Assembly: GCA_016865855.1 (NCBI GenBank)
Contig: VGNX01000011.1
Coordinates: forward strand, 1 to 44,556
Length of the DNA stretch: 44,556 nt
DNA from: Chloroflexota bacterium
Lineage (GTDB): Bacteria > Chloroflexota > Dehalococcoidia > GIF9 > UBA5629
Direction: 5' to 3'
The notes below the pieces were generated by a model that saw nothing but the letters and a program-made list of their open reading frames with translations, had not been told where the DNA came from and did not search any database. Made by a program: the position numbers and the translations under genes. Positions within the stretch are counted from its first letter, which is position 1. Each line of letters opens with the position of its first letter. Shown piece by piece: positions 1 to 44,556 of this stretch.

Positions 1-93
1 CGGCTCTATACGGGCCACATCAAAATCGCCACTGGGTTCAAATTCTCCGAGCACTAACATATCGCATCCTGAAGATATAACTGTGACGCCCAT
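1..93 (-). CDS. partial hypothetical protein, cut by window start
   Basis: An open frame on the minus strand enters from the window edge and reads ...SSGCDMLVLGEFEPSGDF... It has a protein-like composition and no stop until TAG at 138-136. The first in-frame ATG is at 93. A good AGGAGG at 137-132 lies 8 bases before an in-frame CTG at 123, so the true start may be that rare codon. I do not recognise the family. Only about 31-41 residues are visible, so the call rests on the open frame and the ribosome site alone. Confidence 0.3.
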   Translation of the reverse strand, partial: MGVTVISSGCDMLVLGEFEPSGDFDVARIEP

Positions 94-348
94 CCATGAT
101 TCACACCGACCAACAGTTGACAGTAACCGTGCCTCCTAGCTAGTGTTATTCAAAGGAACGTGGTGGTATAATCTATGTGATTGACCCCACTCCTGCAGGC
201 GTAAGGCGAATCTACTCCCTTCGATGCACCACTTTATGATTTCGACGCGAGAGAGGAATATAGTACAGAAACAATACTAGAGCCCGCTCATAGTAACATC
301 ATTGGCTTCACTTAGAATGTGATTTCAATTAAAATATAGTTAATTAAC
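94..348. other. intergenic stretch, nothing recognised
   Basis: Apart from the possible ribosome site of the partial minus-strand gene at 137-132, I see no gene, RNA or strong promoter here. The right end (300-348) is A+T-rich and leads into the inverted-repeat element at 349. Confidence 0.4.
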
Positions 349-494
349 AGAGGCTGTTTAAAAAAGAAGGGGTATTTTGGGGGCTTTTAGGACATGTCTA
401 AAGCTAGAAGACGTCAAAACTCCCCAGAAAGTTGGGGGTGAAGGGTTCTCAAATCGGCCAAAAATGAAGCTAAAATCAAAACTAAACAGCCTCT
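349..494. repeat. MITE-like element, 12-bp terminal inverted repeats
   Basis: The 146-bp segment begins AGAGGCTGTTTA and ends with its exact reverse complement TAAACAGCCTCT. It has no coding potential. Its tip (GAGGCTGTT..AAAA) resembles the tip of the 155-bp element at 4357-4511 (GAGGCTATCCGAAAA), so the two may be moved by related transposases. I cannot see a clear target-site duplication. It ends 10 bases before the rubrerythrin ribosome site, so it probably forms that gene's upstream region. Confidence 0.55.
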
Positions 495-515
495 TACCAT
501 ATTAGGAGGTGGATT

Positions 516-1019
516 GTGAGCAAAACTAGTGAAAACTTGCAAGCTGCTTTTGGCGGTGAGAGCCAGGCCAGCCGCAAGTACCTGTATTTTGCCGAGAAGG
601 CAGATGCGGAAGGACACAAACAGATAGCCAGGTTGTTCCGCGCCGCATCAGACGCCGAGACAGTCCATGCCCGTAACCACCTGAAGGTGATGCGGGGGAT
701 AAACTCGACCAAGGACAACCTGCTGGCTGCGATTAGTGGTGAGCATCACGAGTTTGCCGAGATGTATCCTGCTTTTATGAAACAGGCCGAGGCCGAAGGT
801 GAGAAGAAGGCAAATGATAGCTTCGACCTGGCAAACAAAGTTGAGCAGATTCATCACCGCCTATATCAGACTGCACTCAGCATGCTGGAAAAGAGTCAGG
901 CGATAGCTGAGAAGCCCATCTACGTCTGCCAGTATTGCGGCAATACCGTCGAGGGTGAAGCTCCTGATAAATGTCCCATCTGCGGAGCACCTAAGAAAAT
1001 GTTCAAGCGAATCGATTAG
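516..1019 (+). CDS. rbr: rubrerythrin
   Basis: Rubrerythrin is a cytoplasmic non-haem di-iron peroxidase that reduces H2O2 in anaerobes with electrons from rubredoxin or NADH-linked donors. The N-terminal about 130 residues are the ferritin-like four-helix domain, with family-typical GGESQASRKY, DAETVHARNH and VEQIHHRLY segments supplying di-iron ligands. The C-terminus is a rubredoxin-like domain with two Cys-x2-Cys pairs (CQYC and CPIC). At 167 aa it is slightly shorter than the usual 190. The start is GTG at 516, with AGGAGGTG seven bases upstream. It appears monocistronic, lies between an inverted-repeat element and a BIME, and implies oxidative-stress defence in an anaerobe. Confidence 0.93.
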   Translation: MSKTSENLQAAFGGESQASRKYLYFAEKADAEGHKQIARLFRAASDAETVHARNHLKVMRGINSTKDNLLAAISGEHHEFAEMYPAFMKQAEAEGEKKANDSFDLANKVEQIHHRLYQTALSMLEKSQAIAEKPIYVCQYCGNTVEGEAPDKCPICGAPKKMFKRID

Positions 1020-1049
1020 AACCTAAAGGCCCTCACCCGCTGTCTTCGA

Positions 1050-1111
1050 TGTAGCTGCGACCTTTTAGAGTCTCTCTTCTATTATAGCGAGGCTAAAGCC
1101 TCGCCGCTACA
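1050..1111. repeat. BIME 1 (paired REP hairpins)
   Basis: TGTAG at the left and CTACA at the right bracket two hairpins. The left arm is decayed (CGACCTTTTAGAGTC). The right arm GCGAGGCTAAAGCCTCGC is intact. It lies just after the rubrerythrin stop and could act as an RNA-level terminator or stabiliser. Confidence 0.75.
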
Positions 1112-1136
1112 TGTCTTTCCTCCCTAAATACCAATG

Positions 1137-1220
1137 ACCAAAATATCAAGAGTTTTCGAATTTAGGTGATTTGGATTTTGATATTGTTTGGAATTTGAGA
1201 TTTGGAATTTAGGATTTGGT
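1137..1220. repeat. degenerate A+T-rich short repeats
   Basis: The stretch repeats short units built around GATTTGG and TTTGGAATTT several times. It has no ORF. It fills the gap between BIMEs 1 and 2 and has the look of slipped-strand sequence. Confidence 0.4.
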
Positions 1221-1226
1221 ACCACA

Positions 1227-1284
1227 TGTAGTTGCGACCCTTTAGGGTCGCCTTCTGTAGCGAGGCTAAAGCCTCGCCGCTATA
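1227..1284. repeat. BIME 2 (paired REP hairpins)
   Basis: Left arm TGTAGTTGCGACC-CTTTAG-GGTCGC and right arm GCGAGGCTAAAGCCTCGC are both well paired. The right foot is CTATA rather than CTACA. It lies just upstream of the proB promoter. Confidence 0.8.
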
Positions 1285-1304
1285 TTAGTAAACAACTCCA
1301 TTAC

Positions 1305-1333
1305 TTGTTGGCTATCTTCCGCCACGCTATAAT
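1305..1333 (+). promoter_or_regulatory. sigma70-type promoter of proB
   Basis: TTGTTG at 1305-1310 and a perfect TATAAT at 1328-1333 are 17 bases apart. The -10 box ends only 8 bases before the proB ATG, so transcription should start at or within two bases of the start codon. That predicts a leaderless mRNA, and no Shine-Dalgarno sequence is visible. Confidence 0.7.
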
Positions 1334-1341
1334 TAGGCGCG

Positions 1342-2454
1342 ATGCTTTATCAACGCATAGTAGCTAAGTTCGGCACCAACTTACTTACGGGAGGGACTGG
1401 CCGCCTTGAGTCTAATATTATGTCAAGTCTTGCAGGGCAGGTGGCTCAGCTTCACCAACAGGGGCACGAAATAATCATCGTGTCTTCGGGGGCAGTTGCT
1501 GCCGGAAGACAGAAATTAGGCCTGACCAAGGAACGCAAAGACGTCCCCTTCAAGCAAGTCCTTGCCTCGGTGGGCCAAAGTCGGCTTATGAATGTCTACG
1601 AGCAGCTTTTCAGTCAGCACAATATAGTCGTGGCTCAGGCGCTACTGACCAAGTCTGACCTCATCGACCGCGCCGGCTACTTGAACGCCCGTAATACGCT
1701 ACTGGCTCTGATTGAATTGGGCGTGATTTGCATCGTAAACGAAAACGACATCGTCGCCACCGATGAACTCGGTGAACTCACCTTCGGAGATAATGACAAT
1801 CTTTCAGCTATGGTGGCTAATTTGGTCGATGCTGACCTTCTGGCACTGCTTACTGACATAGACGGCCTGTACACCGCTGACCCACAGCTTAATCCCCAGG
1901 CCAGGCTTATACCCAAAGTAGAAAAGATAGATGCCGAGATTGAGCGTCTGGCTGGCGACACTACCAGCTCTTACAGCGTCGGTGGCATGATTACCAAACT
2001 CGAGGCTGCCAAACTGGCGACTACTTCAGGCGTAACCATGGTCATCGCCAACGGACGGAAGCCTGATGTCCTGAAACAAATCGCACTTGGGCAAAACATC
2101 GGCACCATATTCCCATCACGAACCAGCAAACTGGAGAGCAAGAAACGCTGGATGCTGAGCCGGCTTGCCTGCAAAGGTAAATTGATAATCGACGATGGCG
2201 CCACACTGGCTCTAAAGAAACAGAACCGGAGCCTGCTTCCCGCCGGGGTTGTGGGTGTTGAAGGTGAATTCCAGCGTGGCGAGGTAGTGGATATTTTCGA
2301 TTCGAAAGGCAGTCAAATCGGCTGCGGCATACCTAACTACAGCTCAAAGGATATCACCGTTATCAAAGGAGCCCACTCCGAGGCAATCTCAGGCCTTCTC
2401 GGCTACGAATACGGCAGCGAGGTAATCCATCGGAATAATATGGTACTACTATAA
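1342..2454 (+). CDS. proB: glutamate 5-kinase
   Basis: It phosphorylates L-glutamate with ATP, the first step of proline synthesis, in the cytoplasm. The first about 260 residues are an amino-acid kinase domain, with VAKFGTNLLTGG near the start, VSSGAVAAGR around residue 50 and FGDNDNLSA around residue 148. The last about 75 residues form a PUA domain typical of full-length ProB (AGVVGVEGEFQRGEVVDI). At 370 aa it matches the family. It is leaderless by prediction. proA follows on the same strand after a repeat-filled gap of about 290 bases, so the pair is linked but probably not tightly co-transcribed. Proline feedback control is expected from the family, not seen. Confidence 0.95.
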   Translation: MLYQRIVAKFGTNLLTGGTGRLESNIMSSLAGQVAQLHQQGHEIIIVSSGAVAAGRQKLGLTKERKDVPFKQVLASVGQSRLMNVYEQLFSQHNIVVAQALLTKSDLIDRAGYLNARNTLLALIELGVICIVNENDIVATDELGELTFGDNDNLSAMVANLVDADLLALLTDIDGLYTADPQLNPQARLIPKVEKIDAEIERLAGDTTSSYSVGGMITKLEAAKLATTSGVTMVIANGRKPDVLKQIALGQNIGTIFPSRTSKLESKKRWMLSRLACKGKLIIDDGATLALKKQNRSLLPAGVVGVEGEFQRGEVVDIFDSKGSQIGCGIPNYSSKDITVIKGAHSEAISGLLGYEYGSEVIHRNNMVLL

Positions 2455-2491
2455 ATGGCGTGTTGAAGAAAAAAGGCAGGCTGTCCGAAAA

Positions 2492-2545
2492 TGTAGTCCC
2501 GATCCTTTAGGGTCGGGCTCCCGAGGCTAAAGCCTCGGGGCTACA
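2492..2545. repeat. BIME 3, carried inside MITE copy 1
   Basis: Left arm CCCGATC-CTTTAG-GGTCGGG and right arm CCCGAGGCTAAAGCCTCGGG are bracketed by TGTAG and CTACA. One T in the left stem makes a G.T wobble that the other two MITE copies lack. Confidence 0.8.
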
Positions 2546-2594
2546 TGTTTAATGTGTATCACCAATGAGCTATAATTTTTCCCACAAAGTAACG

Positions 2595-2665
2595 TGTAGG
2601 GACAGGTCTTTAGACCTGTCCGCAAGCAGTAAGGTGACGGACAGCCCTAAAGGTCTATCCCTACA
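2595..2665. repeat. BIME 4, variant stem type
   Basis: This has the same architecture (TGTAG...CTACA, two hairpins with CTTTAG apex) but a different stem. The left arm GGACAGGT-CTTTAG-ACCTGTCC pairs perfectly over 8 bp. The right arm GGACAGCC-CTAAAG-GTCTATCC is partly decayed. The stem letters differ from all other BIMEs here while the apex and the feet are kept. Confidence 0.75.
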
Positions 2666-2746
2666 CAACAAAAAACCAGTTACTAGTTAAGATAAGCAGT
2701 TGTCCATGGAAAATGGCTAAGTTCGATGACAATCGAGGAGGAAAGT

Positions 2747-4021
2747 ATGAAATCTGCGCTAACTGAGCTTGAAGAAAAAGGCAAGGCGGCTAAGGCAGCT
2801 TCAAGGAAACTCGCCTTCTTACCTACCGAAATTAAGAACAGAGCTCTGCTCAGCGTCGCTGGTGCCCTCAGTGCCAGACAGAACGAGATTCTAGCCGCTA
2901 ACAGCCAGGACTATAAGGAGTCCGAAGCTTCTGGTATGAGCGCAGCTATGCTTGACCGGCTTATGCTGAACCCAAGCCGGCTGGAAGCTATGGCTCAGGA
3001 TGTAAGAACTGTAGCTGCCCTGCCTGACCCGGTGGGTGAGGTGATTGAAGAACGCACCTTGCCCAACGGTCTCCAACTCAGCAAAAAGCGGGTACCGCTT
3101 GGCGTCATCGGCGCCATTTATGAGAGCCGTCCCAATGTAACTGTGGACATCTCTGTGTTATGCCTTAAATCAGGCAATGCCGTCATCCTTCGCGGCGGCA
3201 AGGAGGCACTACGCTCCAACCTGGCTCTGGCCAAGGTTGTTCAAGAAGCCGCCTACAAAGCTGGTGTGCCACAAGGAGCTGTGCAGATCATAGAATCAAC
3301 AGACAGAGCTCTTGTTGACTATATGCTTAAGATGAAGGGCACTATAGACCTCATAATTCCCCGCGGTGGCGCCGGCTTGATTAAGTCTGTTGCTGAAAAT
3401 GCTGCTATGCCTGTAGTTACCGGCGGTATTGGCGTCTGTCATACCTATGCAGACAAGAGCGCCGATTTAAACAAGGCAGTGGCCATCGCCTATAACGCCA
3501 AGGTTCAGCGGCCAACTGTTTGCAACGCTCTGGATACTCTTCTGGTTCACGCTGAAATCGCCCCACGGTACCTGCCTCTAATTGCCCAGGAATGGGCCAA
3601 GGCCGGGGTGGAAATGCACTGCGATAAGCGCGCTTTATCTATTCTCAAACCGATTCCTTCCCTTAAGCTCGTTCCGGCAAAGGCTGATGATTGGGGCAAA
3701 GAATTTCTGGCGCTGATTGCGGCGATTAAGATAGTTGATTCGCCTGACGAGGCGTTGGAACACATCGAGCGCTACGGCTCAGGACACTCTGAGGCCATAG
3801 TTGCCGAGGATAAATCGGCGGCGGCACGCTTTCTCAACGAGGTGGATGCTGCCTGCGTCTATGCCAATGCCAGCACCCGCTTCACCGATGGCGGCCAGTT
3901 AGGCCTGGGCGCTGAAATAGGCATAAGCACGCAAAAGTTCCATGCCCGCGGCCCCATGGCGCTGAGGGAGCTGACCAGCTACAAGTGGATTATTATCGGC
4001 GATGGGCACGTCCGCCCCTAG
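2747..4021 (+). CDS. proA: glutamate-5-semialdehyde dehydrogenase (gamma-glutamyl phosphate reductase)
   Basis: It reduces gamma-glutamyl phosphate to glutamate-5-semialdehyde with NADPH, the second proline step. It is an aldehyde-dehydrogenase-fold protein: VPLGVIGAIYESRPNVT near residue 110, LIIPRGGAGLI near 210, and the catalytic Cys region in KVQRPTVCNALDTLL near 260. The ATG at 2747 is chosen over the in-frame ATG at 2726 because GAGGAGG (2735-2741) stands five bases before it. This gives 424 aa, close to the family norm. It is partner to proB upstream and convergent with rph downstream, with a repeat cluster between. Confidence 0.95.
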   Translation: MKSALTELEEKGKAAKAASRKLAFLPTEIKNRALLSVAGALSARQNEILAANSQDYKESEASGMSAAMLDRLMLNPSRLEAMAQDVRTVAALPDPVGEVIEERTLPNGLQLSKKRVPLGVIGAIYESRPNVTVDISVLCLKSGNAVILRGGKEALRSNLALAKVVQEAAYKAGVPQGAVQIIESTDRALVDYMLKMKGTIDLIIPRGGAGLIKSVAENAAMPVVTGGIGVCHTYADKSADLNKAVAIAYNAKVQRPTVCNALDTLLVHAEIAPRYLPLIAQEWAKAGVEMHCDKRALSILKPIPSLKLVPAKADDWGKEFLALIAAIKIVDSPDEALEHIERYGSGHSEAIVAEDKSAAARFLNEVDAACVYANASTRFTDGGQLGLGAEIGISTQKFHARGPMALRELTSYKWIIIGDGHVRP

Positions 4022-4078
4022 CCTAACCTTGCCAAAGCTGGCTTCTGGATTTTAACCAGGGGCATCTAGCCCAACCAA

Positions 4079-4132
4079 TGTAGCAGTGACCCTTTAGGGT
4101 CGCTGGGGCGAGGCTAAAGCCTCGCCGCTACA
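4079..4132. repeat. BIME 5
   Basis: It has TGTAG, left arm GTGACC-CTTTAG-GGTCGC (one mismatch), right arm GCGAGGCTAAAGCCTCGC and CTACA. With its CAACCAA flank it is the uninterrupted twin of BIME 6, so it shows what BIME 6 looked like before the MITE inserted. Confidence 0.8.
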
Positions 4133-4153
4133 TGTTTTCCAGGGGGAAGCTTT

Positions 4154-4174
4154 GGATAGGACTAAAGACCTGTA
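4154..4174. repeat. solitary decayed REP arm
   Basis: GGATAGGACTAAAGACCTGT resembles one arm of BIME 4 (GGACAGGTCTAAAGACCTGTCC in this orientation). It has no partner arm and no GTAG foot, so it looks like a relic. Confidence 0.4.
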
Positions 4175-4188
4175 TCTGCCTTTCCTGA

Positions 4189-4230
4189 TGTCATTCTGAG
4201 CGAAGCGAAGAATCTCGATACGCTTCGTTG
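4189..4230. repeat. half of a TGTCATTCTGAG repeat
   Basis: TGTCATTCTGAGCGAAGCG followed by AAGAATCT matches the left half of the longer inverted repeats at 7648-7740 and 38128-38204. The right half with ..CAGAATGACA is missing. From here to 4337 the sequence is A+T-rich with no gene. Confidence 0.6.
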
Positions 4231-4356
4231 TCGCTAACTTAAAATTTAGAACTCAAAAATCAAAATGAAAAATAAAAATGTAAATATTATTTCTTGCTGT
4301 TCGAAGCCGAATGCCTAAATTTATTTTTGACAACCAATGTAGCAGTGACCCTTTAG

Positions 4357-4511
4357 GCAGGCTGTCCGAAAATGTAGTCCCGACCCTTTAGGGTCGGGCT
4401 CCCGAGGCTAAAGCCTCGGGGCTACATGTTTAATGTGTATCACCAATAAGCTATATTTTTTCCTACAAAGTGGGAGAGACAGATTGCCAGTTAGAGTTTT
4501 CGGATAGCCTC
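4357..4511. mobile_element. complete 155-bp MITE copy 2 with target-site duplication
   Basis: It starts GCAGGCTGTCCGAAAA and ends TTTTCGGATAGCCTC, so the tips are inverted repeats sharing AGGCT(G/A)TCCGAAAA. TAG at 4354-4356 is repeated at 4512-4514, giving a 3-bp target duplication. TTAG on the left and CTAG on the right both fit a YTAR target, as known for some IS5-type transposases; that family link is inference. It has no ORF, carries BIME 7 inside, and has sister copies at 2476 and 44430. Confidence 0.85.
4373..4426. repeat. BIME 7, carried inside MITE copy 2
   Basis: Left arm CCCGACC-CTTTAG-GGTCGGG and right arm CCCGAGG-CTAAAG-CCTCGGG are both perfectly paired between TGTAG and CTACA. 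The stems carry an outer CCC/GGG not seen in the free BIMEs. Confidence 0.85.
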
Positions 4512-4593
4512 TAGGGTCGCTGGGGCGAGGCTAAAGCCTCGCCGCTACATGTTCTATTAGATTGAGGGGCTAAGTATTGGTAGGGTTAAACCC

Positions 4594-5319
4594 TCAGTCT
4601 AAACCTTCCAGAGTCGCTTTCTGGATTTTGAATAATTGCTTGATTCCCTTCTCGGCAAGTGAGAGCAAAGCATCAATGGTTTCTTTGGAGAAAGGCTTGC
4701 CTTCGGCTGTGCCTTGAAGCTCCACGAATTCGCCCTTTTCAGTCATGACCACATTAAAGTCCACAGCCGCCCGGTAGTCTTCCTCATAGCAGAGGTCAAG
4801 AAGCTCCTCTCTACCCACAATACCAACACTGGTAGCAGCCACTGCACCCTTCACTGGAATTGATGAGAGTATGCCTCGTTTTTTTAGATTATGTAACGCT
4901 GAAAACAGGGCTAAATATCCGCCGGTTATGGCTGCAGTTCGAGTACCGCCGTCAGCCTGCAATACATCACAGTCCACAGTAAAGGTTCTTTCACCCAGGG
5001 TGGCAAGGTCGGTAACAGCCCTCAAGCTACGGCCGATAAGACGCTGGATTTCTTGATTTCTACCGACTGTCCTCTCGAGAGAGATGCTGCGGGGAGTGCG
5101 AGTGAGCGTAGAACGCGGCAGCATGGCATATTCAGCAGTAACCCAACCGCTGCCTTCACCTTTGAGGAAGTTGGGAACCTTCTCCTCCACACTCACAGCG
5201 CAGAGCACTCTGGTACGCCCTAATTCTATCAATGCTGAGCCTTCAGCAAAAGCCTGATAGCCTAAGCTGATACTTACCGGGCGAAGCTCATCATTAGCAC
5301 GGCCATCTACCCGTTTCAT
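4594..5319 (-). CDS. rph: ribonuclease PH
   Basis: It is a phosphorolytic 3'-to-5' exoribonuclease that trims tRNA 3' ends and takes part in rRNA decay. It is a single-domain RNase PH fold (about 241 aa, normal length), with [14 protein letters not shown] at the start, [19 protein letters not shown] around residue 85, and the phosphate-binding and catalytic region [17 protein letters not shown] around residue 120. I chose the ATG at 5319. A TTG directly before it is also open, and a weak GAGGCAAGG lies upstream. It is convergent with proA and divergent from nadK across a small inverted repeat. Confidence 0.95.
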
Positions 5320-5400
5320 CAAAACCCTTGCCTCGCTTCCTAATCAACCCAGTATAGCATCGACTTGCCTAGCTTAACAAGGCTAAACGTGGAGAGTTTT

Positions 5401-5465
5401 TGTCATTGCAAGGGGCATACGCCCCGAAGCAATCTCTGGAATTGTCACGCTTCGCTCGCAATGAC
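5401..5465. repeat. TGTCATTGC inverted repeat, copy 1
   Basis: It begins TGTCATTGC and ends GCAATGACA. Inside are the hairpin half GGGGCATACGCCCC and the segments AGCAATCTCTGGAATT and ACGCTTCGCTCGC. It is the inverted orientation of the copy at 41424-41489 and is non-coding. It lies between the divergent rph and nadK genes. Confidence 0.75.
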
Positions 5466-5483
5466 ATTCGCTACCAGCATTCC

Positions 5484-5513
5484 TTGACACCCTCTAGCTG
5501 GCGGTGATAGACT
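5484..5513 (+). promoter_or_regulatory. promoter of nadK
   Basis: A perfect TTGACA at 5484-5489 is followed either by TAGACT at 5508-5513 (18-base spacer) or GATAGA at 5506-5511 (16 bases). Either choice puts the transcription start at or next to the nadK ATG at 5518, so a leaderless message is likely. Confidence 0.6.
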
Positions 5514-5517
5514 CCAA

Positions 5518-6354
5518 ATGCAAGTGAAACAGGTCGGCATTTTATATCATCCCAAAATTGAGAAGGCTAAGGCTTTCAGTCAGGATCTGGAGAAGTTTCT
5601 GAAAGCCCGAGGTGTTTCCTTCTGGACATGCTCAGCCTGGGAAGAGGATAAGGCGAAGCCTCAGATAGCTGGGTCGGAATTAATGCTGAGCATCGGCGGC
5701 GATGGCACTATCCTGCGGGCAGTCCGAGCTGTTATTCCACATGCAGTGCCTATCGTAGGCATAAATCTGGGCAACTTAGGATTTATGACTGAGCTTAAAG
5801 CTGATGAGGCTTTTGAGAAGCTACCTCAGCTGCTGGATGGTGATGGTTGGATTGAAGAGAGGGCGATGCTGGAAGCTGAGCTGCTGTCTCAGGGCAAGGT
5901 TTTTCATGCGATGAACGATGTTTTTGTGGGACGAAGGGGATCAGCTCGGCTGGTTCAGGTTGAAACCAAAGTTGATGGTGAGGTTCTGGCAACCTATCGG
6001 GCTGACGGCGTTATAGTGGCTACGGCTACTGGCAGCACTGGTTACTCACTGGCGGCTGGTGGGCCCATTCTTTATCCACAGGCTAAGGAAATCATATTCA
6101 AGCCTGTTTGTCCTCATCTGGCTCTGGACAGGGCTGTGGTTCTGCCGGCTGAAGCCGAAATCCAGATAAAGGTGACTACCACCCATGAAGCTATGCTCAG
6201 CATTGACGGACAGGTGGAGATGCCACTGCGCAGCGGGGATGAAGTAAAGGTAAAGCGTAGCCGTCATGTGGCTCGGTTCTTGAGAATTCGCCCTAAGGCT
6301 TATTTTTATAGCTATCTGGAGTCAAGACTCAGAGGGAGAGGGGTTGTTTACTAA
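5518..6354 (+). CDS. nadK: NAD kinase
   Basis: It phosphorylates NAD+ to NADP+ (ATP or polyphosphate donor) in the cytoplasm. It shows the NAD kinase signatures: LSIGGDGTILRAVR (GGDGT motif, about residue 60), VGINLGNLGFMTEL (about residue 82) and DGVIVATATGSTGYSLAAGGPI (about residue 162). At 278 aa it is typical. No Shine-Dalgarno is visible before the ATG, which agrees with the leaderless promoter. It supplies NADPH cofactor for anabolic steps such as ProA. Confidence 0.95.
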   Translation: MQVKQVGILYHPKIEKAKAFSQDLEKFLKARGVSFWTCSAWEEDKAKPQIAGSELMLSIGGDGTILRAVRAVIPHAVPIVGINLGNLGFMTELKADEAFEKLPQLLDGDGWIEERAMLEAELLSQGKVFHAMNDVFVGRRGSARLVQVETKVDGEVLATYRADGVIVATATGSTGYSLAAGGPILYPQAKEIIFKPVCPHLALDRAVVLPAEAEIQIKVTTTHEAMLSIDGQVEMPLRSGDEVKVKRSRHVARFLRIRPKAYFYSYLESRLRGRGVVY

Positions 6355-6409
6355 TGTAGCGGCGAGGCTGAAGCCTCGCCACAAAAAGGCGACCCTAAAA
6401 GGTCACAGC
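6355..6409. repeat. BIME 8, inverted orientation, one arm decayed
   Basis: TGTAG-C-GGCGAGGCTGAAGCCTCGCC is an arm with apex CTGAAG instead of CTTTAG. The other arm GCGACCCTAAAAGGTCAC and its foot are decayed. It begins one base after the nadK stop codon. Confidence 0.7.
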
Positions 6410-6453
6410 TCCATCAAAAACGGATTGTTGATAAATACTCCCAAAGGAAAGAT

Positions 6454-6927
6454 ATGATGAAGGTAGAGAAAGCGAAAATAAATGATGTCCAGCGGATACA
6501 TGAACTGGTGAACAGCTTCGCCGATAAGGGTGAGATGCTGCCTCGAGCATTGAGCGAGATATATGAGAACCTGCGCGACTTTTTTGTCATCAGGGATAGG
6601 GCTAAACAGGTTATCGGCTGTGTTGCCCTTCATATTAACTGGGCTGATTTAGCTGAGATTAAGTCTCTGGCGGTGAGCGAAGATAAGCAGGCCAAGGGCT
6701 TAGGCTCAATACTTATTGAAGCCTGCCTTGATGAAGCCAAGGAATTGGGGATTCCTACAGTCTTTTGCCTGACCTACAAGCCGGCTTTTTTCGAAAAGTA
6801 TAAATTTCATCGGGTTGACAAGATGGAATTGCCGCGAAAGGTGTGGTCGGAGTGCTATCGTTGTCCCAAGTTTCCCGATTGCGATGAGGTGGCTCTTATC
6901 TATCGGTCTGAGCCAGGTATAGGTTGA
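6454..6927 (+). CDS. N-acetyltransferase, N-acetylglutamate synthase (ArgA)-like
   Basis: It is a GNAT-fold acetyl-CoA transferase of 157 aa. The acetyl-CoA binding loop is AKGLGSILIEACLDEA (about residue 88). The C-terminal LPRKVWSECYRCPKFPDCDEVAL segment, with CYRCPKFPDC cysteines, is characteristic of the short stand-alone N-acetylglutamate synthases. The expected reaction is glutamate + acetyl-CoA to N-acetylglutamate for arginine synthesis, but no other arg gene is nearby, so the substrate is inferred. AAAGGA precedes tandem ATGs at 6454 and 6457; either may be used. It stands alone between two BIMEs. Confidence 0.8.
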   Translation: MMKVEKAKINDVQRIHELVNSFADKGEMLPRALSEIYENLRDFFVIRDRAKQVIGCVALHINWADLAEIKSLAVSEDKQAKGLGSILIEACLDEAKELGIPTVFCLTYKPAFFEKYKFHRVDKMELPRKVWSECYRCPKFPDCDEVALIYRSEPGIG

Positions 6928-6965
6928 GGAGACTGAAGGGGTGAGAACGCGCTTGTTTATTAGAA

Positions 6966-7020
6966 TGTAGCAGCGAGGCTTTAGCCTCGCTGAACTCGAC
7001 CCTAAAGGGTCGAGGCTACA
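6966..7020. repeat. BIME 9, inverted orientation
   Basis: TGTAG-CA-GCGAGGCTTTAGCCTCGC is the first arm and CGACCCTAAAGGGTCG the second, with CTACA at the end. Both hairpins are intact. It lies between the acetyltransferase and the NUDIX gene. Confidence 0.8.
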
Positions 7021-7077
7021 TGTTTGTGGTGATAGGCAACTAGGATGCATGTTTAGATTAGAGAGGTAAAAGATAAG

Positions 7078-7611
7078 ATGGAAAAGACTATATCTAGCCA
7101 GCGGGTTTATGATGGTCGAGCGGTGAAATTGCGGGTTGACACCGTGAAGAAGCCTAACGGCAAGACGACGACTAGGGAGATTGTGGAGCATAGCGATTGC
7201 GTGGCAGTGGTGGTCTTGGACTCGAAAGATAGAGCTGTCTTGGTTAGTCAATATCGTAAAGCTGTGGGCAAAATTCTCTTGGAGATTCCGGCGGGCGGTA
7301 TTGACCCAGGTGAACAGCCGATTGCCTGTGTTCGACGCGAGTTACAGGAGGAGATAGGTTATTTACCGAATAAGATAGACAAGCTTGGCGGTTTTTATTC
7401 AGCCCCCGGCTACTGCACTGAGTATTTACACCTGTATCTGGCTACGCATCTGATACCTAGCCGTCGTGAGGCTGAAGATACTGAGGATATCGAGGTGGTT
7501 CAAGTACCCATATCCCGGATACCTGAACTCATTGCTTCAGGGGAAATCTGCGATGCTAAAAGTATAGCCGGGCTGCTTAGAGTTATCTCCCTTGGACTGA
7601 AGGGCAGCTAA
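7078..7611 (+). CDS. NUDIX hydrolase, probable ADP-ribose pyrophosphatase
   Basis: The complete Nudix box GGIDPGEQPIACVRRELQEE is near residue 77 and fits Gx5Ex7REUxEExGU. The N-terminal half (ISSQRVYDGRAVKLRVDTV) and the SQYRKAVGKILLEIPAGG region match ADP-ribose pyrophosphatases, which cleave ADP-ribose to AMP and ribose-5-phosphate. At 177 aa the length is normal. GAGGT lies about ten bases before the ATG. It is a single gene, convergent with the fumarase beta gene across a TGTCATTCTGAG repeat. Confidence 0.88.
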   Translation: MEKTISSQRVYDGRAVKLRVDTVKKPNGKTTTREIVEHSDCVAVVVLDSKDRAVLVSQYRKAVGKILLEIPAGGIDPGEQPIACVRRELQEEIGYLPNKIDKLGGFYSAPGYCTEYLHLYLATHLIPSRREAEDTEDIEVVQVPISRIPELIASGEICDAKSIAGLLRVISLGLKGS

Positions 7612-7647
7612 ACACCGATAATACGGACCAGCTAGCAAAACCCATTA

Positions 7648-7740
7648 TGTCATTCTGAGCGTAGCGAAGAATCTAAAGTCGCCCTTACCAAGTCTGTTTT
7701 GAACGAGATTCTTCGGTTGCTCCGCTCCCTCAGAATGACA
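7648..7740. repeat. TGTCATTCTGAG inverted repeat, full copy
   Basis: TGTCATTCTGAGCG..GCGAAGAATCT on the left pairs with AGATTCTTCGGTTGCTCCGC..CAGAATGACA on the right around a unique middle. It is non-coding and lies between two converging genes, where it could form a terminator-like stem in both transcripts. Confidence 0.7.
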
Positions 7741-7777
7741 GAAAACAAAAGTGCCTTGCCGACGAGACAAGCCCCGT

Positions 7778-8338
7778 TTAGGCCTTAAGCTGGTACTTGG
7801 CTTTTCCTTGTTCGTATAAGTCGCCGCCGTAGATGTCATTGATAACGGTGGCGGGAAAGTTATCTACCTCCAAGCGGCGGATTGCCTCTGCCCCCAAGTC
7901 TTCGTAGGCTATTACCTCTGCCTTTTTGATGCTTTTTGAAATCAGGGCTCCGGCGCCGCCTATGGCGGCGAAGTACACTGCTTTGTATTTTTTCATGGCG
8001 TCCTTCACTGCTTGTGAGCGGTTGCCTTTGCCGACCATCCCTTTGAGGCCAGCAGCCATGAGGCGTGGTGCGTAGCTATCCATTCTTCCGCTGGTTGTCG
8101 GTCCGGCTGAGCCGATGACTTGCCCTGGCTTGGCCGGCGTTGGGCCCATGTAATAGATGGTCTGGTTGGTTATATCAAAGGGTAGTTTTTTGCCCTTATC
8201 TAAAGCTTCAACCATGCGTTTGTGGGCAGCATCTCGTGCCGTGTAAATGACGCCGGTGATGAAAACCTGGTCACCGGCCTTCAACTTCTTGACGGTTTCC
8301 TCATCAAGTGGTGACTTGATATTTAGAGTCTTCATCAT
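7778..8338 (-). CDS. fumB: fumarate hydratase class I, beta (C-terminal) subunit
   Basis: It pairs with the alpha subunit to interconvert fumarate and malate. At 186 aa it is the stand-alone C-terminal swivelling domain of class I fumarases, with GPTTSGRMDSYAPRLMAAG (about residue 80), GKGNRSQAV (about residue 102), AIGGAGALISKSI (about residue 123) and EVDNFPATVINDIYG near the end. GGAGGG precedes tandem ATGs (8338, 8335). It is the last gene of the minus-strand fumA-sdhACDB-fumB cluster, 30 bases after sdhB. The symbol is used for the subunit, not for E. coli FumB. Confidence 0.92.
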   Translation of the reverse strand: MMKTLNIKSPLDEETVKKLKAGDQVFITGVIYTARDAAHKRMVEALDKGKKLPFDITNQTIYYMGPTPAKPGQVIGSAGPTTSGRMDSYAPRLMAAGLKGMVGKGNRSQAVKDAMKKYKAVYFAAIGGAGALISKSIKKAEVIAYEDLGAEAIRRLEVDNFPATVINDIYGGDLYEQGKAKYQLKA

Positions 8339-8368
8339 TATCCCTCCATGGTGGCAGTTTATTTAGCT

Positions 8369-9190
8369 TCATTTCACGGTGAACTCAGGGAAGGGAAGCT
8401 TGGGTTTGGTCTCGGCAGGAGATGGGACTGTTGAAGAAGGCTGCTGCTTTTTACCCAGTGCCACAGCTCGGGATACCAGCCTTCTTTTGAGTAATTGGAT
8501 AGCCAGAGCTGGGTCTAAGCCTTTAGGGCAGGCTTCGGAGCAGGCACCAGCGAGATGGCAATGCCAGACTCCATGGTCGGTATCAACCACTGGAAATCTT
8601 TCCTTTTCGCCTTCATCCCGGCTGTCAGCACAGTAACGGTAGCATTGAGCCAGAGCCTGCGGACCGAGAAAAAGCTTATCGCTGGCTGAGGTTGGACAAG
8701 CAGAAATGCATATACCGCACTTTATGCAGTAGGTGAACTGCAAGAAGGTCTCTAAGGCGTGAGGTACCTGTGCGTATTCGGCGGTGGGGTTTTCCATTTC
8801 CTCTGCGTCTTGGCGGAGGATGTAGGGCTTTAGTGATTTGTGAGTATTGAAGAATGGAATTAAGTCAACTACCAGGTCTTTAATGATAGGCAGGTTAGGT
8901 AAGGGTTTGACGGTTAACGTGTCTGAGTGGAACTCTTCTATTTGTGTATGACAGGCGAGGTGGGGGTAGTTGTTAATGAGCATACCACAGGAACCGCAGA
9001 TGGCCATGCGGCATGAAGTGCGAAAAGCAAGGCTGCTATCCAGGTTTTCTTTTATATAGATGAGACCATCGAGAACCGTCATACTCTGGCTAGATGGCAC
9101 CATAAATTCCTGAAAATGAGGCGTGCCGTCATGTTCGGGATCGTATCTTTGGACTTTGAATGTTATCGGGTTGTTTTTATCCATATCCAT
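8369..9190 (-). CDS. sdhB: succinate dehydrogenase/fumarate reductase iron-sulfur subunit
   Basis: It carries electrons between the flavin subunit and the membrane quinone site. It has the three cluster signatures in order: CRMAICGSCG..C for 2Fe-2S, CIKCGICISACP for 4Fe-4S and CHLAGACSEACPKGLDP for 3Fe-4S. The start is the ATG at 9190 because AGGAGG lies five bases upstream; a longer open frame to 9235 overlaps sdhD and lacks a ribosome site. This gives 273 aa, with an S/P-rich C-terminal tail. Whether the complex works as dehydrogenase or fumarate reductase cannot be read from sequence. Confidence 0.93.
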   Translation of the reverse strand: MDMDKNNPITFKVQRYDPEHDGTPHFQEFMVPSSQSMTVLDGLIYIKENLDSSLAFRTSCRMAICGSCGMLINNYPHLACHTQIEEFHSDTLTVKPLPNLPIIKDLVVDLIPFFNTHKSLKPYILRQDAEEMENPTAEYAQVPHALETFLQFTYCIKCGICISACPTSASDKLFLGPQALAQCYRYCADSRDEGEKERFPVVDTDHGVWHCHLAGACSEACPKGLDPALAIQLLKRRLVSRAVALGKKQQPSSTVPSPAETKPKLPFPEFTVK

Positions 9191-9198
9191 AATGCCTC

Positions 9199-9561
9199 CT
9201 AAGCAGATAACAGAGCAATGGGTACATAGCTGCACCAGACAAAGGCGACGATGCCAAAAGCTACAATAGCCCAGGTGACGACACGTTCAGTCCTGGCCGA
9301 TGGTGTCAGCTCAAGGATAACGTTACGCAGTCCGTTTAGGGCGTGGTAGAGAACAACGGCCAGTAAGGCTATATATAAGCCTGCCCATATACCTTGGCGA
9401 GATCGTTCTATCATTGAGCCCCAGGAAGTCACGTCGTTAACATAGACTCCAAAGAAGCCAAGGATAGCATCGAGGTGCATTAATACCATATGTACACCCA
9501 ACAGAACTGCTATCAATATGCCAGTAACCAGTTGTAGAAACCACAGATAGGTATTGCGCAT
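9199..9561 (-). CDS. sdhD: succinate dehydrogenase/fumarate reductase membrane anchor (SdhD-like)
   Basis: It is a 120-aa membrane protein with three hydrophobic helices (about residues 8-30, 55-80 and 92-115). His residues in LGVHMVLMH and VVLYHALNGLR are candidates for haem b or quinone sites. The YHALNGLR motif is also present in the other anchor. Its start overlaps the sdhC stop by one base (TAATG), so translation is coupled. The SdhC/SdhD labels follow order and similarity and could be swapped. Confidence 0.85.
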   Translation of the reverse strand: MRNTYLWFLQLVTGILIAVLLGVHMVLMHLDAILGFFGVYVNDVTSWGSMIERSRQGIWAGLYIALLAVVLYHALNGLRNVILELTPSARTERVVTWAIVAFGIVAFVWCSYVPIALLSA

Positions 9562-10004
9562 TACCAGCCTCCTGCGACGAAGTCATAAAAGAAGACTAAG
9601 GCAAGGATGACGACCACTGCTATCATGGCGATTGTCCAGGGGCGTTTCTTGCGGAGCGAGTCTCTGTACGGATAAATTGGTGGTGTAGGTCGCCCCATAA
9701 GGAAACCCAGTTCCTGTAGGATAAGTCGCAAACCGTTCAAGGCATGGTAGACGAAGGCAATGACCACAAGATATTCGCCGATTTTGAACCAGGGGTTGTG
9801 GAGGATTGACATCGTAGTTTCCCAGACATCCTGACCCTGAATGCGGAAAACGGTTGTCATCATCAAGTGGAGCAGTAGGAAGAGCAAGATTCCCAGGCCG
9901 GTTATTCTATGAAGTATGTAGAGATAACGCTCCAGCTTGTAATTGCCTGCCCACAACCACCCAACAGCTCCTAGATAGTTGCGTCGAGGCTGTATTTGTC
10001 TCAT
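9561..10004 (-). CDS. sdhC: succinate dehydrogenase cytochrome b-type membrane anchor (SdhC-like)
   Basis: It is a 147-aa anchor with the HRITGLG motif at the start of helix 1 (about residue 32), typical of cytochrome b556 subunits, and His in FVYHALNGLRL (about residue 88), the usual axial haem ligand place. It has three membrane helices. It sits 10 bases after sdhA and is coupled to sdhD. With SdhD it should bind haem and quinone and fix SdhAB to the membrane. Confidence 0.88.
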   Translation of the reverse strand: MRQIQPRRNYLGAVGWLWAGNYKLERYLYILHRITGLGILLFLLLHLMMTTVFRIQGQDVWETTMSILHNPWFKIGEYLVVIAFVYHALNGLRLILQELGFLMGRPTPPIYPYRDSLRKKRPWTIAMIAVVVILALVFFYDFVAGGW

Positions 10005-10014
10005 AGCTAACTCC

Positions 10015-11727
10015 CTAGTATTTCCTTTCTACAGGCTGCCACATGGTGATGGTTACGGGGATATAATCGAGCCGTGGCCCTTTAGGTGTGTAATAGGCTA
10101 AGGTATGCTTGAGCCAGTTGACATCATCGCGATCGGGAAAGTCCCGTCGAGAGTGAGCCCCTCGCGACTCAGTGCGTGATAAGGCTCCGGTGACGATAAT
10201 TTCGGCCAGGTCAAGGAGGTTATCCATTTCCAAGGCACTGAGCAGGTCTGTATTATATATGCGCCCACGGTCTTTGACCTTGACATCGGGCAGCCGTTGC
10301 TTTAATTCGCGTATCTTATCAAGGGCTATTTTTAGGCCGGTGCTGGTGCGGAAGACGCCCACCTGACTATCCATAGTCCTCTGTAGCTCCCTGCGGAGAG
10401 CATAGGCGCTTTCTTTGCCGTTAGAGCTGAACCTGCTGAAAACTCTGGCCTCTGTTTCTTTCAATGTTTTTTCTTCGGGCGGTGTAGAAAAGGCTTTCTG
10501 TCTAGACGCATACTTGGCAACATTATCCCCGGTGATTTTTCCCCAGACGAGGCATTCGGTGGTTGAGTTGGAGCCGAGGCGGTTGGCACCGTGTAGTGAT
10601 ACGCAAGCGGCCTCACCGGCTGCCCATATACCTTTTATCGGAGTAGCGCCGTCAATATCAGTGTGGACGCCGCCCATAAAATAATGAGCGGCCGGTCGAA
10701 CAGGAATTGGCTCGTAGATAGGGTCAATGAAGTTGAACTTTATGGCGACTTCTCGAATCATAGGCAGCCGTTCGTTGATTTTAGCGGCGCCGAGATTACG
10801 CAGGTCAATGTGAACGTAGTCGAGGCCATCGGGTCCGGGAAATCCTCTGCCTTCTTCAATTTCAGTCATCTCCGAGCGGGAGACAATGTCTCGTGGAGCT
10901 ACCTCCATCTTAGATGGAGCGTATTTTTCCATGAATCTGTCATCTTTATTGTTGAGTAAGTAGCCGCCTTCGCCACGTGCTGCCTCTGTTATGAGGATGC
11001 CGGATGGTACCAGGCCTGTGGGATGGAATTGGACGAATTCCAGATCCTTAATGGGTAGTCCTGCCCGGTAAGCCATGGCTAAACCGTCGCCGGTGGCGGT
11101 AAGGGAGTATGTGGTGAAACCGAACATACGGCAAGCCCCGCCCGTGGCGATGATTAGAGCTTTACCCTGGATAAAGAAGAACTGGCCGCTGGTCAAATCC
11201 CAGGCGGTTACGCCGCAGAATGTATTGTCTTTTGTTAGGATTGAGGAGATATAACATTCGTCGTATCTGGTTACATTGGGATATTTTTGCAGAGTGTCGT
11301 AGAGAGTTTGCATTTCGGCGAAACCGGTCTTGTCGGCAGCGAAGACAGCCCGGTCGTAGCTATGGCCGCCGAATGCTCGCTGGGCAATTCGGCCATCGGG
11401 ACGGCGCGACCACGGGATTCCCCAGTGCTCTAATAGGAGAATTTCTTTAGGTGCCTCTGCAACGAAGCGCTTTACTACGTCCTGGTCGCAAAGGAAGTCA
11501 GCACCTCTGACTGTATCCCAGGCATGAAGCTCGAAGCTATCTCCTTCATCTGGCTGCATGACGGCTGCAGTGCCGCCTTCAGCACAGACTGAATGGGAGC
11601 GCATCAACTGGACTTTGGAGACGATGGCAACATCGAGTCCTGAATTGTGGGCGGCGGCTTCGATGGCAGCTCGTAGGCCAGCTAGTCCTGAGCCCAAGAC
11701 TATAACATCGTGTTTTTGGCTCATCAT
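10015..11727 (-). CDS. sdhA: succinate dehydrogenase/fumarate reductase flavoprotein subunit
   Basis: It is the catalytic subunit, interconverting succinate and fumarate with covalently bound FAD. It has the FAD-binding GSGLAGLRAAIEAA at the N-terminus, MRSHSVCAEGGTAAVM near residue 43 (flavin attachment region), the active-site segments QFHPTGLVPSGILITEAARG and RPAAHYFMGGVHTD, and GANRLGSNSTTE binding FAD near residue 380. At 570 aa it is standard. The ATG at 11727 overlaps the fumarase alpha stop (ATGA, 4 bp), so the two are translationally coupled and the operon joins fumarase directly to SDH. Confidence 0.95.
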   Translation of the reverse strand: MMSQKHDVIVLGSGLAGLRAAIEAAAHNSGLDVAIVSKVQLMRSHSVCAEGGTAAVMQPDEGDSFELHAWDTVRGADFLCDQDVVKRFVAEAPKEILLLEHWGIPWSRRPDGRIAQRAFGGHSYDRAVFAADKTGFAEMQTLYDTLQKYPNVTRYDECYISSILTKDNTFCGVTAWDLTSGQFFFIQGKALIIATGGACRMFGFTTYSLTATGDGLAMAYRAGLPIKDLEFVQFHPTGLVPSGILITEAARGEGGYLLNNKDDRFMEKYAPSKMEVAPRDIVSRSEMTEIEEGRGFPGPDGLDYVHIDLRNLGAAKINERLPMIREVAIKFNFIDPIYEPIPVRPAAHYFMGGVHTDIDGATPIKGIWAAGEAACVSLHGANRLGSNSTTECLVWGKITGDNVAKYASRQKAFSTPPEEKTLKETEARVFSRFSSNGKESAYALRRELQRTMDSQVGVFRTSTGLKIALDKIRELKQRLPDVKVKDRGRIYNTDLLSALEMDNLLDLAEIIVTGALSRTESRGAHSRRDFPDRDDVNWLKHTLAYYTPKGPRLDYIPVTITMWQPVERKY

Positions 11728-12569
11728 AATGTCGTCTCTTTATGCCGAGCACACCAACATTGTATGTTAACCGCAACCGGCAGGCTAGCGATATGTGCCG
11801 GGAAGGTTTCAGCGTGAACGGCCAAGGCGGTTGTCCTGCCACCGTAACCCATTGGTCCAATGCCCAGATTGTTGACACGTTGCAGGATTTCTTTTTCTAA
11901 CTCAGCAACCTCCGGGTCCGGATTTGGCTCGCCAACTTTGCGCAATAGTGCTTTTTTAGCCAATGTCATAGCTTTATCTGTTGTTCCGCCTATGCCGAGA
12001 CCGATGATGAGAGGTGGGCATGGATTGCTGCCAGATTCGTCAACGAGGTTTACCACAAAGTCAATAATCCCTTGGCGCCCCTTTGCTGGCGGCATTACTG
12101 TCAAGCGAGAGCAGTTTTCAGAGCCACCTCCCTTGGGCATTACGCTGATTCTAAGTTTGTCTCCGGGAGCGATATCGGTGTGGATGATAGCCGGGGTGTT
12201 ATCTTTCGTGTTGACTCGTGCTGAGAAGGGCTGATTCACCATGGATTTGCGCAGATATCCCTTTTCATATCCCTGGCGCACCCCTTCATTTATGGCTGTG
12301 TAAAGGTCACCTCCCGTTATGTGAACGTCCTGACCTAATTCCAACACTACCACTGCAGCACCGGTGTCCTGGCATAGAGGGGTTTTCTCTTTGGCAGCGA
12401 TTTCAGTATTTTCAATAAGTTGGGCTAACACATCCTTGGCTGCAGGAGACTCCTCTTTTTCTCTTGCCTGCTTGAGGGCAGCGAGCACATCTTCGGGCAG
12501 GTAAAGGCAGGCGTCTTGGAACAGGTGGGATACAGTTTCGGTTATCCTTTTACAGTCGATGTCTCGCAT
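11724..12569 (-). CDS. fumA: fumarate hydratase class I, alpha (N-terminal) subunit
   Basis: It contains the oxygen-labile 4Fe-4S cluster of two-subunit class I fumarase. Cluster Cys candidates are in LCQDTGAAVV (about residue 63), GGGSENCSRLT (about residue 150) and SGSNPCPPLIIGLGIGGTTD (about residue 180). At 281 aa it is the normal separate alpha subunit. It is the first gene of the fumarase-SDH operon, with fumB at the other end six genes away, so the two halves of one enzyme flank the SDH complex. The symbol denotes the subunit. Confidence 0.93.
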   Translation of the reverse strand: MRDIDCKRITETVSHLFQDACLYLPEDVLAALKQAREKEESPAAKDVLAQLIENTEIAAKEKTPLCQDTGAAVVVLELGQDVHITGGDLYTAINEGVRQGYEKGYLRKSMVNQPFSARVNTKDNTPAIIHTDIAPGDKLRISVMPKGGGSENCSRLTVMPPAKGRQGIIDFVVNLVDESGSNPCPPLIIGLGIGGTTDKAMTLAKKALLRKVGEPNPDPEVAELEKEILQRVNNLGIGPMGYGGRTTALAVHAETFPAHIASLPVAVNIQCWCARHKETTL

Positions 12570-12617
12570 TTTAGCTAAGACTCCTTTTTAATTATCCCTC
12601 AGCTCCTTTGGTAGGAA

Positions 12618-12854
12618 CTAATCTGAGATTAAGCTAGTAAATTCTTCTATAGATAAATTTGCATCCCGCAACAATTTCCTTAATAAACCGGGCTTAAGTT
12701 CCTTATGAAGAGGGATTGATAAAGGCTTATGAGAAGGATTAGTCCTGTCTCGCATTCTAACATGGCTACCTCGTTGCCTAACTGCTTCATACCCGATTTT
12801 TTGAAAAGCCTTAATCGCCTCCTTGGCGGAGGTTAGTGGCAGCCTTTGGCTCAC
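12618..12854 (-). CDS. hicA: HicA-type mRNA interferase toxin
   Basis: HicA toxins are small double-stranded-RNA-binding-fold ribonucleases that cleave mRNA and are held by HicB. The 78-aa protein has the conserved pattern: LTSAKEAIKAFQKIGYEAVRQRGSHVRMR, with the catalytic His in GSHVRM (about residue 30), and then SIPLHKELKPGLLRKLLRDA. It overlaps the hicB stop by 4 bp (ATGA). The order antitoxin-then-toxin is the common arrangement for the HicB-first subgroup. It lies 49 bases before fumA on the same strand. Confidence 0.9.
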   Translation of the reverse strand: MSQRLPLTSAKEAIKAFQKIGYEAVRQRGSHVRMRDRTNPSHKPLSIPLHKELKPGLLRKLLRDANLSIEEFTSLISD

Positions 12855-13078
12855 TTTGTTATCACAACGCTTTCAACAAGGACTTTCGAAGGGTCAGGGA
12901 CTTCCTCTCCTTCAGCTTCCATATCTTCCAAGCAAAGGAGGATAGCCTCTTTTATGTTTCTTAAGGCCTCCTCAACAGTTTCCCCTTGGCTGTAACAGCC
13001 AGAAAGAGAGGGGCAAGATACAACAAATCCTCCCATTTCGTCTGGCTCCAAAATAACCTTAAAATCATAGTCTTTCAT
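12851..13078 (-). CDS. hicB: HicB-type antitoxin
   Basis: The 75-aa protein is a HicB partial RNase H-fold domain: DYDFKVILEPDEMGGFVVSC, then PSLSGCYSQGETVEEALRNIKEAI, ending without the C-terminal HTH or RHH DNA-binding domain of longer HicBs. The start is the ATG at 13078, with AAGGAGA upstream; this lies inside the end of the preceding gene (14-bp overlap). The overlap implies that all three genes are made from one message. Confidence 0.9.
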   Translation of the reverse strand: MKDYDFKVILEPDEMGGFVVSCPSLSGCYSQGETVEEALRNIKEAILLCLEDMEAEGEEVPDPSKVLVESVVITK

Positions 13079-13961
13079 GCAGCTCTCCTTTTTCGCTGTG
13101 GACTCCGAGTAACTCACTGCCCTTTTTTCTGAGTAGAATCATAAGCTCTCTTACGTCTTCCATAACGCAATCACGGATAGGTAGATTAATCACCTCCTTA
13201 CGTTCTTGTGGTCCTATTTGCCACTCCTTGAGACTCCGATTTTTTGATTCCAATTCGCTTAAGGGGTCGAGTATAAGTTCTTTCTCAGAATGTGTCACCG
13301 TTAATGCTTCACCTTCGAGATTAAAGGCGAGTTTGTATTCATCGCTCGTCCCATGCCATGCATCAACGCCTTTTATCTCAAACCATACAGTGCAGGTTAT
13401 TGTGGCTGAAGAGATATATCCTTTTTCAACGTATTGGTCGGTTGCTTTTAAGAAAAGCTCAGCGACGTCTACAATATTCTGGATTTCTTCTTGTTCCTTG
13501 GGCCTTACGTATTCGTGTTCTAACAAGTTTCGTTTTTGGGTTATGAGATTTCTCAGCACCTTTGGAGCTGGAATTTGTAAAGTCTTAAGAACCTCTATTT
13601 TGTATGGCAATTTCCATCCTTTCCTTGAAGAAAAACCCCTGAGGTTTGATAATGCTAAAAGCTCGTCAATGCGGCATTCTATTGCACTTTTAGCATTCCT
13701 CAGCGCATTCACCCTTCCCCTGTCAGAGCCCTCTTCTAAATCCTTCTTTGCGAAGTCGAGGAATTCCAGTGCCTCTATAGGGTAAAGTGGAACTTTCTGC
13801 CAACGTAGCCAGCATTCGAATTCGTCTTTTCCCTTTATCCGTGTGCCGTCCTCAAATTCAACCTCCTCATTTACATAGCTGCGTTTTTTCCTTGGTAATG
13901 TTTCTCTTTCCAGGATATTAATAACGTCCTTAAGATTGAGACTACTTTCAGTGACCACCAC
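13065..13961 (-). CDS. hypothetical protein with HEPN-like segment, first gene of the hicBA operon
   Basis: I do not recognise the whole 298-aa protein. Residues about 60-180 are helical and contain ALRNAKSAIECRIDELL and QKRNLLEHEYVRP. R144-N-x3-H149 fits the R-x4-6-H ribonuclease motif of HEPN domains, with the usual polar residue after R. The helix pair around it also fits that fold. The C-terminal about 110 residues look beta-rich (ATITCTVWFEIKG...) and then charged. It starts at GTG 13961 after AGGAGA and overlaps hicB by 14 bp. It may be a toxin, an effector or an accessory regulator; the HEPN call is inference from the motif. Confidence 0.6.
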   Translation of the reverse strand: MVVTESSLNLKDVINILERETLPRKKRSYVNEEVEFEDGTRIKGKDEFECWLRWQKVPLYPIEALEFLDFAKKDLEEGSDRGRVNALRNAKSAIECRIDELLALSNLRGFSSRKGWKLPYKIEVLKTLQIPAPKVLRNLITQKRNLLEHEYVRPKEQEEIQNIVDVAELFLKATDQYVEKGYISSATITCTVWFEIKGVDAWHGTSDEYKLAFNLEGEALTVTHSEKELILDPLSELESKNRSLKEWQIGPQERKEVINLPIRDCVMEDVRELMILLRKKGSELLGVHSEKGELHERL

Positions 13962-13970
13962 GTTCTCCTA

Positions 13971-13997
13971 TGCCATCAAATGTTAACACGAATGGCA
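13971..13997 (-). promoter_or_regulatory. dyad-symmetric candidate operator of the HEPN-hicBA operon
   Basis: TGCCAT and ATGGCA arms (13971-13976, 13992-13997) are placed almost symmetrically about a perfect TGTTAACA palindrome (13981-13988). The site ends 10 bases before the GTG start of the first gene. Toxin-antitoxin operons are usually autorepressed at such sites. The visible HicB lacks an obvious DNA-binding domain, so the binder is uncertain. Confidence 0.45.
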
Positions 13998-14059
13998 AGC
14001 CCATATTTTGCTCTTCTAAGGTCGGATATTCACTTTACATAAGCCCTCTTATTGGTCGG

Positions 14060-14989
14060 CTACTCCAATTTCATTATTTGGGCAAGCTCCCGCACAGCCT
14101 CGGCTGATCTCTTAAGGGCAGCGCTCTCTTCTGGTGTTAGCTTCAGCTCGATTATCTGCTCAATGCCATTTCTGCCTAGCTTCACGGGTACCCCAACTAC
14201 TGCGCCCTTTATTCCATATTCTCCTTCAAGGTAGACAGCGCAAGGTAGGATCCTCTTCTTGTCTAGAAGTATGGATTCAACCATTTGAGCGGTAGCAGCT
14301 GCAGGAGCATAATAGGCGCTTCCCGTTTTTAGCAGGGCGACTATTTCGCCACCCCCTTTGACTGTCCGCTCAACAATCTTGTTTACAGTCTCCTGAGGCA
14401 AAAGCTCGGTTATCGGGATGCCACCCACGGTGGTTAATCTTGGGATGGCCACCATGGTATCTCCATGCCCGCCCATAACACAGGCATAAACATCTTCGAC
14501 TGAGACGTTAAGTTCCTGAGCGAGGAAAGTTCTAAATCTGGAAGTATCTAAAATGCCTGACTGGCCGAAGACACGGTTTCGAGGAAATTTGCTGACGTGA
14601 AGAGCCAACTGTGTCATGGCATCTAAGGGATTGGCGACCATAATGATGATGCACTTCGGCGAGTATTTCACCACCTGCTCGGTGACTAATTTAACGATAT
14701 TCATATTGGTCAGTACCAGGTCATCACGGCTCATGCCTGGCTTTCTTGGCACTCCTGAGGTGATGGCCACGATGTCAGAGTTGGCAGTTTCTTCGTAGGA
14801 ATTAGTGCCGATGACTCTGGCATCGGAACCGGTAATTGGGCCGGTCTGGAGCATATCCAGTCCTTTACCCTGAGGCAAGCCATCAATAATGTCCACCACC
14901 ACTACATCGGCATATCCTTTTTCGGCGATACGCTGGGCTAGGGTGGCTCCTACATTTCCGGCACCGATGACGCTAACTTTATTACGCAT
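14060..14989 (-). CDS. mdh: malate dehydrogenase (NAD-dependent)
   Basis: It interconverts malate and oxaloacetate. It is an LDH-like MDH of 309 aa, with the Rossmann motif [13 protein letters not shown] at residue 7, the acidic [16 protein letters not shown] after beta-2 (favouring NAD), the substrate-loop [24 protein letters not shown], and the catalytic His in [10 protein letters not shown] near residue 173. The start ATG 14989 is preceded by AGGAGGG, formed from the last codons of icd; the stop and start are one base apart. It is the last gene of the carboxyltransferase-to-MDH operon. Confidence 0.95.
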
Positions 14990-14990
14990 T

Positions 14991-16079
14991 TTACCCTCCT
15001 TGATTTTTAAATTTTTCAATCACTGCATCAGCGACCTCTGAGGTAGTTGCTGCAGGTTGATTGCGGTCTAACTTTAGGTCGTAGGTAACGCTTTTGCCCT
15101 CAGCGATGACATCAGCTATGGCTTTTTCCAGCCTGTCTGCAGCTTTAATCTCACCGAGATGGCATAGCATCATGGTCGCGGATAGCATCATAGCCATTGG
15201 ATTGACTTTGTTCTGGCCAATGTATTTCGGAGCGCTGCCGTGGGTAGGTTCAAAAACCGCTATATTATCGCCTATGTTAGCCCCCGGTGCAACGCCAAGC
15301 CCGCCAACCAGTCCAGCACAAAGGTCGGAGACAATGTCACCATAGAGATTGGGCAGGACAATGATATCGTATTGCTGGGGACTTCTGGCAAGGCGCATGC
15401 ATAGGGCATCGACAACCACATCTTCGAACCCTATATCTGGATATTCCTTGGCTACTTCACGGGCAGCAGCCAGGAAAAGGCCATCGGAGAACTTCAGGAT
15501 GTTAGCCTTGTGGGCCGCACTGACCTTCTTTCTATTATTGGCGCGGGCATATTCGAAGGCAAACCTGACAATACGTCTGGAAGCTGTTTCGGAGATCACT
15601 TTTATGCTGAAGCCGGAATCTTGCTTCACCTTGGTCTGTGTGGTCTCGAGAATGAGTTTTGCCAGTCTATCGCTTTCCTTGGTTCCCTTGGCGAATTCGA
15701 TGCCGCTGTAGAGGTCCTCTGTATTCTCTCTGACAATGACTATGTCTACATTTTTAAAGGGTGTGGGCACGCCAGGGTAGGTTTTACATGGGCGGAGGCA
15801 AGCATAAAGGTCTAGGCTTTGGCGCAAAGCCACGTTGACGCTTCTGAAACTGGTGCCTACCGGTGTGGTTACCGGGCCTTTGAGAGCGACCTTGTTCTTC
15901 TTTATAGATTCGAGGACATAATCAGGTAGAGGGGTGCCAAATTTATCCTGGGCTTGTTGGCCAACTATTCCAATATCCCACTCGAATTTAACGCCGGTGG
16001 CTTCTAATACTCTTTTAGCCGCCTCGGTGATCTCTGGGCCGATGCCATCGCCGGGGATAAGAGTCACTTTGTGAGACAT
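14991..16079 (-). CDS. icd: isocitrate dehydrogenase, NAD-type
   Basis: It oxidatively decarboxylates isocitrate to 2-oxoglutarate. It belongs to the isocitrate/isopropylmalate dehydrogenase family at 362 aa. The substrate loop [20 protein letters not shown] (S-x-N-x-x-LR) and [13 protein letters not shown] are the isocitrate type rather than the isopropylmalate type. The metal-binding segment is around [15 protein letters not shown], and the cofactor loop is [29 protein letters not shown]. The compact length and loop resemble the NAD-linked enzymes. It lies between leuD-like and mdh in one operon. Confidence 0.88.
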
Positions 16080-16102
16080 AACATATTCCGCCTTTACGGG
16101 GC

Positions 16103-16612
16103 TTAGAGCGTAAAATCACCGTATCTGCTTATGTAGGAGATGAGCCCGCCCTCATTAAGTATGTCCAACATCACTTTAGGGATTTTGCCAAAAGTAAGCT
16201 GGATACCTTTGGTCAGGTCGGTAATAATGCTTCTGGTTAAATTTACCTCTAATTCATCTCCAGCGTCAATTTTATCAGTATCACAAATCAGGGTCGGTAG
16301 TCCCTGATTTATGGCATTTCTGAAAAAGATACGAGCAACTGATTTTACCAGAATAGCGCTCACCCCGGCCATTTTAATAACTAGCGCAGCATGTTCCCGG
16401 CTTGAGCCAAGCCCAAAATTCCTGCCAGCAACGATGAAGTCACCTGATTTCACTTCCTCAGCAAAGGTTGGGTCAGCATCCTCCATGACGTGTTTAGCCA
16501 ACTCTGGCAGGTTGCTTCTTAAGTGTGAGTATTTACCCGGTATAATAAGGTCTGTAGAGATACCGTCGCCGAACTTAAAAGCTCTACCTTTAAGGATTGT
16601 ATCGGGCATCAT
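16103..16612 (-). CDS. leuD: aconitase/isopropylmalate isomerase family, small subunit
   Basis: It is the swivel domain of a two-subunit dehydratase of the LeuCD/homoaconitase family (169 aa). It shows the start GDGISTDLIIPGKYSHLR, the conserved AGRNFGLGSSREHA (about residue 62) and FRNAINQGLPTL. The substrate-specifying loop reads KYSHLRSNLPE, which I cannot assign to one substrate. Its ATG overlaps the large-subunit stop by 4 bp. Because isocitrate dehydrogenase follows directly, citrate/isocitrate isomerisation is at least as likely as leucine synthesis. Confidence 0.85.
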   Translation of the reverse strand: MMPDTILKGRAFKFGDGISTDLIIPGKYSHLRSNLPELAKHVMEDADPTFAEEVKSGDFIVAGRNFGLGSSREHAALVIKMAGVSAILVKSVARIFFRNAINQGLPTLICDTDKIDAGDELEVNLTRSIITDLTKGIQLTFGKIPKVMLDILNEGGLISYISRYGDFTL

Positions 16613-17862
16613 AGTACCTTTCTCGGGTCGGTGATTTCACCGGTTAATGCTGAAGCTGTGGCTGTGGCTGGGCTAGCCAGATATATTGAGGCTTCCGTAT
16701 TGCCCATCCGTCCCTTGAAATTGCGGTTAGCCGTGGATAGACAGGCTTCATTATCTCCGAGCACACCCTGGTGGAGACCGAGACAAGCAGCGCATCCCGG
16801 TGGGAGCAGAATAGCCCCGGCAGCGACTAAAGTTTCTATGTAGCCAGCTTTTATAGCTGCGGTTAGGACTTGCTGTGATGCTGGGGCTATGATTAACCTG
16901 ACACTTGGGTGACGTTTCTTGTTTCTGAGAATGACAGCAGCTGTGGCTAAATCTTCAAGCCGACCGTTGGTGCAAGTGCCGATGAACACCTGGTCGACTT
17001 TTGTACCGGCGAGCATACTCACTGGAACAACATTATCCACAGTATGAGGCATGGCTACCATAGGTTCGAGTTCAGAGGCATCGATGGTGATAGCCCGCTC
17101 ATAATCAGCGTCGGCATCGGGTTGAAGAGCTTTATATTTATTAGCCCTCCCTTGAGCTGCCAAGTACTTCTTGGTGACACTGTCACTAGGGAAAATCCCC
17201 ACCTTGGCACCAGCTTCTACCGCCATGTTGGCTACAGCCAAGCGTTCCGAGATGGTCATATTAGATACTGTTTGGCCATCGAATTCCAGCGCTTTGTAAG
17301 TGGCACCGTCAGCTCCGAGTGCGCCAATAAGGTGGAGGACAAGGTCTTTGGCACCAACCCATTTTTGAAATCTGCCACTGATGCTAATTTTGAAGGTCTC
17401 CGGCACTCGAAACCATGTCTTGCCCAGTGCGAAAACAATGGCAATGTCGCTTGACCCCATTCCAGTAGCAAATGCTCCCAAACCGCCGGCAGTTACCGTA
17501 TGGGAGTCGGCACCGACGATAATATCCCCAGGGTTAGCAAACATTTCCGCTACTAATTGATGGCATATCCCAGTGCCACCTTCGAAGATTAGGCAGTTGG
17601 TCTCTTCAGCAAAGCGGCGCAGAAATTGATGGTCATTCGATAATTGCCTGTTGGGGCTGGGTATAGCGTGGTCCAGAAAGATGGCGGTTCGTTGCGGGTT
17701 GGCTAGGCTGCCATGTTTGACTTCTTTAAATTGCCGTATGGTTAAAGGGCCAGTGGTGTCTTGAACAAAAACTAAATCTACCTGGGCAATGACTATATCG
17801 CCGGCTCGAGCGTCAGTTCCTGATTTTTCACTTAGGATTTTCTCGTTGAGGGTTTTCCCCAT
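16609..17862 (-). CDS. leuC: aconitase/isopropylmalate isomerase family, large subunit
   Basis: It is the 4Fe-4S catalytic subunit (417 aa, archaeal/bacterial LeuC2 type length). It shows VGADSHTVTAGGLGAFATGMGSSD (about residue 125) and the cluster cysteines in VFIGTCTNGRLEDL (about residue 292) and LPPGCAACLGLHQG (about residue 352). It forms an aconitate-type hydro-lyase with the small subunit. No leuA or leuB accompanies it; the neighbours are TCA enzymes, so it may be the cell's aconitase. The substrate is therefore left open. Confidence 0.87.
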   Translation of the reverse strand: MGKTLNEKILSEKSGTDARAGDIVIAQVDLVFVQDTTGPLTIRQFKEVKHGSLANPQRTAIFLDHAIPSPNRQLSNDHQFLRRFAEETNCLIFEGGTGICHQLVAEMFANPGDIIVGADSHTVTAGGLGAFATGMGSSDIAIVFALGKTWFRVPETFKISISGRFQKWVGAKDLVLHLIGALGADGATYKALEFDGQTVSNMTISERLAVANMAVEAGAKVGIFPSDSVTKKYLAAQGRANKYKALQPDADADYERAITIDASELEPMVAMPHTVDNVVPVSMLAGTKVDQVFIGTCTNGRLEDLATAAVILRNKKRHPSVRLIIAPASQQVLTAAIKAGYIETLVAAGAILLPPGCAACLGLHQGVLGDNEACLSTANRNFKGRMGNTEASIYLASPATATASALTGEITDPRKVL

Positions 17863-17868
17863 AAAAGC

Positions 17869-19809
17869 CTAACCAATTATGGCAAGTACAGTGCCTCCGC
17901 TTACCTTATCGCCAGGCTTACAATTTATGGATTTAATTTTACCGGCAGCCGGGGCAACTATTTCATTTTCCATCTTCATGGCTTCTAGGACAACTACGCC
18001 CATGCCTACTTTGACCTCGTCACCTTCTTTAACGAGATAGCGGATGACTGTGCCTGGTATCGGAGCGAGCACCGGCGTATCCCCGGCAGCGACGGCTACC
18101 TTGGGAGGTGCAGGGGCTTCTTTCTTCTCTACTGGTGCTGGAGGTGCTTCTGGTTTAGGTGGTGGCGGTGCTACCGGTGGTTGTGGCGGAGCGTATACTG
18201 GTGGAGGAGCGGATGTATCCGGGCCACCTGCAGGCTCGACCTCAACCTTGTAATGTTCATCACCAATAAAGACATTGAATGTTCTAGCAGCAGGCCCCTT
18301 AATCGGCGCTTTCACCTCAACCTTCTCCGCCAGTTTGCCAGCTTTGGCTTTGGCGATAATCTCGTCTTCTCGTTTGACGTCTTCTAAAGTCTTCGGCTTG
18401 GTTTCTGGTGGTGGTGACTCCAAACCATATTTCCACTTTAGGAATCGCATCCCAGTCTGAGGATATAGGGCATAGACAAGCACGTCACCTATATCTTTAG
18501 CGATATCTTTGGTAGCCTCCTTGGCTTTTGCCAGTTCTGGCTCGAGAATATCAGCCGGTCGGCAGGTGATAGGTTTGTCCCCACGTTCGTAACCTTTAAG
18601 GACTGTTTTTTGTACCTCTTTGTCGATTGGAGCCGGGGGTTTACCGTACAAGCCGTAAACGTAATCTTTGACTTCCTTGGATATCATTTTATATCTGCCG
18701 AAAAGGACATTCTGGACTGCCTGAACGCCGACTATCTGGCTGGTTGGCGTAACCAGGGGTGGGTAACCGAGCTCTTTTCGAGTTCGGGGAAGTTCGGCAT
18801 AAACTTCGTGCAGGCGGTCTAGGGCATTAGCCTCTCTTAGTTGGGCTACCATGTTGCTGAACATGCCACCGGGGATTTGATGCCATAGCACACCGGTATC
18901 AATCACTGATATCTTGGTAGTATCCAGAAAATCCCTATACTTAGGTGCGATAGACTCGAAGTATTCACCTAGCTTAAGTAGGTGCTCCAACTTGAGTCTG
19001 GTATCTCTGGGGCTGCCGCTAAGGGCAACCACAATTGGCTCTATAGCTGGGTGAGCAGTGCGCAAAGCGAAAGGAGCAATGCAAGTATCTATGAAATCGA
19101 CTCCAGCCTCGATGGCTTTTAAGTAGCTCATATAAGCCATGCCACTGGTGAAGTGACTGTGCAGGTTGACCGGTATCTTCAGAGCTTGTTTTAAAGCTTT
19201 GGTAAGCTCATAAGCGTCATCTGGGGCGATGAGTCCAGCCATGTCTTTAATACACAGACTATCTGCTCCCATGTCTTGAATGAGTAGGGCTTTTTTTACA
19301 TAATAATCAATATTATATACAGGGCCACCCAGTGTGCGTTCTGTTAGCGAGTAGCACAGTGAACCCTGGATATGTTTGCCCTTGTCCTTGATGGCCTTAA
19401 AGGCGGTTATGAAGTTGCGTTCGTCATTAACGGCATCGAAAACGCGGAAGACGTCAATGCCGCAGTCAGCGGCGTGGTGAACAAAGGCGACAACTACATC
19501 ATCGGCATAATTACGGTAGCCGACCAAGTTCTGTCCGCGCAAGAGCATCTGCAATCTGGTATCAGGCATCAGCTTCTTTAAGATACGGATTCTTTCCCAG
19601 GGGTCTTCGTTTAGGAATCTGGTCATTACGTCGAAGGTAGCACCACCCCAGACTTCCATTGACCAAAAACCCACCTTGTTCATCTCTGCGGCAATAGGTT
19701 CCATGTCGGCGGTTCGCATTCTGGTGGCGAATAATGATTGGTGTCCGTCACGCAAAGTAAGGTCGGTGATTTTTACTGGATTTTTGTTGCTCTCCTTGGC
19801 TGGGCTCAT
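17869..19809 (-). CDS. biotin-containing pyruvate/oxaloacetate carboxyltransferase (PycB/OadA/transcarboxylase 5S-1.3S type)
   Basis: It transfers CO2 between carboxybiotin and pyruvate/oxaloacetate. The HMGL-like TIM barrel starts ITDLTLRDGHQSL and includes GVDFIDT and the metal-binding HSHFTSGM. The conserved-carboxylase domain follows to about residue 470. Then come a Pro/Ala-rich linker and a biotinyl domain with EAMKMEN (biotin Lys about residue 612). At 646 aa it is full length. ATG 19809 is chosen for AAGGAGA eight bases upstream. No biotin carboxylase subunit lies nearby. Next to a 12S-like gene it could be the fused 5S+1.3S part of transcarboxylase, or pyruvate carboxylase subunit B. 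Confidence 0.88.
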   Translation of the reverse strand: MSPAKESNKNPVKITDLTLRDGHQSLFATRMRTADMEPIAAEMNKVGFWSMEVWGGATFDVMTRFLNEDPWERIRILKKLMPDTRLQMLLRGQNLVGYRNYADDVVVAFVHHAADCGIDVFRVFDAVNDERNFITAFKAIKDKGKHIQGSLCYSLTERTLGGPVYNIDYYVKKALLIQDMGADSLCIKDMAGLIAPDDAYELTKALKQALKIPVNLHSHFTSGMAYMSYLKAIEAGVDFIDTCIAPFALRTAHPAIEPIVVALSGSPRDTRLKLEHLLKLGEYFESIAPKYRDFLDTTKISVIDTGVLWHQIPGGMFSNMVAQLREANALDRLHEVYAELPRTRKELGYPPLVTPTSQIVGVQAVQNVLFGRYKMISKEVKDYVYGLYGKPPAPIDKEVQKTVLKGYERGDKPITCRPADILEPELAKAKEATKDIAKDIGDVLVYALYPQTGMRFLKWKYGLESPPPETKPKTLEDVKREDEIIAKAKAGKLAEKVEVKAPIKGPAARTFNVFIGDEHYKVEVEPAGGPDTSAPPPVYAPPQPPVAPPPPKPEAPPAPVEKKEAPAPPKVAVAAGDTPVLAPIPGTVIRYLVKEGDEVKVGMGVVVLEAMKMENEIVAPAAGKIKSINCKPGDKVSGGTVLAIIG

Positions 19810-19847
19810 GCCTGCATCTCCTTTCACATAAGTGTCAATCCGGTGTT

Positions 19848-20039
19848 CTATCGATTATCTCTTCTCACCCGCCAGCGAGTTCTGGCCCTCATCAATTCTT
19901 GGCGTCCAAAAAGCTGCCATGAGCTAATTTCGGGATAGGGCACAACTTTAGAAGGTACTGCCTTAGCTTGCTCTTCCTGTTCGATATAGGCGTTAATTGC
20001 TCCAACTATGGCAGCGATTGTAGCTTTCTTCATTTCCAC
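19848..20039 (-). CDS. small conserved subunit-like protein of the carboxyltransferase operon
   Basis: It is a 63-aa protein between the two carboxyltransferase genes, 6 bases after the upstream one. The N-terminus KKATIAAIVGAINAYIEQEE is helical. The C-terminus SSWQLFGRQELMRARTRW is basic with a W-x3-GR-x3-M-x2-R pattern. Similar short proteins occur beside decarboxylase and acyl-CoA carboxylase genes as small or epsilon/delta-like subunits; I infer that role from position and do not assign a name. It starts GTG 20039 or ATG 20033. It has no membrane helix. Confidence 0.65.
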   Translation of the reverse strand: MEMKKATIAAIVGAINAYIEQEEQAKAVPSKVVPYPEISSWQLFGRQELMRARTRWRVRRDNR

Positions 20040-20045
20040 TACTCT

Positions 20046-21596
20046 CTAAAGGGGGATGTTGCCGTGCTTCTTAGGTGGATTTGTGTCAGTCTTGTTGCGA
20101 AGCATTTCCAAGGCTTTAATCACTTTTGGTCTTGTGCTTCTCGGGTCGATGACATCGTCAAGGTAGCCCTTGCTAGCGGCTATATAGGGATTAGCGAATT
20201 TATCTTTGTACTCAGCAATTAGTTTTTGTCGCATCTCTTCTGGTTTTTCCGATTTATCTATAGCGTCTTTGAAAATGATGTTTACGGCACCGTCTGGTCC
20301 CATTACGGCAATCTCGGCTGTTGGCCAAGCGTAGTTGATATCGCCGCGCAGGCTCTTGCTGCTCATGACTACGAAAGCGCCACCATAAGCTTTCCGGGTG
20401 ATGACGCTTACTTTGGGCACGGTGGCTTCAGCATAGGCATAGAGGAGCTTGGCACCATGCCTGATGATACCTTTGTATTCTTGGTCGGTGCCCGGCATGT
20501 ATCCGGGTACGTCAACGAGTGTAACCAGAGGAATGTTGAAGCAATCGCAGAATCGGACGAACCTGGCGCCCTTGTCCGAGGCATCAACATCAATAACACC
20601 GGCGTAGAATGATGGCTGCTGGGCTACTATCCCAACACTGTTTCCGCCCATTCGAGCGAAGCCAACAATTAGGTTGCGGGCAAAATTCTTGTGCACTTCC
20701 ATAAAATCGCCGTTGTCCACAATTTTGAATATGACCTTTGTCATATCATAGGTTTTGTTTGGGTCATCAGGGACAAAGTGGAGAAGTTCCTCATCCATGC
20801 GGTTAGGGTCATCGCCGGTATCTATAAAGGGCGGCTCGTCCATATTATTTTGAGGCAGGAAACTTAGCATTTGGCGCACCGCCTCGAGACATTTCTGGTC
20901 ATCGTCGGCGACAAAGTGGCAGTTGCCGCTTTTAGTAGCATGAGTCATAGCACCCCCCAGTTCCTCAAGGCTGACTTCCTCACCGGTAACTGCCTTGATT
21001 ACTGCTGGCCCGGTAATATACATTTGGCCTGTGTTTTTCACCATGAAAATGAAGTCAGTTATGGCCGGTGAGTAGACAGCACCTCCGGCACACGGCCCCA
21101 TAACCACTGAAATTTGAGGAATAACGCCTGAATAGATGGTATTGCGCATAAAGATATCACCGTAGGCTATCAGGCTGTCTACCCCCTCTTGGATGCGAGC
21201 GCCTCCTGAGTCCAGCAGGCCGATGATAGGAGCGCCACTCTTGGCGGCTAAGTCCATAGCTTTGCAAATTTTTTCGGAGGCTGTTTTTGACAGTGAACCA
21301 CCAAAAACTGTGAAGTCCTGAGAGAAGACGAAAGCGGTTCGGCCATTGATTTTGCCATATCCGGTGACTACAGCATCGCCAAGGACTCTTTGCTCTTCAA
21401 GCCCGAAGTCAGTGCAGCGGTGGAGGGCAAACGGGTCTAGTTCTTCAAAGGTGCCTGGGTCAAAGAGAAGCTGAATTCGTTCCCTAGCGGTAAGCTTGCC
21501 TCGTTTGTGCTGGGCGTCTATGCGTTGGGCGCCACCACCGACCATAGCTTGTTCTCTTAGTTTGCTTAATTCGGTGATTTTCCGCTCAATTCCCAT
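20046..21596 (-). CDS. mmdA: acyl-CoA (methylmalonyl/propionyl-CoA) carboxyltransferase subunit
   Basis: It is a crotonase-fold biotin-dependent carboxyltransferase of 516 aa, 12S/PccB/MmdA type. It shows [33 protein letters not shown], the acyl-CoA site [16 protein letters not shown] (about residue 120), [15 protein letters not shown] (about residue 165) and [23 protein letters not shown] (about residue 370). It can be the 12S part of methylmalonyl-CoA:pyruvate transcarboxylase, a methylmalonyl-CoA decarboxylase alpha subunit, or PccB. It heads the minus-strand operon running to mdh. The divergent folP promoter region lies upstream. Confidence 0.9.
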
Positions 21597-21698
21597 TTGT
21601 TCTTCACCTTTCCATTAAGCCGGTTTGTGGGGATATTGCTTAATTTGATTGTTCACCGAGTAAACATTGTAGCATATTTCGCCGAGCATTGGATAGCG

Positions 21699-21704
21699 TA
21701 TAAT
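21699..21704 (+). promoter_or_regulatory. -10 box upstream of folP
   Basis: A perfect TATAAT lies 27 bases before the folP ATG. The best -35 candidate is the weak TTTCGC at 21677-21682 (16-base spacer). On the other strand a TACAAT-like box near 21666-21671 could serve mmdA. This suggests a compact divergent promoter region. Confidence 0.45.
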
Positions 21705-21731
21705 TACCTAGCATGGTAGAATAAAAACCTG

Positions 21732-22616
21732 ATGACCGGCAGGTTGAGCAAAGCTTCGTTGTTAAAATGGCGAAAGACCAGGGGCGGTTCTTCTTTGGGT
21801 GTCACCCATTGCGGAAAAACCACCTTCTACTGGGGAGAACGAACCTATGCGATGGGGATTGTCAATATCTCTCCTGATTCTTTCTCCGGCGATGGTTTGG
21901 ATAGTGTTGATGCTGCTGTGGCTCAAGCACAACGCTTTGTTGCCGAAGGTGTTGACATACTTGATGTTGGTGGCGAATCTACACGTCCGGGTTCGTCTCC
22001 AATATCAGTTGATGAAGAATCACGGCGGGTGATACCAGTGCTGGAGCGGTTGATTGGCAAGGTAAAGGTGCCTTTGAGTGTTGACACTTACAAGTTTGAT
22101 GTAGCTCGTCAGGCTCTAGATGCTGGGGCTGAAATGATAAATGATATTTGGGGGTTGAAGCTGGAGCCAAGACTGGCTGAGCTGGCGGCAGAGAGAGGCG
22201 CGCCTATAATCCTCATGAGCAATCAGCGGGATAAACCTCGGCGCAATATTGTATCGGCGGTTATTGAAGACCTTAAGAGGTCTATAGATTTAGCTTTGGA
22301 TTCAGGAGTGCCCTGGGAGAATATCATCGTTGACCCAGGCATTGGTTTCGGCAAGACCCTGGAGCAAAACCTTGAGCTGGCACGTCGGCTGGATGAGCTT
22401 AAAGTTTTAGGTAGGCCTATCCTTCTGGGCACTTCACGCAAATCGATGATTGGGTTGATATTAGATTTGCCGCCAGAGCAGCGTCTAGAGGGGACAGCGG
22501 CTACCATTGCCATTGGAATTACTAAAGGTGCCGATATGGTTCGGTTGCATGACGTTAGAGAGATGATACGCGTTTGTCGGATGAGCGATGCCATTATCCG
22601 AGGCAGGGGGAGTTAG
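21732..22616 (+). CDS. folP: dihydropteroate synthase
   Basis: It condenses 6-hydroxymethyl-dihydropterin diphosphate with p-aminobenzoate in folate synthesis. It has YAMGIVNISPDSFSGDG (about residue 39, signature 1), FVAEGVDILDVGGESTRPGS (about residue 68, signature 2), then DTYKFDVARQALDAGAEMINDIWG and VDPGIGFGKTLEQN. At 294 aa the N-terminus is about 30 residues longer than many; ATG 21732 has no strong ribosome site, so a later start is possible. It heads a plus-strand folP-folK-queD operon. Confidence 0.94.
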   Translation: MTGRLSKASLLKWRKTRGGSSLGVTHCGKTTFYWGERTYAMGIVNISPDSFSGDGLDSVDAAVAQAQRFVAEGVDILDVGGESTRPGSSPISVDEESRRVIPVLERLIGKVKVPLSVDTYKFDVARQALDAGAEMINDIWGLKLEPRLAELAAERGAPIILMSNQRDKPRRNIVSAVIEDLKRSIDLALDSGVPWENIIVDPGIGFGKTLEQNLELARRLDELKVLGRPILLGTSRKSMIGLILDLPPEQRLEGTAATIAIGITKGADMVRLHDVREMIRVCRMSDAIIRGRGS

Positions 22617-22618
22617 CG

Positions 22619-23146
22619 GTGATAACTGCTTATCTTGGTCTCGGTTCCAATTTAGGAGATAGGAAACAGAACTTGGCTCAAGCCTTGAAATTGATGTCGA
22701 AGCACTTGGTCGTAGAGCAAGTTTCCTGCATTTATGAAACTGAGCCCGTAGGCTACAAGGATCAGCCGCTTTTTCTCAATGCTGTATGTCGTATCTCTAC
22801 TGAGATGGGTCCCAAGCAATTGTTGCGTTTGGCCAAAAAAATTGAAATTAAACTCGGCAGAGTGCCTAGTTTTCCCAATACCCCTAGGCCTATTGATATC
22901 GACATACTTTTCTACGGCGATAAGGTTTTCAGCGATAAGGAATTAACTATACCCCATCCACGTCTAGCCGAGCGGGCATTCGTGCTCGTGCCACTGGCTG
23001 AAATCGCTCCTGGCCTGGTTCATCCTGAGAAGGGAAAAACTGCTAGTGAGCTATTGGATGATTTAGGAGTTGTGGCTGGTGTTCGCAAATGGGCTGAAGC
23101 CGGGGAGATTATGATCAGGAGGCAAGATGTATCAAGTTTCTGTTGA
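22619..23146 (+). CDS. folK: 2-amino-4-hydroxy-6-hydroxymethyldihydropteridine pyrophosphokinase
   Basis: It transfers pyrophosphate from ATP to 6-hydroxymethyl-dihydropterin to make the FolP substrate. It has LGLGSNLGDRKQNL at the N-terminus, ETEPVGYKDQPLFLNAV (about residue 39) and PRPIDIDILFYGD (about residue 90) with the metal-binding Asp pair. GTG 22619 is chosen: it stands two bases after the folP stop and GGGGGAG lies upstream. That gives 175 aa. It overlaps queD by 20 bp, which implies coupled translation. Confidence 0.93.
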   Translation: MITAYLGLGSNLGDRKQNLAQALKLMSKHLVVEQVSCIYETEPVGYKDQPLFLNAVCRISTEMGPKQLLRLAKKIEIKLGRVPSFPNTPRPIDIDILFYGDKVFSDKELTIPHPRLAERAFVLVPLAEIAPGLVHPEKGKTASELLDDLGVVAGVRKWAEAGEIMIRRQDVSSFC

Positions 23147-23495
23147 AGGGCATTTCGATGCAGCTCATTATCTCAGAGATTATGGTGGCAAATGTGAGAA
23201 TCTACACGGCCACCGCTTCAAGGTGGTGGTTAGCTTGAAAGCGACAAAGCTTAATGAAATCGGCTTGGCTTATGATTTTGTGGAGCTAAAGCGCCATCTG
23301 GGTGAGGTTCTTGCCCGATTTGACCACACCTGCCTTAACGATGTGCCGCCTTTCGATAAGATCAATCCGTCTTCGGAAAATATCGCTGTGACTATCTATG
23401 ACCAGCTTAAAGGACGTTTCTCTGGAGGAGTATCATTGTCAAGCGTTGAAGTCTGGGAATCTCCGCAAAGCTGTGTAATCTATAGACCTGAGTAA
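23127..23495 (+). CDS. queD: 6-pyruvoyl-tetrahydropterin synthase family (QueD / PTPS-III-like)
   Basis: It is a T-fold protein of 122 aa. Zinc ligands are His14 (FDAAHYL) and His27/His29 in CENLHGH. The motif has Cys23 where QueD has its catalytic Cys and also Glu24, at the place where PTPS-III enzymes that replace dihydroneopterin aldolase carry Glu. DHTCLND and a terminal EVWESPQSCVIY follow. The ribosome site AGGAGG lies four bases before the ATG. Its place directly after folP-folK, with no folB present, suggests a role in folate synthesis as well as, or instead of, queuosine. Confidence 0.88.
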   Translation: MYQVSVEGHFDAAHYLRDYGGKCENLHGHRFKVVVSLKATKLNEIGLAYDFVELKRHLGEVLARFDHTCLNDVPPFDKINPSSENIAVTIYDQLKGRFSGGVSLSSVEVWESPQSCVIYRPE

Positions 23496-23678
23496 CTAGT
23501 CTTTAAGGTTTGGTGGCAATAGGTTGGGGATGCTGTCCGTTATAGGGTAGGGGTGGTTGCACTTTTGGCAAAATAGAGAGCCGTTAACTACATCGCCTTC
23601 TTTTTCCTCAGTCACGGTGAGTTCAAGAGGGCCTTTGCACACCGGACAGGCTAGGATGTCCATCAATTCTTTTTTCAT
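23496..23678 (-). CDS. Trm112/YcaR-family zinc-ribbon protein
   Basis: It is a 60-aa protein, ELMDILACPVCKGPLEL... then GSLFCQKCNHPYPITDSIPNLLP. The two Cys-x2-Cys pairs and the IPNLLP ending are typical of the Trm112-like family (bacterial YcaR), small partners or activators of methyltransferases. Its stop abuts the queD stop with no gap, so the two genes converge end to end. No obvious partner adjoins it; the tandem methyltransferases lie 5 kb away. Confidence 0.85.
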   Translation of the reverse strand: MKKELMDILACPVCKGPLELTVTEEKEGDVVNGSLFCQKCNHPYPITDSIPNLLPPNLKD

Positions 23679-23763
23679 CGAGTGCTTATCCTACCCTAAT
23701 TTAGGTAAGCTGTCAATGCAGATTATTTCAAATAGGTTAGTAGCTTCCGTTTTTGGTTAAAAC

Positions 23764-26061
23764 CTAATCCTCTTTAAGCTCCTTTAACAGAGACTCGTTA
23801 TGCATTAAGTCAAGGGTTATTTTGGAGATGCTTTTCATGATATCTGGGAGCATTTCCTCCTTTTCTAATTTAGCTAAATCGTTATATAGGATTAGCGAAT
23901 TTAGGAAAATTGATGTTTCCCACGACCTTTCTATCAGCGCTTGCTGTTTTTCTGACACTTGCTGGCGGCCAAGATAACTACGGAGCACATCAGCATCCAT
24001 ATTGATAAAAACATCTAGATTTTTCCCATTGCCGTTAGTTTCTCCGCTTGGCGCGACTTCACCAATATCTTCTCCTGTCCAACCACGTTCGGTCCAACAG
24101 CTACACCCATCCCTTTTTTCTCTATACACTAAGATTGTCTCAGGCAGCTTATAGGCTTGCGCCTTGTCTTTGTCCTTTTCTCCGTGTGGGCTTACGCTGG
24201 GTTGTATTGGTGGAGTATGTTCAACCTCGAATTCCAAAAAAAGAGAATCCTCATATGGTCGGGTTAATTCAATCGTAACTTCTTGAATTTCACCAACTTT
24301 TGCATTCTCAGGAGGCACAAGCTTAATTGTTATTATCCCATTCCACAGATGGAAAGAACTCATAATATCTGGGCGCATTTTTAGTTCGCCAATCTCCGAT
24401 GCTCGGTCAAAATAGTCATTTGTTGCGTCAGTTTCTAGCTTTAGCCGTGCATAAGAATTTATGGGTATTTGCTTCCTATAAAGCTTGTCTTTTGAGCTAT
24501 AGGACAAGATTTTTAGATATGTGGGAAATCTTTTTCCTTCGTATTTATCAATTGTTGTTGGGCCGGGTTGTTTTACATCCTTAACCCCACCACCCAGTCC
24601 GAGGTAATCTACCAGGGAACGATTATTCTTTATCAGGTTCGATACTACCCCTTCGAGAAACGCAGTGTCCTTCGGATTCTTTATGACCTGTTGCTCCCTG
24701 CGAAACTGGTTTAGTTTCTGAAGGCCCTCATGTTTTCCTAGCTCATCTGCTAACGTCTCCTCGACTTCCCTAGAAATTTGGTTGCGCCTCATGCGTTCTC
24801 TGTCGGGCATAAAGGTCTGCTCCCGAACATTCGTCTCTACATCAGTACAGTCAATATGCACTAGTAGGTAGTCAGCTAAATACCAGAGTTTCGCTTTGGT
24901 TTTTAGGAATGAGCGACCTATTGCAGCATGCGTTTGCCCATTGATAGTGAAAAGGATGGCGTTATCTTGGGTAGTAAATTCGCTTTTGCTAGTACCCTCT
25001 TTGAAGAGAGTAACCTCAACATTTCTTCTACCAAATTTGCCTAGTTCAGCAGTGATAGTTAATGATTGGTCAACGCTGTCTCGGTTGTCGACCATAACTC
25101 GCATCTTATTTCCCAGCATCAACTTAAATGGGCTGTGCCCTTTGTAATCCCTTGCTTCATATAACATGAGGGGCAGCGCAGGGGCATATAGAATCCTGTT
25201 TAGCTCTCGCCACAAGCCAAATCCGATTATCGAAGGGTCAGGCAGATCGTAATTAAACATCTTGATGTATGTTCCGCTTTTGAAGCTTTCATGATTCGGA
25301 AGTATAGTCAGAGGCTCACCAGGGAACGATAGTATTTCTCCATTCTCATCAACGCAGTACTCATACCACGAATTCTTATACGGTGATGGGCCAGTCACGA
25401 TGTAAAGTCTAACCAGAGTGAATCCCCACCTGTCATCTTGATTATATTGAAGTAATTCTGGTGTCTTCCTAGAAAGAATCAATTGATAATGATAATCTCC
25501 ACAGAAGGCCAATACTCCCGATCCCCCCATGTTATATTTTCCTTGGACAAAGCGAATTTTACCCTTATTACCGCCTTGGTGGAGAGAAACAAATGTGTTT
25601 TCGAAGTTGCTTGGATGTTGTCCTTCTCCAGTATCGGCAACTACCATGTTGGGGCGTTCCCTGGAACCTTCAGCGATTATCATTATGTTGCTTGCCAGTT
25701 CTCTCCTCTTTCTCTGCCCAACTTCGGAAAAGTCCCCCTTCTTAATTCCAAAAAATAATTCTACTGCTTCCTGCATTGACTTTGGGGCTTTATCCGACTC
25801 AGGATTAATATTAATTAGCTTGCATTCCTTCAAAAGCAGGTGGTCGATAGAATTAATGGGTTTTTCGGCAAGGGAGGCGGCTGGATTCTGCTGCTGGTTG
25901 TGAATAGTGTTGAAATTCCCTTGGTAACCACCGTAGGGCTTCCAATTTTGCTCCTTGCTTAATATTGGGTCGTCTTCGATAATCTGCTTAACTTCAACTT
26001 CAGAGCATGCTGAAACCAGCTTTAGTAAAAGTCCCTTCGCTACTTCTGATTTTGTGTCCAT
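23764..26061 (-). CDS. GHKL-family ATP-binding protein, possible defence ATPase
   Basis: It is a large (765 aa) Hsp90/histidine-kinase-like ATPase. The N box EKPINSIDHLLLKEC is at about residue 66-80, VADTGEG at about residue 141-147 contacts adenine, and the G2 loop GKYNMGGSG is at about residue 174-182. A transducer-like beta region follows to about residue 400. The C-terminal half, with a Cys pair in CSCW, is unfamiliar. ATG 26061 is two bases after the upstream stop; a longer frame to 26127 overlaps that gene and lacks a ribosome site. MORC/MutL-like GHKL ATPases occur in restriction and defence loci. The exact function is unknown. Confidence 0.7.
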   Translation of the reverse strand: MDTKSEVAKGLLLKLVSACSEVEVKQIIEDDPILSKEQNWKPYGGYQGNFNTIHNQQQNPAASLAEKPINSIDHLLLKECKLININPESDKAPKSMQEAVELFFGIKKGDFSEVGQRKRRELASNIMIIAEGSRERPNMVVADTGEGQHPSNFENTFVSLHQGGNKGKIRFVQGKYNMGGSGVLAFCGDYHYQLILSRKTPELLQYNQDDRWGFTLVRLYIVTGPSPYKNSWYEYCVDENGEILSFPGEPLTILPNHESFKSGTYIKMFNYDLPDPSIIGFGLWRELNRILYAPALPLMLYEARDYKGHSPFKLMLGNKMRVMVDNRDSVDQSLTITAELGKFGRRNVEVTLFKEGTSKSEFTTQDNAILFTINGQTHAAIGRSFLKTKAKLWYLADYLLVHIDCTDVETNVREQTFMPDRERMRRNQISREVEETLADELGKHEGLQKLNQFRREQQVIKNPKDTAFLEGVVSNLIKNNRSLVDYLGLGGGVKDVKQPGPTTIDKYEGKRFPTYLKILSYSSKDKLYRKQIPINSYARLKLETDATNDYFDRASEIGELKMRPDIMSSFHLWNGIITIKLVPPENAKVGEIQEVTIELTRPYEDSLFLEFEVEHTPPIQPSVSPHGEKDKDKAQAYKLPETILVYREKRDGCSCWTERGWTGEDIGEVAPSGETNGNGKNLDVFINMDADVLRSYLGRQQVSEKQQALIERSWETSIFLNSLILYNDLAKLEKEEMLPDIMKSISKITLDLMHNESLLKELKED

Positions 26062-26063
26062 TT

Positions 26064-26528
26064 CTAGTTTTGTTTTCCTCCCCCTCGAGTTTTGTGACGA
26101 ATAACTCGCTTTCGAGTCATTTTCCATCCTTTCAAAGCATAGGTGCCCCGCTTTATACGCTTGAACCGCGGGTCAATACTAATGTGTGCTATTAGGTTTG
26201 TTGCAGGGTCTTGTCCGGGAATCTCAAAGCCTTTTTGCTGGATTGCCGCGCATAAGTCCTTATAGTACATAGGAGTTCCAGCATCTTTTAGTACATCATA
26301 GGCCATATCGGCAACTCGTTTCTTATCTTTGGCAACGATGTTTGAACTATTTCGGGTTGTAGCGATTGTTTCGAGAGGATGTTCTTCCAAGTTAAGCAAC
26401 CTCTCGATTGCTGTTAGTTTTTCGTGTTTTACCTTTAATTCTTTTTCTATAGGGGCTAGTTGCGCTTGCAAACCTTCGATCTCTCGCAGTAGAATTTGCT
26501 TCCATTCGTGTAATTTTTCTTGGTCCAT
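26064..26528 (-). CDS. HARE-HTH domain protein
   Basis: It is a 154-aa protein. Residues 1-50 are a coiled coil (ILLREIEGLQAQLAPIEKEL...). Residues about 70-140 are a HARE-HTH winged helix: MAYDVLKDAGTPMYYKDLC, GFEIPGQDPATNLIAHISID and RFKRIKRGTYALKGW. The tail is very basic (RKRVIRHKTRGGGKQN). HARE-HTH domains occur in RpoE delta, restriction enzymes and chromatin factors and are thought to read DNA or its modification. AGGAGG lies five bases before the ATG. It is the first gene of a two-gene operon with the GHKL ATPase. Confidence 0.8.
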   Translation of the reverse strand: MDQEKLHEWKQILLREIEGLQAQLAPIEKELKVKHEKLTAIERLLNLEEHPLETIATTRNSSNIVAKDKKRVADMAYDVLKDAGTPMYYKDLCAAIQQKGFEIPGQDPATNLIAHISIDPRFKRIKRGTYALKGWKMTRKRVIRHKTRGGGKQN

Positions 26529-26556
26529 CTTTGCCTCCTAGTTTAGATTTATATAA

Positions 26557-26585
26557 AGTTTAGCATAGAATTTATAATTTGTCAA
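26557..26585 (-). promoter_or_regulatory. promoter of the HARE-HTH/GHKL operon
   Basis: On the minus strand a perfect TTGACA (26585-26580) is 17 bases from TAAACT (26562-26557). The surrounding sequence is strongly A+T-rich. The box lies 28 bases before the ATG, leaving a short leader that includes AGGAGG. Confidence 0.75.
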
Positions 26586-26867
26586 GTATTTTGAGTTATA
26601 TAATAGAGAATAACTAGCTGAAATTTTAGATGATAAGAAAGCCGACTAAGAGTCAGCCTTCAAACCTTACTTGGCAAGGGGCTAAATTTAAACCGGTGAG
26701 TTGTTTGATAGCTTTTAGTTATCTGAACAAATAGCCCCAGATTGACATTTTCACATATTTGGTCACTGTGTATCCGCATTTTCTTTCACCTTGTGAGCGA
26801 GTCCTTGGTTGCTCTTGCTACTCGTGTCATATTGCGTTAGACTGATAGCAGTAATAGAGGCAGGTCT
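26586..26867. other. divergent intergenic region, no gene seen
   Basis: I see no supported gene. An imperfect stem (AAGCCGACTAAGAGTCAGCCTT, 26638-26661) is the only structure noticed. The only short frames here are antisense overlaps of the neighbouring plus-strand gene. Confidence 0.4.
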
Positions 26868-28472
26868 GTGATACGACTGAGATTCTACGGCGGCGTCAAC
26901 GAAATCGGCGGCAACAAGATACTTCTCGAGGATGGAGAGCGGAGGCTGCTGCTCGACTTCGGCTTTCCTTATAAGAGACACAAACTCTTCTACGAAGAGT
27001 ACCTCAAGCCTCGCAGCGGCGCCGGCTTGCTTGACCCTCTGACAATGGGTTTGCTCCCACCATTGGAGGGACTTTATCGAGATGACCTGATGGCACCGGG
27101 CCTGTGGCATCAGTTCCGGCATAGTTCTCTTTACCGTAAGCTCGACCAGCTAGACGGCGTGCTACTGTCTCACGCCCATCTCGACCATTCCGGACACATA
27201 GCGTTCCTCAGAGATGATATCCCAGTATATGCCACCGTGACCACGGCGTTTATTGCCAAGGCAGTTCAAGATTCGGGTAAAGCGGACTTTGACCAGCAGG
27301 TATGTTACTTTGACCATAAGGAACCAGGTCGTCCCTCTGGTTGGAAACAGGAGGCGTTGCTTACCACTGATAAGAAACAGCAGCGGCAGTTTTGCATTGC
27401 CGATATAGAACTAAAAGACTTGAGTGATGATGCTAGCAAATTCTGGCTTAAATCTCCGGGGCAAAAACCTCTTATCTCCTGTCCCCTGACCAGCCACAGT
27501 AGCTGTAGCTTCAATCTGCGTTGCTTCCCGGTTGACCACTCTATACCGGGTGCCTGTGCTTGGGGTATTGAGACCAGCTCCGGCTGGATTATTTATAGCG
27601 GTGACCTGCGTTTGCATGGCAAACGGGCTGCGCTTACTAAGAAATTCATTGAGGACGCCGGCAGCCTGCATCCCAGGGCACTTATCTTGGAAGGCACGAA
27701 TGTGACCCGCAAAACGAATGTGGCTGAGCATGAAGTGTATGAAAATGGGTTGAAGGCTATAAAAGGTACTACCGGACTCGTCATCGCCGATTTTCCTCCC
27801 CGGGATGTAGACCGTCTGCTCACCTTCTTGCAGATTGCCAAGGATACAGGCAGGAAGCTGGCTATATTACCGAAAGACGCTTATTTACTAAAGACCATGC
27901 GTCTCCTGGAGCCAGGTATCCCTGAGATTGCTCAGGAAGATAGCATCGTCATATATCAGGATACCATTGCCAGCAAGAGCCTCAATCTGTGGGTGCAGAA
28001 CTTGTGCAAGGATTACGGGAGCAAGATGATTCTGGCTGAGGATGTGCGTTTGGCTGAGGACAAGTTTATCCTGTGTTTCAGCTTCTGGGACTTGAATGAA
28101 TTGCCCAGTATTCGCCCCAAACCGGGCAGCCTCTATGTTTTCAGCTCCAGCGAACCCCACGATGAAGAGCAGGAGATTGATTTCCGTCGTTTGCACAAGT
28201 GGCTCGAGCACTTCAAGATGCGAGGAGTCGGGCTTCCTGTAGAGAAAAAGAAGAACGGCGAGAAGAGCGAGTGGGAAATACCTGAAGGAGAGAGGGGGCT
28301 ACATGCTTCCGGTCATGCCTGCGGCCCGGACCTGCTTGAGGTTGCTCGAGGAATAAAGCCCGAAGTCCTCATCCCTGTCCATAGCGAATGTCCCGATTTC
28401 TACATTGACCACTTGAGCGGCAGTGGGATTGATGTCCTTCTCCCGACTGCAGGCGGCACAGTTGAAGTGTGA
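26868..28472 (+). CDS. RNase J-like metallo-beta-lactamase/beta-CASP protein
   Basis: It is a predicted metal-dependent ribonuclease. FYGGVNEIGGNKILLED at the N-terminus and LLSHAHLDHSGH (H102-x-H104-x-D106-H107) give the two-metal site. Later MBL ligands are in FPVDHSIPG and IYSGDLRLHG. The C-terminal ASGHACGPDLLEVARGIKPE and PVHSECPDF match RNase J/beta-CASP motifs. At 534 aa it is near RNase J length, but the segment from about residue 30 to 95 is longer than usual and the RNase J C-terminal dimer domain seems absent. The start is GTG 26868. It is a single gene, and the RNA substrate is unknown. Confidence 0.8.
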   Translation: MIRLRFYGGVNEIGGNKILLEDGERRLLLDFGFPYKRHKLFYEEYLKPRSGAGLLDPLTMGLLPPLEGLYRDDLMAPGLWHQFRHSSLYRKLDQLDGVLLSHAHLDHSGHIAFLRDDIPVYATVTTAFIAKAVQDSGKADFDQQVCYFDHKEPGRPSGWKQEALLTTDKKQQRQFCIADIELKDLSDDASKFWLKSPGQKPLISCPLTSHSSCSFNLRCFPVDHSIPGACAWGIETSSGWIIYSGDLRLHGKRAALTKKFIEDAGSLHPRALILEGTNVTRKTNVAEHEVYENGLKAIKGTTGLVIADFPPRDVDRLLTFLQIAKDTGRKLAILPKDAYLLKTMRLLEPGIPEIAQEDSIVIYQDTIASKSLNLWVQNLCKDYGSKMILAEDVRLAEDKFILCFSFWDLNELPSIRPKPGSLYVFSSSEPHDEEQEIDFRRLHKWLEHFKMRGVGLPVEKKKNGEKSEWEIPEGERGLHASGHACGPDLLEVARGIKPEVLIPVHSECPDFYIDHLSGSGIDVLLPTAGGTVEV

Positions 28473-28735
28473 AAATCCAGACACGTAGATAACATTATGG
28501 CTGATTATTCAACTTGAATAAGTGCGTAGAAAGCCGGTAGGCTGCGTGAATGCGGTCATTGATTCACCCTATCACTTGCCTTGGGCTGGCAATATTGACA
28601 TTAAAAAGAGTGCGCTCTCAATCGTCTAGAAGAAACTATGGCGGCAATGTGAACAGGGACAAAAAGGTGTCTTTTAGCAGCGTTATCCAGTATTTTTGCT
28701 CCTGCTCAGCTTTGCCCGTTTCAACGCCGCCTCTC
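28473..28735. other. intergenic stretch between converging genes
   Basis: No gene is supported. Near 28735 the sequence TTTCCTGCCAACATATAT resembles the 3' end of the upstream methyltransferase (TTTCCTGCCAACGTAAAG at 29513-29530), as expected from the tandem gene duplication. Confidence 0.4.
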
Positions 28736-29509
28736 TTATTTCCTGCCAACATATATTCCGTACCCAAAGTATTCAAGGAGATTCTTAGGGATAGACAGCC
28801 CTTCTTTGATGAACCTCCTGAAAGCTGAATTTCTAATATACAGGTACAGAACTCTAGGCCAAACTCTCAAAAGATCTATTACATCATCCCGCTTATTGCT
28901 TAGAGCCGTAACTTTGTAGGCTCTCACTACTATATCTCTCAATCCAGTACCTACTAGCAATTCTTCCCAACCATCAGAAGCTAGGATTTCTCCCTTGACA
29001 CCGTAAATACTGGATAGATATTCAACCAATTCCATTGGAGGTGGTGTCTTTATCCAAGTTGCCTCATTAAGACCGACGTATCCTCCTAGCTTTGTCACTC
29101 GTAGATACTCATTTACCCCTCTCTGTCTATCATCTAAAAGTCCGGTTATGAACTCGCCAATGACTACGTCGAAAAGGTTGTCCTCAAAAGGGAGATCTTG
29201 CGCGTCTGCTACCCTAAAGCTGACCCTATCCTCTACACTCTCTTTTTTTGCCCTCTCATTTGCTCTATTAACCATCCTTTCCAAAATATCTACGCCGACC
29301 ACTCTACAGCCATAACCTTTGGCAATGTAGCACGCAGTCTTTCCAGTAGCGCAACCAATATCCAAGACGTATTTATCTCTATCTATGTGGCATAACTCAA
29401 TTAGCTCTCTTGTAGCCTTTAAGCCTCCTAAATGAAAATATTTTTTGAAGCCGACATAAGCGACCAATTCGTAGATCACTTCTGGCGATAATTGTTTTTT
29501 ATTCTCCAC
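28736..29509 (-). CDS. SAM-dependent methyltransferase (paralogue 2)
   Basis: It is a class I methyltransferase, 257 aa. The SAM-binding motif VLDIGCATGKTACYIAKGYG is followed by the acidic VVGVDILERM, ADAQDLPFEDNLFDVVIGE and an RVTKLGGYVGLNEATW strand. The C-terminus is helical (LRVWPRVLYLYIRNSAFRRF) and ends YFGYGIYVGRK. GTG 29509 is chosen because it aligns with the start of the neighbouring paralogue and follows GCAGGA; the stop of that gene is one base upstream. A small-molecule O- or C-methyltransferase is likely; the substrate is unknown. Confidence 0.8.
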   Translation of the reverse strand: MENKKQLSPEVIYELVAYVGFKKYFHLGGLKATRELIELCHIDRDKYVLDIGCATGKTACYIAKGYGCRVVGVDILERMVNRANERAKKESVEDRVSFRVADAQDLPFEDNLFDVVIGEFITGLLDDRQRGVNEYLRVTKLGGYVGLNEATWIKTPPPMELVEYLSSIYGVKGEILASDGWEELLVGTGLRDIVVRAYKVTALSNKRDDVIDLLRVWPRVLYLYIRNSAFRRFIKEGLSIPKNLLEYFGYGIYVGRK

Positions 29510-29510
29510 T

Positions 29511-30317
29511 TTATTTCCTGCCAACGTAAAGTCCATATCCGAAGTATTTGAACAAACCGAAAATACTTCTGGGAAAAGTCAGCGCTTCTTTTGTGAACCT
29601 CCTACAAGCTGGACTCCTCATAAACATGTACAAATATCTACCCCATGCTCTTATGAAATCTAGGAAGTCGAACTGTCTGACTTCGTTAATCCATTGACTT
29701 AGGGCGTTGGTTTTATAGATAAACGCCATTGTCTCCCTCAATCCAGAGCCTTCCAATAAATCTTTCCAGCCATTGTTACAGGTCAGGAATTCTGCACCCA
29801 TTATCCGACATAGATATGCGACTAACTCCTGAGGCGGTGTCTTTAGCCAAGTTACCTCATTAAGCCCGACGTATCCTCTTGGCTTTATCACTCGCACATA
29901 TTCGCTTAGCGCTCTCGGTTTGTTTTCTATGAATGCGTTTACGGACTCGCAAATGACTACGTCGAAAAGGTTGTCCTCAAAAGGGAGGTTCTGCGCGTCG
30001 GCTATCCTAAATTCAGCCCTGTTCTTAACGCCCTCCCTTTTTGCCCTTTCCTTTGACCGGTCAACCATCTTTTCTGAAAGGTCGACACCGACCACCCTGC
30101 AGCCATACCTTTTGGCAAGGTAACAAGGAGTTACTCCCACACCACAACCGACCACTAATACATAATTATCTTGGTTTATGTGGCATAGCTCAACTAGCTT
30201 TTCTGTGGCCTTTAAGCCCCCCATGTGTTTGGTCATGCCCCAATAAGCTTGCAGTTCGAAGTAGGAGTTTTCTAGTTCTGATATCTTTTCTGGCGATGAT
30301 TGTTTTTTACTTGCCAT
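29511..30317 (-). CDS. SAM-dependent methyltransferase (paralogue 1)
   Basis: It is a 268-aa class I methyltransferase, clearly homologous over its full length to the next gene (shared GGLKATEKLVELCHI, YGCRVVGVDLSEKMVDR, LPFEDNLFDVVICES, YFGYGLYVGRK). In motif I it has LVVGCGVGVTPCYLAKRYG, where the usual Asp of D-x-G-C-G is Val; the glycines are kept. The pair arose by tandem duplication and is read as one unit on the minus strand. Substrate unknown. Confidence 0.8.
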   Translation of the reverse strand: MASKKQSSPEKISELENSYFELQAYWGMTKHMGGLKATEKLVELCHINQDNYVLVVGCGVGVTPCYLAKRYGCRVVGVDLSEKMVDRSKERAKREGVKNRAEFRIADAQNLPFEDNLFDVVICESVNAFIENKPRALSEYVRVIKPRGYVGLNEVTWLKTPPQELVAYLCRIMGAEFLTCNNGWKDLLEGSGLRETMAFIYKTNALSQWINEVRQFDFLDFIRAWGRYLYMFMRSPACRRFTKEALTFPRSIFGLFKYFGYGLYVGRK

Positions 30318-30445
30318 TTTCTCACCCAGATAATTGCTTCGATAATGATATATCTGCCCTAGGAAGATAGCAATACATCAGTGTAACATTCTGACGAAAT
30401 GTGTTGGAATAAGGTAATAGCATTACCTTACTGGTGGAATAACGA

Positions 30446-32440
30446 CTACTTGAACCTGGTCAGCGGTGATAGCAGTTCTTCGTCTTTTCGTAGCTCGATG
30501 ATGCGGTCGCGGAGTAAAGCTGCCTTCTCGAACTCCAGATTCTTGGCCGCTTTTCTCATCTGGGATTCCAGGTCTTTGATGAGCCGGATAACCTCGTCTT
30601 TGGATATAGGCGTAGGCGTGTAGGCAGCCCTAGCTTCAGCCACCACTTTAACACGCTCGGTAATGTCCTTAATCGCCTTTTTTATTCCCTGTGGGGTAAT
30701 GCCATGCTCTTTGTTGTAAGCCTCTTGAATCTGGCGCCGGCGATGCGTCTCCTCCATGGCTTCACGCATGGATGTGGTCACAGTATCCGCATACATGATA
30801 ACATGGCCATCGGCATGACGAGCCGCTCTACCCATCGTCTGGATAAGAGCCCCCTTCGACCTTAAGTAACCTTCCTTGTCCGCATCCAGGATAGCTACCA
30901 GGCTTACTTCAGGCAAATCCAGACCTTCACGGAGCAGGTTTATGCCAACTACCACATCATAGACACCAAGGCGAAGGTCACGCAGAATCTCAACCCTCTC
31001 CAGCGTGTCAATCTCGGAGTGCAAATAATGAGTTTTAACCTCCATTTCTCGAAGGTAATCAGCCAATTCTTCAGCCATTCGCTTGGTCAGCGTGGTCACT
31101 AAACAGCGCTCGCCCTTATCCACCCTTGTCTTAATCTGGTAGATAAGGTCATCGATTTGCCCTTTGCTCGGCTTGACCTCAATAGTAGGCTCCAGGAGAC
31201 CGGTGGGGCGGACCAACTGCTCCACCACTTGTTGGCTGTGTTCATATTCATACTCGCTGGGCGTAGCTGATACATAGACAACCTGATTAATGCGCTCCTT
31301 GAACTCATCAAAACTCAAAGGTCGGTTATCCAGAGCCGACGGCAGACGAAAACCGTAATCAACCAGGGTCCGTTTTCGAGAGATATCACCGTGGTACATA
31401 CCTCGTATTTGAGGCAGGGTCATGTGCGATTCATCAATAAAAAGCAAGAAGTCATCGGGGAAATAGTCGAGCAATGTCCACGGCGGGCTTCCCGGGGCCC
31501 GACGCTGCAGATGCCGGGAATAGTTCTCCACAGCATGGCAGTAGCCGACTTCGCGGAGCATCTCGATATCATAGTTAGTTCTCGCCTCAAGCCGGGCTGC
31601 CTCAAGAAGCTTGCCTTGATTTTTCAGCTCTCGCAATCTCTCTTCCAGCTCAATCTTGATATCTTCAATAGCTGCCAAAAGCTTATCGTGAGAAGTGACG
31701 AAGTGTTTAGCCGGGTAAATATCAACCGAATCGCGTTCAACCAGCAGCTCACCGGTAAGCGGGTCAACGTCAACGATACGCTCAACCTCGTCTCCCCAGA
31801 ACTCAATCCTGACTGCAATTTCCTCGTAGGACGGCTGGATTTCCAGAGTGTCTCCGCGGATGCGAAACCGGCTCCGAGTAAAATCAAAGTCATTTCTTTC
31901 ATACTGCATGTCCACCAGACGGCGAATAAGTTTATCCCGATTGCACTTTTCGCCTTTTTCCACAGTAGCCATAAAACTACGGTATTCCTCAGGTTCACCC
32001 AAGCTGTAAATACACGATACCGAAGCCACTATCAGCACATCCCGGCGGTCAAGCAGAGCTCGAGTGGCTGCATGGCGCATCTTATCGATTTCCTCGTTTA
32101 TATCGATTTCCTTCTCGATATAAGTATCAGTATTCGGAATATAGGCTTCCGGCTGATAATAATCGTAATAGCTGACGAAATACTCGACAGCGTTATCGGG
32201 GAGATATTCCTTGAACTCAGTGGCTAGCTGAGCAGCTAAAGTCTTATTGTGGCAAATGACCAGGGCTGGCTTCTGTACCCTTTCTACCGCATTAGCCATA
32301 GTGAAAGTCTTGCCGCTGCCGGTCACCCCAAGCAGTGTCTGCTGCTTGTACCCTTTCTCTATTCCTTCAACCAGCTTATCTACTGCCTGCGGCTGGTCAC
32401 CGGTAAGCTTGAAATCAAATACAATTTTGAACGGTGGCAT
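30446..32440 (-). CDS. uvrB: excinuclease ABC subunit B
   Basis: It is the damage-verifying helicase-like subunit of UvrABC nucleotide excision repair. It has the Walker [14 protein letters not shown] (about residue 38), the beta-hairpin region [20 protein letters not shown] (about residue 90), DESH box [13 protein letters not shown] (about residue 335), [23 protein letters not shown] (about residue 505), RAARHADG, and a C-terminal UVR motif [20 protein letters not shown] that binds UvrC. At 664 aa it is full length. AGGA lies five bases before the ATG. A 507-base repeat-filled gap separates it from rmuC upstream. Confidence 0.97.
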
Positions 32441-32473
32441 TTGAGTCCTTACCTACCTTAATTCCAGCAACCC

Positions 32474-32568
32474 TGTCATTGCGAGCCGAAGGCGTAACAA
32501 TCTCCGTGCAGCACCCACGGTCTGCCTCCATTGAGATCGCCACGTCGCTAACACTCCTCGCGATGACA
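32474..32568. repeat. TGTCATTGC inverted repeat, copy 2
   Basis: TGTCATTGCGAGCCGAAGGC on the left and CTCCTCGCGATGACA on the right form the ends. The inner part GCAGCACCCACGGTCTGC is a second hairpin. Confidence 0.7.
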
Positions 32569-32611
32569 TGCAGCCACGACCATTCAGGTCTGTCCATAAA
32601 ATTTTCCAACA

Positions 32612-32665
32612 TGTAGCCACGACTCTTTAGAGTCGTGCTGGCGAGGCTAAAGCCTCGCCACTACA
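32612..32665. repeat. BIME 10
   Basis: The left arm CACGACT-CTTTAG-AGTCGTG has a stem type of its own. The right arm GGCGAGG-CTAAAG-CCTCGCC is the common type. The feet are TGTAG and CTACA. Confidence 0.8.
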
Positions 32666-32712
32666 TCAGTGAACAATCCCTCAAAAATGGCAGCTTTTAG
32701 CAAATTCCTGCC

Positions 32713-32807
32713 TGTCATTGCGAGCCGAAGGCGTGACAATCTCCGTGCAGCACCCACGGTCTGCCTCCATTGAGATCGCCACGTCGCTCACGCTCCTCGC
32801 GATGACA
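32713..32807. repeat. TGTCATTGC inverted repeat, copy 3
   Basis: It is the second-unit counterpart of copy 2 in the tandem duplication, differing at three positions. Confidence 0.7.
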
Positions 32808-32850
32808 TGCAGCCACGACCATTCAGGTCTGTCCATAAAATTTTCCAACA

Positions 32851-32904
32851 TGTAGCCACGACTCTTTAGAGTCGTGCTGGCGAGGCTAAAGCCTCGCCAC
32901 TACA
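32851..32904. repeat. BIME 11
   Basis: It is the second-unit counterpart of BIME 10, identical in both hairpins and both feet. Confidence 0.8.
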
Positions 32905-32947
32905 TCAGTGAACAATCCCTCAGAAAGTGGCAGTTTTTAGCAATACT

Positions 32948-33826
32948 TCACTTTTCGGGCATTTTTGAAATCCGGTCAAACTCGTCTCTCAGCTTTTTAT
33001 ATGATTTATCCAAATCAGCCGCTCTATCCACGGTATTCTTTAGATGAGTCTCATAAAGCAGGCGCCACTTATCATCGATGTCAGCAAACCCGCGTGAAAC
33101 CTTGATGAGGTCATTTTTAACCTCTTCGGCCTTTTCTGAAAGCTTTTTAGCATGAACTCCGGCTTTAATCAGTTCAATCTTAGCTGAAAGGGTCAGCGGT
33201 GATACCACTTGAACACCACGCTCTCTACCATAGTGTAACAGCATTTCATAAGCCTCGTTCAGTAAGAAATAGTAAACGCTTTCAGACGGAATATAAGCAA
33301 AAGCAAACTCGGCAGACCCTTTATCGGGACATACATAATCGCCAGCTATCTTATCAAGGCAATACTTAACATCGGCGATAAATTCCTTCTTCAATCTCTG
33401 TTTCTCCGCAGAATCCTCTGCCACCAACATCTTCCCGTAGTTATCCAGGGAGAACTTAGAATCTATGCAGATAATTCCTTCCGTTGATTTTATATGGGCA
33501 TCAGGCCTCTTACCGTCGAAAATCGCCTCCCTGATACCAAACATATCTGGTGGGAGCTGGTCCGACAAAATGGTCTCCAGAGCCAGTTCACCAAAGGACG
33601 CTCTTTCCTTGGGCACCCGGAGCATTTGTTCAAACGACCTGTAGCTCTGTCTGATGTCATTAGCATGACTCGCTATAGTACCTATTTTTTGGTCCAACCC
33701 CAATTCTGTCCAGGTGCTTGATATAACATTTTTCAGGTCGGACGGCTCCACCCTTCTACTTCTGAGGACAAGAAAAATCAATACACCTAAAAGCAATAAA
33801 ACAATCACAAGCAGGATTTCAATCAT
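32948..33826 (-). CDS. rmuC: DNA recombination protein RmuC
   Basis: It has an N-terminal membrane helix (residues 4-20, LLVIVLLLLGVLIFLVL) and then the RmuC nuclease-like domain: GELALETILSDQLPPDMFG, RPDAHIKSTEGIICIDSKFSLDNY and AEFAFAYIPSESVYYFLLNEAYEML. At 292 aa it is much shorter than E. coli RmuC (475 aa) because the long coiled coil after the membrane helix is largely missing. RmuC limits inversions at short repeats, which is notable in so repeat-rich a genome. It is the last gene of yebC-ruvC-ruvA-rmuC. Confidence 0.9.
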   Translation of the reverse strand: MIEILLVIVLLLLGVLIFLVLRSRRVEPSDLKNVISSTWTELGLDQKIGTIASHANDIRQSYRSFEQMLRVPKERASFGELALETILSDQLPPDMFGIREAIFDGKRPDAHIKSTEGIICIDSKFSLDNYGKMLVAEDSAEKQRLKKEFIADVKYCLDKIAGDYVCPDKGSAEFAFAYIPSESVYYFLLNEAYEMLLHYGRERGVQVVSPLTLSAKIELIKAGVHAKKLSEKAEEVKNDLIKVSRGFADIDDKWRLLYETHLKNTVDRAADLDKSYKKLRDEFDRISKMPEK

Positions 33827-33841
33827 CGTGTCCCTTCCTGA

Positions 33842-34426
33842 CTACGTCCTGGATAGCTGGCTCAAAGCCAGCTTGACCTTCTCTTCCAAATCCATATCCT
33901 GAGAAGCAGGCAGATTGGAGACAGCCTGAGTAGCTTCTCTCAAGGAATAACCAAGGTTGGTCAGAGCGGCCACTACATCGGTATCCTCTTGTGTCAAAAC
34001 CGGGGTAACAGCCCCTGCCCATCCCTTCTCCAGCTTTCCCTTCAACTCCAACACTATGCGCCCGGCGATTTTCTTCCCAATGCCAGGCACCTGAGTAATA
34101 AGGTCAATATTGCCGCTGACTATAGCTGAAGCCAGTTGCTCAGCATTGAACGTGGAAAGCAGCGCCAGGGCTGCCTTAGGACCTATACCCGAAACAGAAA
34201 TGAGATTTTGAAAAAGTCCCAACTCATCAGCTGAAGCAAAGCCATAAATAGCAATATTGTCTTCTCTTAAGTACAAATGGGTATGCAGATGGACCTTGTC
34301 ACCAACAGCCCCAAGTCGACTCAAAGTAGAGCCGGGAACATAAACTTGAATGCTAAGCGGTCCAACTTTGACCACCGCTGAATCAATCCCTCGACTCTCC
34401 AATATACCTTCTAAGGCGACTATCAT
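33842..34426 (-). CDS. ruvA: Holliday junction branch migration protein RuvA
   Basis: It binds four-way junctions and loads RuvB. It has domain I (GILESRGIDSAVVKVGPLSI), helix-hairpin-helix domain II (ISVSGIGPKAALALLS about residue 78 and ITQVPGIGKKIAGRIVLELK about residue 113), and the C-terminal RuvB-binding domain after residue 145 (DVVAALTNLGYSLREATQAV). At 194 aa it is normal. It lies 4 bases after ruvC. ruvB is not in the window. Confidence 0.95.
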   Translation of the reverse strand: MIVALEGILESRGIDSAVVKVGPLSIQVYVPGSTLSRLGAVGDKVHLHTHLYLREDNIAIYGFASADELGLFQNLISVSGIGPKAALALLSTFNAEQLASAIVSGNIDLITQVPGIGKKIAGRIVLELKGKLEKGWAGAVTPVLTQEDTDVVAALTNLGYSLREATQAVSNLPASQDMDLEEKVKLALSQLSRT

Positions 34427-34430
34427 CTAA

Positions 34431-34928
34431 TTACTTGCTTCCGGCCAACAGCCGCTCAATATGTCTCTGATGAAGGTGGCAGATGGCAACAGCTAAGGCA
34501 TCAGCAGCATCGCTGGGCTGAGGCGGCTGAGCCAGCCCAAGCTGAAGCCTCACCATCTCCTGCACCTGTTCCTTGTCGCTACCGCCATAATTGGTCACTT
34601 GTTGCTTTACCTGCGTCGGCAAATAGCGAAAAATCGGCAAATTCTTATTGGCCGCGGCTAAGATGGCTATTGCCTGAGCCCTACCTACAGCTAAAGCTGA
34701 GCGAGCATTTCCGGCCACAAATGGTTCTTCAATAGCTACTTCGTCTGGTCGGTAGCGAGCTACAATTTCAACAAGTTTTTTGTACAAAGAGGACAGCCGT
34801 CGTTCTACAGGGATTTTAGAAGGCAGGCTCAAAGCCCCGCAAGCAACCATCGTCATCTCAACCCCCTCCTCATCCACAACGCCATAGCCCAGATTCAAAG
34901 TGCCCGGGTCAATGCCGAGAACACGCAT
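34431..34928 (-). CDS. ruvC: crossover junction endodeoxyribonuclease RuvC
   Basis: It resolves Holliday junctions as a dimer with an RNase H fold. Catalytic acidic residues are at D7 (MRVLGIDPGTLNLGYG), in VAIEEPFVAGNARSALAVG (about residue 66) and in PSDAADALAVAICH (about residue 140). At 165 aa it is typical. It starts two bases after the yebC stop and is read in one operon with yebC, ruvA and rmuC. Confidence 0.95.
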   Translation of the reverse strand: MRVLGIDPGTLNLGYGVVDEEGVEMTMVACGALSLPSKIPVERRLSSLYKKLVEIVARYRPDEVAIEEPFVAGNARSALAVGRAQAIAILAAANKNLPIFRYLPTQVKQQVTNYGGSDKEQVQEMVRLQLGLAQPPQPSDAADALAVAICHLHQRHIERLLAGSK

Positions 34929-34930
34929 AG

Positions 34931-35683
34931 CTACGCCTGAGCCCGCAGCTTCTCCAAGACAGTCTCGGAGTAATCGAGATTTGCAGAGACATGCTGAATA
35001 TCATCCAACTCTTCCAGATGGTCCAGCAGCTTCAGAGTTTGAACGGCTTCTTTCTCGTCCAAGACCACCGTGCTCTTAGCCACCCGCTGAACTTCAGCCG
35101 AAACCGGAGGCTTAATTTGCTCCACCGCTCGTCGCACAGCCTCTAAATTTTGTGGCGTGGTGTGAATCTCGAGATAGCCCTTTTCCTCTTTAACATCATC
35201 GGCACCAGCATCTATGGCCGCCAAGGCCAGCTTTTCAACATTCACACCATCAGTTTCTACGGTGATTACGCCTCTATTCTCAAATATCCAGGCAACACTA
35301 CCGCTGGCACCGAGGCTGCCGCCATGTCGAGAGAACAGACTGCGCACCTCCTGAAGAGTGCGATTGCGATTATCGGTCAACGCCTCTACCAGAACCGCTA
35401 CGCCGTTAGGCCCGTAGCCCTCAATGGTTACCTCAGAAAGGCTCGACACCCCAAGCTCACCACTGCCTCGCTTTATCGCCCGCTCGATGTTCTCAGACGG
35501 CATGTTTTTGTCGCGGGCTTTCTGTATCGCCAAACGCAGACGGAAGTTGGACTCGGGGTTAGGCCCACCCTCCCGCACCACCATTATAATCTCACGGGTA
35601 AGTTTAGTGAATAGCTGCCCTCGTCGGGCATCAGCTACCCCTTTCTGACGCTTAATTTGCGCCCACTTAGAATGCCCTGACAT
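34931..35683 (-). CDS. yebC: YebC/PmpR-family transcriptional regulator / translation factor
   Basis: It is a 250-aa protein with the family start MSGHSKWAQIKRQKGVADAR, RLAIQKARDKNMPSENIERAI (about residue 49), and IEGYGPNGVAVLVEALTDNRNRT (about residue 85). YebC proteins bind DNA near ruvC operons, and some ease ribosome stalling at proline runs. Its place before ruvC is the widely conserved bacterial order. It heads the minus-strand repair operon. Confidence 0.96.
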   Translation of the reverse strand: MSGHSKWAQIKRQKGVADARRGQLFTKLTREIIMVVREGGPNPESNFRLRLAIQKARDKNMPSENIERAIKRGSGELGVSSLSEVTIEGYGPNGVAVLVEALTDNRNRTLQEVRSLFSRHGGSLGASGSVAWIFENRGVITVETDGVNVEKLALAAIDAGADDVKEEKGYLEIHTTPQNLEAVRRAVEQIKPPVSAEVQRVAKSTVVLDEKEAVQTLKLLDHLEELDDIQHVSANLDYSETVLEKLRAQA

Positions 35684-35756
35684 GCCACACGCTCAACTTA
35701 ATTTTACCACCACAACCACCAAGAATAAAGCATTACAATAACGAGCTTCTTTTCAT

Positions 35757-35868
35757 ACCCCCTTTCCCTCGGCGGGAGGAAGGGTGGGCAGGCATCCAGC
35801 AGAAGATTTACTCTTCGCTGGGATATGGGGAATGGGAGAGGAATAAGGTGAGGGTGAAACCATCAGAT
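35757..35868. repeat. imperfect palindromic intergenic repeat
   Basis: It contains a stem CCAGC-A-GAAGA / TCTTC-GCTGG around TTTAC (35798-35823), flanked by purine- and pyrimidine-rich tracts (CCCCCTTTCCCTC and GGGGAATGGGAGAGG). There is no gene. It lies upstream of yebC and of the gene at 36140. Confidence 0.45.
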
Positions 35869-35981
35869 TGCTAAACACTACCGCAAGTCTAGCAGAAAGC
35901 CTTCTGGATAACTGCAATTCCGCAAATGACATTTAGTGATATAATTCTTGGTAAAAGTTAAATAACCAAAGATTTTTACCT

Positions 35982-36071
35982 TGTCACCCTGAGCGACAAC
36001 GAAGGGTCTCTAGATTCTTTGCGGAGTTTATCCTGAGCCGTAAAAGATTCTTCGCTACGCTCAGAATGACA
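35982..36071. repeat. TGTCA..CTGAG inverted repeat
   Basis: TGTCACCCTGAGCG..GAAGGGTCTCTAGA is on the left and AAAGATTCTTCGCTACGC..CAGAATGACA on the right. The outer ends match the 7648-7740 copy. The inner middle differs and contains TTTATCCTGAGCCG, a third partial copy of the end sequence. Confidence 0.65.
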
Positions 36072-36139
36072 AATAGCGAAGGTCACAGAATGACAGATAT
36101 GATTAGAACACTCGCAATTGGATACGCAGCTAGAATAAA

Positions 36140-36673
36140 ATGCTTGAAGAACTCATTAATCTAGGCATTGCCAAGGAACTCATAGTCGTCATTATATCAG
36201 CCCTGCCTGTGGTAGAGCTTCGTGGTGCTTTGCCGGTAGCCATAAACCTGTTTAATATGCCGTGGTATTGGGCTTTCTGCCTAGCTGTCATCGGCAACAT
36301 GCTGCCCGTGCCAATACTTCTATTATTCTTTGAGTCACTAGCCAAAATTGTTAGCAAAGTAGAAATCGGCAGAAGATTGGTAAACTGGGTTCTCGAACAC
36401 ACCAGGCGACACGGAAAACTTATCGAGAGATATGAGCGGATTGGACTCATGCTATTTGTCGCCGTACCACTCCCGTTTACCGGCGCCTGGACAGGCTCAA
36501 TAGCCGCTTTCCTCATGGGCATGAAATTCAACTATTCTTTCTTATCTATTCTCTGCGGAGTGTTAATTGCCGGAGCTATCGTTACCTGTTTGTGCCTTCT
36601 AGGCTGGCTCGGCGCCGCCATTGCCGGCATCGGGCTCAGCATCCTCGCCATACTCGGCTGGTGGAGAGCTTAA
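36140..36673 (+). CDS. small multidrug export family membrane protein (COG2426)
   Basis: It is a 177-aa integral membrane protein with about five helices. It shows the family pattern ISALPVVELRGALPVAINLFNMPWYWAF near the N-terminus, VIGNMLPVPILLLFFESLAK, and VAVPLPFTGAWTGSIAAFLMGM in the middle (re-entrant P-loop-like segments). The Pfam name implies drug export, but activity is poorly documented for the family. It is a single gene after a repeat-rich gap. Confidence 0.85.
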   Translation: MLEELINLGIAKELIVVIISALPVVELRGALPVAINLFNMPWYWAFCLAVIGNMLPVPILLLFFESLAKIVSKVEIGRRLVNWVLEHTRRHGKLIERYERIGLMLFVAVPLPFTGAWTGSIAAFLMGMKFNYSFLSILCGVLIAGAIVTCLCLLGWLGAAIAGIGLSILAILGWWRA

Positions 36674-36735
36674 ACGCTGCCTTGCAACCTGCACAAAAAT
36701 TCCCTATAAAGAGAGAGCGTTGAGCAACTCGTCCC

Positions 36736-36772
36736 TGTCATTGCTTCGGGGCTTATGCCCCTCGCAATGACA
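36736..36772. repeat. TGTCATTGC inverted repeat, short copy 4
   Basis: TGTCATTGCTTCGGGGCTTA and GCCCCTCGCAATGACA form a compact version: the GGGGC..GCCCC stem with both TGTCA ends, without the second half. Confidence 0.7.
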
Positions 36773-36799
36773 AAATAGACAACCTCTACAAAGAGGACT

Positions 36800-36828
36800 T
36801 TGACACATAAACATATATATGCTACCTT
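36800..36828 (+). promoter_or_regulatory. promoter and candidate operator of the RHH-RelE operon
   Basis: A perfect TTGACA at 36800-36805 and TACCTT at 36823-36828 have a 17-base spacer. The spacer contains the exact palindrome CATATATATG (36812-36821). Ribbon-helix-helix antitoxins commonly repress their own promoter at such short palindromes; the operator role is inferred. Confidence 0.6.
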
Positions 36829-36848
36829 GAACTAGGAGATAAGAGACT

Positions 36849-37094
36849 ATGGGAACAAATCTAAAGCGTACGACCATTTTTCTAACCGAGGAGCAGCATG
36901 AGAGGCTCCGACGCTTGGCCTTCGAACAATGCACCTCCATGGCCAAGCTTATTCGTGATGCCACATTAGAGGTCTTGGAGGATGAGGAGGATATCGAGGA
37001 GGGGCTAAAGGCTCTAGCCGATAAGAAAGACACTGTTACTTGGAAAGAATACCGGCGTCGCAGGAAAGAGCGAGAACTTCGCGGTGAGCTATGA
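36849..37094 (+). CDS. ribbon-helix-helix antitoxin
   Basis: It is an 81-aa protein. Residues 5-45 form a ribbon-helix-helix DNA-binding unit (LKRTTIFLTEEQHERLRRLA then TSMAKLIRDATLEVLED). The C-terminal part is acidic, then very basic (EYRRRRKERELRGEL), and is likely the toxin-binding arm. AGGAGAT precedes the ATG. It overlaps the toxin gene by 11 bp. Confidence 0.85.
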   Translation: MGTNLKRTTIFLTEEQHERLRRLAFEQCTSMAKLIRDATLEVLEDEEDIEEGLKALADKKDTVTWKEYRRRRKERELRGEL

Positions 37095-37335
37095 AGTTGA
37101 ACTGAGGCGCGCAGCTCAGAAAGAGTTAGATGTACTATCAGGGCAAGATTACAAAGCTATTGCCAAAATCATTTCCTCTCTGGAGCAAGACCTCCGACCG
37201 CCAAAGGTCAAGAAATTAGCTCAAAGTGGTCTGTGGCGTATCCGTGTGCGACAGTTCAGAATAGTATATGCCATAGATGACGAGGCAAAACTCGTCACGA
37301 TAGTGCGAATCATCAGACGCAGAGAGGACACCTAA
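37084..37335 (+). CDS. RelE/ParE-family toxin
   Basis: It is an 83-aa RelE-fold protein: YEVELRRAAQKELDVLSGQD, IISSLEQDLRPPKVKKLAQS, then GLWRIRVRQFRIVYAIDD and LVTIVRIIRRRED. The Arg-rich G-x-WRIRV-x-x-FRIVY strand is characteristic of ribosome-dependent mRNA interferases of this family. The start is GTG 37084 inside the antitoxin gene. It forms a type II pair with the RHH gene. Confidence 0.87.
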   Translation: MSYEVELRRAAQKELDVLSGQDYKAIAKIISSLEQDLRPPKVKKLAQSGLWRIRVRQFRIVYAIDDEAKLVTIVRIIRRREDT

Positions 37336-37372
37336 AAGAGCCTGTAGAGCAGCAGAAGGAAATAAATCTGGT

Positions 37373-38071
37373 TTGAAGCTCAAAGAAATAGTTGACAGCT
37401 ACATGCAGAAGGTCCCGGAGGTCAAGGACTACTGCGGGCGTTGCCTAAGGACTGAAAGGTGGTACAGTAATGTCGTCCTGATGGTGGTGGACGCAGCTTT
37501 TACTTCAATTGGCTTAAACTACTTCACGGCAGTAGTGCCCAAGGTGGAGAAGTTCAGGAAAGAATTTGTAGAACCAGGAAAGATTCGCACCCTTGAGGAT
37601 TTAGACGCCGCCAATAATAATGAGCTTGAGAGTATTTGGAAAAACAAGCGTTCCTGGCAGATGGCAAAATCTGTTGCTTCTCACCTAGCCAAAATTAAAA
37701 GGGAAAAGGAACTAGATGATAGACAAGCTCTTATCTACTGGGCGAAGCAGGCCAGGCTTCAGGGCTGGGAGCAAGACCCGATAGGGAGAATTAAAGGCGT
37801 CGGCATAAACAGCTTTCAATACCTGAGAATGATGGGCGGCATTGACACGGTAATGCCAGATAAGATAGTGAAGAGGGTTATCGCCGAAATCTTAATTAAG
37901 GCAAACATGGAGATGCCTTCTACCGACATCGAATTTGTCCGTCTCATGGAACGCATGGCACCAGAGGTCGACTATAAAGCTATCGAGCTTTGCTGGATGA
38001 CCTGGCTGATACAGTCAGAAGCCGGCATGAGCCGGATGGAGAAATATTCAAGGCTGCTGCCTAGAATTTGA
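37373..38071 (+). CDS. hypothetical protein with helix-hairpin-helix (HhH-GPD-like) segment
   Basis: It is a 232-aa, largely helical protein. IGRIKGVGINSFQYLRMMGG (about residue 140) followed by DTVMPDKIVKRVIAEI resembles the hairpin and catalytic-Asp stretch of HhH-GPD DNA glycosylases, but no FeS cysteine cluster follows and the N-terminal half is unfamiliar. The start is TTG 37373 after GAAGGAA. It lies 37 bases after the RelE gene on the same strand and could be co-transcribed. A DNA-binding or base-excision role is a guess from the motif. Confidence 0.6.
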   Translation: MKLKEIVDSYMQKVPEVKDYCGRCLRTERWYSNVVLMVVDAAFTSIGLNYFTAVVPKVEKFRKEFVEPGKIRTLEDLDAANNNELESIWKNKRSWQMAKSVASHLAKIKREKELDDRQALIYWAKQARLQGWEQDPIGRIKGVGINSFQYLRMMGGIDTVMPDKIVKRVIAEILIKANMEMPSTDIEFVRLMERMAPEVDYKAIELCWMTWLIQSEAGMSRMEKYSRLLPRI

Positions 38072-38127
38072 TTAAGCTCCTTAGGAGAGTGTTCGGCAAA
38101 GGCCGAAAGGGCTTCCTGAGCTTTCTC

Positions 38128-38204
38128 TGTCATCCTGAGCGAAGCGAAGGATCTGCAAAGCAAAAGCCCAGATTCTTCGGTCGCTTTGCTTCCTCAAAAT
38201 GACA
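38128..38204. repeat. TGTCATCCTGAG inverted repeat
   Basis: TGTCATCCTGAGCGAAGCG..AAGGATCT is on the left and AGATTCTTCGGTCGCTTTGC..TCAAAATGACA on the right. The left arm has CC/GG where the other copies have TT/AA. Confidence 0.65.
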
Positions 38205-38223
38205 GCTTGAGATTGTTTTTCAA

Positions 38224-38350
38224 TGTAGCGGCGAGGCTTTAGCCTCGCTTTGCCCAGAAGAAATTCCCGATTTTTCTGGGATCCTGGGGGCCAAAGCCAA
38301 ATCCTTGATTCACTGAGTGTAAAAGGCGACCCTAAAGGGTCGCAACTACA
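38224..38350. repeat. BIME 12, arms separated by a 76-base insert
   Basis: Arm one is TGTAGCGGCGAGGCTTTAGC..GC (38224-38248) and arm two GGCGACC-CTAAAG-GGTCGC..CTACA (38325-38350). The usual 4-10 base spacer is replaced by 76 bases that carry their own stem, CCCAGAA..TTCTGGG (38253-38280). Confidence 0.7.
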
Positions 38351-38502
38351 TTGAAGACGGAGCATTGATAAACACCCTTTTTTAGCTGGTCATGCCACCA
38401 TTAAAAGCTGGGGTTATCTTCAAGCTGTGGTTCTCCTCTACCTGTGGTATACTACGACAATAAAAGACTTGCCCAATTGCCCTAAACAGAGATAATGAAA
38501 AA

Positions 38503-39768
38503 GTGCCTTCAGAAAGAGTTTTCCGACCTGTTGATTATGTTAAGATAAGCATCTTCGGGGCTGCTTTATCAGTTCTTTGGCCCAGCCTGCACACCATCAT
38601 AATTCCGCTTCGTCTTCTAGAGTTTACTCCCGAAGCCCAGAAGAATACTTACCTGGGTCTCTTGCTCTTCACTGGCTCGATGATAGCCGTGTTTATTCAG
38701 CCCCTTGCTGGAGCACTTAGCGACCGCTTCAGCTCACGTCTAGGCCGTCGGCGCCCCTTTATTCTTGTCGGAACGCTCCTGGCTCTGCTCTTTCTCCCCA
38801 GCATGGGCCTGTCCGGCAGCTTTCTTTTCCTGTTAGCAGGCTATTGCCTACTGCAGATATCTTGTAACATCGCCCAAGGCCCATTTCAAGCCTTTATCCC
38901 GGACTTAGTACCACAGGGGCGGAGAGGAGTGGCATCTGGAGCCAAAAGCCTGTCTGAGGTATTGGCCAGTGTAGCTTTCCTGCGGTTGGTGGCTTACTTC
39001 ATGGATATCTATTCAAGCAACGGTGGTGATATATGGTTGTGGGCAGCAATAGGCTTTCCCGGACTGGTGTTACTGGCGGCGATGATTGCCACCATGCTGA
39101 CAGTGAAGGAGCAGCCATTACCTCCTGGCGAACAACCGACAGCGGCAAAGACCATGGCTGGTGCCTATAAGATTGACGCTAGGGGGCATCCCGGTTTTGT
39201 TTGGTTTCTTGTCTCCCGACTGTTTATTTTGATGGCGATGGTGGTACTTCAGACCTTTGCCCTGTATTTCATCAGAGACGTAATCCATCATCCCAACCCG
39301 GCAGGAGTAACCGCAGACCTTCTGATCACCGTCGGCGTTTTTTTGCTTCTCGCTGTCTACCCTGCGGGACAGCTTTCTGACAGATTCGGGCGTAAACCGA
39401 TTATTCTCCTCTCAGGATTTGTCGGTATCGTCGGTATCTTAGTGCTATTCTTTGCCCGTACCTATACTGGCATGTTGGTCTGTGGTGGTCTTCTCGGGAT
39501 TTCATCGGGTGCTTTCCTTAGTACCAACTGGGCACTGGCTACCGACCTCGTTCCCGCAGGGGAGGGAGCTCGTTACCTGGGTCTGACCAATATAGCCACA
39601 GCCGGAGCTGGAGCGCTAGCCAGGCTCATTGGGCCAGTAATTGACTTCTTCAATGCCCAGCAATCCGGTCTGGGCTATTCGGTCATGCTTCTGGTTTGTG
39701 TCCTCTACTTCGTCCTCGGTTCGGCTGCAGTCATACCGGTCAGGAAAAAGGTAAGGGAAAGTGGCTAA
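38503..39768 (+). CDS. major facilitator superfamily transporter
   Basis: It is a 421-aa membrane protein with twelve predicted helices. The MFS loop-2/3 motif is GALSDRFSSRLGRRRPFIL (about residue 72) and it recurs in the second half as GQLSDRFGRKPIILLSG (about residue 288). The repeat of this motif marks the two six-helix halves. The start is GTG 38503 (an ATG at 38496 is out of frame). Substrate unknown; the family moves sugars, drugs or other solutes with protons. It overlaps the next gene by 8 bp. Confidence 0.85.
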   Translation: MPSERVFRPVDYVKISIFGAALSVLWPSLHTIIIPLRLLEFTPEAQKNTYLGLLLFTGSMIAVFIQPLAGALSDRFSSRLGRRRPFILVGTLLALLFLPSMGLSGSFLFLLAGYCLLQISCNIAQGPFQAFIPDLVPQGRRGVASGAKSLSEVLASVAFLRLVAYFMDIYSSNGGDIWLWAAIGFPGLVLLAAMIATMLTVKEQPLPPGEQPTAAKTMAGAYKIDARGHPGFVWFLVSRLFILMAMVVLQTFALYFIRDVIHHPNPAGVTADLLITVGVFLLLAVYPAGQLSDRFGRKPIILLSGFVGIVGILVLFFARTYTGMLVCGGLLGISSGAFLSTNWALATDLVPAGEGARYLGLTNIATAGAGALARLIGPVIDFFNAQQSGLGYSVMLLVCVLYFVLGSAAVIPVRKKVRESG

Positions 39769-40354
39769 TCCCATGAACCAAACAGGCAACAAGGCAGGAA
39801 AACGCTTTTGGACAAGGGAACGATACCTTCAGATATTAGCTTTGCTCTTCGTACTGGCTCTGTCTGCTTTCCTCATTCTAAACCGTGAGAAAGTGGCAGA
39901 GCTTGGAGTATACGGCTACATCGGCGGCTACCTTGGCGTCTTCCTCATCTCCATCATAACCTGCAGCAGCATAGTGGTGCCCGTGCCCGGCTGGATTTTG
40001 GTAGCAACCATGGCCTTCACTCTGAACAATCCCATCTTAGTAGGAATCGTATCCGGGCTGGGGGGTACAATTGGTGAGATGACCGGCTATCTTCTGGGCT
40101 ATGGCGGCCGGCTGGTTGTGGAAAACGTAGGCATCTACACCAGAATGGTACAGTGGATGAAGCGATGGGGAAGCATCACCATTTTTATCCTCGCCCTGAT
40201 ACCTAATCCATTTTTTGACGTAGCCGGTGCTGCCGCTGGCTCGCTCCGTTTCCCTGTGTGGAAATTTCTCCTCTTCGGCGCTGCTGGCAGGATACCCAAG
40301 CACATATTCTTCGCTTATATCGGCGTTTGGGGTTTGCAATTTCTGCCAATATAG
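39761..40354 (+). CDS. VTT-domain (DedA/SNARE-associated) membrane protein
   Basis: It is a 197-aa protein with about five helices. The VTT core GEMTGYLLGYGGRLVVE lies at about residue 107, followed by RWGSITIFILALIPNPFFDVAGAAAGSLR, the conserved F/I-P-N-P-x2-D-x-x-G pattern. Family members are linked to lipid scrambling and membrane homeostasis. GTG 39761 lies within the end of the MFS gene; ATG 39773 is an alternative. The pair is probably co-transcribed. Confidence 0.85.
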   Translation: MANPMNQTGNKAGKRFWTRERYLQILALLFVLALSAFLILNREKVAELGVYGYIGGYLGVFLISIITCSSIVVPVPGWILVATMAFTLNNPILVGIVSGLGGTIGEMTGYLLGYGGRLVVENVGIYTRMVQWMKRWGSITIFILALIPNPFFDVAGAAAGSLRFPVWKFLLFGAAGRIPKHIFFAYIGVWGLQFLPI

Positions 40355-40517
40355 TCTGAAATAATTACAAACTACCTAAGGACATACTTTTGTAATTCGT
40401 TGCCCAAGCTTGACAATGTTAACTCGGCTAACGTAACTTATACGGACAAGCCTCTGTGAGTTAGCAGAAAAGAGCAGCTGGCAGGAAAAACCCGCATAGC
40501 CACGGAGAGATAAAGCA

Positions 40518-41165
40518 ATGACAGTCAAAAAAACAGACGCGAGACCCTTTGTTATCAAAGTGCCGGAGGAAAGGCTAATGACAGATTTAGAGACCTTCCG
40601 AGAGAAGGCGCTGGAGCTAGGAGCTGCCGCAGCCGAAATAATACGGGCGAGCCGGATTGTTGTAGATGAGCGGGTAAGGTTGAAGTGCACCGTGCCTCGC
40701 TGTCTCCGCGCCGGTGAGACGCCTAACTGCCCACCCTATGCACCGGAGTTAGACGTCGTCCGCAAAGCTTTCGCCAAGTTCTCCTGGGGAATATTACTCA
40801 AAACCCACCTCGAGCCGATGGAAAATTACACCCCAAAAAGTGGACGAGAGCAGAATTTACTTTTCCATAAAAAGTCAGGGGAAATCGTCTATGAGTTAGA
40901 GCGATTGGCCTACAAGCAGGGTTACCATCTGGCTATGGGCCTGGGTGGTGGCTCCTGTAAGGACTATTTGTGCCGTGGCTTAATCTGCCAGTTTCTGGAT
41001 AGCGGCAGATGCCGGTTTCCACTTCGGGCCAGACCGGCTATGGAGGCTATGGGAATTGACGTCGTCGACCTCATCAGCAAAGTAGGCTGGGAGGCTTACC
41101 CGTTATTGGATGACCCCGGCCAGATTCCCTGCGCCATTTCTGTGGGACTGGTTTTGGTATACTGA
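40518..41165 (+). CDS. DUF2284-family predicted metal-binding protein
   Basis: It is a 215-aa Cys-rich protein. The first cluster is CTVPRCLRAGETPNCPPYAP (about residue 56) and the second GGGSCKDYLCRGLICQFLDS with SGRC (about residue 150), then PLRARPAMEAMGIDVVDL. The spacing suggests an iron-sulfur or zinc site. The C-terminal segment about GW-AYPLLD with IPCAISVGLVLVY is typical of the family. Function unknown; relatives occur in anaerobes. It starts ATG 40518 with GGAGA upstream. Confidence 0.85.
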   Translation: MTVKKTDARPFVIKVPEERLMTDLETFREKALELGAAAAEIIRASRIVVDERVRLKCTVPRCLRAGETPNCPPYAPELDVVRKAFAKFSWGILLKTHLEPMENYTPKSGREQNLLFHKKSGEIVYELERLAYKQGYHLAMGLGGGSCKDYLCRGLICQFLDSGRCRFPLRARPAMEAMGIDVVDLISKVGWEAYPLLDDPGQIPCAISVGLVLVY

Positions 41166-41185
41166 AAAACATAGGTGGTGAAGAG

Positions 41186-41356
41186 ATGACCAAAAGTGCA
41201 GTTGAAATAGTCGAGGAATATCTATCTGATGACCAAAAGAGGTGGGCAAAATTAGCCAGCGAGGTGAATTGGCGTCGCCTGGAGCTTCTGCTGCTCAGGG
41301 AAATATTACTTGAACTCAAGAAGCTGAACCAAAATAAGCTTGTCTCTTCACCTTAA
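41186..41356 (+). CDS. small hypothetical protein (56 aa)
   Basis: ATG 41186 to TAA 41356 encodes 56 residues, beginning MTKSAVEIVEEYLSDDQKRW. It is helical, with REILLELKKLNQNK near the end, and has charge patterning like a coiled coil. GGTGGTGAAGAG precedes the ATG, and the gene starts 20 bases after the DUF2284 stop on the same strand. I do not recognise the family. The ribosome site and close spacing support a real gene. Confidence 0.6.
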   Translation: MTKSAVEIVEEYLSDDQKRWAKLASEVNWRRLELLLLREILLELKKLNQNKLVSSP

Positions 41357-41423
41357 ACACCCCAGCTCTGCTTCCCATCTCTGAATTTGTTTAGACATCA
41401 GGATGAATGGAGATGGTTTATTT

Positions 41424-41489
41424 GTCATTGCGAGCGAAGCGTGGCAATCTCTGGGATTGCTTCGGGGCTTAAGCCCCTCGCAATGACAG
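41424..41489. repeat. TGTCATTGC inverted repeat, copy 5
   Basis: TGTCATTGCGAGCGAAGCG..GGCAATCTC is on the left and GGGATTGCTTCGGGGCTTA..GCCCCTCGCAATGACA on the right. This is the most complete copy in the window and the inverse orientation of 5401-5465. Confidence 0.75.
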
Positions 41490-41558
41490 TTTGAGTTGTT
41501 GAACGCTAACTGAAATGGACAACATACTGGTAACCCGACAGAAAAGGAGGGAAGCAGA

Positions 41559-42128
41559 ATGCTAAAAGATTTAGTCTTAAAGAACCGAAGCTACCGGCGG
41601 TTTTATCAGGAGGTCGTTGTAGAACTCAAGACATTGAGGGAACTCGTTGACCTGGCCAGGCTGTCAGCTTCAGCACTAAATCTGCAACCATTGAAATATG
41701 TGCTTTCCTGTGAACCCCAAAAGAACGCTTTGATATTTCCACACCTCGGCTGGGCAGGCTATCTTAAAGACTGGCTAGGCCCGGCTGAAGGTGAAAGACC
41801 ATCGGCGTATATAATCATACTTGGAGACACGGAGATAAGTCGGGCATTTGGCTGCGACCATGGCATAGCAGCCCAAAGCATTCTCTTAGGGGCCACGGAG
41901 AGAGGCTTGGGTGGCTGCATGATTGCCACAGTAAAAAGACAGGAACTCAGCCAGGCTCTGGGGATAGCACCGCGCTGTGAAATACTCCTCGTCATAGCCC
42001 TCGGCAAACCTAAAGAAACGGTTGTTATCGAGAAAGTTGGGCCTGACGGAGATGTCAAGTACTGGCGGGACAGCCAAAGCGGACACCATGTGCCAAAACG
42101 AGCACTGGATGACATCATCATTGGCTAG
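41559..42128 (+). CDS. nitroreductase-family FMN oxidoreductase
   Basis: It is a 189-aa nitroreductase-fold protein: LVLKNRSYRRFYQEVVVELK (FMN phosphate-binding Arg pair), LARLSASALNLQPLKYVL, GIAAQSILLGATERGLGGCM (about residue 108) and ILLVIALGKPKETV. AAAGGAGGG precedes the ATG. Such enzymes reduce nitro groups, quinones or other electrophiles with NAD(P)H; the true substrate is unknown. It follows DUF2284 and the small gene on the same strand. Confidence 0.88.
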   Translation: MLKDLVLKNRSYRRFYQEVVVELKTLRELVDLARLSASALNLQPLKYVLSCEPQKNALIFPHLGWAGYLKDWLGPAEGERPSAYIIILGDTEISRAFGCDHGIAAQSILLGATERGLGGCMIATVKRQELSQALGIAPRCEILLVIALGKPKETVVIEKVGPDGDVKYWRDSQSGHHVPKRALDDIIIG

Positions 42129-42141
42129 ATGTGGAGCTAAT

Positions 42142-42170
42142 TTACATAACTGCCGTGCAACAGGTATAAT
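42142..42170 (+). promoter_or_regulatory. promoter of glgP
   Basis: TTACAT at 42142-42147 and a perfect TATAAT at 42165-42170 are 17 bases apart. Transcription should start near 42177, only about ten bases before the ATG at 42188. No Shine-Dalgarno is visible in that short leader. Confidence 0.65.
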
Positions 42171-42187
42171 AACCAGTCAGCCATAAG

Positions 42188-44332
42188 ATGAATAATGAGT
42201 CAGTTTCGAAGCTCCCAAGGCGCATCGACGGGCTAAGCGAGCTAGCCTATAATTTATGGTGGAGCTGGCATATAGAAGCACGGCAACTGTTTAAAGCCCT
42301 GGATAACCCCTTATGGAAAGCCACGGGGCATAATCCTGTCAAGCTACTGCAACAAATCGCCCCTTATCGATTGGTAGCAGCAGCTCAAGATCCTCTCTTC
42401 CTTAAAAAGTATGACTCTGTTATGAGCGACTTCAAAGACGCGATGTCGGAAGGTAACACCTGGTTCAATACAAAGTATCCTCATCTTGCCCAGCACACTA
42501 TAGCCTACTTTTCGCTGGAATTCGCCATCCATAACTCGCTACCTCTTTACGCCGGAGGACTCGGCGTTCTGGCAGGCGACTACTGCAAAGAGTCGAGCGA
42601 CCTGGGACTACCTATGGTAGGTATAGGATTCATGTATCCGCAGGGTTATTTCCACCAGCATATTTCCGCCGATGGTTGGCAAGAAGAGTTCTACGAACAG
42701 TTGAACTTCGGTGAAGCACCTATCAGGCCGGTGCTTACCGCTGAAGGACAACCGATGACCGTCGAAGCCCCACTGGACATGAGGTCGGTTCGAGTCAATA
42801 TATGGCAAGCAAATGTTGGGCGGGTAAAGCTCTATTTGTTGGATACTAACGTTGAAGGGAATTCACCATCGGATCGCGAGCTTTCGGCACGCCTTTATGC
42901 CGGCGACCAGGAGATGCGCCTGCAACAGCAAATCATCATAGGTATTGGTGGGGTGCGTGTTCTCCGAGCGCTCGGCATCGAGCCGGTTATCTGGCATGCT
43001 AACGAAGGATATAGCGCCTTCATGATGTTAGAACGTATTCGGGAACTGGTGGTAAAGGGGCTGAGCTTCCCTGAAGCCGCAGACAAGGTGCGAGCTACGA
43101 CTGTCTTCACCATCCACTCGCTAGTTCCGGGTGGCAACGATACCTTTTCTCCCGACCTAATTGAAAGGTATTTCCACCGTTATTGGGATTCCCTCAGACT
43201 GGGCAGAGAGACGTTCCTGGAGTTGGGTAGGCGGGAGTCAGATAATTCGGCCTTCAATATGACTGTATTGGGTTTGAGAATGGCTGACTACCGCAACGGT
43301 GTCAGCCAGCTCCACGGCGGATTATGCCGTCGGACGTGTCATTCTCTATGGCCTGATGCCGAAGAGAAGGAAGTGCCCATCGGCTCGGTGACTAACGGCG
43401 TTCATGTTCCCACATGGGTGGCACCACAAACAGCCAGCCTATATGAAGCATATCTTAGCCATGACTGGCTGAAGAGACATGATGACCCGACTGTGTGGGA
43501 GAAGGTGCTCGATATCCCAGATGAGGGAATATGGGCAACACGTCGGTGGTTAAAGAACAAGCTCATCAGTTCGGTGAAAGAACGAGCACGAGGACGCTGG
43601 GCTGAAGACCATGTAGCCCCGGAGCAGGCATTAGCCATGGGGGCTTTACTCGACACGGAAGTGCTTACTATCGCCTTCTGCCGACGTTTCACCGCTTACA
43701 AGCGAGCCTCGCTTATTCTAAATGATATTGGCCGCTTAAAGAAGCTACTTCGGAACGAATTTAGACCAGTCCAGATAATCTTCGCTGGCAAAGCCCATCC
43801 TGATGACGAACGCGGGAAGCAGCTCATCCAGGAAATATACAACGCAGCAAAAAACCCAGAGTTCGGCGGCAGAATAGCCTTCGTCGAGGATTATGATATG
43901 CACATGGCACGCTATCTTGTCCACGGCGCCGATGTCTGGCTCAACACACCTCAGCCTCTTCACGAAGCCAGCGGCACCAGTGGTCAAAAAGCTGCCCTTA
44001 ACGGAGTGCTGCATCTCAGCGTACTTGACGGCTGGTGGTGCGAAGGATACAACGGCAAGAATGGCTGGGCGATTCATGGCGATAGCGAAACGTCCGATTC
44101 GGCAGGCCAGGACAAGGTAGGTGCCGAAGAGCTGTACCGCCTGTTAGAAGATAAGGTCGTTCCTCTTTACTATGACCGCGACATAAACGGTGTGCCACAT
44201 GGCTGGATACAGGTAATCAAAGAAGCTATCCGTTCAAATGCACCATTGTTCAGCGCCCGGCGTATGGCAAAAGAATACACCGAGCACATGTATCTGCCTG
44301 CAGCTCAAGATAGCCAGACAATACAAATATAA
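42188..44332 (+). CDS. glgP: alpha-glucan phosphorylase (GT35)
   Basis: It releases glucose-1-phosphate from glycogen or maltodextrin. It is 714 aa, the short phosphorylase type. The first about 110 residues match the N-terminal DUF3417 domain (LSELAYNLWWSWHIEARQLF). Then come IAYFSLEFAIHNSLPLYAGG (about residue 107), WHANEGYSAFMMLERIREL (about residue 268), FAGKAHPDDERGKQLIQEI (about residue 530), and EASGTSGQKAALNGVLHLS (about residue 596), near the pyridoxal phosphate site. It is a single gene with its own promoter. No other glycogen gene is in view. Confidence 0.95.
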   Translation: MNNESVSKLPRRIDGLSELAYNLWWSWHIEARQLFKALDNPLWKATGHNPVKLLQQIAPYRLVAAAQDPLFLKKYDSVMSDFKDAMSEGNTWFNTKYPHLAQHTIAYFSLEFAIHNSLPLYAGGLGVLAGDYCKESSDLGLPMVGIGFMYPQGYFHQHISADGWQEEFYEQLNFGEAPIRPVLTAEGQPMTVEAPLDMRSVRVNIWQANVGRVKLYLLDTNVEGNSPSDRELSARLYAGDQEMRLQQQIIIGIGGVRVLRALGIEPVIWHANEGYSAFMMLERIRELVVKGLSFPEAADKVRATTVFTIHSLVPGGNDTFSPDLIERYFHRYWDSLRLGRETFLELGRRESDNSAFNMTVLGLRMADYRNGVSQLHGGLCRRTCHSLWPDAEEKEVPIGSVTNGVHVPTWVAPQTASLYEAYLSHDWLKRHDDPTVWEKVLDIPDEGIWATRRWLKNKLISSVKERARGRWAEDHVAPEQALAMGALLDTEVLTIAFCRRFTAYKRASLILNDIGRLKKLLRNEFRPVQIIFAGKAHPDDERGKQLIQEIYNAAKNPEFGGRIAFVEDYDMHMARYLVHGADVWLNTPQPLHEASGTSGQKAALNGVLHLSVLDGWWCEGYNGKNGWAIHGDSETSDSAGQDKVGAEELYRLLEDKVVPLYYDRDINGVPHGWIQVIKEAIRSNAPLFSARRMAKEYTEHMYLPAAQDSQTIQI

Positions 44333-44429
44333 GCCATCCAATAGCTTGCCACTCTGAACGCAAACCACGCCTCCGTCAGGCATCAGATAAAGCCGCGTTG
44401 CTTCAATGTCTACTCCTACCGTAATGTAG

Positions 44430-44556
44430 ACAGGCTGTCCGAAAATGTAGTCCCGACCCTTTAGGGTCGGGCTCCCGAGGCTAAAGCCTCGGGGCTACAT
44501 GTTTAATGTGTATCACCAATGAGCTATAATTTTTCCCACAAAGTGGGAGAGACAGA
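44430..44556. repeat. MITE copy 3, cut by window end
   Basis: ACAGGCTGTCCGAAAA follows TAG at 44427-44429 and runs unbroken to the last base (GGGAGAGACAGA). It matches the 155-bp element at 4357-4511 for its first 127 bases. The right inverted repeat lies beyond the window. Confidence 0.85.
44446..44499. repeat. BIME 13, carried inside MITE copy 3
   Basis: Both hairpins are identical to those of BIME 7, between TGTAG and CTACA. Confidence 0.85.

Follow-up and report, generated by a model that had tools for sequence, protein, structure and literature searches.

A two-gene HARE-HTH and GHKL ATPase operon in a Chloroflexota bacterium: a probable, atypical defence system without a nuclease, related to a known type

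The window analysed here is a stretch of 44,556 nucleotides from a Chloroflexota bacterium (contig VGNX01000011.1 of assembly GCA_016865855.1). It carries a two-gene operon on the minus strand at 23764-26528, in which a HARE-HTH gene is followed, 2 bases on, by a GHKL ATPase gene. Both open reading frames, their coordinates and the 2-base gap are as given in the first-pass annotation of this DNA. The features of the locus are:

23764-26061, minus strand: GHKL ATPase of 765 aa with its ATG at 26061 (open reading frame and conserved ATP motifs)
26064-26528, minus strand: HARE-HTH protein of 154 aa (open reading frame and Pfam PF05066)
26585-26557, minus strand: candidate promoter, TTGACA-17-TGnTAAACT (consensus scan, 10/12 matches)
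26637-26662, no strand: hairpin upstream of the promoter (matched arm changes in the related loci L014 and L015)
23719-26722, no strand: insert of ~3.0 kb carrying the operon (absent as a block from the genomes G568 and G530; the lowest-GC 3 kb)

An alternative start of the ATPase at 26127 is possible and gives a protein of 787 aa. The intergenic gap is 2 bases in the window, 2-3 in close relatives and 15 in the locus L026. The HARE gene has a dN/dS of 0.10-0.14 and the ATPase gene one of 0.15-0.19, compared with 0.10 for the adjoining FolP and 0.07 for QueD; both genes are thus under purifying selection, somewhat less strict than that on FolP and QueD. The operon had been described as driven by a strong isolated promoter. 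The 10/12 motif is present, and its TTGACA element is also seen in L014 and L015, but it shares the top score of the region with one other match, and since the 7 matches of the scan are close to the 6.6 found in shuffles, the operon promoter is only suggestive. The arms of the hairpin are GCCGACT/AGTCAGC in the window, and GGCTGAC/GTCAGCC and GGGTGGC/GCCACCC at the equivalent positions of L014 and L015, with covariation read by eye from these three sequences; the hairpin is perhaps a terminator that insulates the operon. The statement that no nuclease or methylase lies next door is correct for the operon, and the divergent neighbour at 26868 encodes an RNase-J-like metallo-beta-lactamase protein. 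This gene was considered as a member of the system and dropped: in G530 it stands next to the same genes in the absence of the cassette, and in L014 and G701 the cassette adjoins another gene. Elsewhere in the window, an interspersed repeat (at about 7700, 32713, 36012, 38170 and 41414) was noticed as short blastn matches between unrelated stretches, and it is common to other contigs of the genus.

The HARE-HTH protein matches Pfam PF05066 at E=1e-7 with 32.7 bits, above the cut-off of 25.9, and the domain first assigned to it is thereby confirmed. It consists of a helix or coiled coil at about residues 3-49 and a winged-helix HARE domain at about 62-135, and in the AF2 model (pLDDT 72) the N-terminal helix is long and a winged helix is present. 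In a fold search of the PDB with the winged helix, the RNA polymerase delta subunit and Rok ranked top (E 0.005-0.07), Rok being second at E=0.0066, and no match fell under E 0.001. The Pfam family WH_Rok also gave a weak match (E=0.0028). Rok of Bacillus subtilis and the HARE protein are alike in their layout of an N-terminal helical part and a C-terminal winged helix, with a weak sequence match. Rok is not known to be paired with an ATPase in this way.

The GHKL motifs of the ATPase, previously called intact, are conserved over 19 homologues. N70 and D73 are kept in every row that covers them, except for one change of D73 to E, and D143, G145, G147, K166, G174 and G179 are invariant in 19/19 rows. 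The match of the window ATPase to Pfam HATPase_c_3 is sub-threshold (E=0.06), and 10 of the 19 homologues match this family, the best at 9.5e-6. A profile of the family aligned over the ATP motifs with TopoVI-B (E 0.083) and MORC4 (E 0.28), while single-sequence searches of the PDB gave no significant match, and the AF2 model made from four alignment rows has a pLDDT of 33.6, too low for use. Judged by these motifs, the window ATPase is assigned to the GHKL ATPase superfamily, as a distant relation of MutL and MORC. Its subclass was compared with MORC proper, paraMORC2, paraMORC3 and paraMORC5. The MORC-defining S5 motif GhXhhpXXRhl is absent in 19/19 rows, and an NGQ plus FxxxR region is conserved downstream of the GHKL part. 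For the paraMORC2 motif ExxxH, one ELGKH occurs at 440 in the window ATPase and is not conserved among relatives. For the PD-(D/E)xK motif of paraMORC3 and GHKL-Shedu, neither a conserved Lys nor such a D-(D/E)xK pattern is present in the 19 rows beyond residue 430, and the C-terminal HxH of paraMORC5 was not found in the window ATPase. A Pfam scan of the window proteins and the ATPase homologues gave no nuclease match, and neither operon protein appears to have a recognisable nuclease, motif absence being no proof. In PADLOC-DB, no model matches either window protein, and the 19 ATPases have no convincing match, the best being one member with E=0.0044 to TmtA.

The operon lies in an insert with a GC of 0.417, the lowest 3 kb of the window (mean 0.484, sd 0.020). 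Two empty sites were found. In G568, of the same family, the operon flanks are joined with 14 bp between them, and in G530, of the same genus, homology ends at 23717 and resumes at 26832 of the window, with 40 bp between. The ATPase gene of G284 has 45% GC inside a stretch of 63% GC. DNA identity between the window and L014 and L015 is 0.86-0.96 over 23800-25700, within the ATPase gene, compared with about 0.70-0.85 in the flanks, and it returns to 0.74-0.84 in the HARE gene. By these identities, 23800-25700 looks like a recombination tract, in which that part of the ATPase would have been exchanged more recently. The ATPase of L014 (contig C87 of G1137, 981-3276) is frameshifted, and this may be an assembly error or the contig may be mis-binned. 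G1137 is placed in another family and has 7% contamination, and L014 is not counted as independent.

A single-sequence query found the ATPase in 10/400 genomes of the phylum, and a profile found it in 22/393 genomes of the class. In the order, 9/84 genomes have it; it is absent from the same-genus genomes G530 and G1144. It also occurs in 5 of 380 genomes of the phylum to which the Curtissbacteria genome belongs, two of the five being weak and broken, and in 8 plasmid records from Bacteroidota, Bacillota, Alphaproteobacteria, Actinomycetota and haloarchaea. No relatives were found in phage records and viral contigs. The distribution supports a family that is widespread, patchy and accessory rather than housekeeping, which is the opposite of what the first-pass annotation had named as evidence against a defence role, namely homologues that occur only as conserved housekeeping genes.

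The HARE gene adjoins the ATPase gene in the group of the window, G701 and L014, and in L026, while a gene for a type II-like N6/N4 MTase separates the two in L033 and L070. The window HARE-HTH gene is the sole one of its own genome (G000), and in G701, G735, G284 and G263 the sole HARE-HTH gene is likewise the ATPase neighbour; ten other genomes of the same set have no HARE-HTH gene. A rough binomial estimate over the seven genomes holding both genes puts the chance of this adjacency at 4e-13, or 2e-10 if two same-genus genomes count once. The two families are therefore linked at other loci as well, contrary to the possibility that they are unlinked elsewhere. In the class as a whole, 51/393 genomes have a HARE-HTH gene, and most of these lack this ATPase, so the HARE domain is not specific to the system. 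A HARE profile gave no match in the genomes from which L016 and L017 come, in a search run without a positive control. The ATPase tree clusters by partner, so that HARE is found as a partner in two clades far apart from each other. Supported clades correspond to an N6-type MTase, a C5 MTase (in some loci accompanied by Vsr), SspABCD and a haloarchaeal C5 MTase, and further groups have HARE, or HARE plus an N6/N4 methylase. The deep joins of the tree are unsure because of long branches.

A neighbourhood survey of homologues for defence-gene enrichment, which had been proposed as a check, covered 38 ATPase loci after near-identical ones were merged. A modification gene lies within 6 kb in 27/38 of them and within 1.5 kb in 24/38, including N6/N4 or C5 methylases, SspABCD phosphorothioation genes and DndB; L021 was unflagged by the counting script, though its annotation shows Ssp-type genes 3-8 kb away. 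By chance, such a neighbour would be expected at an estimated few loci of 38, a figure based on about eight N6/N4 methylase loci in the 2 Mb genome of the window. In the window clade, neither a modification gene nor a nuclease gene adjoins the operon, and the surroundings are housekeeping genes and not a defence island. A fixed pairing of ATPase and methylase in this clade was dropped after the survey.

Several other genes stand beside the ATPase in the wider family. An excisionase-like winged-helix protein of about 230 aa lies directly upstream at L154:6691-7407, L157:9778-10467, L158:3823-4515 and L065:7182-7874, as a second exchangeable partner. In eight loci, a coiled-coil-like protein of 70-93 aa with a conserved YxYT..V(R/K)xxF lies just upstream (L016:2084-2296, L017:9666-9947, L063:7405-7674, L071:7709-7945, and also L062, L029, L138 and L156), and the one that was scanned against Pfam had no convincing family. 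SIR2-like genes adjoin the ATPase at L138:5916-6953 and L018:12457-13296, the pair of genes in L138 overlapping, and DndB-family genes lie directly upstream at L027:11144-12301 and L025:7191-8363. At two SspABCD loci (L020:5327-9702 and L021:12533-17035), a sensor-kinase-like GHKL gene and a large partner gene stand beside the ATPase. This is likely the HEF_HK/Response_reg_2 pair, in which a GHKL protein occurs at restriction-modification loci and is suggested to be paraMORC-derived (PMC8011034); HEF_HK is a different protein from the window ATPase.

A role of MORC and paraMORC GHKL ATPases in restriction systems was predicted in 2008 (Iyer, Abhiman, Aravind, PMC2292703). The paraMORC1-5 and prokaryotic MORC proteins resemble the window family in that a GHKL ATPase, its motifs intact, forms the N-terminus and is followed by a long C-terminal part, in being sporadic and laterally mobile, and in their linkage to DNA methylases and Vsr and, in haloarchaea, to a helicase and phospholipase-D. 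The window family differs by the absence of the MORC motif in the 19 rows, and a C-terminal RE-fold or HxH extension was not seen; the parts of the paper drawn on here do not mention a HARE-HTH partner. VcSduA is a Shedu protein with an N-terminal GHKL ATPase, described as the former paraMORC3 type, and it is a defence protein whose ATPase domain is proposed to control the effector (PMC12137116). It carries a C-terminal PD-(D/E)xK nuclease (DUF4263), whereas the window ATPase is without such a motif. HARE-HTH restriction enzymes occur at Dnd and BREX loci and are similar in placing HARE-HTH in a DNA-conflict setting, where they are proposed to discriminate modified DNA (PMC10853773, PMC12839542), and the domain has been proposed as a reader of modified DNA (PMC10853773, PMC11037411). 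In Dnd and BREX, HARE is fused to the REase, whereas in the window operon HARE is a protein of its own, accompanied by a GHKL ATPase but by no nuclease. The window clade is distinct by its HARE-HTH partner and by the absence of a linked methylase or nuclease. A literature search for HARE-HTH, GHKL and ATPase together found no paper among open-licence full texts. In the papers searched, no experiment on any member of the ATPase family was found, and GHKL-Shedu was the only tested prokaryotic MORC/paraMORC member. The idea of GHKL ATPases in restriction is already known, and the HARE-linked form without methylase or nuclease is a new variant rather than a new category.

Since related ATPases sit beside DNA-modification enzymes in many microbes, the two genes probably represent an atypical form, lacking a nuclease, of an already known type of defence against foreign DNA. 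We think it rather probable that it is a horizontally moving two-gene defence module, composed of a HARE-HTH DNA-binding adaptor and a MORC/paraMORC-like GHKL ATPase. From sequence comparison, a defence role appears well supported, as a predicted member of the radiation proposed in 2008 and not as a new kind. Of the earlier proposal of a candidate undescribed defence system, the accessory and modification- or defence-linked character holds, while "undescribed" does not, the ATPase class having been predicted in 2008 (PMC2292703). Most likely, the pair would work as a DNA clamp that is driven by ATP and that the HARE protein loads. The HARE protein would dimerise via its N-terminal helix and bind DNA with its winged helix, perhaps preferring DNA with (or without) base modification, and would load the ATPase onto the DNA. 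ATP binding would then close the GHKL domains into a clamp, which may block, loop or compact the invading DNA or, alternatively, pass it on to a restriction nuclease, either of the host or unlinked. For the window clade, three cases are conceivable: it works with no methylase, it relies on an unlinked one, or its methylase has been lost. A specific form, silencing free of both nuclease and methylase, with HARE as the protein that marks foreign DNA and the MORC-like ATPase as the clamp that compacts it, is considered unlikely; if true, it would be a bacterial counterpart of the silencing that MORC proteins mediate in eukaryotes.

Among the rival explanations, a split restriction-modification system is somewhat unlikely. 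The pair would be the restriction or regulatory half, with the methylase encoded elsewhere in the genome, and HARE would read the methylation state while the ATPase licenses cleavage by a separate nuclease. The MTase gene between HARE and ATPase in L033 and L070, the MTase 3 kb from the ATPase in L026 and the roughly eight N6/N4 MTase loci elsewhere in the own genome, examined as sequence stretches, are consistent with this. The nearest of these to the L033 MTase, at G000:C35, overlaps its own downstream gene in an apparently complete two-gene system (L139), so there is no clear orphan MTase. The Rok layout of the HARE protein, with its weak WH_Rok and fold matches, and the missing nuclease motif would also suit a silencer, in which a Rok-like coiled-coil/winged-helix binder and a MORC-like ATPase compact and silence AT-rich foreign DNA without cutting it. 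Winged helices resemble one another, and modification sensing accounts better for an ATPase family that is linked to methylases and phosphorothioation, which makes such a silencer quite unlikely.

The pair could also be a decayed remnant of restriction-modification that has lost its methylase and nuclease, given that a modification gene accompanies most relatives but is missing from the window clade, and that the L014 copy of the ATPase is frameshifted. Both genes are open in the window and L015 with a dN/dS of about 0.15, the ATP motifs are intact and the two genes remain linked, so decay is very unlikely. GHKL motifs and the C5 MTase and Vsr neighbours of two ATPase relatives recall MutL, and a MutL-type DNA-repair or housekeeping factor is nevertheless extremely improbable in view of the patchy occurrence within the genus, the empty sites, the atypical GC and a separate gene opening with MutL-like sequence at G000:C35 (L139:5992-7632). 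A housekeeping repair role was dropped on this distribution.

Taken as a probable defence module, the pair belongs to an ATPase family that offers a set of natural variants, in which the core is kept and the modification enzyme and the small partner (HARE-HTH, excisionase-like winged helix or short coiled-coil protein) are exchanged. The window pair is the smallest form, with two genes and no nuclease, and would therefore be a compact test of whether a GHKL clamp is enough by itself to stop foreign DNA, as well as a test case for what HARE-HTH domains read.
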